A DNA stretch of 64,000 bases from an uncultured bacterium. GTDB lineage: Bacteria; Cyanobacteriota; Vampirovibrionia; Gastranaerophilales; Gastranaerophilaceae. Location of the stretch: the NCBI GenBank assembly GCA_900319365.1, contig ONOE01000001.1:124001-188000 (forward strand), given 5' to 3'. Below, in pieces: positions 1 through 64,000 of this stretch. The notes below the pieces were generated by a model. The model was not told the DNA's origin. It saw only the letters and a program-made list of their open reading frames with translations, and made no database searches. The position numbers and the translations under genes were made by a program. Position 1 is the stretch's first letter. Every line of letters starts with the position of its first letter.

Positions 1-848
1 GGTTTGATGTAATCTTAACCAATCCTCCTTTTGGTGCAAGAATTGAAAAAGATTATAAATTAAGCGAAACCGATCGTTTTTATGATGAAGAAAAGCTAAA
101 GGAATATGAGAAACGCTATGGTGATGATTGTATTAAGCAAATCAAGGAACTAAATAAAGCTATTGATGACGGTCAAAAGATACTTGATAGATTCGATTTA
201 GGTAAAGTCAGCGGTTTGACAGAAGTTCTATTTATGGAAAGATGTTTAAAACTTCTTAAGCCTGGCGGAAGAATGGGAATTGTTTTACCTGAAGGTGTAT
301 TGAATAATTCTAACCTGCAAAAAGTAAGAGATTATTTTGAATCTGAAGCAAAAATTCTCCTAATTACTTCAATCCCACAGGATGTATTTATTGCCTCCGG
401 TGCAACAATTAAACCTAGTCTATTATTTTTTAAACGCTTTACAGAAGAAGAAAGAAAACAATATGTTGAGGCAAAAAATAAGGCTGCAAAAGCTGTAGAC
501 AAAGAATTTGAACCGCAAGTAAAAGAAATTGAAGCAAAATATGCTAATGATAAAAAAGCTAAAACTAAAGCATTAAAAGATATTGAAGCAAAAAAAGAAG
601 CAGAAATAAAAGAAAAAACAAAAGAACTTTTTAATTATGAAATTCCAATTGCTCAAGTGGAAAAAGCCGGAATTACAACAACCGGTGCAAAATGCGAAAA
701 TGAACTTGAAGAGGTAGCTAAAGAATTTAAAAATTATAGGGATTTGAAAGGTTTGTGGACAGTTAACAAACCTAATATTTCTTATAAAATAAACGGAGAA
801 GAATTAATTAGAATAACTAACGGTGTAGAAGAGGTTATTGATGAATAA
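1..848 (+). CDS. hsdM: Type I restriction-modification DNA methyltransferase subunit (HsdM), 3' part
   Basis: The reading frame is open from base 3, so the 5' end lies outside the window. The first residues carry the N6-adenine methylase motif IV (NPPF), followed by the typical helix LMERCLKLLKPGGRMGIVLP. The last third is a lysine/glutamate-rich coiled coil, usual at the C-terminus of HsdM where it meets HsdS. The family methylates adenine within the site chosen by HsdS. The stop codon overlaps the start of the specificity gene by 8 nt, so the two are translationally coupled. No hsdR is visible in the window; it may lie upstream. Confidence 0.9.
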   Translation, partial: FDVILTNPPFGARIEKDYKLSETDRFYDEEKLKEYEKRYGDDCIKQIKELNKAIDDGQKILDRFDLGKVSGLTEVLFMERCLKLLKPGGRMGIVLPEGVLNNSNLQKVRDYFESEAKILLITSIPQDVFIASGATIKPSLLFFKRFTEEERKQYVEAKNKAAKAVDKEFEPQVKEIEAKYANDKKAKTKALKDIEAKKEAEIKEKTKELFNYEIPIAQVEKAGITTTGAKCENELEEVAKEFKNYRDLKGLWTVNKPNISYKINGEELIRITNGVEEVIDE

Positions 849-2181
849 TGTAACTTATCCACACCTTAAATTTATTAATTTTTCGGATCTCTTTTTGTGG
901 GATTTTAAACGTTATGCCTCAAATAATATTTCTTCAACGAAATATAATATAGTTAAGTTGTCAGATTACATTCAAGAAGAAAACATAAAAATTAAACCAT
1001 TTGAAAACCCAGATGAGAACTATGAAATATTAGGGGTAAATAATAAAACAGGATTGTTTGATGCTTATATTGAAAAAGGAAGTAAAATAAATCAACCATA
1101 TAAAGTTGTAAAAGATGGATTTCTTGCATACAATCCATATCGTGTTAATGTCGGTTCTATTGGCTTAAAAACCGAACAACAAAAATATAAGTATATAAGT
1201 CCTGCTTATGTTGTTTTTAGCTGCAAAAAAGGATTGTTACCTGAATTTCTATATATACTATTTAGAACAAATAAATTTAACGAATTAATTAGAGAAAATA
1301 CAACAGGCTCGGTAAGGCAGACACTATCGTTTACATCAATGGGTAATATTAAAATCCCTTTGCCATCATTAGATATTCAAAAGGAATTTGTCAAAAAATA
1401 TAATGATAAAATTAAACTTGCAGAAAATCAAGAAAAGGAACTGTTTCAACTTGAACAAGATGCGAATAAATATATTGAACAACAATTAGGAATAGTATGC
1501 AAAAATAATGTTATAGAATTGCATAAATATAATTACTTAACCTTTTATAATTTAATTGATTTGTCTCGTTGGGATTTGTATAAAAACGATTGTAGCTCTA
1601 CCATTTCTGAAAAATATAAATTCTCAAAATTATTAGATGTAGTGACAGAAAAACCTTTGTATGGGGCAGGTGAAAAGGGAATTAAAAAGAGATCTGATAT
1701 TCGATATATAAGAATTACCGACATTAATGAAGATGGAACACTTAATGATGATTTTGTTTCAGCCGAAAAAGTAGATCCTAAATATTTATTAGAGGAAAAT
1801 GATTTTTTGATTGCTCGTTCAGGAAACACCGTTGGCAAGACTTTTCTATATAAAAAAGAACTAGGAAAATGCATTTACGCAGGATATTTAATAAAATTCA
1901 AATTAGATACAAAGAAAATAGTTCCAGAATACTTGTTATACTATACAAAATCAAATATTTATAAACAATGGATAGCATCAAATCAAAGAGCAAATGCTCA
2001 ACCAAATATTAACAGTAATGAATTTTTGAATAGTCCAATAATAATACCACCAATAGAAGAACAAAATTATATAGTTAATCATTTGCAAAAAATTAAAGAA
2101 AAAATTATAAATCTTAAACAACAAGCCGAACAAAACAGAATAGCAGCTCAAGAAGAATTTGAAAAGGAGTTGTTTGAATAA
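841..2181 (+). CDS. hsdS: Type I restriction specificity subunit (HsdS)
   Basis: About 446 residues with the classical duplicated plan. One target-recognition domain (roughly residues 1-180) is followed by a coiled-coil helix near LDIQKEFVKKYNDKIKLAENQ. A second TRD (about 235-400) ends in a second helix near PPIEEQNYIVNHLQKIKEKI. Each TRD reads half of a bipartite DNA site and the helices set the spacing. The ATG at 841 is preferred over a TTG 3 nt upstream because an AGAGG ribosome site lies just 5'. The stop TAA shares its last base with the next ATG (TAATG). The domain divergence is ordinary for this family. Confidence 0.92.
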   Translation: MNNVTYPHLKFINFSDLFLWDFKRYASNNISSTKYNIVKLSDYIQEENIKIKPFENPDENYEILGVNNKTGLFDAYIEKGSKINQPYKVVKDGFLAYNPYRVNVGSIGLKTEQQKYKYISPAYVVFSCKKGLLPEFLYILFRTNKFNELIRENTTGSVRQTLSFTSMGNIKIPLPSLDIQKEFVKKYNDKIKLAENQEKELFQLEQDANKYIEQQLGIVCKNNVIELHKYNYLTFYNLIDLSRWDLYKNDCSSTISEKYKFSKLLDVVTEKPLYGAGEKGIKKRSDIRYIRITDINEDGTLNDDFVSAEKVDPKYLLEENDFLIARSGNTVGKTFLYKKELGKCIYAGYLIKFKLDTKKIVPEYLLYYTKSNIYKQWIASNQRANAQPNINSNEFLNSPIIIPPIEEQNYIVNHLQKIKEKIINLKQQAEQNRIAAQEEFEKELFE

Positions 2182-5009
2182 TGGATAAACAAACTCTTCG
2201 ATATACATATCTTACATATTTTGCAGGTCAATATGCCAAAAAAGAAGATATGGACTATGAGACATTAGTTAAAATGGCAGGGGACAATTACGAGCTTTGT
2301 ACAGAAGTGATCTCTGAATTAGTTAAGGAAGGGCTTGTTGAAGGTATCGAACTTATAGAAACTAAAGTGGGTTATGCTATTGGACAATATCAAGGGAAAT
2401 TAAAATTAACAACAAAAGGTATAAAAGAAATTTTAAACTTATTTCCTAGTCAAAAGAATGAAATAATAAATGATATAAAATCTGAGACTGAAAATCATGA
2501 GCATAAAGTACTTACTCTCGAAGACATAATTAATAAAGAAAATGAAAGAATAGCAAAATTATCAAAAAAAGAAAAAATCAAAGAAATAAAAGAAAAAATA
2601 CTTCTCTTATTTTGGGATTACAACATTAATATTAATAACTATAACGAAGGGAAAATATCACATTCTGAAGTAAAATCAAAAATAAGAAAAATAGTTCAGC
2701 ATTATTATGATGGTGCAATATCAACACTTTCAAAAGAAGCAGTAAACGAATTAAAATTAGAAGGCTACATTCAATATAAATATGAAGACAAAAATTCAGA
2801 AATACAAATAAGTACATTACTTACCCCTAAAGGTATAGCACATATAAAAGATGAAAAAGCGAAGAAAGAATCTGAACTGCAAGAATATATAGAAAAAAAT
2901 AACCTTAAAATTCCTAATGAAATTTTAAAAATTCAGAATACTTTGGCAGATATATACTCTAAAGCAAATACTACACAATTACAAGCTGCTGCAGATATGA
3001 TGAAAAACTCTAATATACAAGCAGCAATGAAAGCTCTTGAAAGCATACCGGTTAACCATATAATGCAAAATATAAATAAATATTATTCTCCTTTATATAA
3101 TGAAAGCTTCTTAAATAATTATGACAAATTAATAGATTCGATAAATAATTCTGCAAAAGCAATAAGTAATAACCTTAATCTTGATAAAAAAAGTTTATCT
3201 GAAATAATGAATGATCCGCCTTCTAATTTATTCAAAGAATTAATTAAAAAACAAGAAAATAAATTAGAAAATTTTAAAATTTTAAATCTATCTATAAATA
3301 ATTTTAAAAATTTAAAAAAAATATTTATAAATTTTGAAAATAATAAAAATTTAACAATAATAATTGGTAATAATGCTAGCGGTAAGAGTAATATACTAGA
3401 AGCAATAAGTGCTATTTTTACAGAAATTTATACAAGAAAGCGGCACATAAACTTCAAATATGAGCTTAATTACATTATTAACAATAGTTTTATTTCTATA
3501 GTAAAGAATTCAACTAATCCTTGTTTTTTTGTAAATGGGGAAAAAATATCAAAAACACAATTCCTAAACAGTGAGTATATACCGTCCAAAATAATTGCAT
3601 TATACAGTGGTGATGAAACCAGATTGTGGGAACAATATTATGCAAAATTTTATAAACAATATCTAAAAGAATTGGGTACAGGAAAATACCATACTTATTC
3701 CAAAAATTTATTATATATAGATAAAAGTTACTGGAATATTGCTTTTTTAGTATTGCTCATATCAGATTTAAAAGATCATAAAAAATATATTAACGAAAAA
3801 TTGCATGTTCAGTCTGTAGAAAAGATTGAATTTTACTTTAAACCTGATAAGATTGAATCTTGTATTAATCCTATTCTTTCACAATTTATTGAGAAGATAA
3901 ATCCAAAGCATGAACGCAAGATAGTTATAGAATTAAAAAAACTAAAAAGAATATTAAAAAATTCTGTAAAAACAAATATCGAAATATTTGAATTGTTAAT
4001 ATATGCAAATATGCCTAGAATAAATAAAATAATAACAAATATTAAAATAAATTTTAATAACGGTTTAACTTTAAAAATGTTAAGTGAAGGAGAGAAAAAA
4101 CGTATATTGATAAAAACAGTACTTGATTTAATTGCAAATGAGCGCTCTATAGTCTTACTAGATGAACCAGATGCTCATATACATGAAATAGGGAAAAAAG
4201 ATTTATATATTTCTTTAAAACAATATACAAGAGAAGAACACCGACATGTTATTATGACGACGCACTCTCCTTCTATTACTTGCGAAGCTGAAAGTTGTAA
4301 TATCGTAATGATTGATAATATTGATAATGAAACAAAAATAATTCCAACAGAAAAAAAAGAAAATATTCAAAGATTAACAGGAGGAGATTGGACTGTTTTA
4401 GAACAGAACATCATTATAAACTCTACCAATCCTTTAATATTAGTAGAAGGGAAATCCGACATTAAATATATACGAAAAGTACTAAGCCAATATGAAGAAT
4501 ATCAAGACATAAATTGGGATTTTCTTTCTTTTGGTGGAACGGGTAATGCTAGAGATTTTATCGAGGAATTACGAAAAAATATTTCTGAAAATAAAAAAGT
4601 TATTGTACTCTTCGATAGAGATGAAGGCGGTGTTAATGGTTTAAAAAATTGTATTTCTCCACACCCTTCTAATGGAGGCAAAAATGATGATACTTTATAC
4701 AAAGACAATAACTTTTATTATTTATTACTTCCAAAAACAAAAGAATGTTCTCAAAGAGACACAAATTTTATGATAGAAGATTATTTCTCTAAAGAATGTA
4801 TAAATAATTATGCTAAAACATTTATATCTACATCAAACGAAGTTTTAAAATCTTATAAAGGTCTTGATGAAAAGATAAAAGCAAAATTAATGGATGATAT
4901 AAATTCTAGTGATTTATGCTTTGATGGTTTTAAAACACTAATATCAACAATAATTGACATATTATCAGGAAAAATAAAACCTATTGACATAAACCAGAAT
5001 ATAACTTGA
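2181..5009 (+). CDS. OLD-like AAA ATPase with C-terminal TOPRIM nuclease domain
   Basis: 942 residues. Two short winged-helix-like segments form the N-terminus (about 1-90 and 130-230). An ABC/SMC-type ATPase follows, with Walker A GNNASGKS near residue 395, signature LSEGEKKR, Walker B IVLLDEPDAH near 660 and the H-loop TTHSPS. A TOPRIM domain then shows VEGKSD (Glu near 756) and FDRD (Asp near 812 and 814). This order is that of OLD-family nucleases, several of which act in phage defence. The gene is coupled to hsdS by a TAATG overlap, so it is probably produced with the type I system. The extra N-terminal winged helices are unlike minimal OLD proteins. A Septu- or Gabija-type partner was looked for downstream and not seen. 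Confidence 0.82.
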   Translation: MDKQTLRYTYLTYFAGQYAKKEDMDYETLVKMAGDNYELCTEVISELVKEGLVEGIELIETKVGYAIGQYQGKLKLTTKGIKEILNLFPSQKNEIINDIKSETENHEHKVLTLEDIINKENERIAKLSKKEKIKEIKEKILLLFWDYNININNYNEGKISHSEVKSKIRKIVQHYYDGAISTLSKEAVNELKLEGYIQYKYEDKNSEIQISTLLTPKGIAHIKDEKAKKESELQEYIEKNNLKIPNEILKIQNTLADIYSKANTTQLQAAADMMKNSNIQAAMKALESIPVNHIMQNINKYYSPLYNESFLNNYDKLIDSINNSAKAISNNLNLDKKSLSEIMNDPPSNLFKELIKKQENKLENFKILNLSINNFKNLKKIFINFENNKNLTIIIGNNASGKSNILEAISAIFTEIYTRKRHINFKYELNYIINNSFISIVKNSTNPCFFVNGEKISKTQFLNSEYIPSKIIALYSGDETRLWEQYYAKFYKQYLKELGTGKYHTYSKNLLYIDKSYWNIAFLVLLISDLKDHKKYINEKLHVQSVEKIEFYFKPDKIESCINPILSQFIEKINPKHERKIVIELKKLKRILKNSVKTNIEIFELLIYANMPRINKIITNIKINFNNGLTLKMLSEGEKKRILIKTVLDLIANERSIVLLDEPDAHIHEIGKKDLYISLKQYTREEHRHVIMTTHSPSITCEAESCNIVMIDNIDNETKIIPTEKKENIQRLTGGDWTVLEQNIIINSTNPLILVEGKSDIKYIRKVLSQYEEYQDINWDFLSFGGTGNARDFIEELRKNISENKKVIVLFDRDEGGVNGLKNCISPHPSNGGKNDDTLYKDNNFYYLLLPKTKECSQRDTNFMIEDYFSKECINNYAKTFISTSNEVLKSYKGLDEKIKAKLMDDINSSDLCFDGFKTLISTIIDILSGKIKPIDINQNIT

Positions 5010-5057
5010 TTTAATTCTGACTTTGAGTGATGAATACGACACGTTAAAGGAGGTCGT

Positions 5058-5120
5058 ATGGAAAAAGCCGGATTGAATATCAATCCAAAAGAATTAATAA
5101 ATATGAAGATGCTTATTTAG
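5058..5120 (+). pseudogene. Truncated copy of the 5943-6164 small gene (first 12-13 codons only)
   Basis: A strong AAAGGAGG ribosome site and ATG open a frame starting MEKAGLNINPKEL that stops after 20 codons. The same ribosome site plus start (MEKTGLNITPKEF) recurs at 5929-5976, where it leads into an intact 73-residue gene. Similarity breaks off at about 5091, exactly where the convergent minus-strand gene ends (5094). The two copies are therefore direct repeats of about 45 bp flanking that gene. This suggests insertion or duplication, and the copy here is a remnant. Confidence 0.7.
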
Positions 5121-5678
5121 AATATCTGCTGCTTTTTTAGCCGCATCTAATTTGCTTATAAAAGATTTATTTGGATTTTGCAATGTTTGTCCTGCTTCAA
5201 TAAAATCCATTGCGTCCTTGAGTTCAGAGTAATAATATTGCTCCTCAGGAGTGAGAAACGCTTTCGCACTCATTTGTTCAATAGTATTTTTAGCATGCTC
5301 ATAAATCATTTTTATATATTCATCAACTTGGCTGCTATGAGTTTTAAAAGATTTATTTTGGCTATTATAATCGCTTTGCTGGTAATAATTTTGCTCTTTG
5401 TATTGTACCGGATTAGTTAAGCCATTTGGATAAGCATTAACGTATTGAGTTTGATAATTTTGAGGTTGTTGCATGTACGTTCTTTTCTGCATAACACATT
5501 GATTTGGTATGATATTTTGCATAAATCTACAAGTGGCTTGATGATATATTTTTGCCGTTTCAAGTTCTAAGTTATTATTAATTCTTTGTTGCTCAATTTG
5601 ATAACGTTGAAAACTTAGTCTTTTTTTGTTTTCAATTTTTTCTAATTCTATTTGTAAGCTGTCTCTTTGGCTATACAT
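5094..5678 (-). CDS. Hypothetical Gln/Tyr-rich protein with coiled-coil start
   Basis: 194 residues, family not recognised. The first 50 residues are charged and heptad-like (probable coiled coil). Residues about 60-115 are rich in Gln, Tyr and Asn (low complexity), and the C-terminal 80 residues are helical (VDEYIKMIYEHAKNTIEQM). No signal peptide or membrane segment is seen. An AAAGG ribosome site sits just before the ATG at 5678. The gene lies alone on the minus strand between the two direct-repeat copies at 5047-5091 and 5929-5976, so it may have arrived as a cassette. Confidence 0.6.
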   Translation of the reverse strand: MYSQRDSLQIELEKIENKKRLSFQRYQIEQQRINNNLELETAKIYHQATCRFMQNIIPNQCVMQKRTYMQQPQNYQTQYVNAYPNGLTNPVQYKEQNYYQQSDYNSQNKSFKTHSSQVDEYIKMIYEHAKNTIEQMSAKAFLTPEEQYYYSELKDAMDFIEAGQTLQNPNKSFISKLDAAKKAADILNKHLHIY

Positions 5679-5942
5679 ATCCTTTACCTACTTGCTTGCT
5701 TGTATTTATTAGTGTGTCTACTACAATTATTATTTACTATGTCTTCATGCCTCGCAACCCTTGTGTAACAAAAGATTTACAAAACTTCTTATTATATTAT
5801 CAAATCCTATATGATAAAAATAAGGTTACTACAAAGGTTACTGTAAATTATCAAAAAACATTATAAATGTGTTGCTATGTAAAGATTTCAATGCTTTCTT
5901 TCTCCTTTCACGCTAATGTTGTGTGTCGAAGGAGGTTTAAGT

Positions 5943-6164
5943 ATGGAAAAAACTGGATTGAATATTACTCCAAAGGAGTTCAAGCAGTTAAGCAAGTGGT
6001 CGGAGAATATTTATAACACAGCGGTTGTTATTGATTATTTCGTAGCGAATCAGCCCGAGATTGAAGAATGCTACAATCTTGCGCCAGTTATTAAACATCT
6101 GCGAAATGATGCAGATGTGCTAAACGCATTCTTTATTGACCACGAAAAAGATGTTGAAGAATAA
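5943..6164 (+). CDS. Small hypothetical acidic protein (73 aa)
   Basis: The start ATG at 5943 follows a strong GGAGG site; a longer frame from 5916 would bury this site, so 5943 is preferred. The product is acidic and probably helical (MEKTGLNITPKEFKQLSK...), ending in EKDVEE. No known domain is recognised. Its first codons and ribosome site are duplicated at 5047-5091 as a truncated copy. The small size and island setting suggest a phage- or plasmid-type accessory gene. Function unknown. Confidence 0.6.
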   Translation: MEKTGLNITPKEFKQLSKWSENIYNTAVVIDYFVANQPEIEECYNLAPVIKHLRNDADVLNAFFIDHEKDVEE

Positions 6165-6211
6165 TTAGAGTTCGAGCCCACTTCAAATGTTGTTCAAAAG
6201 GTGTTCAACTC

Positions 6212-6283
6212 GCCGATTAAGATGGGTTAAATTCGTTTTATATATAAATCCTCGTTTGCGCATAAATTTACCCAGAAATCGGC
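6212..6283. terminator. Candidate bidirectional hairpin between convergent genes
   Basis: GCCGATT at 6212-6218 pairs with AATCGGC at 6277-6283. Just inside, GGGTTAAATT and AAATTTACCC also nearly pair. The long imperfect hairpin lies between the convergent small gene (ends 6164) and the phage-like gene (ends 6295). No long T-run follows, so termination is inferred from position. Confidence 0.4.
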
Positions 6284-6294
6284 TTTCAGAAAAA

Positions 6295-6723
6295 TTATTC
6301 TTCATAGTGAATTCCCAAAACACTTTCTTCAATTTCTCTAATTACATCCGGTGTTAAACCTTTCGGTTTTGTTTCTGCCATTTTGCGTTTCTCTGCTGCG
6401 ATTTCATCCTCGTAGGCCTTAACAACTTTAAGCAGGTTAAAAATCTTCATCGCAAAATACATACGAGGTGGTTCAATTTTTTCACCAAGTGCCATATCGT
6501 TTTTAATTGATTTCAAAAGCACTCTGCCTAACTTAAACAAATCTTGATGCAAAGATGACTGGGTTTTGATGAACCTATATTTCTTTTCTTCCCAATTATC
6601 TGTCTTTTTCCAACGGCGCAGTGTTTTTTCATTTACTTTCAACTTTTTTGCAATTTCATTTAACGGCATAAATTTTTCAGCATAAAGCTCTAAGGCATCT
6701 TGTGCCAGTGCTAGTTTTTTCAT
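6295..6723 (-). CDS. Phage small-terminase-like helix-turn-helix protein
   Basis: 142 residues. A helix-turn-helix (LNEIAKKLKVNEKTLRRWKK, about residues 19-38) near the N-terminus is followed by a long helical region and an acidic tail. This layout resembles DUF1804/gp27-type small terminase subunits of Mu-like phages, which bind DNA to begin packaging. An AAAGGAG site precedes the ATG at 6723. No large terminase, portal or head gene is nearby, so this is either a relic or a regulator reusing the fold. A TGTGTCTG element lies about 80 bp upstream, a motif also seen upstream of the MuA- and MuB-like genes. Confidence 0.5.
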   Translation of the reverse strand: MKKLALAQDALELYAEKFMPLNEIAKKLKVNEKTLRRWKKTDNWEEKKYRFIKTQSSLHQDLFKLGRVLLKSIKNDMALGEKIEPPRMYFAMKIFNLLKVVKAYEDEIAAEKRKMAETKPKGLTPDVIREIEESVLGIHYEE

Positions 6724-6889
6724 AATTAATCTCCTTTAAAAAACAATAAATTAGGGTGCATACACAGCATAACTCTGGTTCACAGAAACATCAAGTCCTA
6801 AATGTGTCTGTATGATACGATTTTGAGATTTCGGGTTGATGTTTCCCATTAAAAGAGCGATGAATGGTGTAGCTTGAAAGGAGCATACT
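6724..6889. promoter_or_regulatory. Divergent intergenic region with 9-bp inverted repeat
   Basis: This 166-bp space separates the minus-strand terminase-like gene from a plus-strand run of three small genes. AAACATCAA (6786-6794) and TTGATGTTT (6836-6844) form a perfect inverted repeat. Between them are TGTGTCTG (6803-6810) and the 13-mer GATTTTGAGATTT (6819-6831), which recurs at 12726-12738 beside the transposon end. It probably holds the divergent promoters; no consensus -35/-10 pair is convincing. Confidence 0.35.
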
Positions 6890-7102
6890 ATGATTGAAAT
6901 CGGTAAAAACTACAGATTAAAAAAGCTAAAAGGTTGGTTTGAAAAAGATAGCGAAGAGTTTACAGTTGTTTGTTTCGGCGAACACAATATTGTTGGTTGC
7001 GTTGCCCCAAATGGTGAAAGATATGTATTTGATAAAGATTTTTTAATCGATCCCGAAAAGCCGGACGAGATATACGCAGATATTACAATAACGAAAAGAT
7101 AA
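6890..7102 (+). CDS. Small hypothetical protein (70 aa)
   Basis: A GAAAGGAG site lies 8 nt before the ATG. The product is beta-rich and charged (NYRLKKLKGWFEKDSEEFTV...). It resembles small SH3-like or phage accessory proteins only in general character; no family is recognised. It is first in a tight run of three plus-strand genes (next start 3 nt after its stop), probably one operon expressed from 6724-6889. Confidence 0.55.
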   Translation: MIEIGKNYRLKKLKGWFEKDSEEFTVVCFGEHNIVGCVAPNGERYVFDKDFLIDPEKPDEIYADITITKR

Positions 7103-7105
7103 ACT

Positions 7106-7306
7106 ATGATTGAAAAAGATTATAAGTTATACGGGACAAAGATTTTAAATTTAAAAACTCAAGAAATAGGTTTATTAATTTGTTTATGGGAAAACAAGTT
7201 CGCCGATAAAACAGTCGATTTTGCAACTTGCGTGGATAAAACAGGCAAACGCTATAACATTGAACTTGATAACATAAGAGGGTTTGAAGATGATTTTGAA
7301 AAATAA
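7106..7306 (+). CDS. Small hypothetical protein (66 aa)
   Basis: Starts 3 nt after the previous stop with no separate ribosome site, so it is likely translationally coupled. It shares a rough pattern with its upstream neighbour (start MIE.., then K.Y.L..., and a central C(V)xxxGxRY(N/V) stretch: CVAPNGERYVF versus CVDKTGKRYNI). The two may be a tandem duplication. Function unknown. Confidence 0.5.
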   Translation: MIEKDYKLYGTKILNLKTQEIGLLICLWENKFADKTVDFATCVDKTGKRYNIELDNIRGFEDDFEK

Positions 7307-7523
7307 ATTAACCAAAGAGACATTGGACATTCCGTATTCTGAATTCAGAACAAAGTTTGCCAAAGAAATTCAGGATGCGTTTGAAAGTTATCGCAAGACA
7401 CAACTAAACAAATACTCTTGGAACTTCAAAGATGACAACTCTTTGGAGTTTAATTTTTACTTTGAACTCCATTGGAATTTTAATCATTTTGGAAATTCTA
7501 ATTGGTATATAGAAAGAATGTAG
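7290..7523 (+). CDS. Small hypothetical protein (77 aa)
   Basis: The ATG at 7290 overlaps the end of the preceding gene and has a GAGGG site 8 nt upstream; a TTG at 7284 is less likely. The protein is aromatic-rich at its C-terminus (FYFELHWNFNHFG) with a helical centre. No domain is recognised. It is third in the small-gene operon and ends 2 nt before the convergent gene at 7525. Confidence 0.5.
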   Translation: MILKNKLTKETLDIPYSEFRTKFAKEIQDAFESYRKTQLNKYSWNFKDDNSLEFNFYFELHWNFNHFGNSNWYIERM

Positions 7524-7524
7524 A

Positions 7525-8217
7525 CTATATACTTCTTTGATAATTCCATATTAAGTGGTCTAATAATCTTAAATTTAAATTGGGATATTCTTTTTTAAGT
7601 ATTTCGCAACTTTGTTGTAATAAGGCTTGTGCATCTTGAATACTAACATTTTCATTAAGAATAGATTTTAAAAATGACAAAATTTGTCTATCAGGTTTTA
7701 TTAAATTATCGTTTCCAGCAAGCATTAAAAAATATTTCAATGAGATTCCGCTTCTTTGTCCGGGAATTTGCATTATTTCTTCCGATATATAAAGATAGTT
7801 ACTGTATAATTTGGGCATATCTTGGAAATAATCTATGCCATATTTGTTTAAAACTTTGGCAAATAAAAATACAGCTTCAGATTTTAAAATACCATTTTGA
7901 GCAGATGTTCTGTTCCTATTATCGAAGACCTTATTGGTAAAATCATATTTGTCTTCTAAATTAAGGAATTCACTTATTGTCTGCTGTTCTTCTTTTATAG
8001 GAACATCTTGAATGTTTTTTCTAATCTTATTCAATTTAAAAAAATTGCAATATTTTTGAACAACAGATTGTGTTGTCTGATATTTTATTCCTATAGAAAA
8101 TACTGCATCGATTATACATAATGGTAAGCTTTGATAATAATATTCATTACCAAGCTTCGCATTTCTTAAATTTAAATTATTTCTACAGAAATTAGCAATA
8201 AATTCGGTTTGTGTCAT
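7525..8217 (-). CDS. Helix-hairpin-helix (HhH-GPD-like) partner of the DUF262 nuclease
   Basis: 230 residues. The N-terminal part (PLCIIDAVFSIGIKY) resembles the first helices of HhH-GPD DNA glycosylases. Residues about 150-168 (IPGQRSGISLKYFLMLAG) look like the helix-hairpin-helix, and Asp176 (KPDRQ) sits where the GPD loop has its catalytic Asp. The family usually removes damaged or modified bases. It starts 10 nt after the DUF262 gene stop with an AGGAT site, so the two form an operon. The pairing suggests base-modification recognition linked to cleavage, but this is inference; the HhH match is by eye only. Confidence 0.5.
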   Translation of the reverse strand: MTQTEFIANFCRNNLNLRNAKLGNEYYYQSLPLCIIDAVFSIGIKYQTTQSVVQKYCNFFKLNKIRKNIQDVPIKEEQQTISEFLNLEDKYDFTNKVFDNRNRTSAQNGILKSEAVFLFAKVLNKYGIDYFQDMPKLYSNYLYISEEIMQIPGQRSGISLKYFLMLAGNDNLIKPDRQILSFLKSILNENVSIQDAQALLQQSCEILKKEYPNLNLRLLDHLIWNYQRSI

Positions 8218-8227
8218 ATAAATTATC

Positions 8228-10039
8228 CTATATTGAATAATAGAATTTCTTAATTTTTTCAGCCATCATTTTTCTACGTTCTAGTAAGAATTCATCGTAA
8301 TCATTTGCTTGCATTGTTAATACTTTTTCAGGGATACAATTTGTTTTTAGATTATTTTTAAGTTCTTCTTCATTTAAAATTGTACCTACGCAACATTGAC
8401 CATTTTTACATTGCTCTAATGCTTTCGTAAAATATTCACACGGTGCTTGTTTGCCAATAGAAATATTTACACCGGTATCTAAATAAGTATAGTTTGCTAC
8501 TTGATTATATTTTGATTTATCATCAAATCCGTTCTGTTTTAAGTATTCTTTTGGGAATATATGATGAACATCACCCATAACAGAAATCAAGTCAGAAACT
8601 TTGGTTGTTGAAGAGAACAATGACTGTTCTGCGTTCCAAACTTGTGCTGCAATATAGGTATTAAAATATGGACTGTTAATAGATGATGTTTCCAGATTTT
8701 GTACTAAACCTACATTCCAGAATGCTTCAGATAAATCAGCTTCTTCAACTTCCTGCAAGAAAGCCTTAAATCCTTTTGCACTAATATTTCTTAAATCTCT
8801 ATCCATTTGTGATTCAGGTGAACCGATATATCTGCTTGTCAACGTTGATAAAATGAACCACTTTTGAACCAATTTTTTAACTTCTGTTTTTTCAATTTCT
8901 TTTGAGTTGCTTAGCATTAAATATAATGTATAAGCGAAGTCTAATGTCATTTTTGAATTTAATAGTTTTTCACTTATAAAGCCGCAGCCTTTTATAGCAA
9001 GAACAAAATTTTTGAAATTATATTCGTTCATAAAATTCTTTACACCTGCTGTCAGTTTATTGAAGCTGTCTTCTGCAATATCTTCCTTATAAGTTCTTGT
9101 TTCAAAATCTCTACCCGATAACAAGCTTACCAAATCACCGAGTTTTCCTCTTCCAAATTTATGCATTAAGCACACGCGCAACATATCATTGTAATCAGGG
9201 TCGTATATTGCCTCTTTATCATCCTTTAACCACTTTAATAATCCTGCAAATTCAGACTCCATAAATTCAATATCTGTTGTAGAAAGTTTTTCATAGAAGT
9301 TTGGATCAACAGCCAAATGGCAAAAATAATCGATTGCTTTTCTAAGAATGTTGCCACCATATTTAGCATCTGCTGCAATTTTGGACATAGCAAAATCTGA
9401 TTCATTAAGGCGTTTGCCTTGTGAGTTAATTCTTACAAAAATTTCCGTAACTTCATTTATATCCAAATCCGGAACTAAAATAATTGTACCCATTTGACAA
9501 GTTCTAATATCTAATAATTTTTGAATTGCTCTATTAATAGTGTCTGTAGAAGCTTCAGGATTATTTTGCATGTATTCATTTATAAAATTAAAAGCGTTAA
9601 AATCAGGTTTAAATACAACGGAAATATCCGGAATCCAATTTTTACTTTTTACATGAGCAGGAGTTTGAACCGCGAAACGTTCCTCATCGTCTTGCGCCAA
9701 AGGATTAAATGCTATTTTATATGCTTTTTGTTCGTATTCTTCAGTAAGAATACACTTGCCAGCCAATGCTGTCATTAGGGCAGTAACCCTTTGTTGTCCA
9801 TCAATTAAAATTTTAGTTCCGCCGGCTTCACGCCCATCTTTTAACCTTATATTTGGATTCTGCCAAATAATTAAATAACCTGTAGGATATCCATTATACA
9901 AAGAATCTATTAGATCTCTAACATTTTTAGGTTTCCAAACAAATGGACGCTGTATTTCAGGAATGGATATTTCTCCACTATTTATAAAGCCAAGAATGTT
10001 ATCTACTGAATATTGTGCAACTGAATATTTATTAGTCAT
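8228..10039 (-). CDS. DUF262/DUF1524 (GmrSD-type) nuclease
   Basis: 603 residues. The N-terminal DUF262 domain has QRPFVW (30-35) and the ParB-like DGQQR motif (80-84), where the family binds and hydrolyses nucleotide. The C-terminal DUF1524 domain carries an HNH core (GDVHHIFPKEYL near 505, then NQVANYTYLD and N at the metal site). Both GmrS and GmrD halves are in one chain. Relatives (GmrSD, SspE, BrxU) restrict phages with modified DNA. An AAGGAG site precedes the ATG. It leads the HhH-like gene and lies opposite a hydrophobic micropeptide gene and the XRE-ImmA pair. Confidence 0.88.
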   Translation of the reverse strand: MTNKYSVAQYSVDNILGFINSGEISIPEIQRPFVWKPKNVRDLIDSLYNGYPTGYLIIWQNPNIRLKDGREAGGTKILIDGQQRVTALMTALAGKCILTEEYEQKAYKIAFNPLAQDDEERFAVQTPAHVKSKNWIPDISVVFKPDFNAFNFINEYMQNNPEASTDTINRAIQKLLDIRTCQMGTIILVPDLDINEVTEIFVRINSQGKRLNESDFAMSKIAADAKYGGNILRKAIDYFCHLAVDPNFYEKLSTTDIEFMESEFAGLLKWLKDDKEAIYDPDYNDMLRVCLMHKFGRGKLGDLVSLLSGRDFETRTYKEDIAEDSFNKLTAGVKNFMNEYNFKNFVLAIKGCGFISEKLLNSKMTLDFAYTLYLMLSNSKEIEKTEVKKLVQKWFILSTLTSRYIGSPESQMDRDLRNISAKGFKAFLQEVEEADLSEAFWNVGLVQNLETSSINSPYFNTYIAAQVWNAEQSLFSSTTKVSDLISVMGDVHHIFPKEYLKQNGFDDKSKYNQVANYTYLDTGVNISIGKQAPCEYFTKALEQCKNGQCCVGTILNEEELKNNLKTNCIPEKVLTMQANDYDEFLLERRKMMAEKIKKFYYSI

Positions 10040-10088
10040 ACTCCACTCCTTTTATTCTAAAAATATCATAAAAATAGTCAATTAACCA

Positions 10089-10154
10089 TCACATAAATAA
10101 ACCAGCAATGAAAAGAAATATAATAACTGTCCAAATAAGATTTAAAAACCACAT
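10089..10154 (-). CDS. 21-aa hydrophobic single-span peptide (type I toxin-like)
   Basis: The frame starts MWFLNLIWTVII and continues hydrophobic to its TGA stop, enough for one membrane helix. A GAGGT ribosome site lies 6 nt before the ATG. A consensus TTGACA lies farther upstream (near 10196-10201), followed by AT-rich -10-like sequence. Size, composition and good expression signals recall type I toxin peptides (Ibs, Fst/Ldr class), but no antisense RNA has been shown. It may also be a membrane anchor for the neighbouring defence genes. It lies between the DUF262 gene and the XRE regulator. Confidence 0.5.
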   Translation of the reverse strand: MWFLNLIWTVIIFLFIAGLFM

Positions 10155-10301
10155 AATTTTACCTCAATTTTTATAATTATTATAATAGGAAGGTATGTCA
10201 AAAACGGACATATTAAAATAGGATTTGAATATATTTTGAACGGTTATAAAACGAGGGTTGAATTTATCAAAAGATAACAAATATTACAAATTATCATGCG
10301 C

Positions 10302-10339
10302 AAGTTGATATTTTACTCAACTTATTTTAGTATTTAGTT
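10302..10339 (+). promoter_or_regulatory. Promoter/operator of the XRE-ImmA operon (leaderless)
   Basis: TTGATA (10305-10310) and TAGTAT (10328-10333) are spaced 17 bp, placing the transcript start at about the ATG (10340). No ribosome site precedes the ATG, consistent with a leaderless mRNA. AAGTTGA (10302-10308) and TCAACTT (10317-10323) form a perfect inverted repeat over the -35 and spacer, a likely operator for the XRE protein. A related GTTGA-3-TCAAC site lies in the HNH promoter at 11335-11347. Confidence 0.55.
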
Positions 10340-10687
10340 ATGGATGAAGAAAATTTTGGACAATATTTAAAAAAAATAAGATTGACTCATAATGTAAGTC
10401 AAAGAGAACTCGCAAATAATATTGGTGTTGATTTTACTTATTTAAGTAAAATTGAAAATGGGAAATTGGAACCACCAGCAGAAGATACAATAAAAAAAAT
10501 AGCAAATTTCTTAGGTGAAGATGCCGACCATTTGATATTATTAGCAAATAAAATTCCTAGTGACTATAAAGATGTGTTAAAATCAGATCCTAAAATTCCA
10601 TTTATGTTGCGTCAAATAGGTGGCTTTACAAATACTCAAAAACGTAAACTATTTAAAGCAATCGAAGATATCGAAAGGAATAAATAA
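10340..10687 (+). CDS. XRE-family HTH transcriptional regulator
   Basis: 115 residues. The N-terminal HTH_3 domain is clear (FGQYLKKIRLTHNVSQRELA, then DFTYLSKIENGKLEPP). The second half is helical. Such proteins repress mobile-element promoters and are often destroyed through a partner ImmA/IrrE protease. Here that partner begins immediately after the stop codon. The promoter carries an inverted repeat that probably mediates autorepression. The absence of a ribosome site and the promoter position point to leaderless translation. Confidence 0.9.
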   Translation: MDEENFGQYLKKIRLTHNVSQRELANNIGVDFTYLSKIENGKLEPPAEDTIKKIANFLGEDADHLILLANKIPSDYKDVLKSDPKIPFMLRQIGGFTNTQKRKLFKAIEDIERNK

Positions 10688-11302
10688 ATGACCTATATTT
10701 CTGATAGCACAATTGAACAAAAATCATTTGAATTGCTGTCAAAATATAGTAAAAATTTTAATTGGCAGCTTTCATTTCCTATTCCAATAGAAATGGTTAT
10801 AGAAAAACAACTCGAATATTCTCTAGATACATTTTTTGAAGATGAAAATATATTGGGAGCAATTGATCAGACTAATAAAATAATTTATACAAATGAAAAC
10901 GCAATATCATATTTTAAATCGTACCCAGGTTCTTTTGAATTTACTTTAGCTCACGAAGTAGGGCATTGGGATTTACATTGCGATTATAATAGTAACCAAC
11001 TTAGAATAATGAACAAACCTGTTTCTATGATATGTAGGGCCGGCGACAGAGATTTTAAAGAAATTCAAGCAAACAAATATGCTGCAGCTCTTTTAATGCC
11101 AGAATACTTGGTAAAAGAAACATTAAAAGCTGTTGATTACTATAATTGGCCAACCTTATATAATATAGCAAAAGACTGGCATGTAAGTGTTACTGCATTA
11201 AAAAACAGATTAGAAAAGCTTAAATTGTTATATTTTGATGAAGAAACACAATCTTTTTATGAAAATAAAATCGCTGCAAGCGGTCAGCAAACACTATTTT
11301 GA
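10688..11302 (+). CDS. ImmA/IrrE-type zinc metalloprotease
   Basis: 204 residues. The HEXXH motif (AHEVGHWDLH, His89-Glu90-His93) and the downstream glutamate helix (DFKEIQANKYAAALLMPE, Glu125) are diagnostic of COG2856/ImmA proteases. These cleave the cognate XRE regulator and so induce the element. The gene starts at the base after the XRE stop, so it is translationally coupled. The C-terminal HTH-like stretch (VSVTALKNRLEKLKLL) is also typical. It likely controls the nearby HNH promoter, which has a matching operator-like palindrome. Confidence 0.9.
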   Translation: MTYISDSTIEQKSFELLSKYSKNFNWQLSFPIPIEMVIEKQLEYSLDTFFEDENILGAIDQTNKIIYTNENAISYFKSYPGSFEFTLAHEVGHWDLHCDYNSNQLRIMNKPVSMICRAGDRDFKEIQANKYAAALLMPEYLVKETLKAVDYYNWPTLYNIAKDWHVSVTALKNRLEKLKLLYFDEETQSFYENKIAASGQQTLF

Positions 11303-11330
11303 AAGATTGTAAAAATTTGTTAATATAATA

Positions 11331-11462
11331 TTGTGTTGAGTATCAACTCCAACTATAATACATGGTGTATTAGATAAGTGGAGGATACAAACATGCAAAT
11401 TAAATAAGGGGAAAGGGTTGGAGGGCAAAAAAATAGTGATTTTATTTGGACATAAAATCACT
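11331..11462 (+). promoter_or_regulatory. Promoter, operator, mini-ORF and hairpin leader upstream of HNH gene
   Basis: TTGTGT (11331-11336) and TATAAT (11354-11359) are spaced 17 bp with a palindrome GTTGA-GTA-TCAAC (11335-11347) in between, matching the XRE operator half-sites. Downstream a GGAGG site (11380-11384) leads to a four-codon ORF, MQIK-stop (11393-11407). A G-rich stretch follows, then an 11-bp perfect hairpin (11435-11445 with 11452-11462, 6-nt loop). No T-run follows the hairpin, so it may be a structured leader or small RNA rather than a terminator. The nuclease start is about 100 nt downstream. Confidence 0.5.
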
Positions 11463-11565
11463 GTTAATAAAAAATTCGTAAAAAAATTATACTTGCTAAT
11501 TTTTTAAAAACAATATTTTGTTAGTCCATTTGAAAAATAGCAATACAAACAATGAGGAAACAATC

Positions 11566-11808
11566 ATGTCAAAAAAAGATGATGCTTGGAATAACGCAAA
11601 TGAAATAAAAGGACAAAATCCAGATGTATGGAGAAAAGATGCCTACGGTAATAAGATACGATATGGTTCTTATGGCACACAAGGAGATTATGGCTGGGAG
11701 ATCGATCATAAACACCCAGTTTCAAAGGGAGGAACTGATTCTCCAAGAAACTTACAGGCGTTGTATTGGGAGGAAAATCGCCAAAAAGGCAATAAATATC
11801 CATACTAA
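11566..11808 (+). CDS. Small stand-alone HNH endonuclease
   Basis: 80 residues from the ATG at 11566, chosen for its GAGGA site 7 nt upstream. The HNH core is complete: WEIDHKHPVSKGGTD (Asp-His), NLQAL (Asn) and ENRQKGN (Asn/Lys helix). Single-domain HNH proteins of this size nick or cut DNA and occur in phage, intron and toxin settings. It follows a structured leader and the XRE-ImmA pair and may be part of their regulon. A strong terminator follows. No immunity gene is obvious; the DUF4186 gene is convergent. Confidence 0.85.
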   Translation: MSKKDDAWNNANEIKGQNPDVWRKDAYGNKIRYGSYGTQGDYGWEIDHKHPVSKGGTDSPRNLQALYWEENRQKGNKYPY

Positions 11809-11816
11809 AATTTTTG

Positions 11817-11846
11817 AGGCGGCTAAATGGCCGCCTTGCCTTTTTT
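11817..11846 (+). terminator. Rho-independent terminator of the HNH gene
   Basis: AGGCGGC (11817-11823) and GCCGCCT (11830-11836) form a 7-bp GC-rich stem with a 6-nt loop, followed by a T6 run ending at about 11846. It overlaps the 3' end of the convergent DUF4186 gene. Confidence 0.8.
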
Positions 11847-12182
11847 AATTTCCAAGTTTATCCATTCCATAATTACCGAAACAAGATATTCTTGTTCGGA
11901 TTTAGTTAGTTCCCTGTGCTGGGAAAATTTGTGCCATTTTTCGATACAGCCGCGGCAGCATGTGGCGGTTGCATGCTGAGCGATAAAAACAGGGTGTCCT
12001 CGCATTGGTGTTTGTTTGCCATCATTTGCAGGTTCTGCCGGAGCTACTCTATCCCGAATAAAATCACAGGCATGAGAGCGAATCTTATCAAGTCCTTTAT
12101 CTTTGATATATTCAAGTTCTTTTGCCCGAAGTTTAAATCTGCTCCTGAATTTTGATTTTGCAAGTCTATCTAAAATATCCAT
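11823..12182 (-). CDS. DUF4186 family protein
   Basis: 119 residues matching the DUF4186 pattern: a basic N-terminus (KFRSRFKLRAKELEYIKDKG), the central H(A)xDFIRDRVAPA and a cysteine/histidine cluster (HATATCCRGCIEKWHK). The cluster suggests metal binding; the biochemical role is unknown. It begins 2 nt after the macrodomain stop, so the two are coupled. The family often accompanies macrodomain genes, which hints at ADP-ribose or NAD metabolism. The 3' end contains the terminator of the opposite HNH gene. Confidence 0.85.
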   Translation of the reverse strand: MDILDRLAKSKFRSRFKLRAKELEYIKDKGLDKIRSHACDFIRDRVAPAEPANDGKQTPMRGHPVFIAQHATATCCRGCIEKWHKFSQHRELTKSEQEYLVSVIMEWINLEIKKGKAAI

Positions 12183-12184
12183 AT

Positions 12185-12691
12185 TTATTGATTCAAAGTC
12201 CTTTTATAAATTTCAATAATTGCATCATTTATGTCTATAAAAATAACTTTTTCAAGGCAATCATTTTTATCAATAAAATTTTTAACTGTGTCAGTTGCTA
12301 TTTTGCAGGCTTCTTCTAAAGGGAAATGATAAACTCCGCAAGAGATAGCAGGAAAAGCGATTGTTTTGATTCCGTTTTCTTTCGCTAGAGTTAGAGCCGT
12401 TTCATAACAGGATTTTAATTTTTCTCTTTCGTCATATTTACCCCAATGCCAGACAGGGCCAACTGTGTGAATTACAAATTTTGCAGGCAAATTATAACCT
12501 TTTGTAATTTTTGACTGCCCTGTTTGGCAACCGTTTAAAGTTCTGCATTCTTCTAAAAGCTCTGGCCCTGCGGCACGATGAATTGCACCATCCACTCCGC
12601 CACCACCTAATAAACTTGTATTTGCGGCATTTACTATTGCATCAACTTCTAACTTTGTTATATCACCTTTTAAAATTTCAATTTGTGCCAT
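12185..12691 (-). CDS. Macrodomain O-acetyl-ADP-ribose deacetylase
   Basis: 168 residues from ATG 12691; a TTG at 12715 would put the AGGAG site inside the gene. Macrodomain signatures are clear: GDITKLEVDAIVNAAN, LLGGGGVDGAIHRAAG and FPAISCGVYHFP. The family hydrolyses O-acetyl-ADP-ribose or removes ADP-ribose from macromolecules. It heads a two-gene operon with DUF4186. It may detoxify an ADP-ribosylating system of the host or a phage. It lies just outside the candidate left end of the Mu-like transposon. Confidence 0.92.
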   Translation of the reverse strand: MAQIEILKGDITKLEVDAIVNAANTSLLGGGGVDGAIHRAAGPELLEECRTLNGCQTGQSKITKGYNLPAKFVIHTVGPVWHWGKYDEREKLKSCYETALTLAKENGIKTIAFPAISCGVYHFPLEEACKIATDTVKNFIDKNDCLEKVIFIDINDAIIEIYKRTLNQ

Positions 12692-12740
12692 AAACTCACA
12701 ATCTCCTAACACCAATTATAGCACTGATTTTGAGATTTGA

Positions 12741-12828
12741 CTTACATTTTTTTACACGAAAAATTGAGCAAATCTTACACTTTTTTACAGGAAAATCTGG
12801 GGTAAAATTACATTTTTTTACAGGAAAG
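12741..12828 (+). repeat. Three phased 22-bp repeats, left transposon end
   Basis: Copies at 12741-12762, 12774-12795 and 12807-12828 share TTACA(T/C)TTTTTTACA(C/G)GAAA with an exact 33-bp period, about three DNA turns. Phased direct repeats at an element end are how MuA/TnsB transposases bind. The CGAAAA ending and TTACAT start recall the MuA end consensus, though with one extra base. The last copy abuts the stop codon of the third transposon gene. Confidence 0.75.
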
Positions 12829-14355
12829 TTAAATTATTTGAAAATTATCATCTAATTTTTGTGGTAACAAGAAATTGTACCTGCTTTCAAAATCCGTCAG
12901 CTTATAAAACCCTAAATTTCTGCTGATTATATTTATTTGAATGTTTTTATCAAGTAACAATTTTATATGAGTGTTTAATAACAAATCAAAATTGTCTATT
13001 TTAACATCTTTGAAAAGCAATCCCTTTTGTCTTTTAGGTATTTTATTAAATAAAATATCCGGTATTTGTAATGTTCTTATCTTATATTTTGCTCTAATAT
13101 TTTCGATGTTTCCTTTGTTTTTGAACTTGCTTATATTTACGGTTTTATCGCTAAAATTAATATCCGTATAATATAGAGCCCCAAGTTCCGCTATATTTAT
13201 TCCTGTTGATAAAATCCATAATTTCTGTATTTTACTATCGTCTTTAATTATTTGATGAATTTCTGAATCAGTTAAAACTCTGTTTTCAAGTGAAGGTAAA
13301 ATGGTTTCTTGTGTCGAAAACAGAAGGTGGCTGGCATTTGAATATTTTTTCATGATTTTTTGAAATGTGCTTATAAACCGCTTTATACTTGCAACGGAAT
13401 AACCTTCGGATAACATTTTGCTTTGATAATTAATCAAAGTTTCTTGCGTAATATCTTTAAACTTGTATTTGCCAAAATATGGATATAAGTGGTTTTGGAT
13501 ATAACCTTTAGCACAAACTGAGTTTTCATCTTTCTTATTTTCAAGCGTTTTCAAGTAATCATCAAATGCTGTGCTAACTTTTTCGTATGTTATTTTATCT
13601 GTTTCAGCTGAAGATATTTTGCGAAGATCGGGAAGTTTTAAACTTTCGCTTCGTCGTTTCTTAATATATTCCAAAGAAAAGTTTTTAGTCAGGGCTCTTC
13701 TAAAGGATTGAACACTTGAAATTTGTTCGTTTGGGTGTCTACTTCTTAATATCTCCCATGCGATTCTGACCGAATAATTTTTGGGGGTTAAATAGATTCC
13801 TTCAAATTCTTTTAATTGCTCTTTTGTCACTAAGCTCTTATGTTGCGGTGGATTATAGGCTTTCATTAAACCCAATAAACCATTTCTTGCATAAGATGAT
13901 TTCCATCTTATAAAAGTGCTATACCCCATTTTATAATCAGGATTTTTCTTGGCTATTTCATTTAACATTTTTGAGGTTTCTTTAAAAGACAAACCGCTTG
14001 TTAATTTGAATAAATTCAAACATTTTATAATATGTCGTTTATTATATTCTGCGGCATTTTCAAACAGTTTTTGTGCTTCCTTGTTATCAGATAATAATGT
14101 TGTTATATCAAAACACAATTTGGGTTTAGATTGTTTTAGTGAGGGTTTTTGCGGCAATGTTTCAACTTGTGGATATGGAACAATATCTGGTACATAGGCA
14201 AATTCTGTTTCAGATATTTTGCTTATAACTTTCTCTGCTATCAAATCCTGTATTATTTTTTGAACTTCATCATCGCTCAGCTCTAATATACTTGCAATTT
14301 CATCAAAATTAAACCTGCTCAGTTGTTTGCACAGTTTCTTTATCTGTTGCTTCAT
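12829..14355 (-). CDS. Hybrid transposon protein: Mu-like HTH domains plus degenerate tyrosine-recombinase fold
   Basis: 508 residues. Residues 1-55 form a winged-helix. Residues about 100-235 resemble the DNA-binding region of Mu transposases (FIRWKSSYARNGLLGLMKAY). From about 255 there is a SAM-like core-binding domain, then a tyrosine-recombinase catalytic fold (STGINIAELGALYYTDINF, NIISRNLGFYKLTDF, SRYNF). Canonical residues are altered: box I Arg is Asn387, HxxR aligns with Asp457 and Leu, the His/Trp is Phe483; only Tyr493 is kept. Cleavage activity is therefore unlikely. It overlaps the MuB-like gene by 47 nt with an AAGGAG site, so it belongs to the transposition operon, perhaps for target or end recognition. 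Confidence 0.7.
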   Translation of the reverse strand: MKQQIKKLCKQLSRFNFDEIASILELSDDEVQKIIQDLIAEKVISKISETEFAYVPDIVPYPQVETLPQKPSLKQSKPKLCFDITTLLSDNKEAQKLFENAAEYNKRHIIKCLNLFKLTSGLSFKETSKMLNEIAKKNPDYKMGYSTFIRWKSSYARNGLLGLMKAYNPPQHKSLVTKEQLKEFEGIYLTPKNYSVRIAWEILRSRHPNEQISSVQSFRRALTKNFSLEYIKKRRSESLKLPDLRKISSAETDKITYEKVSTAFDDYLKTLENKKDENSVCAKGYIQNHLYPYFGKYKFKDITQETLINYQSKMLSEGYSVASIKRFISTFQKIMKKYSNASHLLFSTQETILPSLENRVLTDSEIHQIIKDDSKIQKLWILSTGINIAELGALYYTDINFSDKTVNISKFKNKGNIENIRAKYKIRTLQIPDILFNKIPKRQKGLLFKDVKIDNFDLLLNTHIKLLLDKNIQINIISRNLGFYKLTDFESRYNFLLPQKLDDNFQII

Positions 14356-15037
14356 CGTTTAAAATCTCCTTAATTATAATTTCATCAATAGAATTTAAGC
14401 CGTTTGCTTTTGCATAACATTCGGCTTTATTTATAATTTTTACTATCTGACGGAATCGGTTTACATTAGCGCAAATGCATTTTATCGCACATTCTGTCAT
14501 TTCAATTTCTGATAATTCTTTAACAATTCCTGCTATGTCGTTTTTAGAAAACGGCTTAAATTGGACAATTTCAGAAAGTCTATCGTATAGGTGCTTAAAC
14601 CTTTTTATCCTTGATTTAGCGTTTGACATTCCGACCAAAATAATAGGGACATTCGTCTTATCGTGAATGTCCCTTAAAGTTTCTATTGCTCTTGAATCAA
14701 TCGCCAGATAATCGACCTCATCAACGATTATAACCTGTGGCTCTGTTAATAAATTCCTTATAATAATCTTGAAACAATCAGCCAATCGCCCGCAGTTAAC
14801 TTCGCCCATTTCATCCATAATTTCATTTAATAACCACCGAGCGGTCATAAGCTGGGTACATCGGACAAGTATTGCATTATTCTTAAACGCCCACCAATTG
14901 ATTGTTTGAGTTTTACCAAGCCCAGGCTCGCCATACACAAGTCCCATCCCAGGAACTCCTTCCGCTCGGTTTTGCAGGTTGTTCATCATTGTGATAAACC
15001 GCTTTACATTGTTTGTTTTTACGAAAACTTTTTTCAT
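14309..15037 (-). CDS. MuB-like AAA ATPase, transposition target-capture protein
   Basis: 242 residues. Walker A GEPGLGKT (36-43) and Walker B VIIVDEVDY (Asp106, Glu107) lie in a short AAA+ core typical of MuB/TnsC/TniB. The N-terminal NVKRFITMMNNLQNRAEG and the sensor region (PIILVGMSN) also fit. MuB polymers bind target DNA and stimulate the transposase. The ATG has an AGGAAT site. It lies between the transposase and the hybrid protein gene, overlapping the latter. A GTTTTGTGTCTA element sits about 75 bp upstream, as also before the transposase gene. Confidence 0.88.
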   Translation of the reverse strand: MKKVFVKTNNVKRFITMMNNLQNRAEGVPGMGLVYGEPGLGKTQTINWWAFKNNAILVRCTQLMTARWLLNEIMDEMGEVNCGRLADCFKIIIRNLLTEPQVIIVDEVDYLAIDSRAIETLRDIHDKTNVPIILVGMSNAKSRIKRFKHLYDRLSEIVQFKPFSKNDIAGIVKELSEIEMTECAIKCICANVNRFRQIVKIINKAECYAKANGLNSIDEIIIKEILNDEATDKETVQTTEQV

Positions 15038-15233
15038 ATCAAAATTCCTATTTCTGTCATCATTAACATTAATCGCTTGTCTTGGCAGAAATTGGAACTG
15101 TTTTTATCGTTTTGTGTCTAAAATTATTAGTTTGGAAGGCTATTTTTATAGTTAAGTTAATAAATGTAAAGCATGAAAATATAATGGTAATCATGCTTTT
15201 GAATGATATTCATTATTTATTATCATTACAATC

Positions 15234-15262
15234 TTGAAATAAGCATGCTAACATGTTATAAT
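15234..15262 (+). promoter_or_regulatory. Strong promoter of the AbiF-associated RNA
   Basis: TTGAAA (15234-15239) and a perfect TATAAT (15257-15262) are separated by 17 bp. The predicted start is near 15269, immediately before the hairpin RNA. Just upstream, AAAGCATGA (15168-15176) and TCATGCTTT (15191-15199) form a hairpin separating this unit from the divergent MuB-like gene. Confidence 0.75.
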
Positions 15263-15268
15263 ATAAGT

Positions 15269-15319
15269 ATTAGTGCAGACCAAGCCTCTTTACAATGCTA
15301 AAATGGGTCTGCCTTTTTT
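15269..15319 (+). ncRNA. Short hairpin RNA upstream of the Abi_2/AbiF gene
   Basis: GCAGACC (15275-15281) pairs perfectly with GGTCTGC (15305-15311), enclosing a 23-nt loop, and a T6 run follows (to about 15318). With the promoter at 15234-15262 this defines a roughly 50-nt transcript ending before the protein start at 15339. AbiF genes are known to be accompanied by a conserved structured RNA (the abiF RNA motif), proposed as guide or antitoxin-like partner. Match to that family is inferred from position and shape, not from alignment. It could alternatively act as an attenuator for the gene. Confidence 0.6.
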
Positions 15320-15338
15320 GTTAGATAGGGGAATAAGT

Positions 15339-16292
15339 TTGGAAAAATTTGAAAAAGAATCTTTAACCGCAGAGGAACAACTTAATTTACTTATTAAAAG
15401 AAATTTAAAAGTAGACAATTTTAAATCTGCTGTCGATATCTTAAAAAGAATAGGATATTATCATTTATCTTCCTATATGCGATTATTTCAAGAAGGAGAA
15501 AATCATATATTTAAGGATAATGTTGAGTTTGCAGATTTAATAAATTTGTTTAATTTTGATAGTGAACTTAGACATATTACTTTCAAGGCAATAGAAAAAA
15601 TAGAAGTTGCATATAGAGTAGCTATTTCAAATGTAATGTGTAAGAAGTATGGTTCTCATTGGTTTACCAATAAGGAAACTTTTAAAACTAAAATAGATCC
15701 TAACACAAGCCAAGAAGTTGACTATGTCGAAATTTGCAAAGAAATCATTAATAAAGAAATTAAGAAAAAAGATGATGAATATGCTGAAACATTTATCGCC
15801 AATTACTACAATAAGTATAATGAGCCAGAACTCCCTCCATTTTGGATGGTTGTTGAAACATTTACAATTGGTTCTTTAAATAAACTTTATCAGAATATCA
15901 ACCCGAAAGATAAAAAAGAAATTATCAAGTATTTAGGATTTAATGCGGATGCAAAATTTATAAGATTTTCAAATTGGCTATACGCATTGAGTGTAATAAG
16001 AAATATATGTGCTCACCATTCAAGATTATTTAACAGAATATTTAGAATATCTCCATCTAAGCATGATAAAATACAAGAATTCCAAGGGGTCGATAATAAT
16101 AGATTTTATTATATTTCAATGATAATTAATTACTATTTAATAACTATATTAAAGGATAAATCTTTTGAAATAGATTTACAAAGATTATTTAGTAAATATA
16201 AATCAATTTATAAAACCAAAATGGGATTCCCAAAAGATTGGAATAGTTTTAGTATTACACCAATTGGTAAAAATATAATAAAAACGCTATAA
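15339..16292 (+). CDS. Abi_2/AbiF-family HEPN abortive-infection protein
   Basis: 317 residues from TTG 15339, which has an AGGGG site 8-10 nt upstream. An upstream GTG (15273) lies inside the RNA hairpin and is rejected. The protein has the Abi_2 pattern: EEQLNLLIKRNL, GYYHLSSYMRLF, and the HEPN RNase motif RNICAHHSRLFNR (Arg-x4-His, Arg221/His226 in this numbering). Abi_2 proteins kill or arrest infected cells, and AbiF is regarded as related to the ancestor of Cas13 HEPN nucleases. It sits as plus-strand cargo inside a minus-strand transposition operon. RNA dependence is inferred from the adjacent hairpin RNA. Confidence 0.88.
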   Translation: MEKFEKESLTAEEQLNLLIKRNLKVDNFKSAVDILKRIGYYHLSSYMRLFQEGENHIFKDNVEFADLINLFNFDSELRHITFKAIEKIEVAYRVAISNVMCKKYGSHWFTNKETFKTKIDPNTSQEVDYVEICKEIINKEIKKKDDEYAETFIANYYNKYNEPELPPFWMVVETFTIGSLNKLYQNINPKDKKEIIKYLGFNADAKFIRFSNWLYALSVIRNICAHHSRLFNRIFRISPSKHDKIQEFQGVDNNRFYYISMIINYYLITILKDKSFEIDLQRLFSKYKSIYKTKMGFPKDWNSFSITPIGKNIIKTL

Positions 16293-16305
16293 ATATGTAA
16301 TTTAA

Positions 16306-18369
16306 TTAGGAATAAATTTCTTTGTATTCGTCTGATTTTATGTAATTAGTTAGCCAAGTTCTGTCCTCTTGGCAAATACAGCCGTTTTGCATGTGCCACT
16401 CATAACGTTCATATGCACTCTTAAATATTGGCCTTGCAACAATTGAAGTCTTAACCTTTGGCTCAAAATCTTGCTTTGGCTTTTGTTCAGGTTGAATAGT
16501 TATTTCCTTTATTGGCTCAGGCTCAGGCAAGCGAATATTTTGCATCAATTCTTTTTCAAGATAATCCATATCCTCCAAATTAAAATGCTCTCGAACTGCT
16601 TTAATCGTTTTCCTACGTAGCTTTTGTTGTTTTTCAATTTTTTGCTTATAGTCCTCAATATCTTTAATATCGCCCATTTGGTAAGCAAGCGGATGGGTTT
16701 CCGTTATGCGGTTTGCTTTGCATATAAATTCGCCCTTCATTGAATAAACCTTGATATATGAAAGGTCAAACAGACTGTACTTTATGACGGTTTTCTCTTT
16801 GATACCATAAAGTGCTTCATCAAAATAATCAGCTTTCAAAAATCTTATTCCGTTTCTACCGATTGATTTAATTTCTTGTGCCATCATCAAATCGTCAAGC
16901 GAGTTTTCGTCAATATTTTGCTTTTCAATTTCGTTTAAAACTTCTTGAATTGTTTTATCTTTAGCATTCGGACAAGGTTGCGAGTGTTTGAATTCAAGCC
17001 ACTTTTCAATCATTTTAAGTGCCTGCTCTATTGTCGGGGTAAAACTGTATTTCTCATGGATATTTTTGTGCAACTTCTCGTTTCGCATTAAATATGCTGG
17101 CTTATTTTCAATACTTGTGCCAATATAGCTTGGAATCAGCTTTTCAAAACTTTCCTGAAAATCCAAAAAGAAACGCTCGATGACTTTGGCTCGAGCGTTG
17201 TATGGAGTGGCATAGACAGGTTTTATTCCGAGTTTGTTATATACTCCTGTAAACCCTAATTCCTCGAATTTTTTATCTCCGTTAAAGAACTTGCTTTTGA
17301 ATGCTCTGCCATTATCTTGGTAAACATATTCGGGGATATGATCCATTTTTAAAATCGCGTTTCTTAAAGCAGACGCGATATTTTGAGTACACTCTTCAAG
17401 CATAATGTCATACCCCACAAGTCCACCCGATTTCCAATCCAAAAACCCAAGCAAAGTCGCTCTGCAAGGTTTTCCTGTAAATGGGTTTATTACTTGAAAA
17501 TTTAGCGTATGCCCGTCTGCAACAAGCACCTGCCCAGCCTTTAAAAGTGCTGCGTTTCTGACTATAAACGGACTGACTTTATCCTTTAGAGCTTTTTCTC
17601 CGTCTCTAGCAAGTGTCCATTTATCAAAATTATTATCCCTAAACCATTCTGCATATCTTCTGAAAGTTATGTCTTTAGGTAAAATCTCCTGTCCGCGTTC
17701 TTTTAGAATATGCTTTGTTAAAGAAATCGCTTTTCCTATTGAAAAAGCACTTGGGGACAATAGTATTTGTATAAATATTTTAATTTGTTCTTCATTTAGT
17801 GTTGTTCGATACTCTTTTCGGGTTGAATATTTATATTGCCCAACAAGCGCCGTCCAATCTTTGTTGTAATCTAAAAGTGCCCGCCAGCGATAAAGTGAGC
17901 CGATTGAGACTTTACCTAAAATCTTAAAAATCTCTTCCTGAAACATTCCTGTATTATATAATTGCAAGAATTCTTTATCGGGTACGTTGCCACCTGTTTT
18001 CAATTTATCTCTTTTGTATTCTTTCCTAAAATCAAGCCAAGCATAAATTAAATCATATTTTGCCAGTGCAATTTTTCTTTGGTTTTCAGATATCAGTTTT
18101 TCTTGCTTAATGTTGAGATTTGATAGTTCAATAATCTCGTTATCACGCGTTTTATCATCATCATAATATTCCTGAAAATACTTAAGCTGTAGTTCTTCTT
18201 CAAGCGTTGATAACTTAATTTTGTATGTTTTTCCGCCACGAATATTTTCAACCTTGTATTCATATTTGTTTTGATTCAACGCAAGCCGAACTGCTCTACG
18301 GGTAATGTTTTTGAGTTTCGCTAATGTTTCAACATCAATCCAAATGTCATTATTATTAATGTCTGCCAT
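16306..18369 (-). CDS. MuA-like DDE transposase
   Basis: 687 residues. An N-terminal winged helix (residues 10-60) and a second HTH region (about 100-165, SIGSLYRWRALL) bind the ends. The catalytic integrase core shows VLVADGHTLNF (Asp285), VYQDNGRAFKS (Asp352) and NARAKVIERFF (Glu398); the 67-residue first spacing equals that of phage MuA. A beta-barrel-like region and charged tail follow. An AAGGAT site precedes the ATG. It is the first gene of the minus-strand operon with MuB-like and hybrid genes; a TATAAT and TGTGTCTG lie 90-100 bp upstream. Confidence 0.92.
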   Translation of the reverse strand: MADINNNDIWIDVETLAKLKNITRRAVRLALNQNKYEYKVENIRGGKTYKIKLSTLEEELQLKYFQEYYDDDKTRDNEIIELSNLNIKQEKLISENQRKIALAKYDLIYAWLDFRKEYKRDKLKTGGNVPDKEFLQLYNTGMFQEEIFKILGKVSIGSLYRWRALLDYNKDWTALVGQYKYSTRKEYRTTLNEEQIKIFIQILLSPSAFSIGKAISLTKHILKERGQEILPKDITFRRYAEWFRDNNFDKWTLARDGEKALKDKVSPFIVRNAALLKAGQVLVADGHTLNFQVINPFTGKPCRATLLGFLDWKSGGLVGYDIMLEECTQNIASALRNAILKMDHIPEYVYQDNGRAFKSKFFNGDKKFEELGFTGVYNKLGIKPVYATPYNARAKVIERFFLDFQESFEKLIPSYIGTSIENKPAYLMRNEKLHKNIHEKYSFTPTIEQALKMIEKWLEFKHSQPCPNAKDKTIQEVLNEIEKQNIDENSLDDLMMAQEIKSIGRNGIRFLKADYFDEALYGIKEKTVIKYSLFDLSYIKVYSMKGEFICKANRITETHPLAYQMGDIKDIEDYKQKIEKQQKLRRKTIKAVREHFNLEDMDYLEKELMQNIRLPEPEPIKEITIQPEQKPKQDFEPKVKTSIVARPIFKSAYERYEWHMQNGCICQEDRTWLTNYIKSDEYKEIYS

Positions 18370-19362
18370 ACCGTATCCTTATTTATTATTAAAGCTACTG
18401 TATGTTAGACTGCTTTCTCTCAAAATGGAAGTGTTTGAGGGGGAAATGTGTTGTTTTGTGTCTGATTATATCTGAATTTTAAGCAGAAAATTTTATAAAA
18501 CACCCATAAAACTATTGTAAAACGCAATTTAAACAGGGTTTGAATTTATTCTTTGGCAAAAATCTGCTATTTTCTCTCAATTCTGCTTCCTGCTTTAAGG
18601 GGTAAAATTAATCCGATATTTTTTACACTTGGTTTTAGAAAACTCATCTTAAAGTTTTTGAATTTATTTCGATAAAATCTTTATAAAATAAACTCAGGGA
18701 AGTGATTTCCCACTAAAAAAATTACTTCCGACTTTCAAACGATAATTATTTTTCAATTACCTCATTTTGCAAAAATTCAAAAATTTCATGCAAAAATTTA
18801 TCAATTTATAAGAACGCCAAAAAGCCAATTATACGGACTTTTGAACAATATTGAACAAAATATAAAACAAAGCATCCGAAAAATTGCAAACTGTCTGTCA
18901 AAATTCACCATTTTGTCCGGTGCTAAAATCCAAACACGTCGGGAAAATTCAGCAATATTAAGAAAATTTTAGGAAAATCACCGGACTTTTACATCCTAAT
19001 AAACGGGCATTCCGGACTTTTCGATTACCTCATTCTCCTTTTGAGGGAAGTGCCTCAATCGCCCATATAACAAAACTTTCCGCCCTCGAAATAACCAACT
19101 ATAAATTCTCATTGTCACTATTAACCTACATTTTGACAGAAAATCCATGACTTTATATATTAATTAATAGATTAAAATTAGATGATTTTTAATCCAAGTT
19201 ACCAAAAAATCTCAAACTGTCTGTGATGAAGTTTCAAACTGTTTGTGATTTTACAGCCCTTGCGCTTGTTTTTTTGCAAAACCCAATCAAATTATGCTCC
19301 ATTCTTTCGCATAATTTTCTTGGAGCGCACGGCTCCCTCTCGTTCAAACCTTTTATAAACAT
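18370..19362. other. Long noncoding AT-rich region at the transposon right side
   Basis: Nearly 1 kb without a credible gene. It holds the transposase promoter region, two copies of TTC(A/G)ATTACCTCATT (18752 and 19019 areas), four copies of a CCGGACTTTT-like word (near 18833, 18918, 18978, 19012) and three copies of CAAACTGT(C/T)TGT (18887, 19213, 19235). A GGAAGT/ACTTCC hairpin lies near 18699-18730. The density of short degenerate repeats suggests a complex transposon end or decayed sequence rather than coding DNA. Confidence 0.6.
18876..19256 (-). repeat. Right-side repeats of the Mu-like element
   Basis: On the minus strand, ACAGACAGTTTG followed by an A/T-rich tail occurs at 18876-18904 and 19201-19230, with a tandem relative (ACAAACAGTTTGAAA) 22 bp farther out to about 19250. 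The 19207-19225 copy shares TTTGAGATTT and CAC-GA with the sequence just outside the left repeats, in inverted orientation. These are candidate transposase sites at the right end. Confidence 0.5.
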
Positions 19363-20355
19363 TTATTTTTGTGCATGCATAAATTCTGCAAATGAATCTA
19401 TTTGAGGGCTTACATATTGTTCCATCGCAACATCTTTTACAAATTCATCAATCGGTTTAGACATTACCGTCAATGCAAGCAAACCGCCGATTGATTTCAA
19501 AATTTTATTATTAAACATTCTGCTTTTTTCACTTTTTCTGATAAAGTCATAGGCAACACTTTGTTTTTCAGATTGAGAAATATTTTTTGTATCATTGAGG
19601 AATTTTTTAAACCTGCTGTTTGACATTTTGTCGGGCTTTACGCCGTCAATTAAATGTTGTCTTTCATCTATCACCCTGTCTATGACTTTCATGGAATACT
19701 TTTCGACATCCTCTTTTTTCTCGGATATCATAAAAGGTTTTTTAATAAAATCGAATATTGAAGCCAAGGGATGTAATTTGTTGTGAGTGTTTTTATGTTT
19801 GGAAATTTCTTCCAACCTGTCAGATAGTGAGGAGTTATAAGCCTCTTTATCTATTTTTCCGTCGGCAAGAGAAAAGTCTTTGTGCCGTCCTTGTTTCATG
19901 GATTCTAAAATCATATCGGAAATTTTTTCTCTTGTATTTATTGTAAGTTTTGTTTTGCCGAAAGCTGAAACTCCGTTAGTCAATCCTTGACCTGCTTTTA
20001 CGGCGACTGTCGGGAGAAAAACACTCATCAAAAGTTGGGTGATTAATTGTTTTGAAACCTTTCTTTTGCTCGGATTGTTTTCGCAATTTTCATCCTGCCT
20101 GTATTTATCAGCCGTATCAGCGCAGATATAGCCTATTGCAGGAAGCCATGATAAATTTGCAAGGGTGGAATTAAGCGGTCTTATTGCTTCACCGATTTCG
20201 TTTGAATACCCAAGTAGCCTTAACGGCATTTGAGCATATATATCCTTGCGTTTGGGTTTGTTATTTTCAGGTTGATTTTTATATGAGGGAGAATTTGAAC
20301 AGTCCTTATTCGGACGAGAATCTACTCTCTCTTTTATAGGGTTAATGCGGGGCAA
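19363..20355 (-). CDS. Hypothetical lineage-type protein with hydrophobic segments
   Basis: 330 residues from TTG 20355, chosen because a GAAAGGAT site lies about 8 nt upstream and promoter-like AT-rich sequence covers the more distal TTG at 20421. The protein is basic with short hydrophobic stretches (LITQLLMSVFLPTVAVKAG about 120-140 and SIGGLLALTVMS near the C-terminus). Its plan resembles the 42112-42951 protein in this window. No enzyme motif is seen. Such proteins look typical of this bacterial lineage; the function is unknown. Confidence 0.55.
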   Translation of the reverse strand: MPRINPIKERVDSRPNKDCSNSPSYKNQPENNKPKRKDIYAQMPLRLLGYSNEIGEAIRPLNSTLANLSWLPAIGYICADTADKYRQDENCENNPSKRKVSKQLITQLLMSVFLPTVAVKAGQGLTNGVSAFGKTKLTINTREKISDMILESMKQGRHKDFSLADGKIDKEAYNSSLSDRLEEISKHKNTHNKLHPLASIFDFIKKPFMISEKKEDVEKYSMKVIDRVIDERQHLIDGVKPDKMSNSRFKKFLNDTKNISQSEKQSVAYDFIRKSEKSRMFNNKILKSIGGLLALTVMSKPIDEFVKDVAMEQYVSPQIDSFAEFMHAQK

Positions 20356-20438
20356 AATTTTATCCTTTCGTGTGAGAATAAATATATCATAAAAGATATA
20401 TTTTGTCGAAATATTTTTCAAATTTGTTACGAAAATAA

Positions 20439-23400
20439 TTAAAGCTTGATAATTTCATCAATTCGGCGCATAAGCTCATCTGTTTTGACCAAAGCCAAAA
20501 CAATTTTTTGATAATACAATATTTCATCATAGCTTAAAATCTTGCCTTTACGGTCTTTGAGCCACTTTTGCGCAGGTTGATAACCGCCAATGCAGAAGTT
20601 CCATGCGAGTTCAGGAACATCTCCAAAATATTGGATTTTGTTGATATAAACCTTATTTTCTTTGTATTCGGGCTTAACAACCTCATTTGTGCCCGACTCG
20701 GGATATGTTGTAATTAAATTATCGAGTTCGGGGGTTTCCATAAGATGCAATTGTCTTAATTGTTTGCCGTATTTTGCTATGTTAAAGAAATACTCTGCGT
20801 TTTTTGGATATGGTACACGAGGGAAATCAATTTTCAAAAACTCTTTATACTTATTTCTGTATTTGTCCGAATACAAAATGCCATATATATAATCAAAAAT
20901 ATCAATCGGCGCAAACGTACCTTTTGATTCGTCTTTTTCAGGCATGAAAATGAGCCCTGACCGTTGTTCAAAATTATGTACAATATCCATGTTCAAATTA
21001 GGTTTGCGGGAATTTTCAAAGAATGATTTTTGCTGCGTATTGTCATCATAAAGATATAGCTGGAAAACATAACTTTGAAAACCGTAGAAATTAATATCAA
21101 CAAGAGTATTACTGATTAAAACAGTATTATATATTGAGGTATTAACCAAATTGCGCATAAGAACCAATCCTAAATTAGTTCCCGGCGTAAAATTTTTCAT
21201 AACATTATATCTGTGCCTTACAACCTTGTTTAAATCATAATTTATATACCTGTTATCAAACGGTTTGTAATAATATTTTTTATTGTTATCAGTGTTAAAA
21301 GGCTGCATTGAAACAAGCTCATTATCATGATGAGTTTTTACACCGCTTGTACTGATAAGAAACAGTTCATCAATTTTAAACCCTTTTTCATAATCTGCTT
21401 GTGCCTCAAAGTCTTTAGGAACAAAGAAATAATAAGGTTCAAGCGGTTGTAATTCTTTATAATTCGTAGTTTTTAATTCATGATTATTTAAAAATTCATA
21501 TTTTTGATTTCTCAAACCAAATATTTCAGCATAATAAACTTTTGCCGATTGCTTTTTAGCTTTTGCGGAACTTTTTATAAATATATTGATACTTACACCC
21601 TGTTGAATATCAAAAACATTTTCATCTTTTGAACCGTCAGGAGCAGCTTCTTTCTTCTTAGAATTTCCATGCAGATTTAGAATATATATTTTATCAAAAG
21701 TTTGCATGAGGTGCTTTCTCATTTGCCTGTGAATTACGCCGTCTAAGAAACTGTTATTTGATATATACGCAAGTATTCCCTCATTATTCTTTTCAATATA
21801 GTTTTCGCCCATACTGATAAACTTGATATAATCATCCGACAATGGTTGTATATTTTTTTCATTAAGGTCTTTTTTATATACAGACATCATTTCATCAATA
21901 TAATCGCTTTTGTTGCAACTGCTTATGCTGTATGGCGGATTGCCCATAACTACCATTATCGGCTTATCTGATTTTATCATGCCTGCCTGTCGTGCTTCTT
22001 CCGATAACCAATCCAACAGCGGATATTTGGTTGTTTCGTCTTTTTCAAGAGCATTAGTCAAATATACATTAAATCTGTTTGTGGTTTTTGTTGTTTCGTA
22101 ACCTGTTTCTTTAAGTAACAAATCCAGTTTTAAATGACACATTACATAAGGGGTCATCATAATTTCAAAGCCGTTCAAACGAGGTATCAAGGCTTTGTCA
22201 ACATATTGCGACCATAAACCCTTTTGATTGACGAAATATGAATATATTTTTCTTATAGCCTCTGCCAAAAATGTTCCCGTGCCCGTTGCAGGGTCTAATA
22301 TCTGAACTTTATAAACATCTTCTTCGGTTGTAACGGGAGCATCAATTACTTTGTTTTTAACTTTTTTCTGCTTATGGTACAAAATTCTTGTGTGCTTTAT
22401 TGTCGAATCATCAGCAAGCCCGTGGGCTAAATTAAATTCACTTTTGAGCAAACTGTCAACCGATGAAACAATAAATCTTACAACGGGCTGTGGAGTATAA
22501 AAAACCCCTCGTTTTTCTTTAGTTACCTTGTCATAACTTGCAAGAAATGTTTCATAAAAATGCAAAAACGGGTCTGTCATTTGAGTATCTTTGCCATAGT
22601 TATAAAGCAATTTATGCAAATCAACCGCTCTAAAGATTTCAACTAAATCATCAACAATCCAAACAAGGTTATCATCAAGGTTTGCGCCCGAAATATAATC
22701 AAACAATTGCCGCAAAAACGGGTTGTTTTTTGATACAAGTTCTCTTGCTTCCTGCCTTGAAAAATCTTCCAATGTTGTATCATTTAACCTCGCAACAAAT
22801 AAACCGTATGCAATGGTCTGGGCATACATATCAGCAAAAGTATGGTTGGTCAAATCATGTAAAAGAACCTGTTTAAAGGCATCAAGCTGACTTTTTAACG
22901 AAGTTTCACTATCATATTCAAGAGATTTTATAATAACATCTCTTATCATAACGGCCTTTTGTGCTATTAAATTTGCAAGTTGTTTAGGGGATTTAACGGT
23001 TTGTCCGTGATAGTCGCAAAAATTCCTTATATGATTTAAAAGAACGGGGAAAGTATTTTTATCGGGTTTAATTTTACCGTTTTGGATTTCTGCTATTTTT
23101 ACGGTATCAACTTTTTCACCGTTTATAAAAAATCTGAACTCTATATAATTTGTCAAAATAAGGTTATCAAGACTTGCACGGTATCTTTCAAGCTGTTCGG
23201 AATTTTCAAACATATCAAGATTTTTGTCAATGTCTTTAGCCTCAATATAACCTATCTGAATACTTTTCTTTTGTACGATATAATCCGGTGCCCCGCACTT
23301 TTGCCTACGGGGTTCATTTATTGCCTGAATACCTTTGACGGTATCTTCAAAAAATTTTTGCAGCTCACCTCTAAAACTGTGCTCTGTTGTCTGTCCCGTT

Positions 23401-23450
23401 TTATACTTTTGAATAACCCCATCAAGATAATTTTCAACTTCGTTTGCCAT
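20439..23450 (-). CDS. Type ISP/IIG restriction-modification enzyme (nuclease-methylase fusion)
   Basis: 1003 residues. The N-terminus has a PD-(D/E)xK nuclease (GAPDYIVQ then IGYIEAKD; Asp56, Glu70, Lys72). The centre is an N6-adenine methylase with motif I DPATGTGTF (near 388) and motif IV NPPYS (near 505). The long C-terminal half probably recognises DNA. A single chain that cuts and methylates fits type ISP/IIG systems. A TATAAT (23457-23462, minus strand) ends 6 nt before the ATG and no ribosome site is seen, so the mRNA may be leaderless. It closes the accessory island. Confidence 0.88.
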   Translation of the reverse strand: MANEVENYLDGVIQKYKTGQTTEHSFRGELQKFFEDTVKGIQAINEPRRQKCGAPDYIVQKKSIQIGYIEAKDIDKNLDMFENSEQLERYRASLDNLILTNYIEFRFFINGEKVDTVKIAEIQNGKIKPDKNTFPVLLNHIRNFCDYHGQTVKSPKQLANLIAQKAVMIRDVIIKSLEYDSETSLKSQLDAFKQVLLHDLTNHTFADMYAQTIAYGLFVARLNDTTLEDFSRQEARELVSKNNPFLRQLFDYISGANLDDNLVWIVDDLVEIFRAVDLHKLLYNYGKDTQMTDPFLHFYETFLASYDKVTKEKRGVFYTPQPVVRFIVSSVDSLLKSEFNLAHGLADDSTIKHTRILYHKQKKVKNKVIDAPVTTEEDVYKVQILDPATGTGTFLAEAIRKIYSYFVNQKGLWSQYVDKALIPRLNGFEIMMTPYVMCHLKLDLLLKETGYETTKTTNRFNVYLTNALEKDETTKYPLLDWLSEEARQAGMIKSDKPIMVVMGNPPYSISSCNKSDYIDEMMSVYKKDLNEKNIQPLSDDYIKFISMGENYIEKNNEGILAYISNNSFLDGVIHRQMRKHLMQTFDKIYILNLHGNSKKKEAAPDGSKDENVFDIQQGVSINIFIKSSAKAKKQSAKVYYAEIFGLRNQKYEFLNNHELKTTNYKELQPLEPYYFFVPKDFEAQADYEKGFKIDELFLISTSGVKTHHDNELVSMQPFNTDNNKKYYYKPFDNRYINYDLNKVVRHRYNVMKNFTPGTNLGLVLMRNLVNTSIYNTVLISNTLVDINFYGFQSYVFQLYLYDDNTQQKSFFENSRKPNLNMDIVHNFEQRSGLIFMPEKDESKGTFAPIDIFDYIYGILYSDKYRNKYKEFLKIDFPRVPYPKNAEYFFNIAKYGKQLRQLHLMETPELDNLITTYPESGTNEVVKPEYKENKVYINKIQYFGDVPELAWNFCIGGYQPAQKWLKDRKGKILSYDEILYYQKIVLALVKTDELMRRIDEIIKL

Positions 23451-23523
23451 AGTCGGATTATACCATAAAAACTTATAATCGGATTTCTTTTATATTATAA
23501 TAGACAAACAAGGAGGTGTTGAG

Positions 23524-23934
23524 ATGCAGCACGAATGTAAAATTACCGTTCTTGAAACAAAATGTTTTAAAGATTATCAGGAAAAATATCTTGCCGACCC
23601 GAAATCAGGGCCTTGTCCGTGTTTTAAAAAGGGGGATACTTTTATACTAAAGCGCACCCCGCAGCAGGATGATTTTTATCATTTGATGGACGGGAAATTC
23701 TGCGGCGAAGCATGGGATGCCGTAAGCAGATATGTTTACACAGCACTTCAGGGCGGATCGATTATGCACGGCTGGACAAACGATGAGCGCATGATGATTA
23801 CCTGCTGTAACGACGGAACCCGTCCCGTTATTTTTAAAATAGAAAGAATTGATATCCCCGAAACCGACGAGGGAAAAGAATGGCTTTCTAAACAGAACTT
23901 CAAAAACAACTCTCAAAACGCCTACACAGGATAA
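23524..23934 (+). CDS. TIGR04076-family small protein
   Basis: 136 residues. The pattern ITVLETKCFKDYQ..., GDTFILKR, FCGEAWDAVSRYVYTALQGG and the C-terminal CCNDGTRPVIFKIERI match TIGR04076 proteins, whose role is unknown. Conserved cysteines (Cys in CPCF, FCGEAW and CCNDG) suggest metal or redox chemistry. An AAGGAGG site precedes the ATG. It lies 13 nt upstream of the SulP transporter gene, so the two probably form one transcript. Confidence 0.75.
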   Translation: MQHECKITVLETKCFKDYQEKYLADPKSGPCPCFKKGDTFILKRTPQQDDFYHLMDGKFCGEAWDAVSRYVYTALQGGSIMHGWTNDERMMITCCNDGTRPVIFKIERIDIPETDEGKEWLSKQNFKNNSQNAYTG

Positions 23935-23947
23935 GCGGTATTAAAAA

Positions 23948-25570
23948 ATGGAAAAAATCAAAAAACTCTTAAACGAAAAATGTTCGATTTTTAAAGGTGA
24001 TTTATTTGGCGGAATCATCGCATCAATCATTGCTTTTCCGCAAGCTTTAGCGTTCGGGGTTGCATCAGGAATGGGAGCTCCGGCAGGTATCTGGGGCGCA
24101 ATAATTCTTTCTCTGACTTCAGGCATTTTAAGCGGCAGATTTCCTTTCGTTTCAGGCCCTACGGGCCCGACGGCAATTGTTATTGCTGCAATTGTTTTAT
24201 CCTGCAAAGGGAATATCCCTGCTGTTGTTACGGTACTTTTAATGGCGGCTGTTTTCCAGATAATAATTTCGTTTACTCCCGTGCCAAAAATGATAAAATA
24301 TGTTCCATACCCCGTAATTTCAGGATTTTTGACGGGTATCGGACTTATTATTATAATCTTGCAGGCTGCGCCGCTGCTTGGCGGAGTTGCGCAATCCTCG
24401 ACAATCAACGCAATTATAAAATTCCCGAGTGTTCTTGCAAATTTGAATATTCACAGCTGCATTCTCGGCGGCGTAACTCTTTTACTGCTATTTTTCACCC
24501 CGAAATTTATTACAAAATTCATTCCCGTTCAACTCTTTGCGCTTGTTGTTATGACAGGTGTTGCTTATTATACGGGCTGGCAGGCGGATAAAATTTCTTC
24601 AATAAGTCCGGCTTTGCCGAATTTTGTTTTCCCTGATTTTTCTTATGAATGCATATCAAAATATATCCCCGCAGCTTTAACTCTGGCGTTTATCGCAACG
24701 GGTGAAAGCCTTTTGACAGGCATTATAATGGATTCTTTAACCAAAACAAAGCACAATTCCCCAAAACTCGTCCTCTCGCAAGGGATAGGGAACCTGTTGT
24801 GCGCAATGACAGGCTCAATGGTCGGCTCTGCTGCCACAATGAGAAGTGTTGCAACCGTAAAAACCGGGGCAAAAACAGGCGGCGCATCAATTTTATCAGC
24901 TCTAATATTGATTTTGGTACTATTTAAAATGACCGCTTTTATTGCGCAAATTCCGATATGCATTCTTGCGGCAATTTTAATAAAAATCGGGTATGATATT
25001 TTGGATATAAAAGTTTTCAAGGTCTTAAAATTCGCTCCAAAAGACGATTTGTACGTATTACTGACGGTGCTTGGGCTTACGGTATTTTATAATCTTGTCT
25101 TTGCTTTAGGTATCGGGGTAATCCTTGCAGCGCTTTTATATGCAAAAAGGCTTGCCGACGATACAAACGTACAGGTTGTACAATTCAATCATCTTGAATA
25201 CACCCCGTACGAAACTCAAATCGAAAAAGGTTCACACTATAAAATAAGAATTTTGCATATCGACGGACAATTTTTCTTCGGCTCTGCAACCCAAATAATT
25301 TCGCATTTTGACGAAATGCTTGAAACAGAGTGCATTATACTGAATTATTCTTCCGGGTCAGAACTTGATATGTCCGCAATATTTGCACTTGAAGATATCA
25401 TTATAAGACTTCAATCACAAAAAATACAATTGATGCTTGTAACTCCGAATACAAAAGTCTTTGAACAAATTAAATCATTAGATGTTGTTTCACAAATCGG
25501 CGAAGAATATATTTTCCAAAACGAAAAAGATGCAATTGATAAAGCCGTTGAAAAATACGTAAATATTTAA
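23948..25570 (+). CDS. SulP-family inorganic anion transporter with STAS domain
   Basis: 540 residues with about a dozen hydrophobic segments (AFPQALAFGVASGMGAPAG, SGPTGPTAIVIAAIV, ATGESLLTGIIMDSL) typical of the SulP/SLC26 fold. A cytoplasmic STAS domain follows (about 420-540, IRILHIDGQFFFGSATQI). Members move sulfate or, as in cyanobacterial BicA, bicarbonate with sodium. A beta-carbonic anhydrase gene lies convergently 32 nt downstream, which favours a bicarbonate role. Substrate cannot be read from the sequence by eye. Confidence 0.92.
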   Translation: MEKIKKLLNEKCSIFKGDLFGGIIASIIAFPQALAFGVASGMGAPAGIWGAIILSLTSGILSGRFPFVSGPTGPTAIVIAAIVLSCKGNIPAVVTVLLMAAVFQIIISFTPVPKMIKYVPYPVISGFLTGIGLIIIILQAAPLLGGVAQSSTINAIIKFPSVLANLNIHSCILGGVTLLLLFFTPKFITKFIPVQLFALVVMTGVAYYTGWQADKISSISPALPNFVFPDFSYECISKYIPAALTLAFIATGESLLTGIIMDSLTKTKHNSPKLVLSQGIGNLLCAMTGSMVGSAATMRSVATVKTGAKTGGASILSALILILVLFKMTAFIAQIPICILAAILIKIGYDILDIKVFKVLKFAPKDDLYVLLTVLGLTVFYNLVFALGIGVILAALLYAKRLADDTNVQVVQFNHLEYTPYETQIEKGSHYKIRILHIDGQFFFGSATQIISHFDEMLETECIILNYSSGSELDMSAIFALEDIIIRLQSQKIQLMLVTPNTKVFEQIKSLDVVSQIGEEYIFQNEKDAIDKAVEKYVNI

Positions 25571-25602
25571 TTTTCTGATTATTTGCAAATTTTAATTATT
25601 TA

Positions 25603-26190
25603 TTATATCAACGAAACCTCGCCCGTGTCGTGGTTGAAATGGCATTTTGCGATATAGAGTTTATTTTCATCTAGCGCATTTTTTATAATTGAAGAATTTT
25701 TCAGCAAATAATCTTCAACCCACACGGTATGTTTTCTTGCAAATTCATTGTTGCAATCAAACTTTCCTTTGCCGTCAATTACAGGGTACACGCTTTTTAA
25801 AATTGATTGAAAATGTTCGGGCATTTCAGGGTAAATTTCGTTGGCATATTTCATCACCCCGCAATCATCATGACCCAGCAAAATAAGCAAAGGCACATGA
25901 AGTTTTTTAACGGCATACTCAATACTTTCTTTTACGTTTGGTCCGACGGCAATTCCCGCTACACGCACGACAAATAATTCTCCTATCCCGCAGTCAAATA
26001 TTATTTCGGGAACAACTCTTGAATCCGAACAGCTCAATACGCACGCATAAGGTTCTTGATACAATGCAAGTTTTTGCAGGGTTTTTAAGCACATATTATT
26101 TGCGCTCGGTGTTCCGTTCATAAAATTTTTATTGCCGTTTAATAATTTTGTAAGCTCTTTTTGTGCTATATCAGGAATTTTATTTGTCAT
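25603..26190 (-). CDS. Beta-class carbonic anhydrase
   Basis: 195 residues. Zinc ligands are present in CSDSR (Cys54, with the Asp56/Arg58 dyad) and HDDC (His107, Cys110). SGxxxN-type loops are replaced by GIGELFVVRVAG and AVGPNVKESIEYAV, as usual for the class. It interconverts CO2 and bicarbonate in the cytoplasm. Length is slightly below the 200-220 typical. A GGAGAG site precedes the ATG. It is convergent with the SulP transporter, suggesting a joint role in bicarbonate supply for carboxylases such as biotin carboxylase (encoded at 51474) or PEP carboxykinase (29925). Confidence 0.93.
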   Translation of the reverse strand: MTNKIPDIAQKELTKLLNGNKNFMNGTPSANNMCLKTLQKLALYQEPYACVLSCSDSRVVPEIIFDCGIGELFVVRVAGIAVGPNVKESIEYAVKKLHVPLLILLGHDDCGVMKYANEIYPEMPEHFQSILKSVYPVIDGKGKFDCNNEFARKHTVWVEDYLLKNSSIIKNALDENKLYIAKCHFNHDTGEVSLI

Positions 26191-26270
26191 ACGCTCTCCT
26201 TGTTTTTTGTTATTATATTATAATTTCATAAAATTTGCGAATATTTTGTATTTATAATAAAGTTATATTA

Positions 26271-28358
26271 ATGGTTATGTGTAAATTTAATCTTAGAAAA
26301 TTAATTATATTATTGGCGTTGGTGATGTTTTTGGGCGCTCAAAACTGTGTTTTTGCAAATGAACAAGAAAACAGCACAACACCCGCAATCACCGTATCAG
26401 AAGAAACAAGCGTCGATACAGCAAATAATGAAACAGCACAAACGGATTTTAAAATAGATTCAAAAATTCAAAAAGAATTGCAAAAATCTATTCAGGCAGT
26501 TTATGGCGAAGAACAAGCGGGTGAAATTTATGATAACCTCATAAAACATGCTCAAACCGCAATCCAAAACAGACCGCAAAACCTCAAAGAGCAGGATAAA
26601 ACAAGAAACTCCGAATGGTATAAAAACGAAATCATTTATATGTTTTATGTTGACCGGTTTGGAGTAGTAAAACCCGAAGATAATAATACATTCCAAGATT
26701 CTACCCAAATGTTTGATTATTTACAGGATCTCGGAGTAACAACCTTGTATTTGCTGCCGTTTGCAGACAGTCCTATGTCCGATGCGGGGTTTGACGTTAA
26801 AAACCCCAGAGATGTGCGCAAAGATTTAGGCGGACTTGACGAATTTAAAGCATTTATAAAAGAGGCAAAAGCAAGAGGGTTCAAAATAAAAGCCGATCTT
26901 GTACTTAACCATTTGTCCGATCAGCACGAATGGTTTCAAAAACTTTTAAAAGGCGACGAACAATATCTGGATTATTTTGTAGTAAAAGATTATATTCCCG
27001 AATACAAAAGATACAACGATGAAAAGTTAGGAACCGTTATAGAATACACCGAACCTGACGGAACCGTTTCAAAACGCCGTTTGATTTTCCCCGAAAATAC
27101 CGAAAATCATTTCAGAAAAATTACCGTTAACGGGAAAGATTATTACATATACCATACGTTTTATCCGTTCCAGCCTGATATAAATTGGGAAAATCCGAAA
27201 GTTTTATATTATATGCTTGATACTATAACTTCATGGGCAAATATGGGCGTTGATATATTCAGAATGGATGCCATTCCGTACCTGATTAAAGATGCGGGAA
27301 CAAACGGCGAAAACCAACCCAAAACCCACGCCGTCATAAATATTTTGAGCGATTATATTCAACTTACATCGCCCTCATCAGTAATTCAGGTTGAGGCATG
27401 CCAGCACCCGAAAGATATTATTCCGTATTTCGGGAAAGACAGAAATATTGATATAGATATTAATGGTGAAGATTTAAAATTAAAACGAACTTCCGAAGCG
27501 CAAATTGCATACAATTTCCCAAACATGAATGCAATCTGGGCAAGTCTTGTAACGGAAGATAAAAAGTATTTTACGGATAATTACAAAAAAGAACCAAACA
27601 TTCCTAAAACCGCAGCATGGGGGAATTTTTTAAGAGTCCATGACGAATTGACCCTTGAAATGGTTTCGCCCGAAGTGCGCCAATTGATTTTTGAAAATTT
27701 GGCACCCAAAGGAGCTGATTTCAGAAACGGTTTCGGAGTAAGCGGAAGATTGGCAAATTTCTTGGATAAAAATCCGTCAAGAATACAGGAAGCTTTCGGC
27801 ATTCTGTTTTCAATCCCGGGAATCCCCATAATCTATTACGGTGATGAAGTCGGGGTTACAAACGATTTTAAAAATGCTCAAAAATCCGCTCAAAAAAGAA
27901 AAAGCAAAAACAAATTTTTAAAATTATTATCCGTATTTGATTCCAGAGATATAAACAGAGGCAATGTTCCGCAAAAACTGTTTTACGGTTCGGAAAAGGG
28001 CTATTACAAATTTAATTCCAAAATTTATCTGATTACAAAAAATCTCATAAATATCAGAAAAAATAACCCCGTTTTGGTTAACGGTGATTTTGAAATCGTA
28101 AAGACCAAATCTCCGCACAATTTGGCATACGTAAGAAAAAATAAAGACCAACAAATACTTGTTATAAATAATTTATCAAAAAATAAACTTGTCGCAGAAA
28201 TTACCCTGCCGATAAATATTGTACTGAAAAATCAAGGTAAAATTATGCATTTAAAAAACCTTGTTAACGGTGATGATATTAAGGTAAATATTTCAACTCA
28301 AAACAGAACAATGCACCTGCGCCTTGCACCGTATCAAATTGTTTGGTTGGAATTGTAG
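26271..28358 (+). CDS. Secreted GH13 alpha-amylase family enzyme (trehalose synthase-like)
   Basis: 695 residues from ATG 26271. A signal peptide (LRKLIILLALVMFLGAQNCVFA) suggests export. The GH13 barrel is complete: DLVLNHLSDQHEWF, FRMDAIPYL (nucleophile Asp near 333), QVEACQHP (acid/base Glu near 374) and FLRVHDELTLEMV (Asp near 457). HDELTLEMV is characteristic of trehalose synthase/maltose glucosyltransferase-type enzymes, but these are normally cytoplasmic. The N-terminal 75 residues after the signal are low-complexity. No ribosome site is clear; a TATAAT at 26253-26258 lies only 12 nt before the ATG. Exact substrate is uncertain. Confidence 0.8.
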   Translation: MVMCKFNLRKLIILLALVMFLGAQNCVFANEQENSTTPAITVSEETSVDTANNETAQTDFKIDSKIQKELQKSIQAVYGEEQAGEIYDNLIKHAQTAIQNRPQNLKEQDKTRNSEWYKNEIIYMFYVDRFGVVKPEDNNTFQDSTQMFDYLQDLGVTTLYLLPFADSPMSDAGFDVKNPRDVRKDLGGLDEFKAFIKEAKARGFKIKADLVLNHLSDQHEWFQKLLKGDEQYLDYFVVKDYIPEYKRYNDEKLGTVIEYTEPDGTVSKRRLIFPENTENHFRKITVNGKDYYIYHTFYPFQPDINWENPKVLYYMLDTITSWANMGVDIFRMDAIPYLIKDAGTNGENQPKTHAVINILSDYIQLTSPSSVIQVEACQHPKDIIPYFGKDRNIDIDINGEDLKLKRTSEAQIAYNFPNMNAIWASLVTEDKKYFTDNYKKEPNIPKTAAWGNFLRVHDELTLEMVSPEVRQLIFENLAPKGADFRNGFGVSGRLANFLDKNPSRIQEAFGILFSIPGIPIIYYGDEVGVTNDFKNAQKSAQKRKSKNKFLKLLSVFDSRDINRGNVPQKLFYGSEKGYYKFNSKIYLITKNLINIRKNNPVLVNGDFEIVKTKSPHNLAYVRKNKDQQILVINNLSKNKLVAEITLPINIVLKNQGKIMHLKNLVNGDDIKVNISTQNRTMHLRLAPYQIVWLEL

Positions 28359-28670
28359 GTTTAATAAGTTTATAAGTTCATAAGCAGTAGGTCAGGCTTT
28401 AGCCTGACATTAAATATTTCGTTTAGGTAACGTTCGAAGAATCGCCTTATCATGCGCACATAAGGCAATCTTTCGCTATCGCTCAAGATAACGTAAATGT
28501 AGGGTGCGTTTGCTCTCCACACCAATGAAAAACAGATTTCAACCCTCACCCGCCCTACGGGTCCAAATGTCGAGGGAAAATATATTTATCCACACATTCT
28601 CTTTCTTGATGTTCAAATCAGTTTGATATAAAATTGATACAACAGGGATATTTTTTAAGGGAGGAGTAGA
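28359..28670. repeat. Intergenic mosaic of dispersed repeats
   Basis: No gene is seen. AATAAGTTTATAAGTTCATA (28363-28382) is identical to 20 nt of the inverted repeat around the S23/IVP gene (59069-59103). GTCAGGCT/AGCCTGAC (28391-28408) is a perfect hairpin. Positions 28435-28492 are a copy of the repeat at 47348-47405. A GGAGG site at the end belongs to the acyltransferase gene. Confidence 0.7.
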
Positions 28671-29795
28671 ATGAGTACAAATAATACTACAGCCGCAACG
28701 CCCAAAAAGAAACCGTTTTTAAATTATATAAATGTATTCAGAGGGCTTGCAATATTACTTATTGTTGCAGGACACACTATGCAATTCGGTGCCCCGAGCA
28801 GTTTGATACATAAAATAAATTGTGAAATCGTATGCGGAGGAACAGCGCTGTTCATCTTTATTTCGGGATTTTTGTTTCAATATTTATCATACAAATTCGA
28901 ATACAAAAATTACATGAAAAAGAAATGGACAAATGTCATTATGCCCTATCTTTGGACGTCAATCCCCGGTATACTTTTTTGTTTATACCTGCCAAAAACA
29001 TACGGCAACTCTTTTGACGGGCTAAATCCGCTTTTGCAAATACCGATGTTCTTAACAACAGGAAGAATACACAACATTCCGACATGGTTCATTCCGATGA
29101 TTGTATTGTTCTTTTTATGCTCGTGGATATTATTAAAACTCGAGAAAAAAGGGATTTTATATAAACTTTTGCCGTTGATGTTTCTTGTTACCCTGCTTTG
29201 TCCAAGGGTTGATGTTGATTATCATTCGATAATCAATTTGACTTACACACAGAAATATCTGGCATGCCTGTGGTATGTTTTCAACGGATTTATTCATTTC
29301 TTTGCGCTTTACGTATTCGGGATGTTTTGTTCAAAATATGTGGAAGTTATTAAAACGTTTTATAAAAAAAGATTACTCGTATGGGTACTTATGATTGGTT
29401 TTGCAGCACTTGACGTTTATTTAAGCTACAAAAACATTTATACAAGTTTCACGGTATCAAAAACATTTTTAACAATTCTTGTATTGGGATATTTGGATCA
29501 CTACGACCCTTATATAATGGCACACCCTAAATTGAATAAAACTCTTGATGTCATAGCAAAATACAGCTTCGGACTGTTTTTTGTACATTGGTACTGGTTT
29601 TTTATCTACAATCAGGTTTTCAATCTGGATAACGTAATCCCCGTGGTGAACGGTAATTATGCTCTTGTGCTCGGAATAATAACATTGAGATTTCTGGCGG
29701 TAAGTGTTCTTTCAATGCTGTCATTATTCATTTTGAAAAAATTCATATTGTTTATAAAAAATGATGCAAACACAAGAATGTTTCTGGGTGTATAA
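28671..29795 (+). CDS. Membrane acyltransferase (acyltransferase family 3)
   Basis: 374 residues with about ten hydrophobic helices. The start region LNYINVFRGLAILLIVAGH contains the conserved Arg and the catalytic His of the Acyltransf_3 family, which O-acylates surface sugars, peptidoglycan or lipids. CGGTALFIFISGF is the usual second helix. The ATG has a GGGAGGAG site. No polysaccharide genes adjoin, so the acceptor is unknown. Confidence 0.88.
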   Translation: MSTNNTTAATPKKKPFLNYINVFRGLAILLIVAGHTMQFGAPSSLIHKINCEIVCGGTALFIFISGFLFQYLSYKFEYKNYMKKKWTNVIMPYLWTSIPGILFCLYLPKTYGNSFDGLNPLLQIPMFLTTGRIHNIPTWFIPMIVLFFLCSWILLKLEKKGILYKLLPLMFLVTLLCPRVDVDYHSIINLTYTQKYLACLWYVFNGFIHFFALYVFGMFCSKYVEVIKTFYKKRLLVWVLMIGFAALDVYLSYKNIYTSFTVSKTFLTILVLGYLDHYDPYIMAHPKLNKTLDVIAKYSFGLFFVHWYWFFIYNQVFNLDNVIPVVNGNYALVLGIITLRFLAVSVLSMLSLFILKKFILFIKNDANTRMFLGV

Positions 29796-29860
29796 AACAG
29801 GAATAATTGTTTAACAGTCAAGTCTTTTCTTAGTATTTAAAAAATATATTTAATATAAAA

Positions 29861-29896
29861 AAGCGCCGATTTGAAAAATTTCAAATCGGCGCTTTA
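29861..29896 (-). terminator. Rho-independent terminator of pckA
   Basis: A 17-bp perfect stem (29861-29877 with 29880-29896, core AGCGCCGATTTG) is followed on the minus strand by a T6 run. It lies 30 bp past the pckA stop and may also serve the convergent acyltransferase gene. Confidence 0.9.
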
Positions 29897-29924
29897 AGTT
29901 TTATTTGCAAGTAATTAAAATTAA

Positions 29925-31526
29925 TTACTTAACAGAGCTTAACGGCTTCGGACCTGCATTTACAATTTCTGACGGCATGTCAGGATATTTAGCAGCGAAG
30001 TTGTCTGCAAACATTTGAGCCAACTTGTTAGCTGATTCATCGTAAGCAGCTTTATCAGCCCACATACCTCTTGCATCCAACATTTCAGAAGGAACATTCG
30101 GGCAAGATGTAGGATAATCGACATTAAACACATCGTGATGTTTAAATTCAACGTTATCAAAATTACCGTTCAATGCAGCCGTAACCATTGCTCTTGTATA
30201 AGCTAATTTCATTCTCTTAGCACCTGATGCAGCACTTCCGCCTGCCCAGCCTGTGTTGACTAAGTAAACTTTAGTACCGTATTTTTCAAGTTTTTCACCT
30301 AACATTTTAGCGTAAACACTTGCATTTCTAGGCATAAACGGTTCGCCGAATAATGTTGAGAATGTAGGAACAGGTTCTGTGATACCTCTTTCGGTACCTG
30401 CTAATTTAGAAGTGAAACCTGTTACAAAGTGATACATAGCAGCGTTCTTATCAAGTCTTGAAATCGGAGGTAATACACCGAATGCATCAGCTGTTAAGAA
30501 GATAACAACTTTCGGTATTCCGCCGACAGAAGGGATTGCTGCGTTATCGATATAATTGATAGGATAACCTACACGAGTGTTTTCTGTTAATGAACCGTCG
30601 TTGAAATCAAGAGTTCTTGTTTCAGGATCCATTATAACGTTTTCAACGAGTGATCCGAACTTGATTGCGTGATAAATTTCGGGTTCAGATTCTTCAGAAA
30701 GGTTGATGCATTTTGCATAGCAGCCGCCTTCGAAGTTGAATACACCGTCAGGAGACCAACCGTGTTCATCATCACCGATTAACTTACGGTTAGGATCTGC
30801 TGACAAGGTTGTTTTACCTGTGCCTGACAAACCGAAGAATACGGCTGTTTCATGAGTCTTAGGATCCATGTTAGCAGAACAATGCATAGGTAATACATTC
30901 TTAGTTGTCATAATGTAGTTCATTGTAGAGAATACAGATTTCTTAATTTCACCTGAATATTGAGAACCTGCAATCAAAATCATATGAGCTTCATAATCGA
31001 TAGAAATGAATGCTTCTGAATTTGTGCCGTCAACAGCAGGATCACATTTGAATCCCGGAGCACAAATAATTGTGTAATCAGGTTCACCATAGTTTTTAAG
31101 TTCTTCTGCGGTCGGTCTGATTAACAATTCGTGAATGAACATGTTTTGAGATGCCAATTCGTTGATAACTCTGAATTTTTGAGTATATTTTTTATCTGCA
31201 CCTGCATAACCGTCAAAGATAAATACTTCTTTACCGTTTAAGTATTTAACCATTTTTTCTTTGATAGCGTTATATTTTTCTCTTGAAATAGGTCTGTTAA
31301 CTTTGCCCCAAGCGATTTCATTGTGAACACCGTCAGTATCAACGATGAATTTGTCTTTAGGTGAACGACCGGTATATTTACCTGTAGTAACAACCAAAGC
31401 GCCTGTTTCAGACAATTTGCCTTCTCCACGTTTAATAGCGGCTTCTGTTAATTGAGCCGGGGTCCAGTTTCTGTGAACTGCTGACGGAGAAGTGATGCCT
31501 AATTTTTCAATTCCGTAAGTTTCCAT
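29925..31526 (-). CDS. pckA: Phosphoenolpyruvate carboxykinase (ATP)
   Basis: 533 residues from ATG 31526 (AGGAGG site upstream). Diagnostic motifs are FGLSGTGKTTLS (P-loop), IGDDEHGWS (metal-binding), TGKYTGRSPKDKF (oxaloacetate site) and FVTGFTSKLAGTERG. It converts oxaloacetate and ATP to PEP, CO2 and ADP, or the reverse in fermenting gut bacteria. The gene stands alone with its own terminator. Length is normal for the ATP-type enzyme. Confidence 0.97.
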   Translation of the reverse strand: METYGIEKLGITSPSAVHRNWTPAQLTEAAIKRGEGKLSETGALVVTTGKYTGRSPKDKFIVDTDGVHNEIAWGKVNRPISREKYNAIKEKMVKYLNGKEVFIFDGYAGADKKYTQKFRVINELASQNMFIHELLIRPTAEELKNYGEPDYTIICAPGFKCDPAVDGTNSEAFISIDYEAHMILIAGSQYSGEIKKSVFSTMNYIMTTKNVLPMHCSANMDPKTHETAVFFGLSGTGKTTLSADPNRKLIGDDEHGWSPDGVFNFEGGCYAKCINLSEESEPEIYHAIKFGSLVENVIMDPETRTLDFNDGSLTENTRVGYPINYIDNAAIPSVGGIPKVVIFLTADAFGVLPPISRLDKNAAMYHFVTGFTSKLAGTERGITEPVPTFSTLFGEPFMPRNASVYAKMLGEKLEKYGTKVYLVNTGWAGGSAASGAKRMKLAYTRAMVTAALNGNFDNVEFKHHDVFNVDYPTSCPNVPSEMLDARGMWADKAAYDESANKLAQMFADNFAAKYPDMPSEIVNAGPKPLSSVK

Positions 31527-31669
31527 GTTAAGCTTCCTCCTTTTAAAAAGCATTTATACTCTTATACAGGTTAAATTTAATATAAAAACTATTTTTTTTC
31601 AAGTATTCAAAACGGTTCAATTGTTATGATTTTGTTAAGTTTTTAGCCTAAATAACAAATTTAAGATGA

Positions 31670-32853
<1,184 letters not shown>

Positions 32854-32859
32854 AAAAAC

Positions 32860-32942
32860 ACAGGGTGGTAGCTTGCGAAACTGCCGACAACTCTGTAGAG
32901 GTTAAAAGTGGTTCTTGTTTTTATAACAGGAGCCATTTTTTA
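32860..32942 (+). ncRNA. Structured small RNA of unknown class with terminator
   Basis: ACAGGGU (32860-32866) pairs with ACUCUGU (32890-32896), enclosing a hairpin GGUAG (32867-32871)/CUGCC (32881-32885) with loop CUUGCGAAA. A 12-bp terminator stem (32908-32919 with 32925-32936) and T6 run end it. G-U pairs occur only when read on the plus strand, fixing orientation. No open reading frame follows on this strand, so it is not a cis riboswitch for a plus gene. It does not match 4.5S, tmRNA or RNase P signatures. It could be a 6S-like or antisense regulator. Confidence 0.6.
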
Positions 32943-33220
32943 ATATGTACAAAATCATAAAAATTAGTAACAAACTAATGTTGAATTTATCTATACAGCC
33001 TCCTTTCTAGTCGGACACACGCCCGAGGTTAAAAAGTTAATAGAGGCGATGTTCCTTTCGGAAAAGAGCTGTCGTTTACCCTGTGTCGCAAGTGTAATTA
33101 GAAATTACACCCGTTAAAATTTTTCAACGTTCAAAAAATTTTGTATTCATAAAACTTGTTCAGTATCTTATTTAATAAGCCAATTCTCCGGCTTTCTGCC
33201 TCATCAATGAGCAAGTATTA
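32943..33220. other. Remainder of the secA-tgt intergenic region with partner pairing
   Basis: ACCCTGTG (33078-33085) and GCTGTC (33068-33073) can pair with CACAGGGT (32859-32866) and GGTAGC (32867-32872) of the small RNA, giving an alternative long-range fold. GAGGTTAAAA occurs in both halves (about 32898 and 33034). A CCTTTCGG hairpin lies near 33054. GTGTAATT/AATTACAC (33092-33110) is a short palindrome near the secA end. No gene is seen. Confidence 0.45.
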
Positions 33221-35851
33221 TTAAACCGTTTCATCAGGGTTTACAACTTGAACGCCGAATTTTGTTCTGAACAGATATTGTACGGTTTCTGCCTGAATAT
33301 CAAACATCATTTTATTAAACATATCGAAAGATTCTTTTTTATATTCAATTAACGGGTCTTTTTGTCCGTAAGCCCTTAAACCGATACCGTCCTGCAGCAT
33401 TCTGATATTTGTCAGGTGATCAACCCATTTTGAATCAACAACTTTCAACAAAATATCTTTTTCAAGCTGGCGCATAACATTATCTTCCGTAAACGGTTCC
33501 TGCAAAGGAGTATCAGAATCATATTCGGTTATGACTTTGTTATAGAAATTAATTATTTCAATTTCATGATCTTTATATGCCTGAATTACAAAATCCTTAA
33601 TCTTGTCATACATCGGCTCAAATCGCATATTTTGAATATCTTTAACTTCAATAACACCCGTCAAAGGCGGAACAATCGAATGAAGTTCTTTTATCATGGT
33701 TTCTAAATCTTCATAAATATATTCTTCAACTTTTTGCTCGGGTGAAATATAGCTTCTCATTATACGGTCAACTTCGCATTCCATCATATAAATAATATCA
33801 GAATACAAGCCTTTGCCTGAAAGAACTTTTCTTCTTTGATGATAGAATTTTTCCCTTTGAATATTTATGACATCATCATAATCCAAAACCTGTTTTCTTA
33901 TATCAAAATGGAAAGTTTCAACTCTTTTTTGAGCGGATTTAATCCTTTTTGTAATCATAGGATTATCGATTGCCGTATTTTCGGGCAGATTGAGCATTGT
34001 CATAAGATTTTTAATCGCATCACCGCCAAATATTCTCATCAAATTGTCTTCCAATGATAAGAAAAATCTTGTAGACCCCGGATCACCCTGACGAGCAGCA
34101 CGACCTCTCAACTGGTTATCAATACGGCGGGATTCATGCCTTTCCGTACCGATTACGTGCAATCCGCCCGCATCAACGACTTTTGAATGTTCATAAGTCG
34201 TTATTGCTCTTGCTTTTTCCAAAGCTTCGTTTTTCAATTTTTCATAATTCGGAGTTTGTTCGGTTATTCCTCTTTCGTCCAAATCGGCTTTTGCAAGATA
34301 TTCGGCGTTGCCGCCCAATAGAATATCCGTTCCGCGACCTGCCATGTTGGTTGCAATGGTAACAGCACCGTATCTTCCTGCCTGCGCAATGATATGTGCT
34401 TCTTTTTCGTGGTGTTTAGCGTTTAATACGTTATGCTTTATCCCTCTTTGTTTCAAAAGATTTGATAAGTATTCGGATTTTTCAATACTTATTGTACCGA
34501 CCAAAACGGGACGTCCGAGTTTGTGCTGCTGAATAATATCATCAATTACGGCAAGATATTTTTGAACTTCGGTTTTATAAATAACATCGGGATAATCTAT
34601 TCTGATATCGGGTTTGTTTGTCGGAATAGATGTAACTTCAAGGTTATAAATTTTGCCAAATTCTGCTTCTTCGGTCATTGCCGTACCTGTCATGCCCGAC
34701 AATTTCGGATAAAGTCTGAACAAATTCTGGAACGTAATACTTGCAAGAGTTTGAGATTCATCTTGAATTTTTACACCCTCTTTTGCCTCAATTGCCTGAT
34801 GCAAACCGTCAGACCAACGACGTCCCTCCATTATACGACCCGTAAACTCATCAACAATCATTACTTCGCCGTTTTTAACAACGTAATCGGTATCTTTTAT
34901 GAACAATTCTTTAGCTTTCAAAGCCTGCAAAAGATGATGAGCATAGTTTGTGTGAATATCAAACAAATCTTTTACCCCGATAAGCTCTTGGGCGTGGTCA
35001 ATACCTTTTTCGGTTAAGATTACGTTTTTATTTTTTTCATCTACTGTATAATCAACTTCTTTTTTTAATTGAGGTGCAATTTGAGCCATTGTGCGGTAGG
35101 TATCTTCCGATTGCGCAAGACGACCGCTGATAATTAACGGGGTTCTTGCTTCATCAATCAAAATACTGTCGACTTCATCGATTATGGCATAGTTAAAAGG
35201 TCTTTGAACAAGCATATCTTCACTTGTTGCCATATTATCTCTCAAATAGTCAAACCCGAACTCGTTATTTGTACCGTAAGTAATATCACATCTGTAGGCA
35301 TCATATTTAAGTTCAAAATCTCTTGCACCCTCTCCGCTTGATAAGATAACACCGACGCTCAAACCCAAGAACTTGTAAATTTTCCCCATCCATTCGCTAT
35401 CACGCTTTGCAAGGTAATCGTTTACGGTAATAACATGAACGCCTTTACCAGTCAGAGCATTTAAGTATGCGGGCAGGGTTGCAACAAGAGTTTTACCCTC
35501 ACCTGTTCTCATTTCTGCAATATGACCGTTGTGCAGGAAATATCCGCCGATTAACTGAACGTCGAAATGGCGCATATTTAAAACTCTTTTACCCGCCTCA
35601 CGAACGGTTGCGAATGCATCGGGCAAAAGTTTATCGAGCGCTTCTTTTTCAAGTTTTAAATCTTCTTTAAAATTAGAAGAATGAGGTCTTTGCGCCAGAA
35701 TATTTTTAAATTCATCAGTCTTTGCACGAAGCTGTTCATCAGTAAGTGCGGCATATTCAGGTTCCAATTCATTTATATGATCAACAATCCCCATCATAGC
35801 TTTAATTTTCTTTTCATTGGGGTCGCCTAACAGTTTTAATAACCAGTTCAT
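33221..35851 (-). CDS. secA: Protein translocase ATPase SecA
   Basis: 876 residues from ATG 35851 (GGAGAG site). Motor motifs are MRTGEGKTLVA, IIDEVDSILIDEARTPLI, GMTGTAMTEEAEF, NMAGRGTDILLGG and ESRRIDNQLRGRAARQGDPGSTRF. It drives preproteins through SecYEG. The C-terminus ends FGVQVVNPDETV without the cysteine zinc-binding tail, so SecB-type contact through that tail is not expected. The three tail cysteines are missing by sequence, not by truncation of the core. Confidence 0.98.
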   Translation of the reverse strand: MNWLLKLLGDPNEKKIKAMMGIVDHINELEPEYAALTDEQLRAKTDEFKNILAQRPHSSNFKEDLKLEKEALDKLLPDAFATVREAGKRVLNMRHFDVQLIGGYFLHNGHIAEMRTGEGKTLVATLPAYLNALTGKGVHVITVNDYLAKRDSEWMGKIYKFLGLSVGVILSSGEGARDFELKYDAYRCDITYGTNNEFGFDYLRDNMATSEDMLVQRPFNYAIIDEVDSILIDEARTPLIISGRLAQSEDTYRTMAQIAPQLKKEVDYTVDEKNKNVILTEKGIDHAQELIGVKDLFDIHTNYAHHLLQALKAKELFIKDTDYVVKNGEVMIVDEFTGRIMEGRRWSDGLHQAIEAKEGVKIQDESQTLASITFQNLFRLYPKLSGMTGTAMTEEAEFGKIYNLEVTSIPTNKPDIRIDYPDVIYKTEVQKYLAVIDDIIQQHKLGRPVLVGTISIEKSEYLSNLLKQRGIKHNVLNAKHHEKEAHIIAQAGRYGAVTIATNMAGRGTDILLGGNAEYLAKADLDERGITEQTPNYEKLKNEALEKARAITTYEHSKVVDAGGLHVIGTERHESRRIDNQLRGRAARQGDPGSTRFFLSLEDNLMRIFGGDAIKNLMTMLNLPENTAIDNPMITKRIKSAQKRVETFHFDIRKQVLDYDDVINIQREKFYHQRRKVLSGKGLYSDIIYMMECEVDRIMRSYISPEQKVEEYIYEDLETMIKELHSIVPPLTGVIEVKDIQNMRFEPMYDKIKDFVIQAYKDHEIEIINFYNKVITEYDSDTPLQEPFTEDNVMRQLEKDILLKVVDSKWVDHLTNIRMLQDGIGLRAYGQKDPLIEYKKESFDMFNKMMFDIQAETVQYLFRTKFGVQVVNPDETV

Positions 35852-36037
35852 AAGATATCTCTCCAAGTTTATCCCTTTTCTTAAAACTAACATAAAAATA
35901 AAATATTTCAATGCGAAGGACGGAGAAATTGAAAATCACAAAAACAGTTCAAATCTCCTCTATATAAAGGATAAAAAAATAAAAAACATCTTAAATAATT
36001 AATAGTATATGGGGTAAAAATCTGCAAGGAGTTTAGT

Positions 36038-36280
36038 ATGAATGATAAGATTTTAAATTTTGAAGAATTTGATTTGTATCATCACATCAATGAAGAAATT
36101 TCCGAATCCATTACACAAAATTGGACTACACAAGCGCTTGAATGCTACTATCTTAACGGGAACTGCAAAAATTGTTCCATCACCAAAGGACATTATTCTT
36201 TTATTTGTCAAATGCCGAGAGTAATCGACACTCTTTTAAAGACCATCGGAGCACCGGACGAGGAAGAAAAAACCGCATAA
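36038..36280 (+). CDS. Small four-cysteine protein of unknown function
   Basis: 80 residues with an AAGGAG site 7 nt before the ATG. The centre has C-x6-C-x2-C-x10-C (CYYLNGNCKNC, then CSITKGHYSFIC), a likely zinc or iron-sulfur site. The N-terminus is acidic, FEEFDLYHHINEE, and the end is DEEEKTA. No family is recognised. It lies between secA (divergent) and rsmI; the spacing of about 110 bp to rsmI contains a dispersed repeat, so co-transcription is uncertain. Confidence 0.65.
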   Translation: MNDKILNFEEFDLYHHINEEISESITQNWTTQALECYYLNGNCKNCSITKGHYSFICQMPRVIDTLLKTIGAPDEEEKTA

Positions 36281-36319
36281 ATATTGTAAACGGGCAACAA
36301 ACAAGAGTGCTTTTCCCCC

Positions 36320-36354
36320 GTCATCTTGAGCGACAGCGAAAGATCGCCTGATTG
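36320..36354 (-). repeat. Half-copy of a dispersed palindromic repeat
   Basis: On the minus strand this reads AGGCGATCTTTCGCTGTCGC then TCAAGATGAC, matching the second half of the repeats at 28435-28492 and 47348-47405. Confidence 0.7.
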
Positions 36355-36389
36355 AACACATCAACATATTTTCATGATAAAATTCTTAT

Positions 36390-37208
36390 ATGAAAGAATA
36401 TGATTTTTACATTGTACCGACACCTATCGGAAATCTCGGGGATATCACTTTAAGAGCAATTGAAGTTTTAAAATCGGTTGATTTAATTGCTTGCGAAGAT
36501 TCCCGTGTAACTCAAAAACTTTTAAATCATTATGAAATAAAAACAAAATGCATTTCTTATCACAAGTACAATGAAAAAGAGCGTGTAGACCAAATAATTA
36601 ATTTCATAAAAAGCGGGAAGAAAATGGCTCTTGTTTCAGATGCGGGAACACCATTAATTTGCGACCCGGGATCTGTTATTGTAAAAGAACTAAGGAAAAA
36701 CAATATTTCTTTAACATCATTACCGGGGGCAAATGCTGTTTCGACTTTTCTTTCGCAGGTTTCAAGGCAAGATGAATGTTATTCTTTTGTCGGTTTTTTG
36801 CCGAAATCAGAAACCCAAATTAAACAAATTGTAACAGATTATGAAGATAAAGATTTTATTTTTTATGAATCTCCAAACAGAATTTTGCACACGCTAAAAT
36901 TAATTCAATCCGTCAGAGAAAATGCTCAAATCGCTTTCGGGCGGGAGCTTACAAAAATTTTTGAAGAAGTAAAAATTGATAGTGTCGACAATTTAATCAA
37001 ACATTTTTCAACAAATGAGCCTAAAGGAGAATTTGTTGTAATGGTTTTCAGAAGCGGTAAAAATACCGATGAAATTGAAATTGAAAATAAAGCGAAATCA
37101 TTGTCAGACAAGGGATATAGCAATAAAGATATTTCCGTAATTTTATCCGAATTATACGGAATTAATAAAAATAAATTATACAAAATTTTAGTTGGTAAAC
37201 AGATGTAA
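36390..37208 (+). CDS. rsmI: 16S rRNA (cytidine-2'-O)-methyltransferase RsmI
   Basis: 272 residues. YIVPTPIGNLGDITLRAIEVL, CEDSRVTQKLL, MALVSDAGTPLICDPGS and the tetrapyrrole-methylase SAM site are diagnostic. It methylates the 2'-O of C1402 (E. coli numbering) in the 30S decoding centre. No strong ribosome site is seen; TATAATTTC-like sequence lies just upstream. It is followed by bamA 75 bp later with its own ribosome site. Confidence 0.96.
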   Translation: MKEYDFYIVPTPIGNLGDITLRAIEVLKSVDLIACEDSRVTQKLLNHYEIKTKCISYHKYNEKERVDQIINFIKSGKKMALVSDAGTPLICDPGSVIVKELRKNNISLTSLPGANAVSTFLSQVSRQDECYSFVGFLPKSETQIKQIVTDYEDKDFIFYESPNRILHTLKLIQSVRENAQIAFGRELTKIFEEVKIDSVDNLIKHFSTNEPKGEFVVMVFRSGKNTDEIEIENKAKSLSDKGYSNKDISVILSELYGINKNKLYKILVGKQM

Positions 37209-37283
37209 ATAATTTTTCTTTTTTTATAGATTTATGCTAGAATTTTGTAGGAGAGAAGTGAGAGTTTTAAGGGAAGAATATTC

Positions 37284-39293
37284 TTGAATTTCAAGTCATT
37301 GAAAAATATATTATTTATACTATTGCTTGTTTCGGCAATGCATAATGCAGCTTACGCAATTGATGACGTTTGGGGCTCAAGTATGGATTTGACCGGAGAT
37401 GCAAGTCAAAAAGAATCGCAGTCAAATACTGTTTTTGACAAGTCTAATACTACGGTTATACCTGTACCCGCAGATACCCAAACCGCTGCCGAACAAACTA
37501 CAAAACCCGATACAACCGCTTCTTCTGCCGTGCCTCAAAATCAAAAAACAATTAAAGAAATTGAATTTTACGGACTTAACTCTTTACCAAAAGATGAAAT
37601 TCTCTCTCAAATGAAAATGAAAGAAGGAGAGCCTTATTCCCGTGAAGATATGCAAAATGACCTGAAAGCCATTTATGACACAGGATATTTTTCCGAGAAA
37701 ATGAAAGCTATTCCGACAGACAACCCCGACGGTACGGTGTCAATCAAAATTGTCGTAGAAGAAAATATTCCCGTCAAAGACTTTACCATTGAGGGTAATA
37801 CCGTAATTCCGACAGAAGATATTTTAAACGAGCTTGAAGATATGAAAGGCAAGCCGCAAAATATTGTTAAAATCAATCAGGCAATAGCCAAAATTCAAGA
37901 TTTATATATTCAAAAAGGTTACATTCTCTCACGTATTGACTCCGTAACCGATGACCCCGACGGTACAATCAATGTCAGCATCAAAGAGGGTGTTATTGAC
38001 AAAATTATGATTGAGGGCAACGAAAAGACCAAAGATTATATTATTGCCAGAAACATCCTCACAGAGCCCGGCATGGTGTACAACGAAAACATGATTAAAG
38101 AAGATCTTGTAAGATTGTATGCAACTCAAGCATTCAAAGATGTTACAAGAGAAATCGAACCCAGCGAAACCACCCCTGATGCTTACGATATTACTATCAA
38201 AATTAAAGAGCAAAGAACCGCAAGCATATCAGTCGGCGGCGGCTTAGATACCGTAACCGGTTTATTCGGATCAATGGGTATTGCCGAAAACAACTTTAGA
38301 GGCAGAGCAGAAAGAATTTCCTTAACGGGTTTAGCAGGTACGGGTGTTATTATGAATGATAACTCCGTAAAAGACCACATGAATATACAAGCCGAATTAA
38401 GTTACTTCAAACCGTATTTCTTTAACTCTGACACTTCGTTGAACACAAGATTATTCTTCAGAGATTTCGGTTCTTATCAGGTTCCTATGGCGATTGAAAG
38501 ACGTTACGGACTTGAATTTACGGTTGCTCACAAACTGAAATTCAATAAGCACGCAACGGGAACATTCAGTTTGGGTGCTGAAAATATTGACGTAAAAGAA
38601 GGCGACTTTAACAGAATAGCAATCTTATATAGAGAGTACAACGTCCCGTTATCAGAACGTGCAAAACAGTTAGACGGCGGTTTGTTCTTAACATTGAGCC
38701 CCGCATTGTTGTATGATACAAGAGATTCTGCAACGGTAACAAGACACGGTACAATGGCAAGTGTCAGATTTGATGAAAGTTTAGGACTTGACGGATTTGA
38801 CAAAACAAACGGCAGATTAACGGGTATGATTAAACAATATATCCCGATTGCAAAGAAATCATCTTTGGCATTCACGGTTAAAGGCGGCGGCGCAATTCAT
38901 GGTGATATACCCGAAGTTATGGCATACCGTTTAGGCGGACCTTATACAATCAGAGGTTTCAAGATGAGCGGAGTAGGTACAGGTAATGCGTTTGTAATGG
39001 GCAGCGCCGAATTTGCAACACCAATTCCGTTTATGGACAGAACAAGAATTGCATTCCTCAATAACCTGAGATTTACGGTATGGATGGATGCAGGTAAAGT
39101 ATTTGACGGAACGGTATCCGATACGATTTATGACAGACCTATGTATGCAGTATCTGCAGGTGTCGGGTTGAAAGTATTTATCCCCGGCATGGGACCTTTA
39201 TCAATCGATTATGGTTTCCCTCTCACTCACTCAGGGAAGAACGGGCCTGATAACGGATACTTTACATTTGGTGTAGGCGACTTGTTATACTAG
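37284..39293 (+). CDS. bamA: Outer-membrane assembly factor, BamA/Omp85 family
   Basis: 669 residues from TTG 37284 with an AGGGAAG site. A signal peptide (LFILLLVSAMHNAAYA) is followed by a Thr/Pro-rich linker and three POTRA domains (KTIKEIEFYGLNSLP, VKDFTIEGNTVIP, IDKIMIEGNEKTKDY). The C-terminal beta-barrel keeps the GPYTIRGF lid-lock motif and ends with an aromatic-rich last strand (FTFGVGDLLY). Three POTRAs rather than five is the cyanobacterial plan. It inserts barrel proteins in the outer membrane, so the cell is Gram-negative. It is followed by ompH. Confidence 0.95.
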   Translation: MNFKSLKNILFILLLVSAMHNAAYAIDDVWGSSMDLTGDASQKESQSNTVFDKSNTTVIPVPADTQTAAEQTTKPDTTASSAVPQNQKTIKEIEFYGLNSLPKDEILSQMKMKEGEPYSREDMQNDLKAIYDTGYFSEKMKAIPTDNPDGTVSIKIVVEENIPVKDFTIEGNTVIPTEDILNELEDMKGKPQNIVKINQAIAKIQDLYIQKGYILSRIDSVTDDPDGTINVSIKEGVIDKIMIEGNEKTKDYIIARNILTEPGMVYNENMIKEDLVRLYATQAFKDVTREIEPSETTPDAYDITIKIKEQRTASISVGGGLDTVTGLFGSMGIAENNFRGRAERISLTGLAGTGVIMNDNSVKDHMNIQAELSYFKPYFFNSDTSLNTRLFFRDFGSYQVPMAIERRYGLEFTVAHKLKFNKHATGTFSLGAENIDVKEGDFNRIAILYREYNVPLSERAKQLDGGLFLTLSPALLYDTRDSATVTRHGTMASVRFDESLGLDGFDKTNGRLTGMIKQYIPIAKKSSLAFTVKGGGAIHGDIPEVMAYRLGGPYTIRGFKMSGVGTGNAFVMGSAEFATPIPFMDRTRIAFLNNLRFTVWMDAGKVFDGTVSDTIYDRPMYAVSAGVGLKVFIPGMGPLSIDYGFPLTHSGKNGPDNGYFTFGVGDLLY

Positions 39294-39333
39294 AAATAAA
39301 ATGATAAAATAAAAATAAATAACAGGAGGTAAT

Positions 39334-39777
39334 ATGAAAAATTTAAAATTATTAGCATTATTAATGGCAGCAGGCTTGACGTTAGGATTTGCTAATTGCG
39401 CAAATGCTGAAGTGGGATATATTGATTATCAAAGAGTTTTGGAAAGTTATCCCGCAGCCCAATCAGCAATTAAAGAACTTGATGCAAAAGGTTTGGAATT
39501 GCAGCAATATATGCTTGAACAGGAAAAACAATACAAAAATTTGTCTACTCCTTTACAAAAACAAAATTTTGAAAGCCAAACTTCAACTTCTATAAGACAA
39601 AAACAGGAAGCTTTGGCAAAACTTCAAAGCGACAAAGAAAACCAAATTTTAACCAAAATTCAAGATGTAGCTAAACAAATTATGATACAACAAAAACTTG
39701 ATGCCGTATTATCCGATCAAGTCGTATTTGTCGGCGGTGTTGATATAACAGATCAGGTTATCCAACAATTAAAGTAA
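39334..39777 (+). CDS. OmpH/Skp-family periplasmic chaperone
   Basis: 147 residues. A signal peptide (LLALLMAAGLTLGFANCANA) precedes VGYIDYQRVLESYPAAQSA and a long charged coiled coil, as in Skp/OmpH. The family holds unfolded outer-membrane proteins. It is 40 bp downstream of bamA with an AGGAGG site, probably in the same operon. The Skp trimer arms are short here, which is common outside Proteobacteria. Confidence 0.9.
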   Translation: MKNLKLLALLMAAGLTLGFANCANAEVGYIDYQRVLESYPAAQSAIKELDAKGLELQQYMLEQEKQYKNLSTPLQKQNFESQTSTSIRQKQEALAKLQSDKENQILTKIQDVAKQIMIQQKLDAVLSDQVVFVGGVDITDQVIQQLK

Positions 39778-39839
39778 TAATTTAACAGAGTTATAAATAT
39801 TAACGTAAGTATGCACACATCTTAATTTATGAGGTAAAT

Positions 39840-40610
39840 ATGGTTTATACACATGACGGCAGTCAATATCACACGGGATTGAAAAACGGCGATGTAGGAA
39901 AATATGTAATACTTCCGGGCGACCCAAAACGTTGTGAAAAAATTGCAAAATTTTTCGATAATCCCGTAAAAATAGCAGATTCAAGAGAATATGTTACATA
40001 TACAGGTTATCTTGACGGAGAAAAAGTCAGCGTAACTTCAACGGGTATTGGCGGGCCCTCTGCATCCATAGCTCTGGAAGAACTTGTCAAAGTCGGCGCA
40101 GATACCTTTATAAGGGTAGGAACCTGCGGCGGAATAGATACGGACGTAAAAGGCGGCGAGATTGTAATTGCAACGGGTGCCGTTCGAATGGAGGGAACAA
40201 GCAGAGAATATGCTCCTATTGAATTTCCCGCTGTTGCAAATATTGAAGTCGTAAATTCATTGATAAGCTCTGCAAAAAATCTCGGTTTCACATACCACGC
40301 AGGGGTTGTTCAATGCAAAGATTCATTCTTCGGTCAGCATAACCCTGAAATTATGCCTGTTTCTTATGAATTACAAAACAAATGGGAAGCATGGAAAAGA
40401 CTCGGTGTGTTGGCGTCTGAAATGGAATCTGCCGCATTATTTGTTACGGCAAGCTTTTTGAGAGTCAAAATCGGTTCGGTATTTTTAGTTGTCGCTAATC
40501 AGGAAAGAGCAAAACTCGGGCTTGATAATCCTGAAATCCACAATACCGAAAAAGCAATCGAAACAGCCATAGGCGCTATAAAATTATTAATAAAACAAAA
40601 TCAAAAATAA
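39840..40610 (+). CDS. udp: Uridine phosphorylase-type nucleoside phosphorylase
   Basis: 256 residues. [43 protein letters not shown] and [14 protein letters not shown] are hallmarks of the PNP/UDP family with the phosphate and ribose sites. The FxQ-like and Arg features favour uridine phosphorylase. It salvages pyrimidine nucleosides. A GAGGTAA site precedes the ATG. It is followed 10 nt later by the FHIPEP gene. Confidence 0.88.
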
Positions 40611-40620
40611 GGAAGAAATA

Positions 40621-42099
40621 ATGCTTGGAAAAAACAGAATGGAATATGTTATAAAAACATGTTCTGCCGAAAACGCACAAGAATTGCAAAATCTTTTAAA
40701 CGAAATGTCCATGAACGGATGGGAATTATACAGTATGACGGAAGTCGGTTCAGATGATGATGATAATTCTCAATTGAATTGTATTTTTATGCGTGAAGCT
40801 AAAACTTCCTCATCAAGCGAAGATATCATAAGCATTACCGATTTTAAAAGCCAAATGGAGAAAATGCTTTCTCCCAAAATGACCGAATACGAAAAATGCC
40901 TTGATATTCAAAACAAAATCAAGCAAAAAAGAGAAGAAATCAATCAGGTAAAAATTCAACTTGATGGCGAAGCTCCCGTTTCACGCAAAAAGTTGAACGA
41001 TAAAATTTCGCTTGGTCTAAAAGAGCTTGATGATTTGAAAGGCGAATTAAACAAAGCCACTTCGCCCGATTTGATGTATTCAAAACTTCATGAAGAAAAA
41101 TTGGCAATCTATTTAAGCGAAGAATTGCTAGGTTTTGTGGATTCTGAAAGACCCAATTTTGGCAATGAACAGCTTGTCGCAGAAACCGTAAAAGCAAGAC
41201 TGGATTTAACCCAAGATTGCGGCTATATCATTCCGAAAGTAGTTTTCAAAGATGATGAAAATTTAAATCCTTATGAATTTAGTATAAAAATTAGAGGCAT
41301 GGAAGTATTCAGGGCAACTGTTTATCCCGATTACAAAATGTTTTATGCGGATGAACTTCATACAGAGCACAAAATCAAAAATTCTAAAAACACGGAAGAT
41401 GAAATTTCCGGCAGAAAAGCCATTTGGATAGAAAAAGATAAATCAAAAGATTTTTGGCAAACCGGCGTAACATCTTCACAGTATATTGCCAATGCGCTTA
41501 AATACGTTGCCATAAAATACGTTGACGACCTGCTTGATTATGAAGACATAGACAAATATCTTGATGTTGTAGAAAAAGAAAATCCGTTCCTTGTCGATAA
41601 CATCGTACCTGATATTTTAAATTATGCGGATATTAAATATATTATGGTATCTCTAATAAGAGAAAAGGTTTCTATCAAAAACATCACATATATTTTCGAA
41701 AAGATAAATGATTTTGCGGACGAAAGTTCAAAACCTGAAATTATCAATAAAATCCGCCTGTCATTATCAAGACAAATATGTTCAAGGTATGTAAATGAGG
41801 ATGGCGTAACAATAAGCGTTTTCGATTTGTCGGAAAAAACTTATTCGCAAATCGTACTGGGATGTGATGATTCTAATGAATCAATAATCAGAATTGATGC
41901 GGAATTTGCGGAAAAACTCGCTAGAAAAATCCGCACAAAAGCAAAGAAACTAAACATTTTTGAACCGAAATTAGCAGTACCAATGGAATACAGACAAATA
42001 ATATACTCGCTTTTAAGCATGTATATTAATAATATAGTTGTACTGGCTCAAGAAGAAATCGGCACTAACTTCAAAACAGAAATCTTAGGCGAAGTTTAA
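40621..42099 (+). CDS. Soluble orphan FlhA C-terminal (FHIPEP) domain protein
   Basis: 492 residues. Residues about 5-55 (YVIKTCSAENAQELQNLLNE and NGWELYSM) look like DUF4177. A coiled coil (85-150) follows. From about 155 the sequence reads like the cytoplasmic domain of FlhA/SctV: ETVKARLDLTQDCGYIIPKV, IRGMEVFRATVYPD, AIWIEKDKSKDFWQTG, LVDNIVPDILNYADI and SLIREKVSIKNITYIFEKI. The membrane half of FlhA is absent and no flagellar gene adjoins. In flagella this domain docks export substrates and chaperones. Here it must do something soluble, or dock on another system. A GGAAG site precedes the ATG. Confidence 0.8.
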   Translation: MLGKNRMEYVIKTCSAENAQELQNLLNEMSMNGWELYSMTEVGSDDDDNSQLNCIFMREAKTSSSSEDIISITDFKSQMEKMLSPKMTEYEKCLDIQNKIKQKREEINQVKIQLDGEAPVSRKKLNDKISLGLKELDDLKGELNKATSPDLMYSKLHEEKLAIYLSEELLGFVDSERPNFGNEQLVAETVKARLDLTQDCGYIIPKVVFKDDENLNPYEFSIKIRGMEVFRATVYPDYKMFYADELHTEHKIKNSKNTEDEISGRKAIWIEKDKSKDFWQTGVTSSQYIANALKYVAIKYVDDLLDYEDIDKYLDVVEKENPFLVDNIVPDILNYADIKYIMVSLIREKVSIKNITYIFEKINDFADESSKPEIINKIRLSLSRQICSRYVNEDGVTISVFDLSEKTYSQIVLGCDDSNESIIRIDAEFAEKLARKIRTKAKKLNIFEPKLAVPMEYRQIIYSLLSMYINNIVVLAQEEIGTNFKTEILGEV

Positions 42100-42111
42100 A
42101 ATTAAGTAACT

Positions 42112-42951
42112 TTATTTATTATCTCTTGCCGTGCCTGTTTCAAACCCCGGAACAACCAGAGCCCACGGAATAAGTCTGCCCATCAAAGAACCTGTGGTTG
42201 AGCCCTCATTTACCATTGAAATTGACATACACAAATCATCAACATGAGGAGCAAAGTCTGTTATTCTTATATGCCTGTCAACTTTTTTATGGTACAATTT
42301 TTCGTTTATATCATTTGAAACTCTGTTTCCTGCAAGAATCCCGATAACTAAGGGAACAAGCATTGCAACAGCATTGGGTATACCTTTTAGAACCTTATTT
42401 GCAACTTTTGCTACAGATTTGTCGCTTTTTATTTGCGGAATAATTTTATCAACTTTAGGTTGAACGGCTTTGAACAGTTTAGCTCCTGCCCAAACACATC
42501 CGATAGGAGTTAAAACATCACCTAATATTTGATTTAAAGCCTCTTTTTTCTTTGCATTGAAATTCTCTTTATCAACAATCGCACCGCCGATTAAACCACC
42601 TACTATGGAACTTGCAGCCATTGCGATAATTCCGCCCGCTTTGGCAAAATCAACGGCTTTATCAACAGGTTTGTATTTAAACAGCGCCCAATTTTTTGCG
42701 GGAGTTTGTATAATTTTAAGAGGATTGAGCGAAAATCCCGATTTTTTACTTTTATATGCAATAACGGGAGTCATTGCAAGAGCAGAAGTTGCGAAAACAA
42801 AAGCTTTCTTTCTTTTTGATAATTCATCTGATTTCGGGGTCTGTAAATCTTGAACGGCAGCCGAATTATTATTTCCGGCATTTGAATTTATGCAAGTATT
42901 GAGAAAATATTTACTGTTATTTGATTGAGCAGTATTAATTCTATCTAACAT
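42112..42951 (-). CDS. Hypothetical membrane protein, lineage-type
   Basis: About 279 residues from ATG 42951 (a GTG at 42957 is also possible). It has an Asn/Ser-rich head (RINTAQSNNSKYFLN) and hydrophobic segments AFVFATSALAMTPVIAY, GIIAMAASSIVGGLIGGAIV and GIPNAVAMLVPLVIGILAG. Glycine-rich helices suggest a small membrane bundle. It resembles the 19363-20355 protein in plan and is convergent with the FHIPEP gene. No enzymatic motif is seen. Confidence 0.6.
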   Translation of the reverse strand: MLDRINTAQSNNSKYFLNTCINSNAGNNNSAAVQDLQTPKSDELSKRKKAFVFATSALAMTPVIAYKSKKSGFSLNPLKIIQTPAKNWALFKYKPVDKAVDFAKAGGIIAMAASSIVGGLIGGAIVDKENFNAKKKEALNQILGDVLTPIGCVWAGAKLFKAVQPKVDKIIPQIKSDKSVAKVANKVLKGIPNAVAMLVPLVIGILAGNRVSNDINEKLYHKKVDRHIRITDFAPHVDDLCMSISMVNEGSTTGSLMGRLIPWALVVPGFETGTARDNK

Positions 42952-43107
42952 ACACACTTTTTACTTTCTTCACTTCAATTATATCAAAAACAAACCGCAT
43001 AAAATATTGCCTGATTATCGAAAAAGATAAAGATTTGTTACAAAATCATAACAATTTTGAAAAAGAAAATAAAATTTTATAATTCAATCTCTGCAGTGTA
43101 CTTAAAA

Positions 43108-43344
43108 TTATTTAGATTTCATGACTTTTCTGTAATCGGGGTCAAATTTCGGGAACATTTCGCCTAATATATTGCGCACAATTTCCCACAAACTTTCTTT
43201 ATTTGAGTTTGCAGCATTACTTGCTTTAAATGTATCAGCCCCGTTTTTCACAGCAGGATATGCTGTTTTTTGTAACGGTCTTGCACCCTGAAAATACATA
43301 TTTGTGCATGGCTTTTTGTCATAAGTGTTTATTGATAAATTCAT
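43108..43344 (-). CDS. Small hypothetical protein with FQG motif
   Basis: 78 residues with a GAGG site before the ATG. It begins MNLSINTYDKKPCTNMYFQG and ends basic. A short M(Y/-)FxG-type head on otherwise unrelated proteins looks recurrent in Gastranaerophilales, but that is recollection, not shown here. It lies 34 bp downstream of infB in the same direction. Function unknown. Confidence 0.55.
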   Translation of the reverse strand: MNLSINTYDKKPCTNMYFQGARPLQKTAYPAVKNGADTFKASNAANSNKESLWEIVRNILGEMFPKFDPDYRKVMKSK

Positions 43345-43378
43345 TTTTTAGCCTCTTTTTACTTTGATGCAAAACAAA

Positions 43379-45865
43379 TTATGATAATGAAGTTCTTTCA
43401 ACTTCTTTTTTGGTAGAAGCTTCAATAATATCACCCACTTGGAAATCAACGAATTTTCCGAACGAAATACCGCATTCAAATCCTTGGGCAACTTCTTTTA
43501 CATCATCTTTAAATCTCTTTAACTGTTCAATTGCGCCACGATAAATTTCTTTGCCGTCCCTTATTATGACAGCATCATTATCACGTGCAATCTTGCCTTC
43601 TGTTACATAACAACCCGCAATTTTTCCGTTCTTTCCTATATTGAATACCTGTCTGATTTCGGCTTTACCGAGTTCAACCTTTTTAATTTCAGGCTGCAGC
43701 AATGATAACAATGTTTTTTCAATATCTTCAAGCAATTGATAAATAATATCATATTTTTTGATTGTTACATTTTCTCTTTCTGCGGCAGCAAGTGCATTTG
43801 CATCTTCTTTTACCGAGAATCCCAAAATCAAAGCATCAGATGCGGCAGCAAGCATAACATCGGATTCCGAAATATCGCCGACACCGACATGGATAATTTT
43901 TGTTGTAATTTCTTTTGATTCAACCTGAGAAATTGCTTGAGCAACAGCTTCAGCCGAACCGTTTGTGTTGGCTTTGATGATTAAATTCAATTGAGGAATA
44001 TCATCTTCACCCGCAACAGCCTCACGTCTTATATGAGCAGGAAGCATATTATCAAGTCGTTTTTCTCTTGCTTTTTCTTTTCTGTCTGCAGCAATTGCTT
44101 TCATTTCCTTTTCGTTTTTAACAACCTGAAAATGATCGCCTGCCTGCGGGACTTCTGACAAACCTAAAATCTCAACGGGTGTTGAGGGTTCAGCCTGTTT
44201 AATTCTTTCACCCGAATCTGATAACAAAGCTCTTACTCTGCCGTAAGCCGTGCCTACAACAACACAGTTACCTGCACGCAATGTTCCGTTCTGTACAAGC
44301 AATGTAGCAACGGGACCTTTGCCTTTTTCTAAGTTAGCCTCAATTACAACGCCTGATGCCTCTGCTTTAGGGTTAGCTTTCAAATCCTGAACATCTGCAA
44401 CAAGCAAAATGTACTCTAACAACTCATCAATACCCGTTCCCTGCAATGCGGAAACTTTGACTACAATTGTATCGCCGCCCCATTCTTCGGGAACAAGTCC
44501 GTGTTCTGTCAATTGTTGAAGAACTCTGTCAGGATTGGCGCCCGGTTTATCAATTTTGTTTACTGCAACGATAATCGGGATTTCGGCAGCTTTTGCATGG
44601 TTAATTGCTTCAATTGTCTGAGGCATTATACCGTCATCAGCCGCAACAACAAGGATTGCAATATCAGTAGCTTGAGCACCTCTTGCTCTCATTTCCGTAA
44701 AAGCTTCATGCCCCGGAGTATCTAAGAATACGATTTTTTTATCTTTGTTGTTCCCCAGATAAACCGTGTATGCACCGATTGACTGTGTAATCCCGCCGAC
44801 TTCGGTTGCAACGATTTTATGCTTTGATGCCCTGATTGAATCAAGTAATGTAGTTTTACCATGGTCAACGTGTCCCATAATACTTACAACGGGAGCTCTG
44901 CGCTTTAATAATTTTTTATCGACTTTATCAAGCGCATGTTTTTCCTTTTCTTTTTCCATTTCCTGCTCAACGTAAGCATCCAAATCTTCTTCTATAACTT
45001 CAAGGTTATATTCTGCGCAAACTTTTTTAATGACATCAACGTCAATAAGCTGGTTAACCGTAGCCATAACGCCATGCATCATCAAGAACTTAACGATATC
45101 TGCGGGGGATTTTTTAATTTTTTCGGACAATTCCGCAATCGTCATAGGGTGAGTTACGACAATTTGTTTTACTTCTTCGACTTCTTCAGTTTTTTGAGTT
45201 CTTTTTTTATGATGTTGAGCTGCAGCTTTTTCAAGAGAAATCATCTCTTGTTCTTCTTTTTTAGAATTGAAATCTTTGTCCTTTCTTTTGCCCGTATTTT
45301 TGCTTGCACCATGCTTAGCCGTGCCGCCGCTTTTGTTTTCGTAAATATCCTGCGAAATTATACGTCTTTCTATGGGCTTTTTATTTGTGAAATTTTTGTT
45401 GTTAGCGGAATTTTTTTCGCCGTCTTTTTTGGGTGCAAATTTTCCGTCTTTAGAAAATCTTTTGTTTTCAGGCTTTTCAGCGCCGTTGCCCCTTTTAACG
45501 ATTTGAACTCTGGGCGGAGCTTTTCTAACTATTTCAACTTTATTTACACGTTGAACTTTTTCTACTTTGGGTTTTTCAATAGATTTTCTTAATTCTTCCT
45601 TGCGTTCTTTTGCTTCTTCTCTTGCAGCTTCTTTTTTGGCTTCTTGTTCAACAACCTTGGCTTTTTTCACGATGAAAGCTTTCGGCTTTTGCTTAACGGA
45701 ACCGCCTGCGATAAAATCTTTGAGTCTTTTGATTTGCTCTTGAGTAACCGTGCTTGAATGGGTTTTACCTTTGACACCGATTTTCTCAAATTTCTCAAGC
45801 ACTTCTTTGCTTGATAATTTAAGCTCTTTTGCTAATTCACTTATTCTAACCGTTTCGTAACTCAT
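43379..45865 (-). CDS. infB: Translation initiation factor IF-2
   Basis: 828 residues. The IF2_N domain (VRISELAKELKLSSKEVLEKF) is followed by a lysine-rich linker, a second N-domain (THPMTIAELSEKIKKSP), the G domain (GHVDHGKTTLLD, DTPGHEAF, NKID) and domains II-IV. It places initiator tRNA on the ribosome. Its start overlaps the ylxR stop by 20 nt. The order prfA-ylxR-infB here lacks the usual nusA and rimP, which lie at 57.7-60 kb. Confidence 0.98.
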   Translation of the reverse strand: MSYETVRISELAKELKLSSKEVLEKFEKIGVKGKTHSSTVTQEQIKRLKDFIAGGSVKQKPKAFIVKKAKVVEQEAKKEAAREEAKERKEELRKSIEKPKVEKVQRVNKVEIVRKAPPRVQIVKRGNGAEKPENKRFSKDGKFAPKKDGEKNSANNKNFTNKKPIERRIISQDIYENKSGGTAKHGASKNTGKRKDKDFNSKKEEQEMISLEKAAAQHHKKRTQKTEEVEEVKQIVVTHPMTIAELSEKIKKSPADIVKFLMMHGVMATVNQLIDVDVIKKVCAEYNLEVIEEDLDAYVEQEMEKEKEKHALDKVDKKLLKRRAPVVSIMGHVDHGKTTLLDSIRASKHKIVATEVGGITQSIGAYTVYLGNNKDKKIVFLDTPGHEAFTEMRARGAQATDIAILVVAADDGIMPQTIEAINHAKAAEIPIIVAVNKIDKPGANPDRVLQQLTEHGLVPEEWGGDTIVVKVSALQGTGIDELLEYILLVADVQDLKANPKAEASGVVIEANLEKGKGPVATLLVQNGTLRAGNCVVVGTAYGRVRALLSDSGERIKQAEPSTPVEILGLSEVPQAGDHFQVVKNEKEMKAIAADRKEKAREKRLDNMLPAHIRREAVAGEDDIPQLNLIIKANTNGSAEAVAQAISQVESKEITTKIIHVGVGDISESDVMLAAASDALILGFSVKEDANALAAAERENVTIKKYDIIYQLLEDIEKTLLSLLQPEIKKVELGKAEIRQVFNIGKNGKIAGCYVTEGKIARDNDAVIIRDGKEIYRGAIEQLKRFKDDVKEVAQGFECGISFGKFVDFQVGDIIEASTKKEVERTSLS

Positions 45866-46094
45866 TCAACAACTGTCCTTTCAATTCTTCGGATATTTTT
45901 GTTTTCAAGATTTTATCCAACTTGTTTTTTTTTAAAGCTGTTTCTATACAAGATTTATTATAACAAAGATATGCAGATCTGCCAAATGTTAAGGAATCGG
46001 GGTTCAACACAACGCTGTCTGCGGTTTTTGTAATTTTTATAAGGTTTTTTCTGTCTTTAATCTGCCTGCAGCTTACGCATTGTCTTTCTGCCAT
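45846..46094 (-). CDS. ylxR: YlxR/RnpM family RNA-binding protein
   Basis: 82 residues. RQCVSCRQIKDRKNLIKI and LTFGRSAYLCYNKSCIETALKK match the DUF448/YlxR family, which binds RNA and has been linked to RNase P regulation. It normally sits between nusA and infB; here prfA has taken the upstream side, 16 bp away. It overlaps infB. Confidence 0.93.
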   Translation of the reverse strand: MAERQCVSCRQIKDRKNLIKITKTADSVVLNPDSLTFGRSAYLCYNKSCIETALKKNKLDKILKTKISEELKGQLLNELRNG

Positions 46095-46110
46095 ATTTTG
46101 CCTTTATATT

Positions 46111-47196
46111 TTAAACCGACTGTTGAGCTAATTTCTCCAGTTTTAATCTCTGGTCATACTCAATAAGCATATCAATAAGCTCGTCCATATCGCCGTCAAT
46201 TACAGTCCAGACGTTAAGATTATGATTTAATCTGTGGTCTGTCAAACGTCCTTGAGGGAAGTTGTAAGTTCTGATTCTTTCGCTGCGGTCGCCCGTTCCT
46301 ACTTGGGATCTGCGCAAATCGGTAATTTCTTTGGTTTGCTTTTGAACTTCCATATCATAAAGTTTTGCCTTTAAGATTTCTAAGGCACGTTCTTTGTTTT
46401 GCAATTGGGAACGTTCTTCCGTACAGAAAATCATAATCCCTGTCGGCTTGTGGAAAACTCTTGCTGCGGTTTCAACTTTGTTTACGTTCTGACCGCCTGC
46501 ACCGCCTGATCTTGCGGTTGTGATTTCAACATCATTCATATCAAGGTTAACTTCGACGTCATCAACCTGCGGCATAACGGCAACCGTAGCGGTTGAAGTG
46601 TGAACTCTGCCTTGGGATTCGGTTTCGGGAACTCTTTGAACCCTGTGAACACCCGATTCGTATTTCAATCTTGAATAAACGGAATCGCCTTTTATGGAAA
46701 TAATTATTTCCGAATATCCGCCTGCTTCGCAATCGGTTTTTGATAAGATTTGAGTTTGCCAGCCTTTTTTGTCGGCATATTTCAAATACATTCTTGCAAG
46801 ATCTCCTGCAAAGATGTTTGCTTCGTCGCCGCCTGCGCCGCCTCTGATTTCAAGCATAATATCTTTGTCGTCCATGGGGTCTTTGGGCAATAAAAGCCTT
46901 TTCATTTTTTCTTCGTATTCGGGAATTTTTGCTTCGTTTTCTTCGATGTCAGATTTAAGCATTTCACGCATTTCTTCATCGTGTTCCCCTTGAAGAAGTT
47001 CTTTATCGTCTTTTATGGCATCGGAAACTTTTTTCCATTCGTAGTAAAGTTCGACGGTTTCTTCCATGGATTTTCTTTGCTTGGATAAATCCCTAAATTT
47101 TTTATAATCTTGAATTACGGCAGGATCGGACAAAGTTTTGCCTAATTCTTTGTACTTTTGTTCTATTTGTAAAATTTTATCTAACATATCTTTCAT
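46111..47196 (-). CDS. prfA: Peptide chain release factor 1
   Basis: 361 residues. The GGQ loop ([16 protein letters not shown]) and the class-1 codon-reading motif PxT as PET ([14 protein letters not shown]) identify RF1 rather than RF2 (which would have SPF). It ends translation at UAA and UAG. No glutamine methylase (prmC) gene adjoins. The start at 47196 lacks a clear ribosome site, and an ATG 9 nt downstream is an alternative. Confidence 0.96.
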
Positions 47197-47782
47197 AATT
47201 TGATAATATCAGGAACAAAAAAGTTTGTAAATAACGCCCCGCCAATCTTCAGACTAAAACATAAAATTACATAATTTGGCAAATATGACAAACAATTCCC
47301 TCTCCCACAAGGGGCGAGGGAGTAGACAGTTATTCTGAAGCTTTAGCCGAAGAATCGCCTTGCCATGCGCACATCAGGCGGTCTTTCGCATTCGCTCAAG
47401 ATGACACATACTACCGCCACATATTATGCGGCGGATGAAAATGTTCCTCCCCGACTCGGGGAGGTTAGGATGGGTCTTAACCAGTAAGGGAAAGATTCTT
47501 CGGGCTTGCGTCATTATGAGCCGCAAAGCAGCGAAGAATCTATCAATGCAAGCCCTCTGAATGACGTTAAAGCAACAAATTCTGTCATTCTGAGCGGTAG
47601 CGAAGAATCACCAAATAAAACAAAAAATAACGGTGCGGAGTGCATTACCCTACATTCTAAAAATTTTGTCGGCATTGCACCCAAGGAATATTTACATTGT
47701 CGGCATGGCAATACCGACCTACTTGTATTCCTCAAGGAGCGAGGGACTAAAAAATCCTTATATAAATTTATCTATAACAAGA
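47197..47782. repeat. Intergenic mosaic of palindromic repeats
   Basis: 586 bp without a credible gene. It contains a CCCTCTCC/GGGCGAGGG hairpin (47291-47313), the dispersed repeat copy 47348-47405, a CCTCCCCG/CGGGGAGG hairpin near 47444-47462, an AGCGAAGAATC copy (47582-47611) and a GTCGG/CCGAC palindrome (47699-47718). Short open frames here are byproducts of the repeats. Confidence 0.75.
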
Positions 47783-48661
47783 TTACACTTTTTGGAATAC
47801 AAAAATATACTCATGCGTAAAGATGGAAAATCCGCCCATTAAGGCTCTATAGCGCCATAAGTTTGCCGTTCTGCCTTTTGCTCTTTCGTTGCCTTGAATA
47901 TCTTTGACAATAGTAGATTTCAATTTAAATCCGATTTTTCTCATTCTATCCATACATTCAAACCCTAACGGTTGAACTTCCGAATTTTTATAGCTGTCGC
48001 CTATAATAAGGCATGCAAAACGACCCTTTTCTAACAGGTCATAACCGTTTTTTGCGACTTTTTCAAACATATCGTAAAATTCATCGGTTGATGAGCAGTT
48101 TGATAAATCTTCCTTTTTATCCGAAAACTTGATAATATCATCATAAGGCGGATGAAGCATTAAAAATTGTGCCTTTTCTTCGCCCATAATTTCTAACCTT
48201 GCTTTTACCTTTTCAACCGCATCTTGGCTTGTAGAATCGGAACAAATAAGGTTAACATCAGTTACCAATTGTTTCGGAGTAAATTTTTTGGAAACATAAT
48301 CAACAAGATCCTGTTTCAATTCAACGCCGATACAACGTCTATCCATATTAATGGCTTCAATACCTGATGTTCCCGAACCGAAAAACATATCAAGAACAAC
48401 ATCATTTTTTTTTGTATAGCGTTCATACATTTGTTGCGCAATTTGCGGGATATAATTTCCGTGATAATCATTTGAATGCCCGTGTTCTTTTAATCTTGAC
48501 GGGAACAGCCAGAGAGTATTTGTCATAACATGATCATAATCTTTCCAATGATTTAAATCAATATCATTATATTTGGTCGTTTTTCTATTAGGTTTTTGAA
48601 CGACACGTAAATCCGCTTTCTTAGACGGTTTAAGTTTAGTATTGTTTAAAATTCTAGCCAA
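47783..48661 (-). CDS. Orphan DNA methyltransferase (N4/N6 type)
   Basis: 292 residues. SAM-binding motif I is VVLDMFFGSGTSGIEAINM (about 90) and the catalytic motif IV reads HPPYDD (about 170) instead of DPPY/SPPY. The HPPY form is uncommon. No restriction gene adjoins, so it is a solitary methylase. The promoter and divergent mutL start lie upstream; genome-wide methylation or regulation are possible roles. The ATG is preceded by AAAGGAG. Confidence 0.85.
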   Translation of the reverse strand: MARILNNTKLKPSKKADLRVVQKPNRKTTKYNDIDLNHWKDYDHVMTNTLWLFPSRLKEHGHSNDYHGNYIPQIAQQMYERYTKKNDVVLDMFFGSGTSGIEAINMDRRCIGVELKQDLVDYVSKKFTPKQLVTDVNLICSDSTSQDAVEKVKARLEIMGEEKAQFLMLHPPYDDIIKFSDKKEDLSNCSSTDEFYDMFEKVAKNGYDLLEKGRFACLIIGDSYKNSEVQPLGFECMDRMRKIGFKLKSTIVKDIQGNERAKGRTANLWRYRALMGGFSIFTHEYIFVFQKV

Positions 48662-48801
48662 AATACTCTCCTTTTATTTAGCCTGATACATCTCAGGGCA
48701 TATTCATCATAAAGGAGTTTTTGTATTTCCACATCAAACAAAAAGATGATTTTGTGATATTATGAAAATGAAGTCTAAAAGTCTATTGGTAAATAAGAAC
48801 A

Positions 48802-48827
48802 TAGGTCAGCATAGCAATGCCGACCTA
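48802..48827. repeat. Dispersed palindrome upstream of mutL
   Basis: TAGGTC(A/G)GCAT around an AGCA loop and ATGCCGACCTA form a near-perfect stem. The same word (GTCGGCAT/ATACCGAC) occurs at 47699-47718 and variants at 28391-28408 and 53480-53499. Confidence 0.65.
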
Positions 48828-48844
48828 CATAAGGGAATATAATC

Positions 48845-50653
48845 TTGGCAAGAATTAAACAATTATCAAAAAATTTAATAAACCAGATTGCGGCAGGAGA
48901 AGTTATTGAACGTCCTGCATCCGTTGTAAAAGAATTAACCGAAAATTCAATCGATGCAGGCGCAAGCAAAGTAAGTATAGAAATTACAAATGACTGTCGT
49001 GATATCAGGATTGCCGATAACGGATCAGGAATACATCCCGATGATATTATGCTTGCTTTTTCAAAACACGCAACAAGCAAAATTCAAGAAGATGATGATC
49101 TGTATAATATCCACACTTTCGGATTCAGAGGGGAAGCTCTTGCAAGTATAATTTCCATTGCAAAAGTAACCTGTACGACTAGAACAAAAGATTTTGAATA
49201 CGGGACAAAAGTAAAGTGCGAAAATTCTGAAGTTACAACCTCGCAAACAGGCTGCGCTGTCGGAACAATTATGGAGGTTAAAGACCTTTTTTATAATCTG
49301 CCCGTGCGTTTGAAATTTTTGAAAAGTTCAAACACCGAGTTTTCTTATATTCAAGAAACAGTTCAGGCAATTGCGCTTTCTCATCCTGAAGTTGCAATTG
49401 AACTCAAAAAATACGGCAAAACCGTTCTAAAAACCACGGGGCAAAACAATTTGACCCAAACCATAAAAGAAGTTTATTCATCTGATGTTACAAAGAACTT
49501 AAAAGAGGTTCTAAAAACGGACGAATTGTCGGGGCTAAGGATTTCCGGGTTTGTAAGTACGCCTGATTATACACGTTCAAGCAAAAAAAATTATTATATG
49601 TATATAAATTCACGTGCCGTTAAAGATCCCGTATTTCAAAAGGCAATTGATACGGTATACAGAACCCTGACAGCAAGCAACAAATATCCGTTTGTTGTTT
49701 TGAATTTGAAAATTCCGCCGCATGATGTTGATGTAAACGTTCATCCGACGAAAAAAGAAGTACGTTATAAAAACCCCAATCAGGTGTTTAATTTTATTTA
49801 TACTGCGGTTCAGGGCGGATTATCAAATTATATAGAAAGAAATAACGGAGTTAAGCCTTTCTATTCTCAGAATGCAACACCTGCAGTTTCGCAAAGTTCT
49901 TCACCTATTGTTCAATTCCCCAAATCTGCGGGGAATAACGGAATTTATATTGACGAAAAATCAGATACAATGTATGTTCCGCAAAATATTATGGATAAAA
50001 TGGAAACAAATCCGATAAATTCGCATTCGGGGTTTAATAATTCTTCCGTAATATCACAGCAGCAGCAAATGTTTTCTCAAAAATCACCCGTAGAAGAAAA
50101 TGCCGATAGAATTATCGGTCAATACCGAGATACTTATATTTTGATTGAAACAAAAGAGGGCTTGGAAATCGTCGATCAGCACATCGCAGAAGAACGCTAC
50201 AATTATGAAAAACTCCAAAATGACAAACAAATAATTTCTCAAATGCTTTTTGTGTCTGACGTTATTGAAGTTTCATCATCTGATGCGGCGCTTATTAAAG
50301 AAAATACGGATAAATTTGAGCGCTACGGCTACGGTATAGAATTTTTAAAAGATAATGAAATAATATTCAGAAAAATCCCACAAATTCTGGCTAAAGTTAA
50401 CCCGAAAGAAATTCTGTCAGACATTTTGCAAAATCTTGACGGAAATATTAACAACTTGGAAGAAAACATTTTAAAAACAACTGCCTGCAAAGCTTCCGTC
50501 AAAGCAAATACACCTTTGACAATCTGGCAGATGCAGGAAATTATTAAAAAATGGCGCACGACAAAAATGCCGTATACATGCCCGCATGGCAGACCAATCA
50601 GCCATACAATCCCGCACAAAGAGCTTGCTGCATGGTTTGAGCGTGCTAAATAA
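48845..50653 (+). CDS. mutL: DNA mismatch repair protein MutL
   Basis: 602 residues from TTG 48845 with an AAGGGA site. The GHKL ATPase motifs are NQIAAGEVIERPASVVKELTENSIDAGA, IADNGSGI and TFGFRGEALASI. The linker is Gln/Ser-rich and the C-terminal dimer domain ends CPHGRPISHTIPHKEL. The DQHAxxERx(4)E region appears as VDQHIAEERYNYE, with an Ala-to-Ile change, so the metal-dependent endonuclease may be weak or lost. It is followed 11 nt later by ispE. Confidence 0.96.
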   Translation: MARIKQLSKNLINQIAAGEVIERPASVVKELTENSIDAGASKVSIEITNDCRDIRIADNGSGIHPDDIMLAFSKHATSKIQEDDDLYNIHTFGFRGEALASIISIAKVTCTTRTKDFEYGTKVKCENSEVTTSQTGCAVGTIMEVKDLFYNLPVRLKFLKSSNTEFSYIQETVQAIALSHPEVAIELKKYGKTVLKTTGQNNLTQTIKEVYSSDVTKNLKEVLKTDELSGLRISGFVSTPDYTRSSKKNYYMYINSRAVKDPVFQKAIDTVYRTLTASNKYPFVVLNLKIPPHDVDVNVHPTKKEVRYKNPNQVFNFIYTAVQGGLSNYIERNNGVKPFYSQNATPAVSQSSSPIVQFPKSAGNNGIYIDEKSDTMYVPQNIMDKMETNPINSHSGFNNSSVISQQQQMFSQKSPVEENADRIIGQYRDTYILIETKEGLEIVDQHIAEERYNYEKLQNDKQIISQMLFVSDVIEVSSSDAALIKENTDKFERYGYGIEFLKDNEIIFRKIPQILAKVNPKEILSDILQNLDGNINNLEENILKTTACKASVKANTPLTIWQMQEIIKKWRTTKMPYTCPHGRPISHTIPHKELAAWFERAK

Positions 50654-50664
50654 TAAGAGGAAAA

Positions 50665-51465
50665 ATGCAAACAATAAAAATTCAATGTCCCGCTAAAATT
50701 AACTTAGATTTAAAAATCGTAGGGAAGCTGCCAAACAATTTTCACGAAATCGAAAGCACAATGCAAACAATAAGTTTGTACGATTATTTAACGATTTCCG
50801 TTGAAGATTCAAACGACAATGAAATTGTTATAAATGGCAGCAACAACGAAATTCCTTATGATGAAACAAATTTGGTATACAAAGCGGCAAAATTATTTTT
50901 TGAAAATTCAAATATTAAAAATAAAAAAATAAGTATTTACATATCAAAAAATATTCCCGTTGCAGCAGGACTTGCAGGCGGAAGTACAGACGGAGCAGGC
51001 ACTTTGTACGGATTAAATAAAATCTTCAACAAGCCTTTGACTTACTGCGAAATAGATAATTTATGCTCAAAACTCGGTTCTGACTTAAATGTTTGCTTAA
51101 CGGGCGGGAAAACTCTTGCAAAAGGACGTGGGGAAATAGTTATACCGCTTGAATTTGAGGAGTTTAATGTAAGTTTGATTAAACCGATAAATTTCGGAAT
51201 TAGCGCCGGCAAAGCTTATACAAAATTTTCTTGGAAAGAAGATAACAACAATCTTGACGGTCGTGAGAATTTTAAAAATGACCTTGAATGGGCGGTAATA
51301 GAAGATTATCCCGAATTGCGATATATAAAACAAACTTATCCGAATGCGGTTATGACGGGTTCGGGGTCTGCATATTATCTTATTGATGATGAATTTTCAC
51401 CGCAAAACGGCTATTGGATGAAAAATAATCTGCACTCAATAGATTTTGGCGTTAAAGAAATTTAA
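50665..51465 (+). CDS. ispE: 4-diphosphocytidyl-2-C-methyl-D-erythritol kinase
   Basis: 266 residues. CPAKINLDLKIVGKLPNNFHEIES and the GHMP-kinase loop PVAAGLAGGSTDGAGTL identify IspE, which phosphorylates CDP-ME in the MEP isoprenoid pathway. An AGAGGAAA site precedes the ATG. It is co-directional with mutL and ends 8 nt before the convergent accC. Confidence 0.95.
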   Translation: MQTIKIQCPAKINLDLKIVGKLPNNFHEIESTMQTISLYDYLTISVEDSNDNEIVINGSNNEIPYDETNLVYKAAKLFFENSNIKNKKISIYISKNIPVAAGLAGGSTDGAGTLYGLNKIFNKPLTYCEIDNLCSKLGSDLNVCLTGGKTLAKGRGEIVIPLEFEEFNVSLIKPINFGISAGKAYTKFSWKEDNNNLDGRENFKNDLEWAVIEDYPELRYIKQTYPNAVMTGSGSAYYLIDDEFSPQNGYWMKNNLHSIDFGVKEI

Positions 51466-51473
51466 AAAATTTC

Positions 51474-52826
51474 TTATTTTATGCCTTTTCTTTTATAAAA
51501 ATCTTCAATAAAGCCTGTATTGAAGTTTCCGCTAATAAATACTTCATCTTCAATAATAGCCTGATGGAAAGGTATGGTTGTTTCAACACCGGTTATAACA
51601 TATTCTTTTAATGCTCTGTACATTCTTCTGCGAGCTTCATTTCTATCTCTGCCCCAGCAGATAAGCTTACCTATCATTGAGTCATAATACGGCGGAATTG
51701 AATAATCCTGATAAACATGAGAATCAACTCTGACACCAAACCCGCCCGGTGCAAGATAGCCCGTAATTTTTCCGGGGTTAGGCATAAAGTCCTTTCTCGG
51801 GTCTTCAGCATTTATTCTGCATTCGATTGCATGACCTTTTAATTTAACATCTTCTTGTTTATAGCTTAATTCTCTGCCTGATGCGACATAAATTTGTTCT
51901 TTTACGATATCAACATTTGAAACCATTTCTGTTACACAATGTTCAACCTGAACTCTTGTGTTCATTTCCATGAAATACCATTTACCGTCATGGTCAAGTA
52001 AAAATTCGCATGTTCCTGCGCCTTCATAGTGAATGGCTTTTGCTGCACGAACTGCTGCTGCGCCCATTTCCTGTCTTGTTTTCTCGTCAATTGCAGGGGA
52101 CGGAGCTTCTTCTAACAATTTTTGATGACGACGTTGAATTGAACAATCTCTTTCGCCCAAATGAATTACATTGCCAAAGCTGTCGCCCAAAATCTGAACC
52201 TCAATATGACGAGGATTTTCAAGATATTTTTCCGCATAAACATCAGGATTACCGAAGAAATTTTTAGCTTCAGACTGGCAAAGTTCCATATTTATTTCGA
52301 CTTCTTCATCGGATCGGCAAATTCTCATACCTTTTCCGCCGCCGCCTGCCGTTGCTTTCAATATAATCGGATAACCCGCTTTTTTAGCAAATTCCTGAAC
52401 TTCTTTAACGGTTTTAACAATACCCGTCCCCGGAGTAACGGGAACATTGTTTTCTATCATCGTTTTTCTTGCGGTAGCTTTATCGCCCATTTTGCGCATA
52501 GCTTCCGAACTCGGACCGATAAATTTAATTCCCTGTTTTTCGCAAATCTCTGCAAAGTCTGCTCTTTCTGACATAAATCCGTATCCGGGGTGAATAGCAT
52601 CAGCACCCGACACCATAGCAGCAGACATAATGGAAGGAATATTTAAATAACTGTCGGCACTTTTTGCAGGCCCTACACAATAAGCCTCTGTTGCAAGTCT
52701 TACGTGGAGAGAATTTGCATCAGCCTGAGAATAAATGGCAACCGTAGGAATGCCAATTTCTCTGCATGCTCTGATAATTCTTACAGCTATTTCGCCTCTG
52801 TTTGCGATTAAAACTTTTCTAAACAT
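51474..52826 (-). CDS. accC: Biotin carboxylase subunit of acetyl-CoA carboxylase
   Basis: 450 residues. Motifs are FRKVLIANRGEIAVRIIRAC, the ATP-grasp loop KATAGGGGKGMRI, ERDCSIQRRHQKLLEEAPSP and FMEMNTRVQVEHCVTEM. It carboxylates biotin on AccB using ATP and bicarbonate. accB lies 110 bp upstream, so they are probably co-transcribed. Confidence 0.98.
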   Translation of the reverse strand: MFRKVLIANRGEIAVRIIRACREIGIPTVAIYSQADANSLHVRLATEAYCVGPAKSADSYLNIPSIMSAAMVSGADAIHPGYGFMSERADFAEICEKQGIKFIGPSSEAMRKMGDKATARKTMIENNVPVTPGTGIVKTVKEVQEFAKKAGYPIILKATAGGGGKGMRICRSDEEVEINMELCQSEAKNFFGNPDVYAEKYLENPRHIEVQILGDSFGNVIHLGERDCSIQRRHQKLLEEAPSPAIDEKTRQEMGAAAVRAAKAIHYEGAGTCEFLLDHDGKWYFMEMNTRVQVEHCVTEMVSNVDIVKEQIYVASGRELSYKQEDVKLKGHAIECRINAEDPRKDFMPNPGKITGYLAPGGFGVRVDSHVYQDYSIPPYYDSMIGKLICWGRDRNEARRRMYRALKEYVITGVETTIPFHQAIIEDEVFISGNFNTGFIEDFYKRKGIK

Positions 52827-52936
52827 TTACTACTTCCTTCATTTCGGTGCGTTGGCGGACGCACCCTGATTTTTTATAGACTTGCGCCGACCTACATTCC
52901 CGGAGCCTTAGTGCCCCAGTATCTTAGTATCTCTGC
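52827..52936. repeat. accB-accC intergenic repeats
   Basis: GTGCGT/ACGCAC (about 52842-52859) is a hairpin followed by CACCCTGA, a word recurring at 28501 and 53530. CTTAGTGCC and AGTATCTTAGTATC (52907-52931) match the repeat at 60146-60170. No terminator is apparent. Confidence 0.55.
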
Positions 52937-53398
52937 TTATTCTACGTACATTAAGACTTGTCCGTATTCAACAGGTTGACCGTCCTCAACACAAATCTCA
53001 ACTACTTTACCTGCAATTTCAGATTTGATTTCGTTCATCATTTTCATTGCTTCTATAATGCAAACAACATCACCCTGTTTAACCGTTGAACCGACTGCAA
53101 CAAACGGTGCAGAATCAGGCGACGGAGCAGTATAGAAAGTACCTACCATCGGTGAAGTAATAGGAGTGCCCGTTTTCTTTTCTTCTTTAGGAGCTTCCTG
53201 CTGAGTTTCAACAGCAGGTGCACTTGCTACGGGAGCTGCGGCAATCGGAGCTGCGGCAACGGGAGCAGCAACAGGCGATACGATTACGTCTTTTCTTACG
53301 GTAATAGCCTGTTCACCGTCCTCTAAAGAAATTTCGGTCAAATCATTATCTTTTATTATTTTTGCGAGTTTTTCTATATAATCTGTTTCAAATTTCAT
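52937..53398 (-). CDS. accB: Biotin carboxyl carrier protein
   Basis: 153 residues. The N-terminus ([18 protein letters not shown]) is followed by an Ala/Pro-rich hinge and the biotinyl domain with EAMKM (Lys119 biotinylated) and a thumb region ([11 protein letters not shown]). It carries carboxybiotin between AccC and the transferase. It precedes accC. Confidence 0.97.
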
Positions 53399-53594
53399 TT
53401 CGTTTTCCTTATACCGTCGGAACTACTATCCCGACCTGCTTTTGTTGGTGCGAAACATCACACCCTACTTTTCTTTAATGTTGGGCAGGTATGCCCAACC
53501 TGCTTTTTATTGGTATGGAGCGCAAACGCACCCTACTGATTAAAATCCTGTAATAATTTATAAACTTATAAACTTTTACAACATTTTCAATTTA
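53399..53594. repeat. Palindromic repeats between efp and accB
   Basis: GTTGGGCA-GGTA-TGCCCAAC (53480-53499) is a perfect 8-bp hairpin. GCGCAAACGCACCCTA nearby and TTTATAAACTTATAAACTT (about 53561-53577) belong to repeat families seen at 28363, 52842 and 59069. No gene is seen. Confidence 0.6.
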
Positions 53595-54152
53595 CTAGAC
53601 TCTGTCTAAGTATTCATTAGTTCTTGTATCAACTCTTATTGTATCGCCGTTTGCAACAAAGAACGGAACGTTTACAACTGCGCCTGTTTCAAGAGTTGCA
53701 GGTTTTGTACCGCCTTGAGAAGTATTGCCTTTTTCTGACGGAGGAGTATCAACAACTTGTAATTCAACATGTGCAGGAATATCAACACCGATAATTCTGC
53801 CGTCATACAATAAAATCATAACATTCATGTTTTCTTTTAAGTATTTTTTACCGTCGCCGACTTGATCTTCAGATACATGCAACTGATCATAAGTTTCATT
53901 ATCCATCATTACATAATCGGTGCCTTCTTTATATAAATATTGCATTTCACGTCTGTCAAGAGTAGCTTTTGCAACTTTTTCACCTGCTCTGAAAGTTTTT
54001 TCAACTACCTGACCTGTCATAACATTTTTCAATTTTGATCTGACGAATGCAGAACCTTTACCCGGTTTAACGTGCAAAAATTCAACAACAGTCCATAAAC
54101 CGTTGTCTAATTCTATTGTCAAACCTGTTTTAAAATCGTTTACTGAAATCAT
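53595..54152 (-). CDS. efp: Elongation factor P
   Basis: 185 residues from ATG 54152 (AGGGG site), normal for the family. The KOW domain has [14 protein letters not shown] with Lys32 at the tip of the loop that is modified in many bacteria. C-terminal domains end NEYLDRV. It relieves ribosome stalling at polyproline. No epmA/epmB or earP gene is nearby, so modification is unknown. Confidence 0.96.
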
Positions 54153-54252
54153 ATTTTTCCCCTTATAAAAAGTAAAATTTCTCTTTTTCAATCAGATAAT
54201 AACATAAAAACAAATTTTTACAAAGATTTAGCAAAAGTTGTAACATTATAAA

Positions 54253-55083
54253 TTACATATCTAAACCCAAGTCAAGAGCAGGAGCATTGGCAACTATTGC
54301 GCTTGATGATATTATATCAACCCCGCATTCTGCAATTTGGCGAATGTTATTCAATTTTACATTTCCGCTTGCTTCAACAATTGCCTTATGATTGATAAGT
54401 TTTACGCCCTCTTTCATTTCGTCCAAGCTCATATTGTCAAGCATAATAATATCGACACCTAACGGCAACGCCTCTTTTACCTGTTCAAGCGTATCACATT
54501 CAAGTTCGAGTTTATGTGCATGAGATAAATTTGCTTTTACCATTTTAACGGCATTTGTAACAGAACCCGCAACCTTAATATGGTTATCTTTTATCATTGC
54601 ACAATCCGATAAATTAAATCTGTGCAAAGCACCTCCACCGCATTTTACGGCATATTTTTCAAATGCTCTGAAATTCGGAGTTGTTTTTCTTGTATCAACT
54701 ATTTTGCAAGGCAAATCACCGATTGCCTGCTGATATTTATGAGTTTCTGTCGCAATTCCGCTCATTCGCTGAATATAATTAAGAGAAACTCTTTCACCCA
54801 AAAGCAAATATTTTCCCGGACCTTTTAAGGTTGCAAGCACATCACCTTTTTTAATTTCATCGCCGTCTTTAAATAACAAATTCACTTCAACGCTATCAGA
54901 AAGCACTTTGAAAACTGTTTTAAACACCTCTAAACCGCAAACAATACCATCAACTCTTGATGTAAGTTTTGCATTAAATATATTATTTTCGGTTAAAATA
55001 CTTTCCGTTGTAACATCGCCGAATCCGATATCTTCTTGCAATGCGTTTTTTACATGTTGTTCTACATAAAAATTACTTAACAT
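54253..55083 (-). CDS. nadC: Nicotinate-nucleotide pyrophosphorylase (carboxylating)
   Basis: 276 residues. EDIGFGDVTTESIL, RMSGIATETHKY, DTRKTTPNFR, AVKCGGGALHRFNLSD and MLDNMSLDE are diagnostic of QPRTase. It turns quinolinate and PRPP into nicotinate mononucleotide. Its start overlaps the nadB stop by 7 nt, so the two form the de novo NAD operon. nadA is not in the window. Confidence 0.97.
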   Translation of the reverse strand: MLSNFYVEQHVKNALQEDIGFGDVTTESILTENNIFNAKLTSRVDGIVCGLEVFKTVFKVLSDSVEVNLLFKDGDEIKKGDVLATLKGPGKYLLLGERVSLNYIQRMSGIATETHKYQQAIGDLPCKIVDTRKTTPNFRAFEKYAVKCGGGALHRFNLSDCAMIKDNHIKVAGSVTNAVKMVKANLSHAHKLELECDTLEQVKEALPLGVDIIMLDNMSLDEMKEGVKLINHKAIVEASGNVKLNNIRQIAECGVDIISSSAIVANAPALDLGLDM

Positions 55084-56657
55084 AATACCATTTCCTTTTT
55101 TACTTCACTATGACGGGGAACTTTATCTGTTTGCAAATAATCCGTTCTGTAATGTGCCCCTCTTGATTCTTTACGATTTAATGCCGATTGAATAATCAAT
55201 TTCGCAACCGTTATCATATTTCTCAATTCATATTCTTCAATACTTGCACAAATATCAGGTTTATTAAATTCTTTTTCAATTTCACATACATCATTTAATG
55301 CCGTAGTTAAAGATTTTTCATCCCTGAAAATTCCTACATTGTTCCACATTGTGTCTTTTAATCTTTGTTTAAATGATTGCAAAACTTTTTCTTCTGTTTT
55401 TTGAACATTTGCGGGTTCATACATTTCAACCGTTTCGGATTTTGTATAATCTTTATTATTTAAATGCTGTGCCGTTTCATAAGCACAAACAACACATTCC
55501 AAGATTGAATTACTTGCAAGCCTGTTTGCTCCGTGCAATCCCGTTGAAGAAACTTCGCCGACGGCATAAAGATTTTTTATGGAAGTTTCGCCGTTGAAAT
55601 TTGTTTTTACCCCGCCCATAAAATAATGCGCAGCAGGTGCAACGGGGGTATAATCATGTGTAATATCAATTCCGTAGCTTGCACATTTTTGATTAATCGT
55701 CGGAAATCTTTTTAGTAATTTTTCTTTTCCGATAACAGTTGCATTAAGATAAACATTATCAATTTTATTTTTCTGCATTTCCGTATAATTGGCTCTTGCA
55801 ACTATATCACGGGGAGCAAGTTCTTTTCTGGGGTCATATTTAATCATATATTCCGTGCCGTCTTTTAAGCATAATTTTGCCCCTTCACCTCTGACGGCTT
55901 CACTTATTAAAAATCTGTTATGATGTTCGGGGTCATCAATTGCTAACGCTGTCGGATGAAATTGTACAAATTCCATATCTCTTAAAACCGCACCCGCTCT
56001 GTAACAAATTGAAAAACCGTCGCCCGTTGCACATTGAGGATTTGTCGTATATTTGTAAAGCTGACCGATTCCGCCGCTTGCAAGAATTGTAACATCAGAA
56101 ATTATTTGTTCATATTTGCTGTTATCAAAAGTAACAACTCCCTCGCAAATATTATCTTTTACAACCAAATCCACTATTGCGGTGTTTTCTTTAATTTCAA
56201 TATCAGGAACTTTTTTAACGGCATGCATTAAAGCTTTTTCCATTTCTCTGCCCGTTGCATCTCCGCCCGAATGCAAAATTCTTCTGACACTATGTGCCGC
56301 TTCTTTGGTCAAAGTGAAATTGCCGTTTTCATCTCTGTCAAAATTTACACCGAATTTCAACAAATCTTTTACAACACTATCAGAATTTTCGCTGATAAAT
56401 TCCACGCTGTCTTTTTCGCTTAATCCTGCGCCCGCAACCAGAGTATCTTTAACATGGCATTCGACGCTGTCATTTTTATTTGAATGCAATACGGCAACCA
56501 TTCCGCCCTGCGCATAGTACGAATTGCTTTCACCGAACTTATCCTTTGTAATGAGCAGGATTTTACTTTCAGGATTTAACTCGTTTAACTTTAATGCGGT
56601 ATACAACCCTGAAATTCCGCTGCCGATAATAGTTGTGTCGTAATGTGTGTTTTTCAT
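55077..56657 (-). CDS. nadB: L-aspartate oxidase
   Basis: 526 residues. The FAD loop (TTIIGSGISGLYTALKL), HSGGDATGREME, QFHPTAL, GARGE-like VRGEGAKL and VGEVSSTGLHGANRLASNS are typical. It oxidises aspartate to iminoaspartate, the first step to quinolinate. It is coupled to nadC. The C-terminal helical domain is normal. Confidence 0.97.
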   Translation of the reverse strand: MKNTHYDTTIIGSGISGLYTALKLNELNPESKILLITKDKFGESNSYYAQGGMVAVLHSNKNDSVECHVKDTLVAGAGLSEKDSVEFISENSDSVVKDLLKFGVNFDRDENGNFTLTKEAAHSVRRILHSGGDATGREMEKALMHAVKKVPDIEIKENTAIVDLVVKDNICEGVVTFDNSKYEQIISDVTILASGGIGQLYKYTTNPQCATGDGFSICYRAGAVLRDMEFVQFHPTALAIDDPEHHNRFLISEAVRGEGAKLCLKDGTEYMIKYDPRKELAPRDIVARANYTEMQKNKIDNVYLNATVIGKEKLLKRFPTINQKCASYGIDITHDYTPVAPAAHYFMGGVKTNFNGETSIKNLYAVGEVSSTGLHGANRLASNSILECVVCAYETAQHLNNKDYTKSETVEMYEPANVQKTEEKVLQSFKQRLKDTMWNNVGIFRDEKSLTTALNDVCEIEKEFNKPDICASIEEYELRNMITVAKLIIQSALNRKESRGAHYRTDYLQTDKVPRHSEVKKEMVLC

Positions 56658-56933
56658 ATTTTATTCATTCCCACTTTTTATTTACCAATAATAATACTAT
56701 AAAAATACAGATATAAAATAGTATTCTAAAACCCTCATCCGAAAATCTGATTTTCGGGTGAGGGTTTACACCCCAATATCCCGCATTCATTTTTTTATTA
56801 AATTTCTATTAAAATAAAAATCCAAACAAAAAGGCGGATAATATTATCTTTAAATGATGTACAATTTTTGCTTAATTTTCGTTTGCCGATATTCAAATAA
56901 TTTAATACGCATTAAATCAAATGAGGTAATACA
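56658..56933 (+). promoter_or_regulatory. Divergent nadB / response-regulator intergenic region
   Basis: A 19-bp near-perfect stem (56729-56747 with 56749-56767, AACCCTCA/TGAGGGTT outer part) is centred here; related to the CCCTCACCCG word at 28545. The downstream AT-rich part leads to the AGGTAA site of the regulator gene. No clear promoter pair is assigned. Confidence 0.5.
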
Positions 56934-57605
56934 ATGTTAAATACACCGCCTATAAAAATAATGTTAGTAGAAGATTATAAACTCATGCGAGTAGGCTTAA
57001 AATCTCTGTTTGAACCAAAAGACGGCATTGAAGTAACAACCGAAGCGCAAACAGGAAAAGAAGCCGTCGAAAAATTCAAAACCAATCACCCCGATATCAC
57101 GCTTATGGATATCGGTTTGCCTGACATTTCAGGTATTGAAGCAACCCGAAGAATTTTAGAACTGAATACCAACGCCAAAATAATTATGCTGACTTCTCAT
57201 TTAAGCGAAAAAGAAGTTACCGATTCAATAGAATCAGGCGCTTGCGCTTACGTAATGAAAGATATTAATACAGATATATTAAAAATGATTATAAAAACCA
57301 TAAAAGACGGCGCCATGTGGATTGATCCGCTTGCCGTTCCGATTTTAAGAGAAAAAAACAAAAGTGTTATCCCGCAAAGAAAAATGTCTCGGGCAATGTT
57401 TCGAAGTCAGCACGCAAACCTTACGCAAAGAGAATATGAAGTTTTAAAACTTATAGTAGAAGGTAAATCCAACAACGAAATTGCCAAAGAATTGACAATA
57501 TCCTCTCACACCGCAAAAGCTCACGTTTGTAATATTATCCAAAAGCTTCTGGTAGATGACCGCACACAAGCCGCCGTCAAAGCATTAAAAGAAGGATTGG
57601 TATAA
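56934..57605 (+). CDS. NarL/FixJ-family response regulator
   Basis: 223 residues. The receiver (IKIMLVEDYKLMRVGLKSLF, phospho-Asp59 in LMDIGLPD, Thr/Lys switch in MLTSHLSE and VMKD) is followed by a LuxR-type HTH (LTQREYEVLKLIVEGKSNNE, then SSHTAKAHVCNIIQKL). No histidine kinase adjoins, so it is an orphan regulator here. A GAGGTAA site precedes the ATG. A terminator follows. Confidence 0.93.
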   Translation: MLNTPPIKIMLVEDYKLMRVGLKSLFEPKDGIEVTTEAQTGKEAVEKFKTNHPDITLMDIGLPDISGIEATRRILELNTNAKIIMLTSHLSEKEVTDSIESGACAYVMKDINTDILKMIIKTIKDGAMWIDPLAVPILREKNKSVIPQRKMSRAMFRSQHANLTQREYEVLKLIVEGKSNNEIAKELTISSHTAKAHVCNIIQKLLVDDRTQAAVKALKEGLV

Positions 57606-57695
57606 TATTTAGGTTTATAGGTTCATAAGTTTTTTACGGTAATTTTGAAATTGAAAATTAAAAATCACCTTATAAAATCTGTATAGTATAAAAAT

Positions 57696-57727
57696 AGGGA
57701 AGTTAAAATATTTTTAACTTCCCCATT
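57696..57727. terminator. Bidirectional terminator between response regulator and nusA
   Basis: GGGAAGTTAAAA (57696-57707) and TTTTAACTTCCC (57711-57722) form a 12-bp perfect stem with a 3-nt loop. T-rich tracts lie on both sides (CATTTTTC on the plus strand and TATTTTTAT on the minus), so it can end both convergent transcripts. Confidence 0.8.
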
Positions 57728-57750
57728 TTTCTTTGACTTTATACTAATAA

Positions 57751-59052
57751 TTATTCTTCAGAATTTACGTTTGTTTCATCTGCAATGTTTTCTTCTTCAG
57801 AAACCAAATCATCTTCATCAACAGCCTGTTGATTCATTTCTTCTTCGATTTCTTCATGAAGTTCGTCAGAGTTTAAGATATCACCCGCTTTATCTGCTTG
57901 AATTTCATCATCAACAGTTTCTTGCGGCTCTTGATCTTCCATATCTTCAGGAACTTTATTTTGCTCTTGTGCTTGAATTTCTTCGGCTTTTTCCATTTGA
58001 GAAACAGATTTAATATCAATCTTCCAACCTGTTAATTTGTGAGCAAGTCTGACATTCTGTCCCTCACGGCCGATTGCAAGCGACAATTGATCATCGGGAA
58101 CTACAACCAAAGCTTCATGAGCTTCTTCATCATCTGCCATAATATCTACAGATACTACTCTTGCAGGTGAAAGAGCGTTAACGATATATTCAACGGGGTC
58201 CTCCGAATATCTAACGATATCGATTTTTTCGTTTTTCAATTCACCAACGATTGTCTGTATTCTTGAACCTCTGGGTCCTATGCAAGCACCGACAGAATCA
58301 ACTTCGGGATCATTTGACCATACGGCAATTTTTGTTCTGTAACCTGCTTCTCTTGAAATTGATTTGATTTCAACGATTCCGTCTTCAATTTCGGGAACTT
58401 CCAATTCAAACAATTCTCTAACGATTTCAGGATGAGCGTGTGAAACGATTACTTGGGGTAATCTTGTTGTTTCTTTTACGTTCAAAACGAAAACTCTGAT
58501 TCTGTTTCCGGGTTTGTAATATTCACCGGGGATTTGTTCTTTTCTGGGCATAATTGCATCAATTTTACCGATATTTACGATAACATTTCTTCTGTCATCA
58601 ACTCTTTGGATAATACCTGTGATAAGTGTTCCTTTTTTATCCAAAAATTCGTTTAATACAAGGTTTCTTTCAGCTTCTCTGATTCTTTGAGTGAGAACCT
58701 GATTTGCAGCCTGAGCAGCAATTCTGCCGAATTGATCAGGGGTAACTTCAAGTTTAACTTCGTCCCCCAATTCAACATCTTCGTCGATTTCTTTTGCATC
58801 TTCTAAAGATATTTGGTTATCAGGATCTTCAACCTTGTCAACAACCGTTTTACCTTTGAAAATACCAATTTCGCCGTTTTGTTCATCAAGAATTGCTTCA
58901 ACATTTTCCAATTCTTTTACTCTTAAATGTTTTTTGTATGCTGCAACCATTGCATCACAAAGTGATGATACGATTACTTCTCTTGAAATTCCTTTTTCTC
59001 TTTCAAGTTCTTCGAAAACTTCGTTTAAGTTTCCTGCTCCGATTTTAATCAT
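57751..59052 (-). CDS. nusA: Transcription termination/antitermination factor NusA
   Basis: 433 residues. The N-terminal RNAP-binding domain (EVIVSSLCDAMVAAYKK), S1 domain (LITGIIQRVDDRRNVIVNI) and KH domains (GACIGPRGSRIQTIVGEL, LAIGREGQNVRLAHKLTGW) are present. The last 80 residues form a very acidic tail. It modulates pausing and termination. It is separated from rimP by an inserted S23/IVP element, and ylxR-infB are about 12 kb away. Confidence 0.97.
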   Translation of the reverse strand: MIKIGAGNLNEVFEELEREKGISREVIVSSLCDAMVAAYKKHLRVKELENVEAILDEQNGEIGIFKGKTVVDKVEDPDNQISLEDAKEIDEDVELGDEVKLEVTPDQFGRIAAQAANQVLTQRIREAERNLVLNEFLDKKGTLITGIIQRVDDRRNVIVNIGKIDAIMPRKEQIPGEYYKPGNRIRVFVLNVKETTRLPQVIVSHAHPEIVRELFELEVPEIEDGIVEIKSISREAGYRTKIAVWSNDPEVDSVGACIGPRGSRIQTIVGELKNEKIDIVRYSEDPVEYIVNALSPARVVSVDIMADDEEAHEALVVVPDDQLSLAIGREGQNVRLAHKLTGWKIDIKSVSQMEKAEEIQAQEQNKVPEDMEDQEPQETVDDEIQADKAGDILNSDELHEEIEEEMNQQAVDEDDLVSEEENIADETNVNSEE

Positions 59053-59068
59053 TGTTTTATTCTCCTTT

Positions 59069-59514
59069 ATTAAATAAGTTTATAAGTTCATAGGTTTATA
59101 AGTTTATAAGTCAGTATCAGATTTTATAATATACTTTCTAAATCCGATTAATAAAGCATTAACTTTTTTTAGCAATTCTTCATCTTTACTTATATCTTTT
59201 ATAAATCCCAATTCTTTTGCAATTATTAATTGTGTTTCAACTTCAGTTAATGAACCCATTGCAATATTTATAAATCTGCTGTTTTCTTTATTAGACATGC
59301 GCATATTGCCCTCTGCTATATTTGACGGGATAGAAATTACAGCTCTTTTTATTTGTGAAGTCAGTCCGAATTGTTCTTCTTTCGGGAACTTTTCAGTCAA
59401 TTTATATACCGCTTTTACTAATTCTATTGATTTTTTCCAAACTTCTAAATCCTGATAATACATCTGATTTCCTTAAATCACTTATAAACCTATGAACTTA
59501 TAAACTTATTTAAT
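59069..59514 (-). mobile_element. IVS-like element: S23/IVP gene within a 35-bp perfect inverted repeat
   Basis: Positions 59069-59103 and 59480-59514 are exact reverse complements over 35 bp (AT-rich, core TTTATAAGTTCATAGG). They enclose only the four-helix-bundle gene; its stop codon begins at the base after the left arm. In the rimP-nusA transcript the arms would form a long stem that RNase III could excise, as in 23S rRNA intervening sequences. The right arm overlaps the rimP stop codon. Half-arm copies occur at 28363-28382 and related ones near 53561 and 57611. No target duplication is evident. Confidence 0.75.
59104..59463 (-). CDS. Four-helix-bundle protein (S23/IVP family)
   Basis: 119 residues. 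YQDLEVWKKSIELVKAVYKLTEKFP and SQIKRAVISIPSNIAEGNMR are the family signature. These proteins are encoded in 23S rRNA intervening sequences and elsewhere; the pentameric bundle is basic and possibly nucleic-acid binding, but its role is unknown. An AAGGAA site precedes the ATG. The gene fills an inverted-repeat-bounded element between rimP and nusA. Confidence 0.93.
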   Translation of the reverse strand: MYYQDLEVWKKSIELVKAVYKLTEKFPKEEQFGLTSQIKRAVISIPSNIAEGNMRMSNKENSRFINIAMGSLTEVETQLIIAKELGFIKDISKDEELLKKVNALLIGFRKYIIKSDTDL

Positions 59515-59992
59515 CAATATACAATTTCGCTGATTGGATATTGTTTTTCGGGATATGCAATTCCTGACCGTCGTCAAATCGGAAAAACGTTAATCCCTCA
59601 TTTGTGTCATAGTCTATAATTTCTCCTTTGAAAATTTTTTCACTTTCACCCTCAAGAGGTTCTTTTAGTTTTATACTGACCCTGCGCCCTTTGAAAATGA
59701 TAAATTCCTTTTCAGACTTGAATTTTCTCTCCAACCCCGGAGATGAAACTTCCAAATAATACTTAACTGGAATTAATTCATCCAAAAAGTTTTCAAGGCT
59801 TCTTGTTACGTTTTCGCAATCATCTAGCGTAATATCACGCTCTTTGGAATACAAAAATATTCGCAAATACCAGCGATGATTTTCTTTTGAAAAATCTATC
59901 TCAACAGGAATAAGATTAAAACGCATTGCCGTATTTTCAATCAAAGGCGTAATTTTTGATAAAATTTCTAATCTGTTTACTTCCTGTTTCAT
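59510..59992 (-). CDS. rimP: Ribosome maturation factor RimP
   Basis: 160 residues from ATG 59992 (AAAGG site); an in-frame start at 60043 would bury this site. IPVEIDFSKENHRWYLRIFLY, DITLDDCENVTRSLENFLDE and YYLEVSSPGLERKFKSEKEF are RimP motifs. It assists 30S assembly. Its stop codon lies inside the right arm of the IVS-like inverted repeat, hinting that insertion occurred at the gene end. Confidence 0.95.
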   Translation of the reverse strand: MKQEVNRLEILSKITPLIENTAMRFNLIPVEIDFSKENHRWYLRIFLYSKERDITLDDCENVTRSLENFLDELIPVKYYLEVSSPGLERKFKSEKEFIIFKGRRVSIKLKEPLEGESEKIFKGEIIDYDTNEGLTFFRFDDGQELHIPKNNIQSAKLYID

Positions 59993-60355
59993 TTTTTGAC
60001 CTTTCGTTTGTTTTGAGTTAAACAAAAATATTTGCCCAATCATTTTTTTACAAAGATACTAAGATACTGAGGCGCTAAGATGCTAAGTTCATTTAAGCCC
60101 AATTGGCAATTTAGGATTTTTATAGTGTACAACTTTTGCAATATTTCTTAGTGCCTTAGTATCCTGGTATCCTGGTATCCTGGTATCCTGGTATCTTCTG
60201 TTCATTACTGAAAAAAGAACGGGGGCACCGTTCTTTTTTAATCCAAGCAATACTGCTTTTGTTCATTAATATTCTATTATAATACTCCAAAAATGTAAAG
60301 TGCAGAGTAAAGAAATATAAAGCAGGCCTATAAAAAAGCAACTTACAAGACTTAT
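59993..60355. repeat. lepA-rimP intergenic repeats
   Basis: TATCCTGG is repeated four times plus TATC at 60160-60195 (8-bp unit). GATACTGAGGCGCTAAGA (60064-60081) is inverted-repeated at 60147-60164 with two mismatches, giving a hairpin about 100 nt long. A related AGTATCTTAGTATC word lies at 52907-52931. No gene is credible. Confidence 0.75.
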
Positions 60356-62161
60356 TTAGCTTTCTTCATCAAGGCTTAATATTGCCATGAATGCTTCTTG
60401 CGGAATTTCTACGCTGCCGACGGATTTCATACGTTTTTTACCTTTTTTCTGTTTTTCCAACAGTTTTCTTTTACGTGTAATATCACCGCCATAGCATTTT
60501 GCAAGAACGTTTTTACGCATTGCTTTAATATTTGTTCTTGCAATAATTCTTCCGCCAACCGCAGCCTGAATAGGCACTTCAAACAATTGTTTCGGAATAA
60601 TTTCTTTTAATTTTACGGTCAATTTTTGTCCGATATGATAAGCGCTGTCCGCATGACAAATTACAGACAATGCATCCACAACTTCACCCGCAAGCATAAT
60701 ATCAAGTTTTACAAGGTTTGAACGCTTGTATCCGCAAAATTCATAATCCATACTTGCGTAACCTTTTGTTCTTGATTTCAATTGATCATAAAAATCCGTA
60801 ATAACTTCATTCAAAGGAATTTCATAAGTCAGGTCAACCCTTGTTTTATCAAGATAAACCATATTTTTAAATATTCCTCTTTTGGACTGTGCAAGTTCCA
60901 TCAATGTTCCGACATAATCATTCGGCGCTAAGATTTGAACTTTGACATAAGGTTCTTCGATATAATCTCTATACTGTGCATCGGGAAGATTTGACGGATT
61001 GTCTATATCAATAACTTCGCCGTTTGTTTTGTGAACCTTATAAACAACTGACGGTGCGGTTGTAATTAAAGAAAGATTGTATTCTCTTTCCAGTCTTTCC
61101 TGCACGATTTCCATGTGCAGCATTCCTAAAAAGCCGCATCTGAAACCAAACCCCAATGCATTTGAGGTTTCAGGTTCAAAAGTTATACTGCTGTCGTTTA
61201 ATTTTAATTTTTCAAGCGATTCTTTCAAATCCGCATAATCTTCATTATCAACGGGATAAAGTCCTGAAAAAACCATCGGCAGAGCCTCTTTATACCCCGG
61301 GAGCGGTTCTTTTGCGGGATTTTCAACCGTCGTTAAAGTATCGCCGACAAATCTGGTCAATTCTTTTATTGAACCCGCAAAATATCCTACATCTCCGCAG
61401 GTTAGCTTTTCAACAGGGATTCTGTGCGGATTTTGATAACCGAGTTCGACAATTTCGCATTCTTTGCCCGTTGCCATAAATTTGACCTTATCGCCGACTT
61501 TTACCGAACCGTCAACAATCTTAAAATAACAAACAGTTCCCAAATATTGATCGTATACGCTGTCAAAAATCAATGCTCTTAAAGGTTTGTCCGAATTATT
61601 TTCAGGTGCGGGAATATAATTAACAATCGCTTCTAAAACTTCATCAACTCCCTCGCCTGTTTTGGCACTCACGGGAATTGCCTTTGAGGTATCAAGTCCC
61701 AGAATTTCTTCTATTTCTTTTTTTACACCCTCAACATCAGCTGACGGCAGGTCTATTTTATTTATTACGGGAATTATTTCAAGATTTTGTTCAATCGCTA
61801 AATAAACATTTGCCAGAGTCTGCGCCTCAACTCCCTGTGTCGCATCAACAATTAACAATGCGCCCTCACACGCTGCAAGAGATCTTGAAACTTCATAAGA
61901 AAAATCAACGTGCCCCGGGGTATCAATCAAATTCAATTCGTAATCATTACCGTCTTTTGCATGATAATTCATTCTTGCGGCATTCAATTTAATCGTAATA
62001 CCGCGTTCTCTTTCAATATCCATTGAATCAAGCAATTGATCCTGCATATCACGTTTTGCAACAGTACCGGTTTTTTCCAAAAGCCTGTCTGCAAGGGTAG
62101 ATTTTCCGTGATCAATATGCGCTATTATGCAAAAATTTCTTACATTATCTCTTTTTGTCAT
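60356..62161 (-). CDS. lepA: Elongation factor 4 (LepA)
   Basis: 601 residues. [57 protein letters not shown] and the C-terminal domain ([20 protein letters not shown]) identify LepA. It acts on ribosome assembly and translation under stress. It is followed by the rimP-nusA cluster in the same direction. Confidence 0.98.
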
Positions 62162-62201
62162 AATTTGATTATAGCGGAAAAAGAGTATAACTCAATAAGA
62201 T

Positions 62202-64000
62202 TTATTTATTCTTTTCCCAAAATTTCATTTTGGATAGAAATGTTTTAAATCCCGAGGTCTGGTTTTGTTCTTTAGATGCTTTTTGTTGAGCTTTTTGAGC
62301 GGCTTTTCTTGCTTTGTATTCTTCCTGAGCCTTTTTGCGCTCTGCTTTTAACTGTTCTTTTTGCGCTTTTATTTGTTCGGGAGTTTGCTCGGGAGCTTGA
62401 GCCTGTTGTTTTTCAATAATATTTTGAACCTTTAATTCATCAGATTCTTCCATTAACTTCTTTTGCTCTTGAGCTTCTTTAAGCGCTTGTTCTTGTGCTT
62501 TTTGAGCATCTTGAACGGCATCTTCTTTACTCTCTTTTATAATTTCTTCTTTGGTTTGCAAAAGTTTTTGTTCTTCTTTGAGTTTTTCTTTTTGTGCCTT
62601 TTCAAGTTCAAGCTGCTTGGCTTTTTGTTCTTTTGCCTGATTTGCAGCAAGCTTTTGTTCTTCTTTAAGCCTTTGTTTTTCGGCTTTTGCCTGTTCTTTT
62701 GCTTGTTGTTTAGCAAGTTTTGCCTGCTGTTTCAATCTTAATCTTTCTTCTTTAAGAGCCTGCGCTTTGTTTATTGAGTCGTTCAATTTATCTTCCGCAT
62801 TGTTTGCCTGTTGCGCTGCTGTTGTTTGCGCAGCTGCAGAAGTTTCGGAAGTATCCGGCAAAATTTCATCAAGAACATCAGAAAGCTGTTCTTTTACAAC
62901 CTGTTTATCCGATGAAACCGCCGTAATCGGTGCAGACATTTCGGGAACAACAATTTCAGGTTCTTTAACGGGTTCTTTAACAACTGCTTCAGCTTTTGCC
63001 GTTTTTTCGGGATTTCTTATTTCGGGAACCGTAACAACGGGAACTTCCTTTATAGTTTCTTTTGCTGCTGATGAATCGGTTGTTTCCGGTATGGTTATTT
63101 CATCTTGAGGTTGCGCTAAGGTTTTTTCGCTTTCTTTTATAATTTTTGCTTCTTCTTTTACGGGCTGTTTATTGGCAATTACGGTTTTTGTACCGTCTTT
63201 TGTAAATATATCGCTGTCATGGCTATATTTATTTGCTAAATTGTCCGTTTGAAGTTCAATAACATCGCTATTTTTACCGATTTCAAGTTTTTGACTTTGT
63301 ACACCGAAATCTTTCGGATTAATATCGGCATATTTTTCATTAACTTTCGGTTTTTCGGTTTTTATTTGTTCTGTTTCAGCTTTTGCTTTGGCTAAATCAT
63401 CAAAAGATTGTTTAATTGTTTGTTTATTTGAATTTATATTTTGAGAAATTTCCGTTTTTGAAGTTTGGACTTCATTTGCGGCATTTTCTGATAGTGTATT
63501 TAAATTATCTTTTGTTTTAGCTGCAGTTTCTTGAACTTTTTCCTGCGCTTTATTTTTTGTATATTTTATATGTTTATCTGCTTTTTTAACTTTTTCTTTT
63601 GAAGTATCTGTTGCCTTTTGGATTTGAGATTCTGCCTTGGTTGTTGCTGTTTCAACTGTTTTAGCTGTTTTATCGGCTGTTGCGGCTGCTGTTGTTGCTA
63701 CCGCCGCCGTTGTTGAGGCAACCGTTGAGGCAGCTTGTTGCAAAGGCTGCGGCTCATGTTTTATTACAACATCGGGTGTTTGTTTAATTTCTTTTGCGAA
63801 AATTTTAATCGAACCGTCATTTGATGTATTTACATCAGGTTTTGCGGTTGTATTTGCATTATCCATTGTTTTTTCTTCTTCAAGGATATTTTTCACATTT
63901 TGAGAATTTTTATCATCAACAAGGGGAGTTCCGGTATATTGTCCGCCTGATGCGATATTTTTTGATGAATTTACCCTTTCGCCGTCGGGAACTTCGGGTT
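62202..64000 (-). CDS. Long Lys/Glu/Gln-rich coiled-coil protein, 5' end outside window
   Basis: The frame stays open to the window edge, so the protein is partial; a GTG at 63896 or ATG at 63866 could be internal starts but the upstream codons look coding (GQYTGTPLVDDKNSQN). About 600 residues are visible. The N-terminal half is Ala/Thr/Lys-rich, followed by Pro/Glu repeats, then a long heptad coiled coil of K/E/Q (LKQQAKLAKQQAKEQAKAEK). The tail is FKTFLSKMKFWEKNK. It resembles TolA-like or cytoskeletal spacers only by composition. Function unknown; a role as envelope spacer is speculative. Confidence 0.6.
   Translation of the reverse strand, partial: PEVPDGERVNSSKNIASGGQYTGTPLVDDKNSQNVKNILEEEKTMDNANTTAKPDVNTSNDGSIKIFAKEIKQTPDVVIKHEPQPLQQAASTVASTTAAVATTAAATADKTAKTVETATTKAESQIQKATDTSKEKVKKADKHIKYTKNKAQEKVQETAAKTKDNLNTLSENAANEVQTSKTEISQNINSNKQTIKQSFDDLAKAKAETEQIKTEKPKVNEKYADINPKDFGVQSQKLEIGKNSDVIELQTDNLANKYSHDSDIFTKDGTKTVIANKQPVKEEAKIIKESEKTLAQPQDEITIPETTDSSAAKETIKEVPVVTVPEIRNPEKTAKAEAVVKEPVKEPEIVVPEMSAPITAVSSDKQVVKEQLSDVLDEILPDTSETSAAAQTTAAQQANNAEDKLNDSINKAQALKEERLRLKQQAKLAKQQAKEQAKAEKQRLKEEQKLAANQAKEQKAKQLELEKAQKEKLKEEQKLLQTKEEIIKESKEDAVQDAQKAQEQALKEAQEQKKLMEESDELKVQNIIEKQQAQAPEQTPEQIKAQKEQLKAERKKAQEEYKARKAAQKAQQKASKEQNQTSGFKTFLSKMKFWEKNK

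Follow-up and report, generated by a model that had tools for sequence, protein, structure and literature searches.

A putative AbiF toxin-antitoxin module with a divergent abiF RNA, carried by a Mu/Tn7-like transposon of a Gastranaerophilaceae bacterium

The window analysed here, a stretch of 64,000 nucleotides from an uncultured bacterium of the Gastranaerophilaceae, very probably contains an AbiF-family toxin-antitoxin module that is type III-like, judging from its sequence, a predicted protein model and analogy with characterised systems. The module consists of an Abi_2 HEPN protein gene, whose product is predicted to adopt the PbAbiF fold, and a structured RNA with its own promoter, upstream on the same strand. 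It is an ordinary further case of a recently described toxin-antitoxin family. In the RNA hairpin the loop is conserved and probably serves to bind the protein; it is not a target-reading guide.

The AbiF protein

The toxin gene (15339..16292, + strand) encodes a predicted AbiF/Abi_2 HEPN ribonuclease of 317 aa. As the earlier note had read it, the protein starts at TTG and bears the motif RNICAHH, which occupies residues 221-227; the Abi_2 domain (PF07751) is recognised with an E-value of 5.6e-53 and 180 bits against a cut-off of 25.6, and PADLOC names the protein AbiD (6e-68). The homologues begin at TTG 15339, while the mechanical list of open reading frames begins at GTG 15273, inside the RNA. 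A putative ribosome-binding site, AGGGG, lies at 15327..15331 (+). The phmmer search gave one convincing solved relative, PbAbiF of a Prevotellaceae (PDB 8VZ6), which matches residues 4-303 (E 3.9e-34), and the predicted catalytic residues Arg221 and His226 (RNICAH) align with its R210 and H215. An AlphaFold2 model made from 36 homologues (pLDDT 90.8) agrees with 8VZ6 from end to end in Foldseek (E 1.9e-17, TM 0.80/0.85), with no other match at E <= 0.001. All 13 residues that are invariant among the 36 homologues are present, including R221, N222, H226 and H227. Agreement with PbAbiF over the full length, in sequence as well as fold and with both catalytic residues aligned, argues for a toxin-antitoxin module.

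PbAbiF is a single-stranded-RNA nuclease that is blocked by bound AbiFr, according to cryo-EM work as summarised in PMC12737573, and its R210/H215 double mutant is inactive. The window pair resembles PbAbiF-AbiFr also in the upstream noncoding RNA, but the proteins share 30% identity, the RNA has another sequence, and the window pair is known from its sequence and a predicted model. The other characterised system is AbiFCd-RCd22 from the Clostridioides difficile phage phi027, in which toxicity needs R202/H207 (PMC12373285) and the catalytic motif is RNQCAH, against RNICAH in the window. Distribution of the protein is sporadic, with an AbiF homologue in four of 59 relatives. In viral contigs, a single-protein query found no AbiF relatives and an alignment query found some.

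The upstream RNA and its promoter

The RNA has a sigma-70-type promoter (15234..15262, +) of the form TTGAAA-17-TGTTATAAT with an extended -10, which the earlier note had read as TTGAAA-17-TATAAT. The -35 TTGAAA (15234-15239) and the -10 TATAAT (15257-15262) are separated by a 17-nt spacer, the -10 is preceded by TG, and 11 of 12 positions match the consensus. Exactly 12 nt lie between the -10 box and the hairpin, a spacing that recurs in homologues of several phyla: in a set of 72 other distinct upstream regions, the mean TATAAT score is 3.65 at 12 nt before the stem and 1.1-2.5 at all remaining distances from 2 to 39 nt. A -35 hexamer stands 16-17 nt upstream of the -10 in the same regions, a layout identical to that of the window. 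Leader position -5 is nearly invariant, with A in 71 of the 72 regions; the window has T.

The hairpin itself (15275..15312, +) has an outer helix of 7 bp (15275-15281/15306-15312) and an inner helix of 3 bp (15283-15285/15297-15299), as delimited by covariation alignments A6 and A5, with an apical loop of 11 nt (15286-15296) and a 3' bulge of 6 nt (15300-15305). The perfect 7-bp stem described earlier is there, GCAGACC/GGTCTGC, but what it encloses measures 24 nt (15282-15305) and not 23. One C follows the stem, and then comes the expected T6 run (15314..15319, +). Single-sequence folding energy is unremarkable (z = -0.98) and by itself uninformative, so that the case for a hairpin above chance is made by comparison, through covariance models and Rfam.

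At the gathering threshold Rfam gives no match in the 64-kb window. In E-value mode RF03085, the abiF RNA, matches 15276-15312 with 29.7 bits, under the gathering score of 37, and in a search of the whole 1.95-Mb genome this is the sole match at E <= 0.01 (E 0.002), directly upstream of the genome's single AbiF homologue. The Rfam search that the earlier note had proposed thus finds the site but leaves its score below the cut-off. The hairpin is nonetheless a divergent abiF RNA, because covariance model R1, built from ten homologues with the window sequence left out, finds it as the one match in 64 kb (15279-15308, E 7e-6). Among 97 loci picked solely for encoding an AbiF relative, 69 give an R1 match at E <= 0.1, including 62 of the 90 that were not R1 seeds, and the median gap from hairpin to gene in abiF-like loci is 25 nt. 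An AbiF gene with its own conserved RNA, as the earlier note supposed, is therefore borne out, and the hairpin is kept among AbiF homologues, one of the two points on which that note had staked its reading.

Compensatory changes, which an alignment of homologues had been expected to reveal, are evident. The ungapped alignment A6, with 15 distinct sequences including the window, has 98.7% of cells paired and two-sided changes in seven of ten pairs, values that none of 500 shuffles reaches. In the wide alignment A5 the figures are 99.7% and ten of ten (0/500 shuffles), this alignment having been fitted to the structure and being biased towards it. The window shares with RF03085 the two-helix hairpin, the AAGCCUCU...AUGCU segments, the A-rich bulge and the position upstream of abiF. 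It differs in the outer stem, GCAGACC/GGUCUGC, where four of seven pairs depart from the common ACCCGCC/GGCGGGU, each by a compensated change, and in the bulge, AAAAUG in place of CAAAUC, with A at position 26 where the canonical RNA has C or G.

It could be argued from the divergence of the RNA and the scattered occurrence of the protein that the locus is a decayed, non-functional remnant within the transposon. This we regard as highly improbable, given an intact 317-aa frame that retains every invariant residue, an outer stem altered by paired substitutions and still perfect, and an intact promoter.

The predicted antitoxin RNA of about 50 nt (15269..15319, +) has its ends placed by the promoter and the U-tract directly 3' of the stem. 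A T-rich tract is general in the family: 67 of 76 RNA matches have at least five T in the 9 nt that follow the stem. Since the -10 spacing, the -35 and this tract are kept in the window as in the other regions, the RNA probably forms a transcript of its own, about 50 nt long, which stops at its U-tract, with the toxin expressed by read-through as for RCd22. The antitoxin hairpin would then double as an intrinsic terminator. The AbiFCd-RCd22 locus likewise has a SigA promoter, an abiF-motif RNA, a terminator and then abiF, but RCd22 (about 98-132 nt) combines two motifs with a distinct terminator, whereas the window has one motif followed by its own U-tract (about 50 nt), and the carrier is a prophage there and a transposon here.

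Reading of the loop and proposed mode of action

The earlier note proposed that the loop could be a target-reading segment and AbiF an RNA-guided toxin, that is, a ribonuclease that cuts RNA matching the loop in the manner of a proto-Cas13. AbiF has indeed been proposed as the Cas13 ancestor (PMC12737573), and it carries an HEPN RNase motif. We reject the idea of a target-reading loop because a guide would show the reverse of the pattern seen, with the loop variable and the stem kept. Compared with the 15 ungapped homologues, the window RNA is 46-88% identical in the loop and 29-43% in the stem, so that the variability anticipated in the loop is found in the stem. The supposed loop is in fact a covarying 3-bp inner helix, AGC/GCU with variants CGC/GCG and UGC/GCA in homologues, together with near-invariant nucleotides, and it is kept across phyla. 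No further copy of it occurs in the genome with up to three mismatches, no exact copy occurs in viral contigs, and no CRISPR-like array surrounds the abiF gene. A Cas13-like effector unites two HEPN domains, but the protein has 317 aa with a single HEPN domain and one R(N)xxxH motif, and the locus has neither a variable guide segment nor a spacer array; PbAbiF alone was returned by Foldseek at E <= 0.001. AbiF has been described in print as lacking RNA-targeting specificity (PMC12948488), and in the published work on PbAbiF and on AbiFCd the RNA acts as an antitoxin and not as a guide (PMC12373285; PMC12737573). An RNA-guided ribonuclease thus has very little probability, and the term RNA-guided is unsupported for this toxin.

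The other half of the earlier description, an RNA-controlled toxin, fares better, for the RNA most likely controls AbiF. One way to do so would be in cis only, the hairpin being a mere terminator or leader that limits expression of a toxic gene and has no antitoxin action on the protein. The U-tract right behind the stem in most RNA matches suits such an attenuator, as does the read-through control documented for RCd22, measured in C. difficile (PMC12373285). A bare terminator, however, needs no invariant loop, covarying inner helix or conserved bulge. According to the account in PMC12373285, AbiFCd is toxic, and RCd22 neutralises it both in trans, by binding the protein, and in cis, by termination. 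We therefore consider attenuation in cis alone unlikely.

A toxin-antitoxin module, the preferred reading, is further favoured by an RNA that is conserved, covarying and correctly placed and oriented, with promoter spacing and U-tract kept in 72 other regions. Against it stand the sub-threshold Rfam score, the replaced outer pairs, the bulge A and the leader T at -5, and also the single motif, against two in C. difficile; nor was anti-phage action of AbiFCd demonstrated in that species.

By analogy with the two characterised systems, we infer the following mode of action. A strong promoter would drive synthesis of the short hairpin RNA, terminated at its own U-tract, and occasional read-through would yield the mRNA of the AbiF ribonuclease. 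At least one RNA copy would bind each AbiF dimer and block its non-specific RNA cutting, as has been shown for PbAbiF and AbiFCd. If RNA synthesis or the balance of RNA to toxin were upset, for example by an infecting phage or when the element is lost, the freed toxin would halt growth. As transposon cargo, the module could serve abortive-infection defence, maintenance of the element, or both.

Carrier transposon and variants of the RNA

The abiF gene sits in opposite orientation between two genes of a Mu/Tn7-like element, a Mu/TnsB-like DDE transposase (16306..18369, - strand; rve and Mu-transpos_C domains), for which sister elements have proteins 97-98% identical, and a TniB/MuB-like AAA ATPase (14309..15037, -; AAA_22 E 1.9e-18, TniB E 2.9e-6). 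The third gene of the element is tyrosine-recombinase-like, with a SAM-like domain (12829..14355, -; Phage_int_SAM_3 E 2.3e-7), which is unusual beside a transposase and an ATPase of these types. Three 33-bp tandem repeats resembling TTACATTTTTTTACAGGAAA (12741..12839), also present in sister elements L242 and L029, probably are transposase-binding sites at the left end.

In colinear sister elements of the same genus, L025-L032 among them, the transposase and ATPase genes are about 15 bp apart and abiF is absent. The best comparison is L242, which lies in the same chromosomal neighbourhood, with DNA identity of 90% over 11857-15037 and 88% over 16313-18451, and has about 15 bp where the window has the 1,275-bp abiF segment (15038..16312, +). 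The sisters, one at the same chromosomal site, thus bear out the earlier description of abiF as cargo of a Mu-like transposon. A cassette-boundary motif around the insertion, TGYGTCTRAWWTTAT, was considered too weak (it has 10 matches in 64 kb where 5.1 are expected, and 3 of 100 shuffles reach 10). Similar 15-mers, TGTGTCTAAAATTAT and variants, occur on the + strand at 15113 in the abiF segment, 16327 just past its end and 18457 past the transposase, and they are statistically weak.

Defence genes appear to be exchanged within the element family, since sister copies bear Kiwa-like or AbiL-like genes. L242 has Kiwa-like KwaA/KwaB (kwaA/kwaB; 10341-12035, -) near the transposase, in an insert corresponding to window positions 18435-18451, and L025 has an AbiL-like pair (12423-14231, +; AbiLi E 3.6e-66, AbiLii E 7.8e-6). 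Beside none of the other abiF loci compared is there a transposase or ATPase of the window type; the idea that abiF and transposons of this family go together in general was therefore rejected, and their association is probably a single event. On one side of the element lies a type IIG restriction-modification enzyme (20439-23450, -; PADLOC E 2e-283), on the other a GmrSD_N-domain protein (8228-10039, -), consistent with a defence island.

Some features of the window RNA recur elsewhere. The ACCC/GGGU outer stem is replaced in the window and in L060, and the bulge A at position 26 is common to these two and L033. These three may constitute an AbiF-RNA lineage that follows a recognition code of its own and is orthogonal to (insulated from) the canonical abiF RNAs present in other genomes of the family, two toxin-less ones included, an idea that we hold tentatively and consider rather doubtful. 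The toxin-less RNAs, L042 1501-1537 (-; 55.3 bits) and L046 1501-1537 (+; 48.9 bits), score above the Rfam cut-off in genomes that are 97-99% complete and in which no Abi_2 protein was found anywhere; the L046 RNA is followed, 30 nt downstream, by a gene for a uracil-DNA-glycosylase-superfamily protein. Are these antitoxins that have outlived their toxin, or do they act against incoming AbiF? In the Picosynechococcus plasmids L037 and L038, two tandem abiF RNA copies precede abiF, as in RCd22, where most loci have one.

The window holds a naturally rewritten abiF RNA in which most outer-stem pairs are replaced and the loop is kept, a true member of its family that the Rfam threshold misses. 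In RCd22, disruption of the stem abolishes neutralisation and stem swaps are tolerated, so that the shape of the stem is needed and its sequence is not (PMC12373285). The natural replacement agrees with these C. difficile mutants and suggests, as they do, that what is read in abiF RNA is the shape of the stem but the sequence of the loop and bulge. The attractive idea of the loop as a guide is corrected, and the AbiF module takes its place among the defence genes that are carried interchangeably by a Mu/Tn7-like element.
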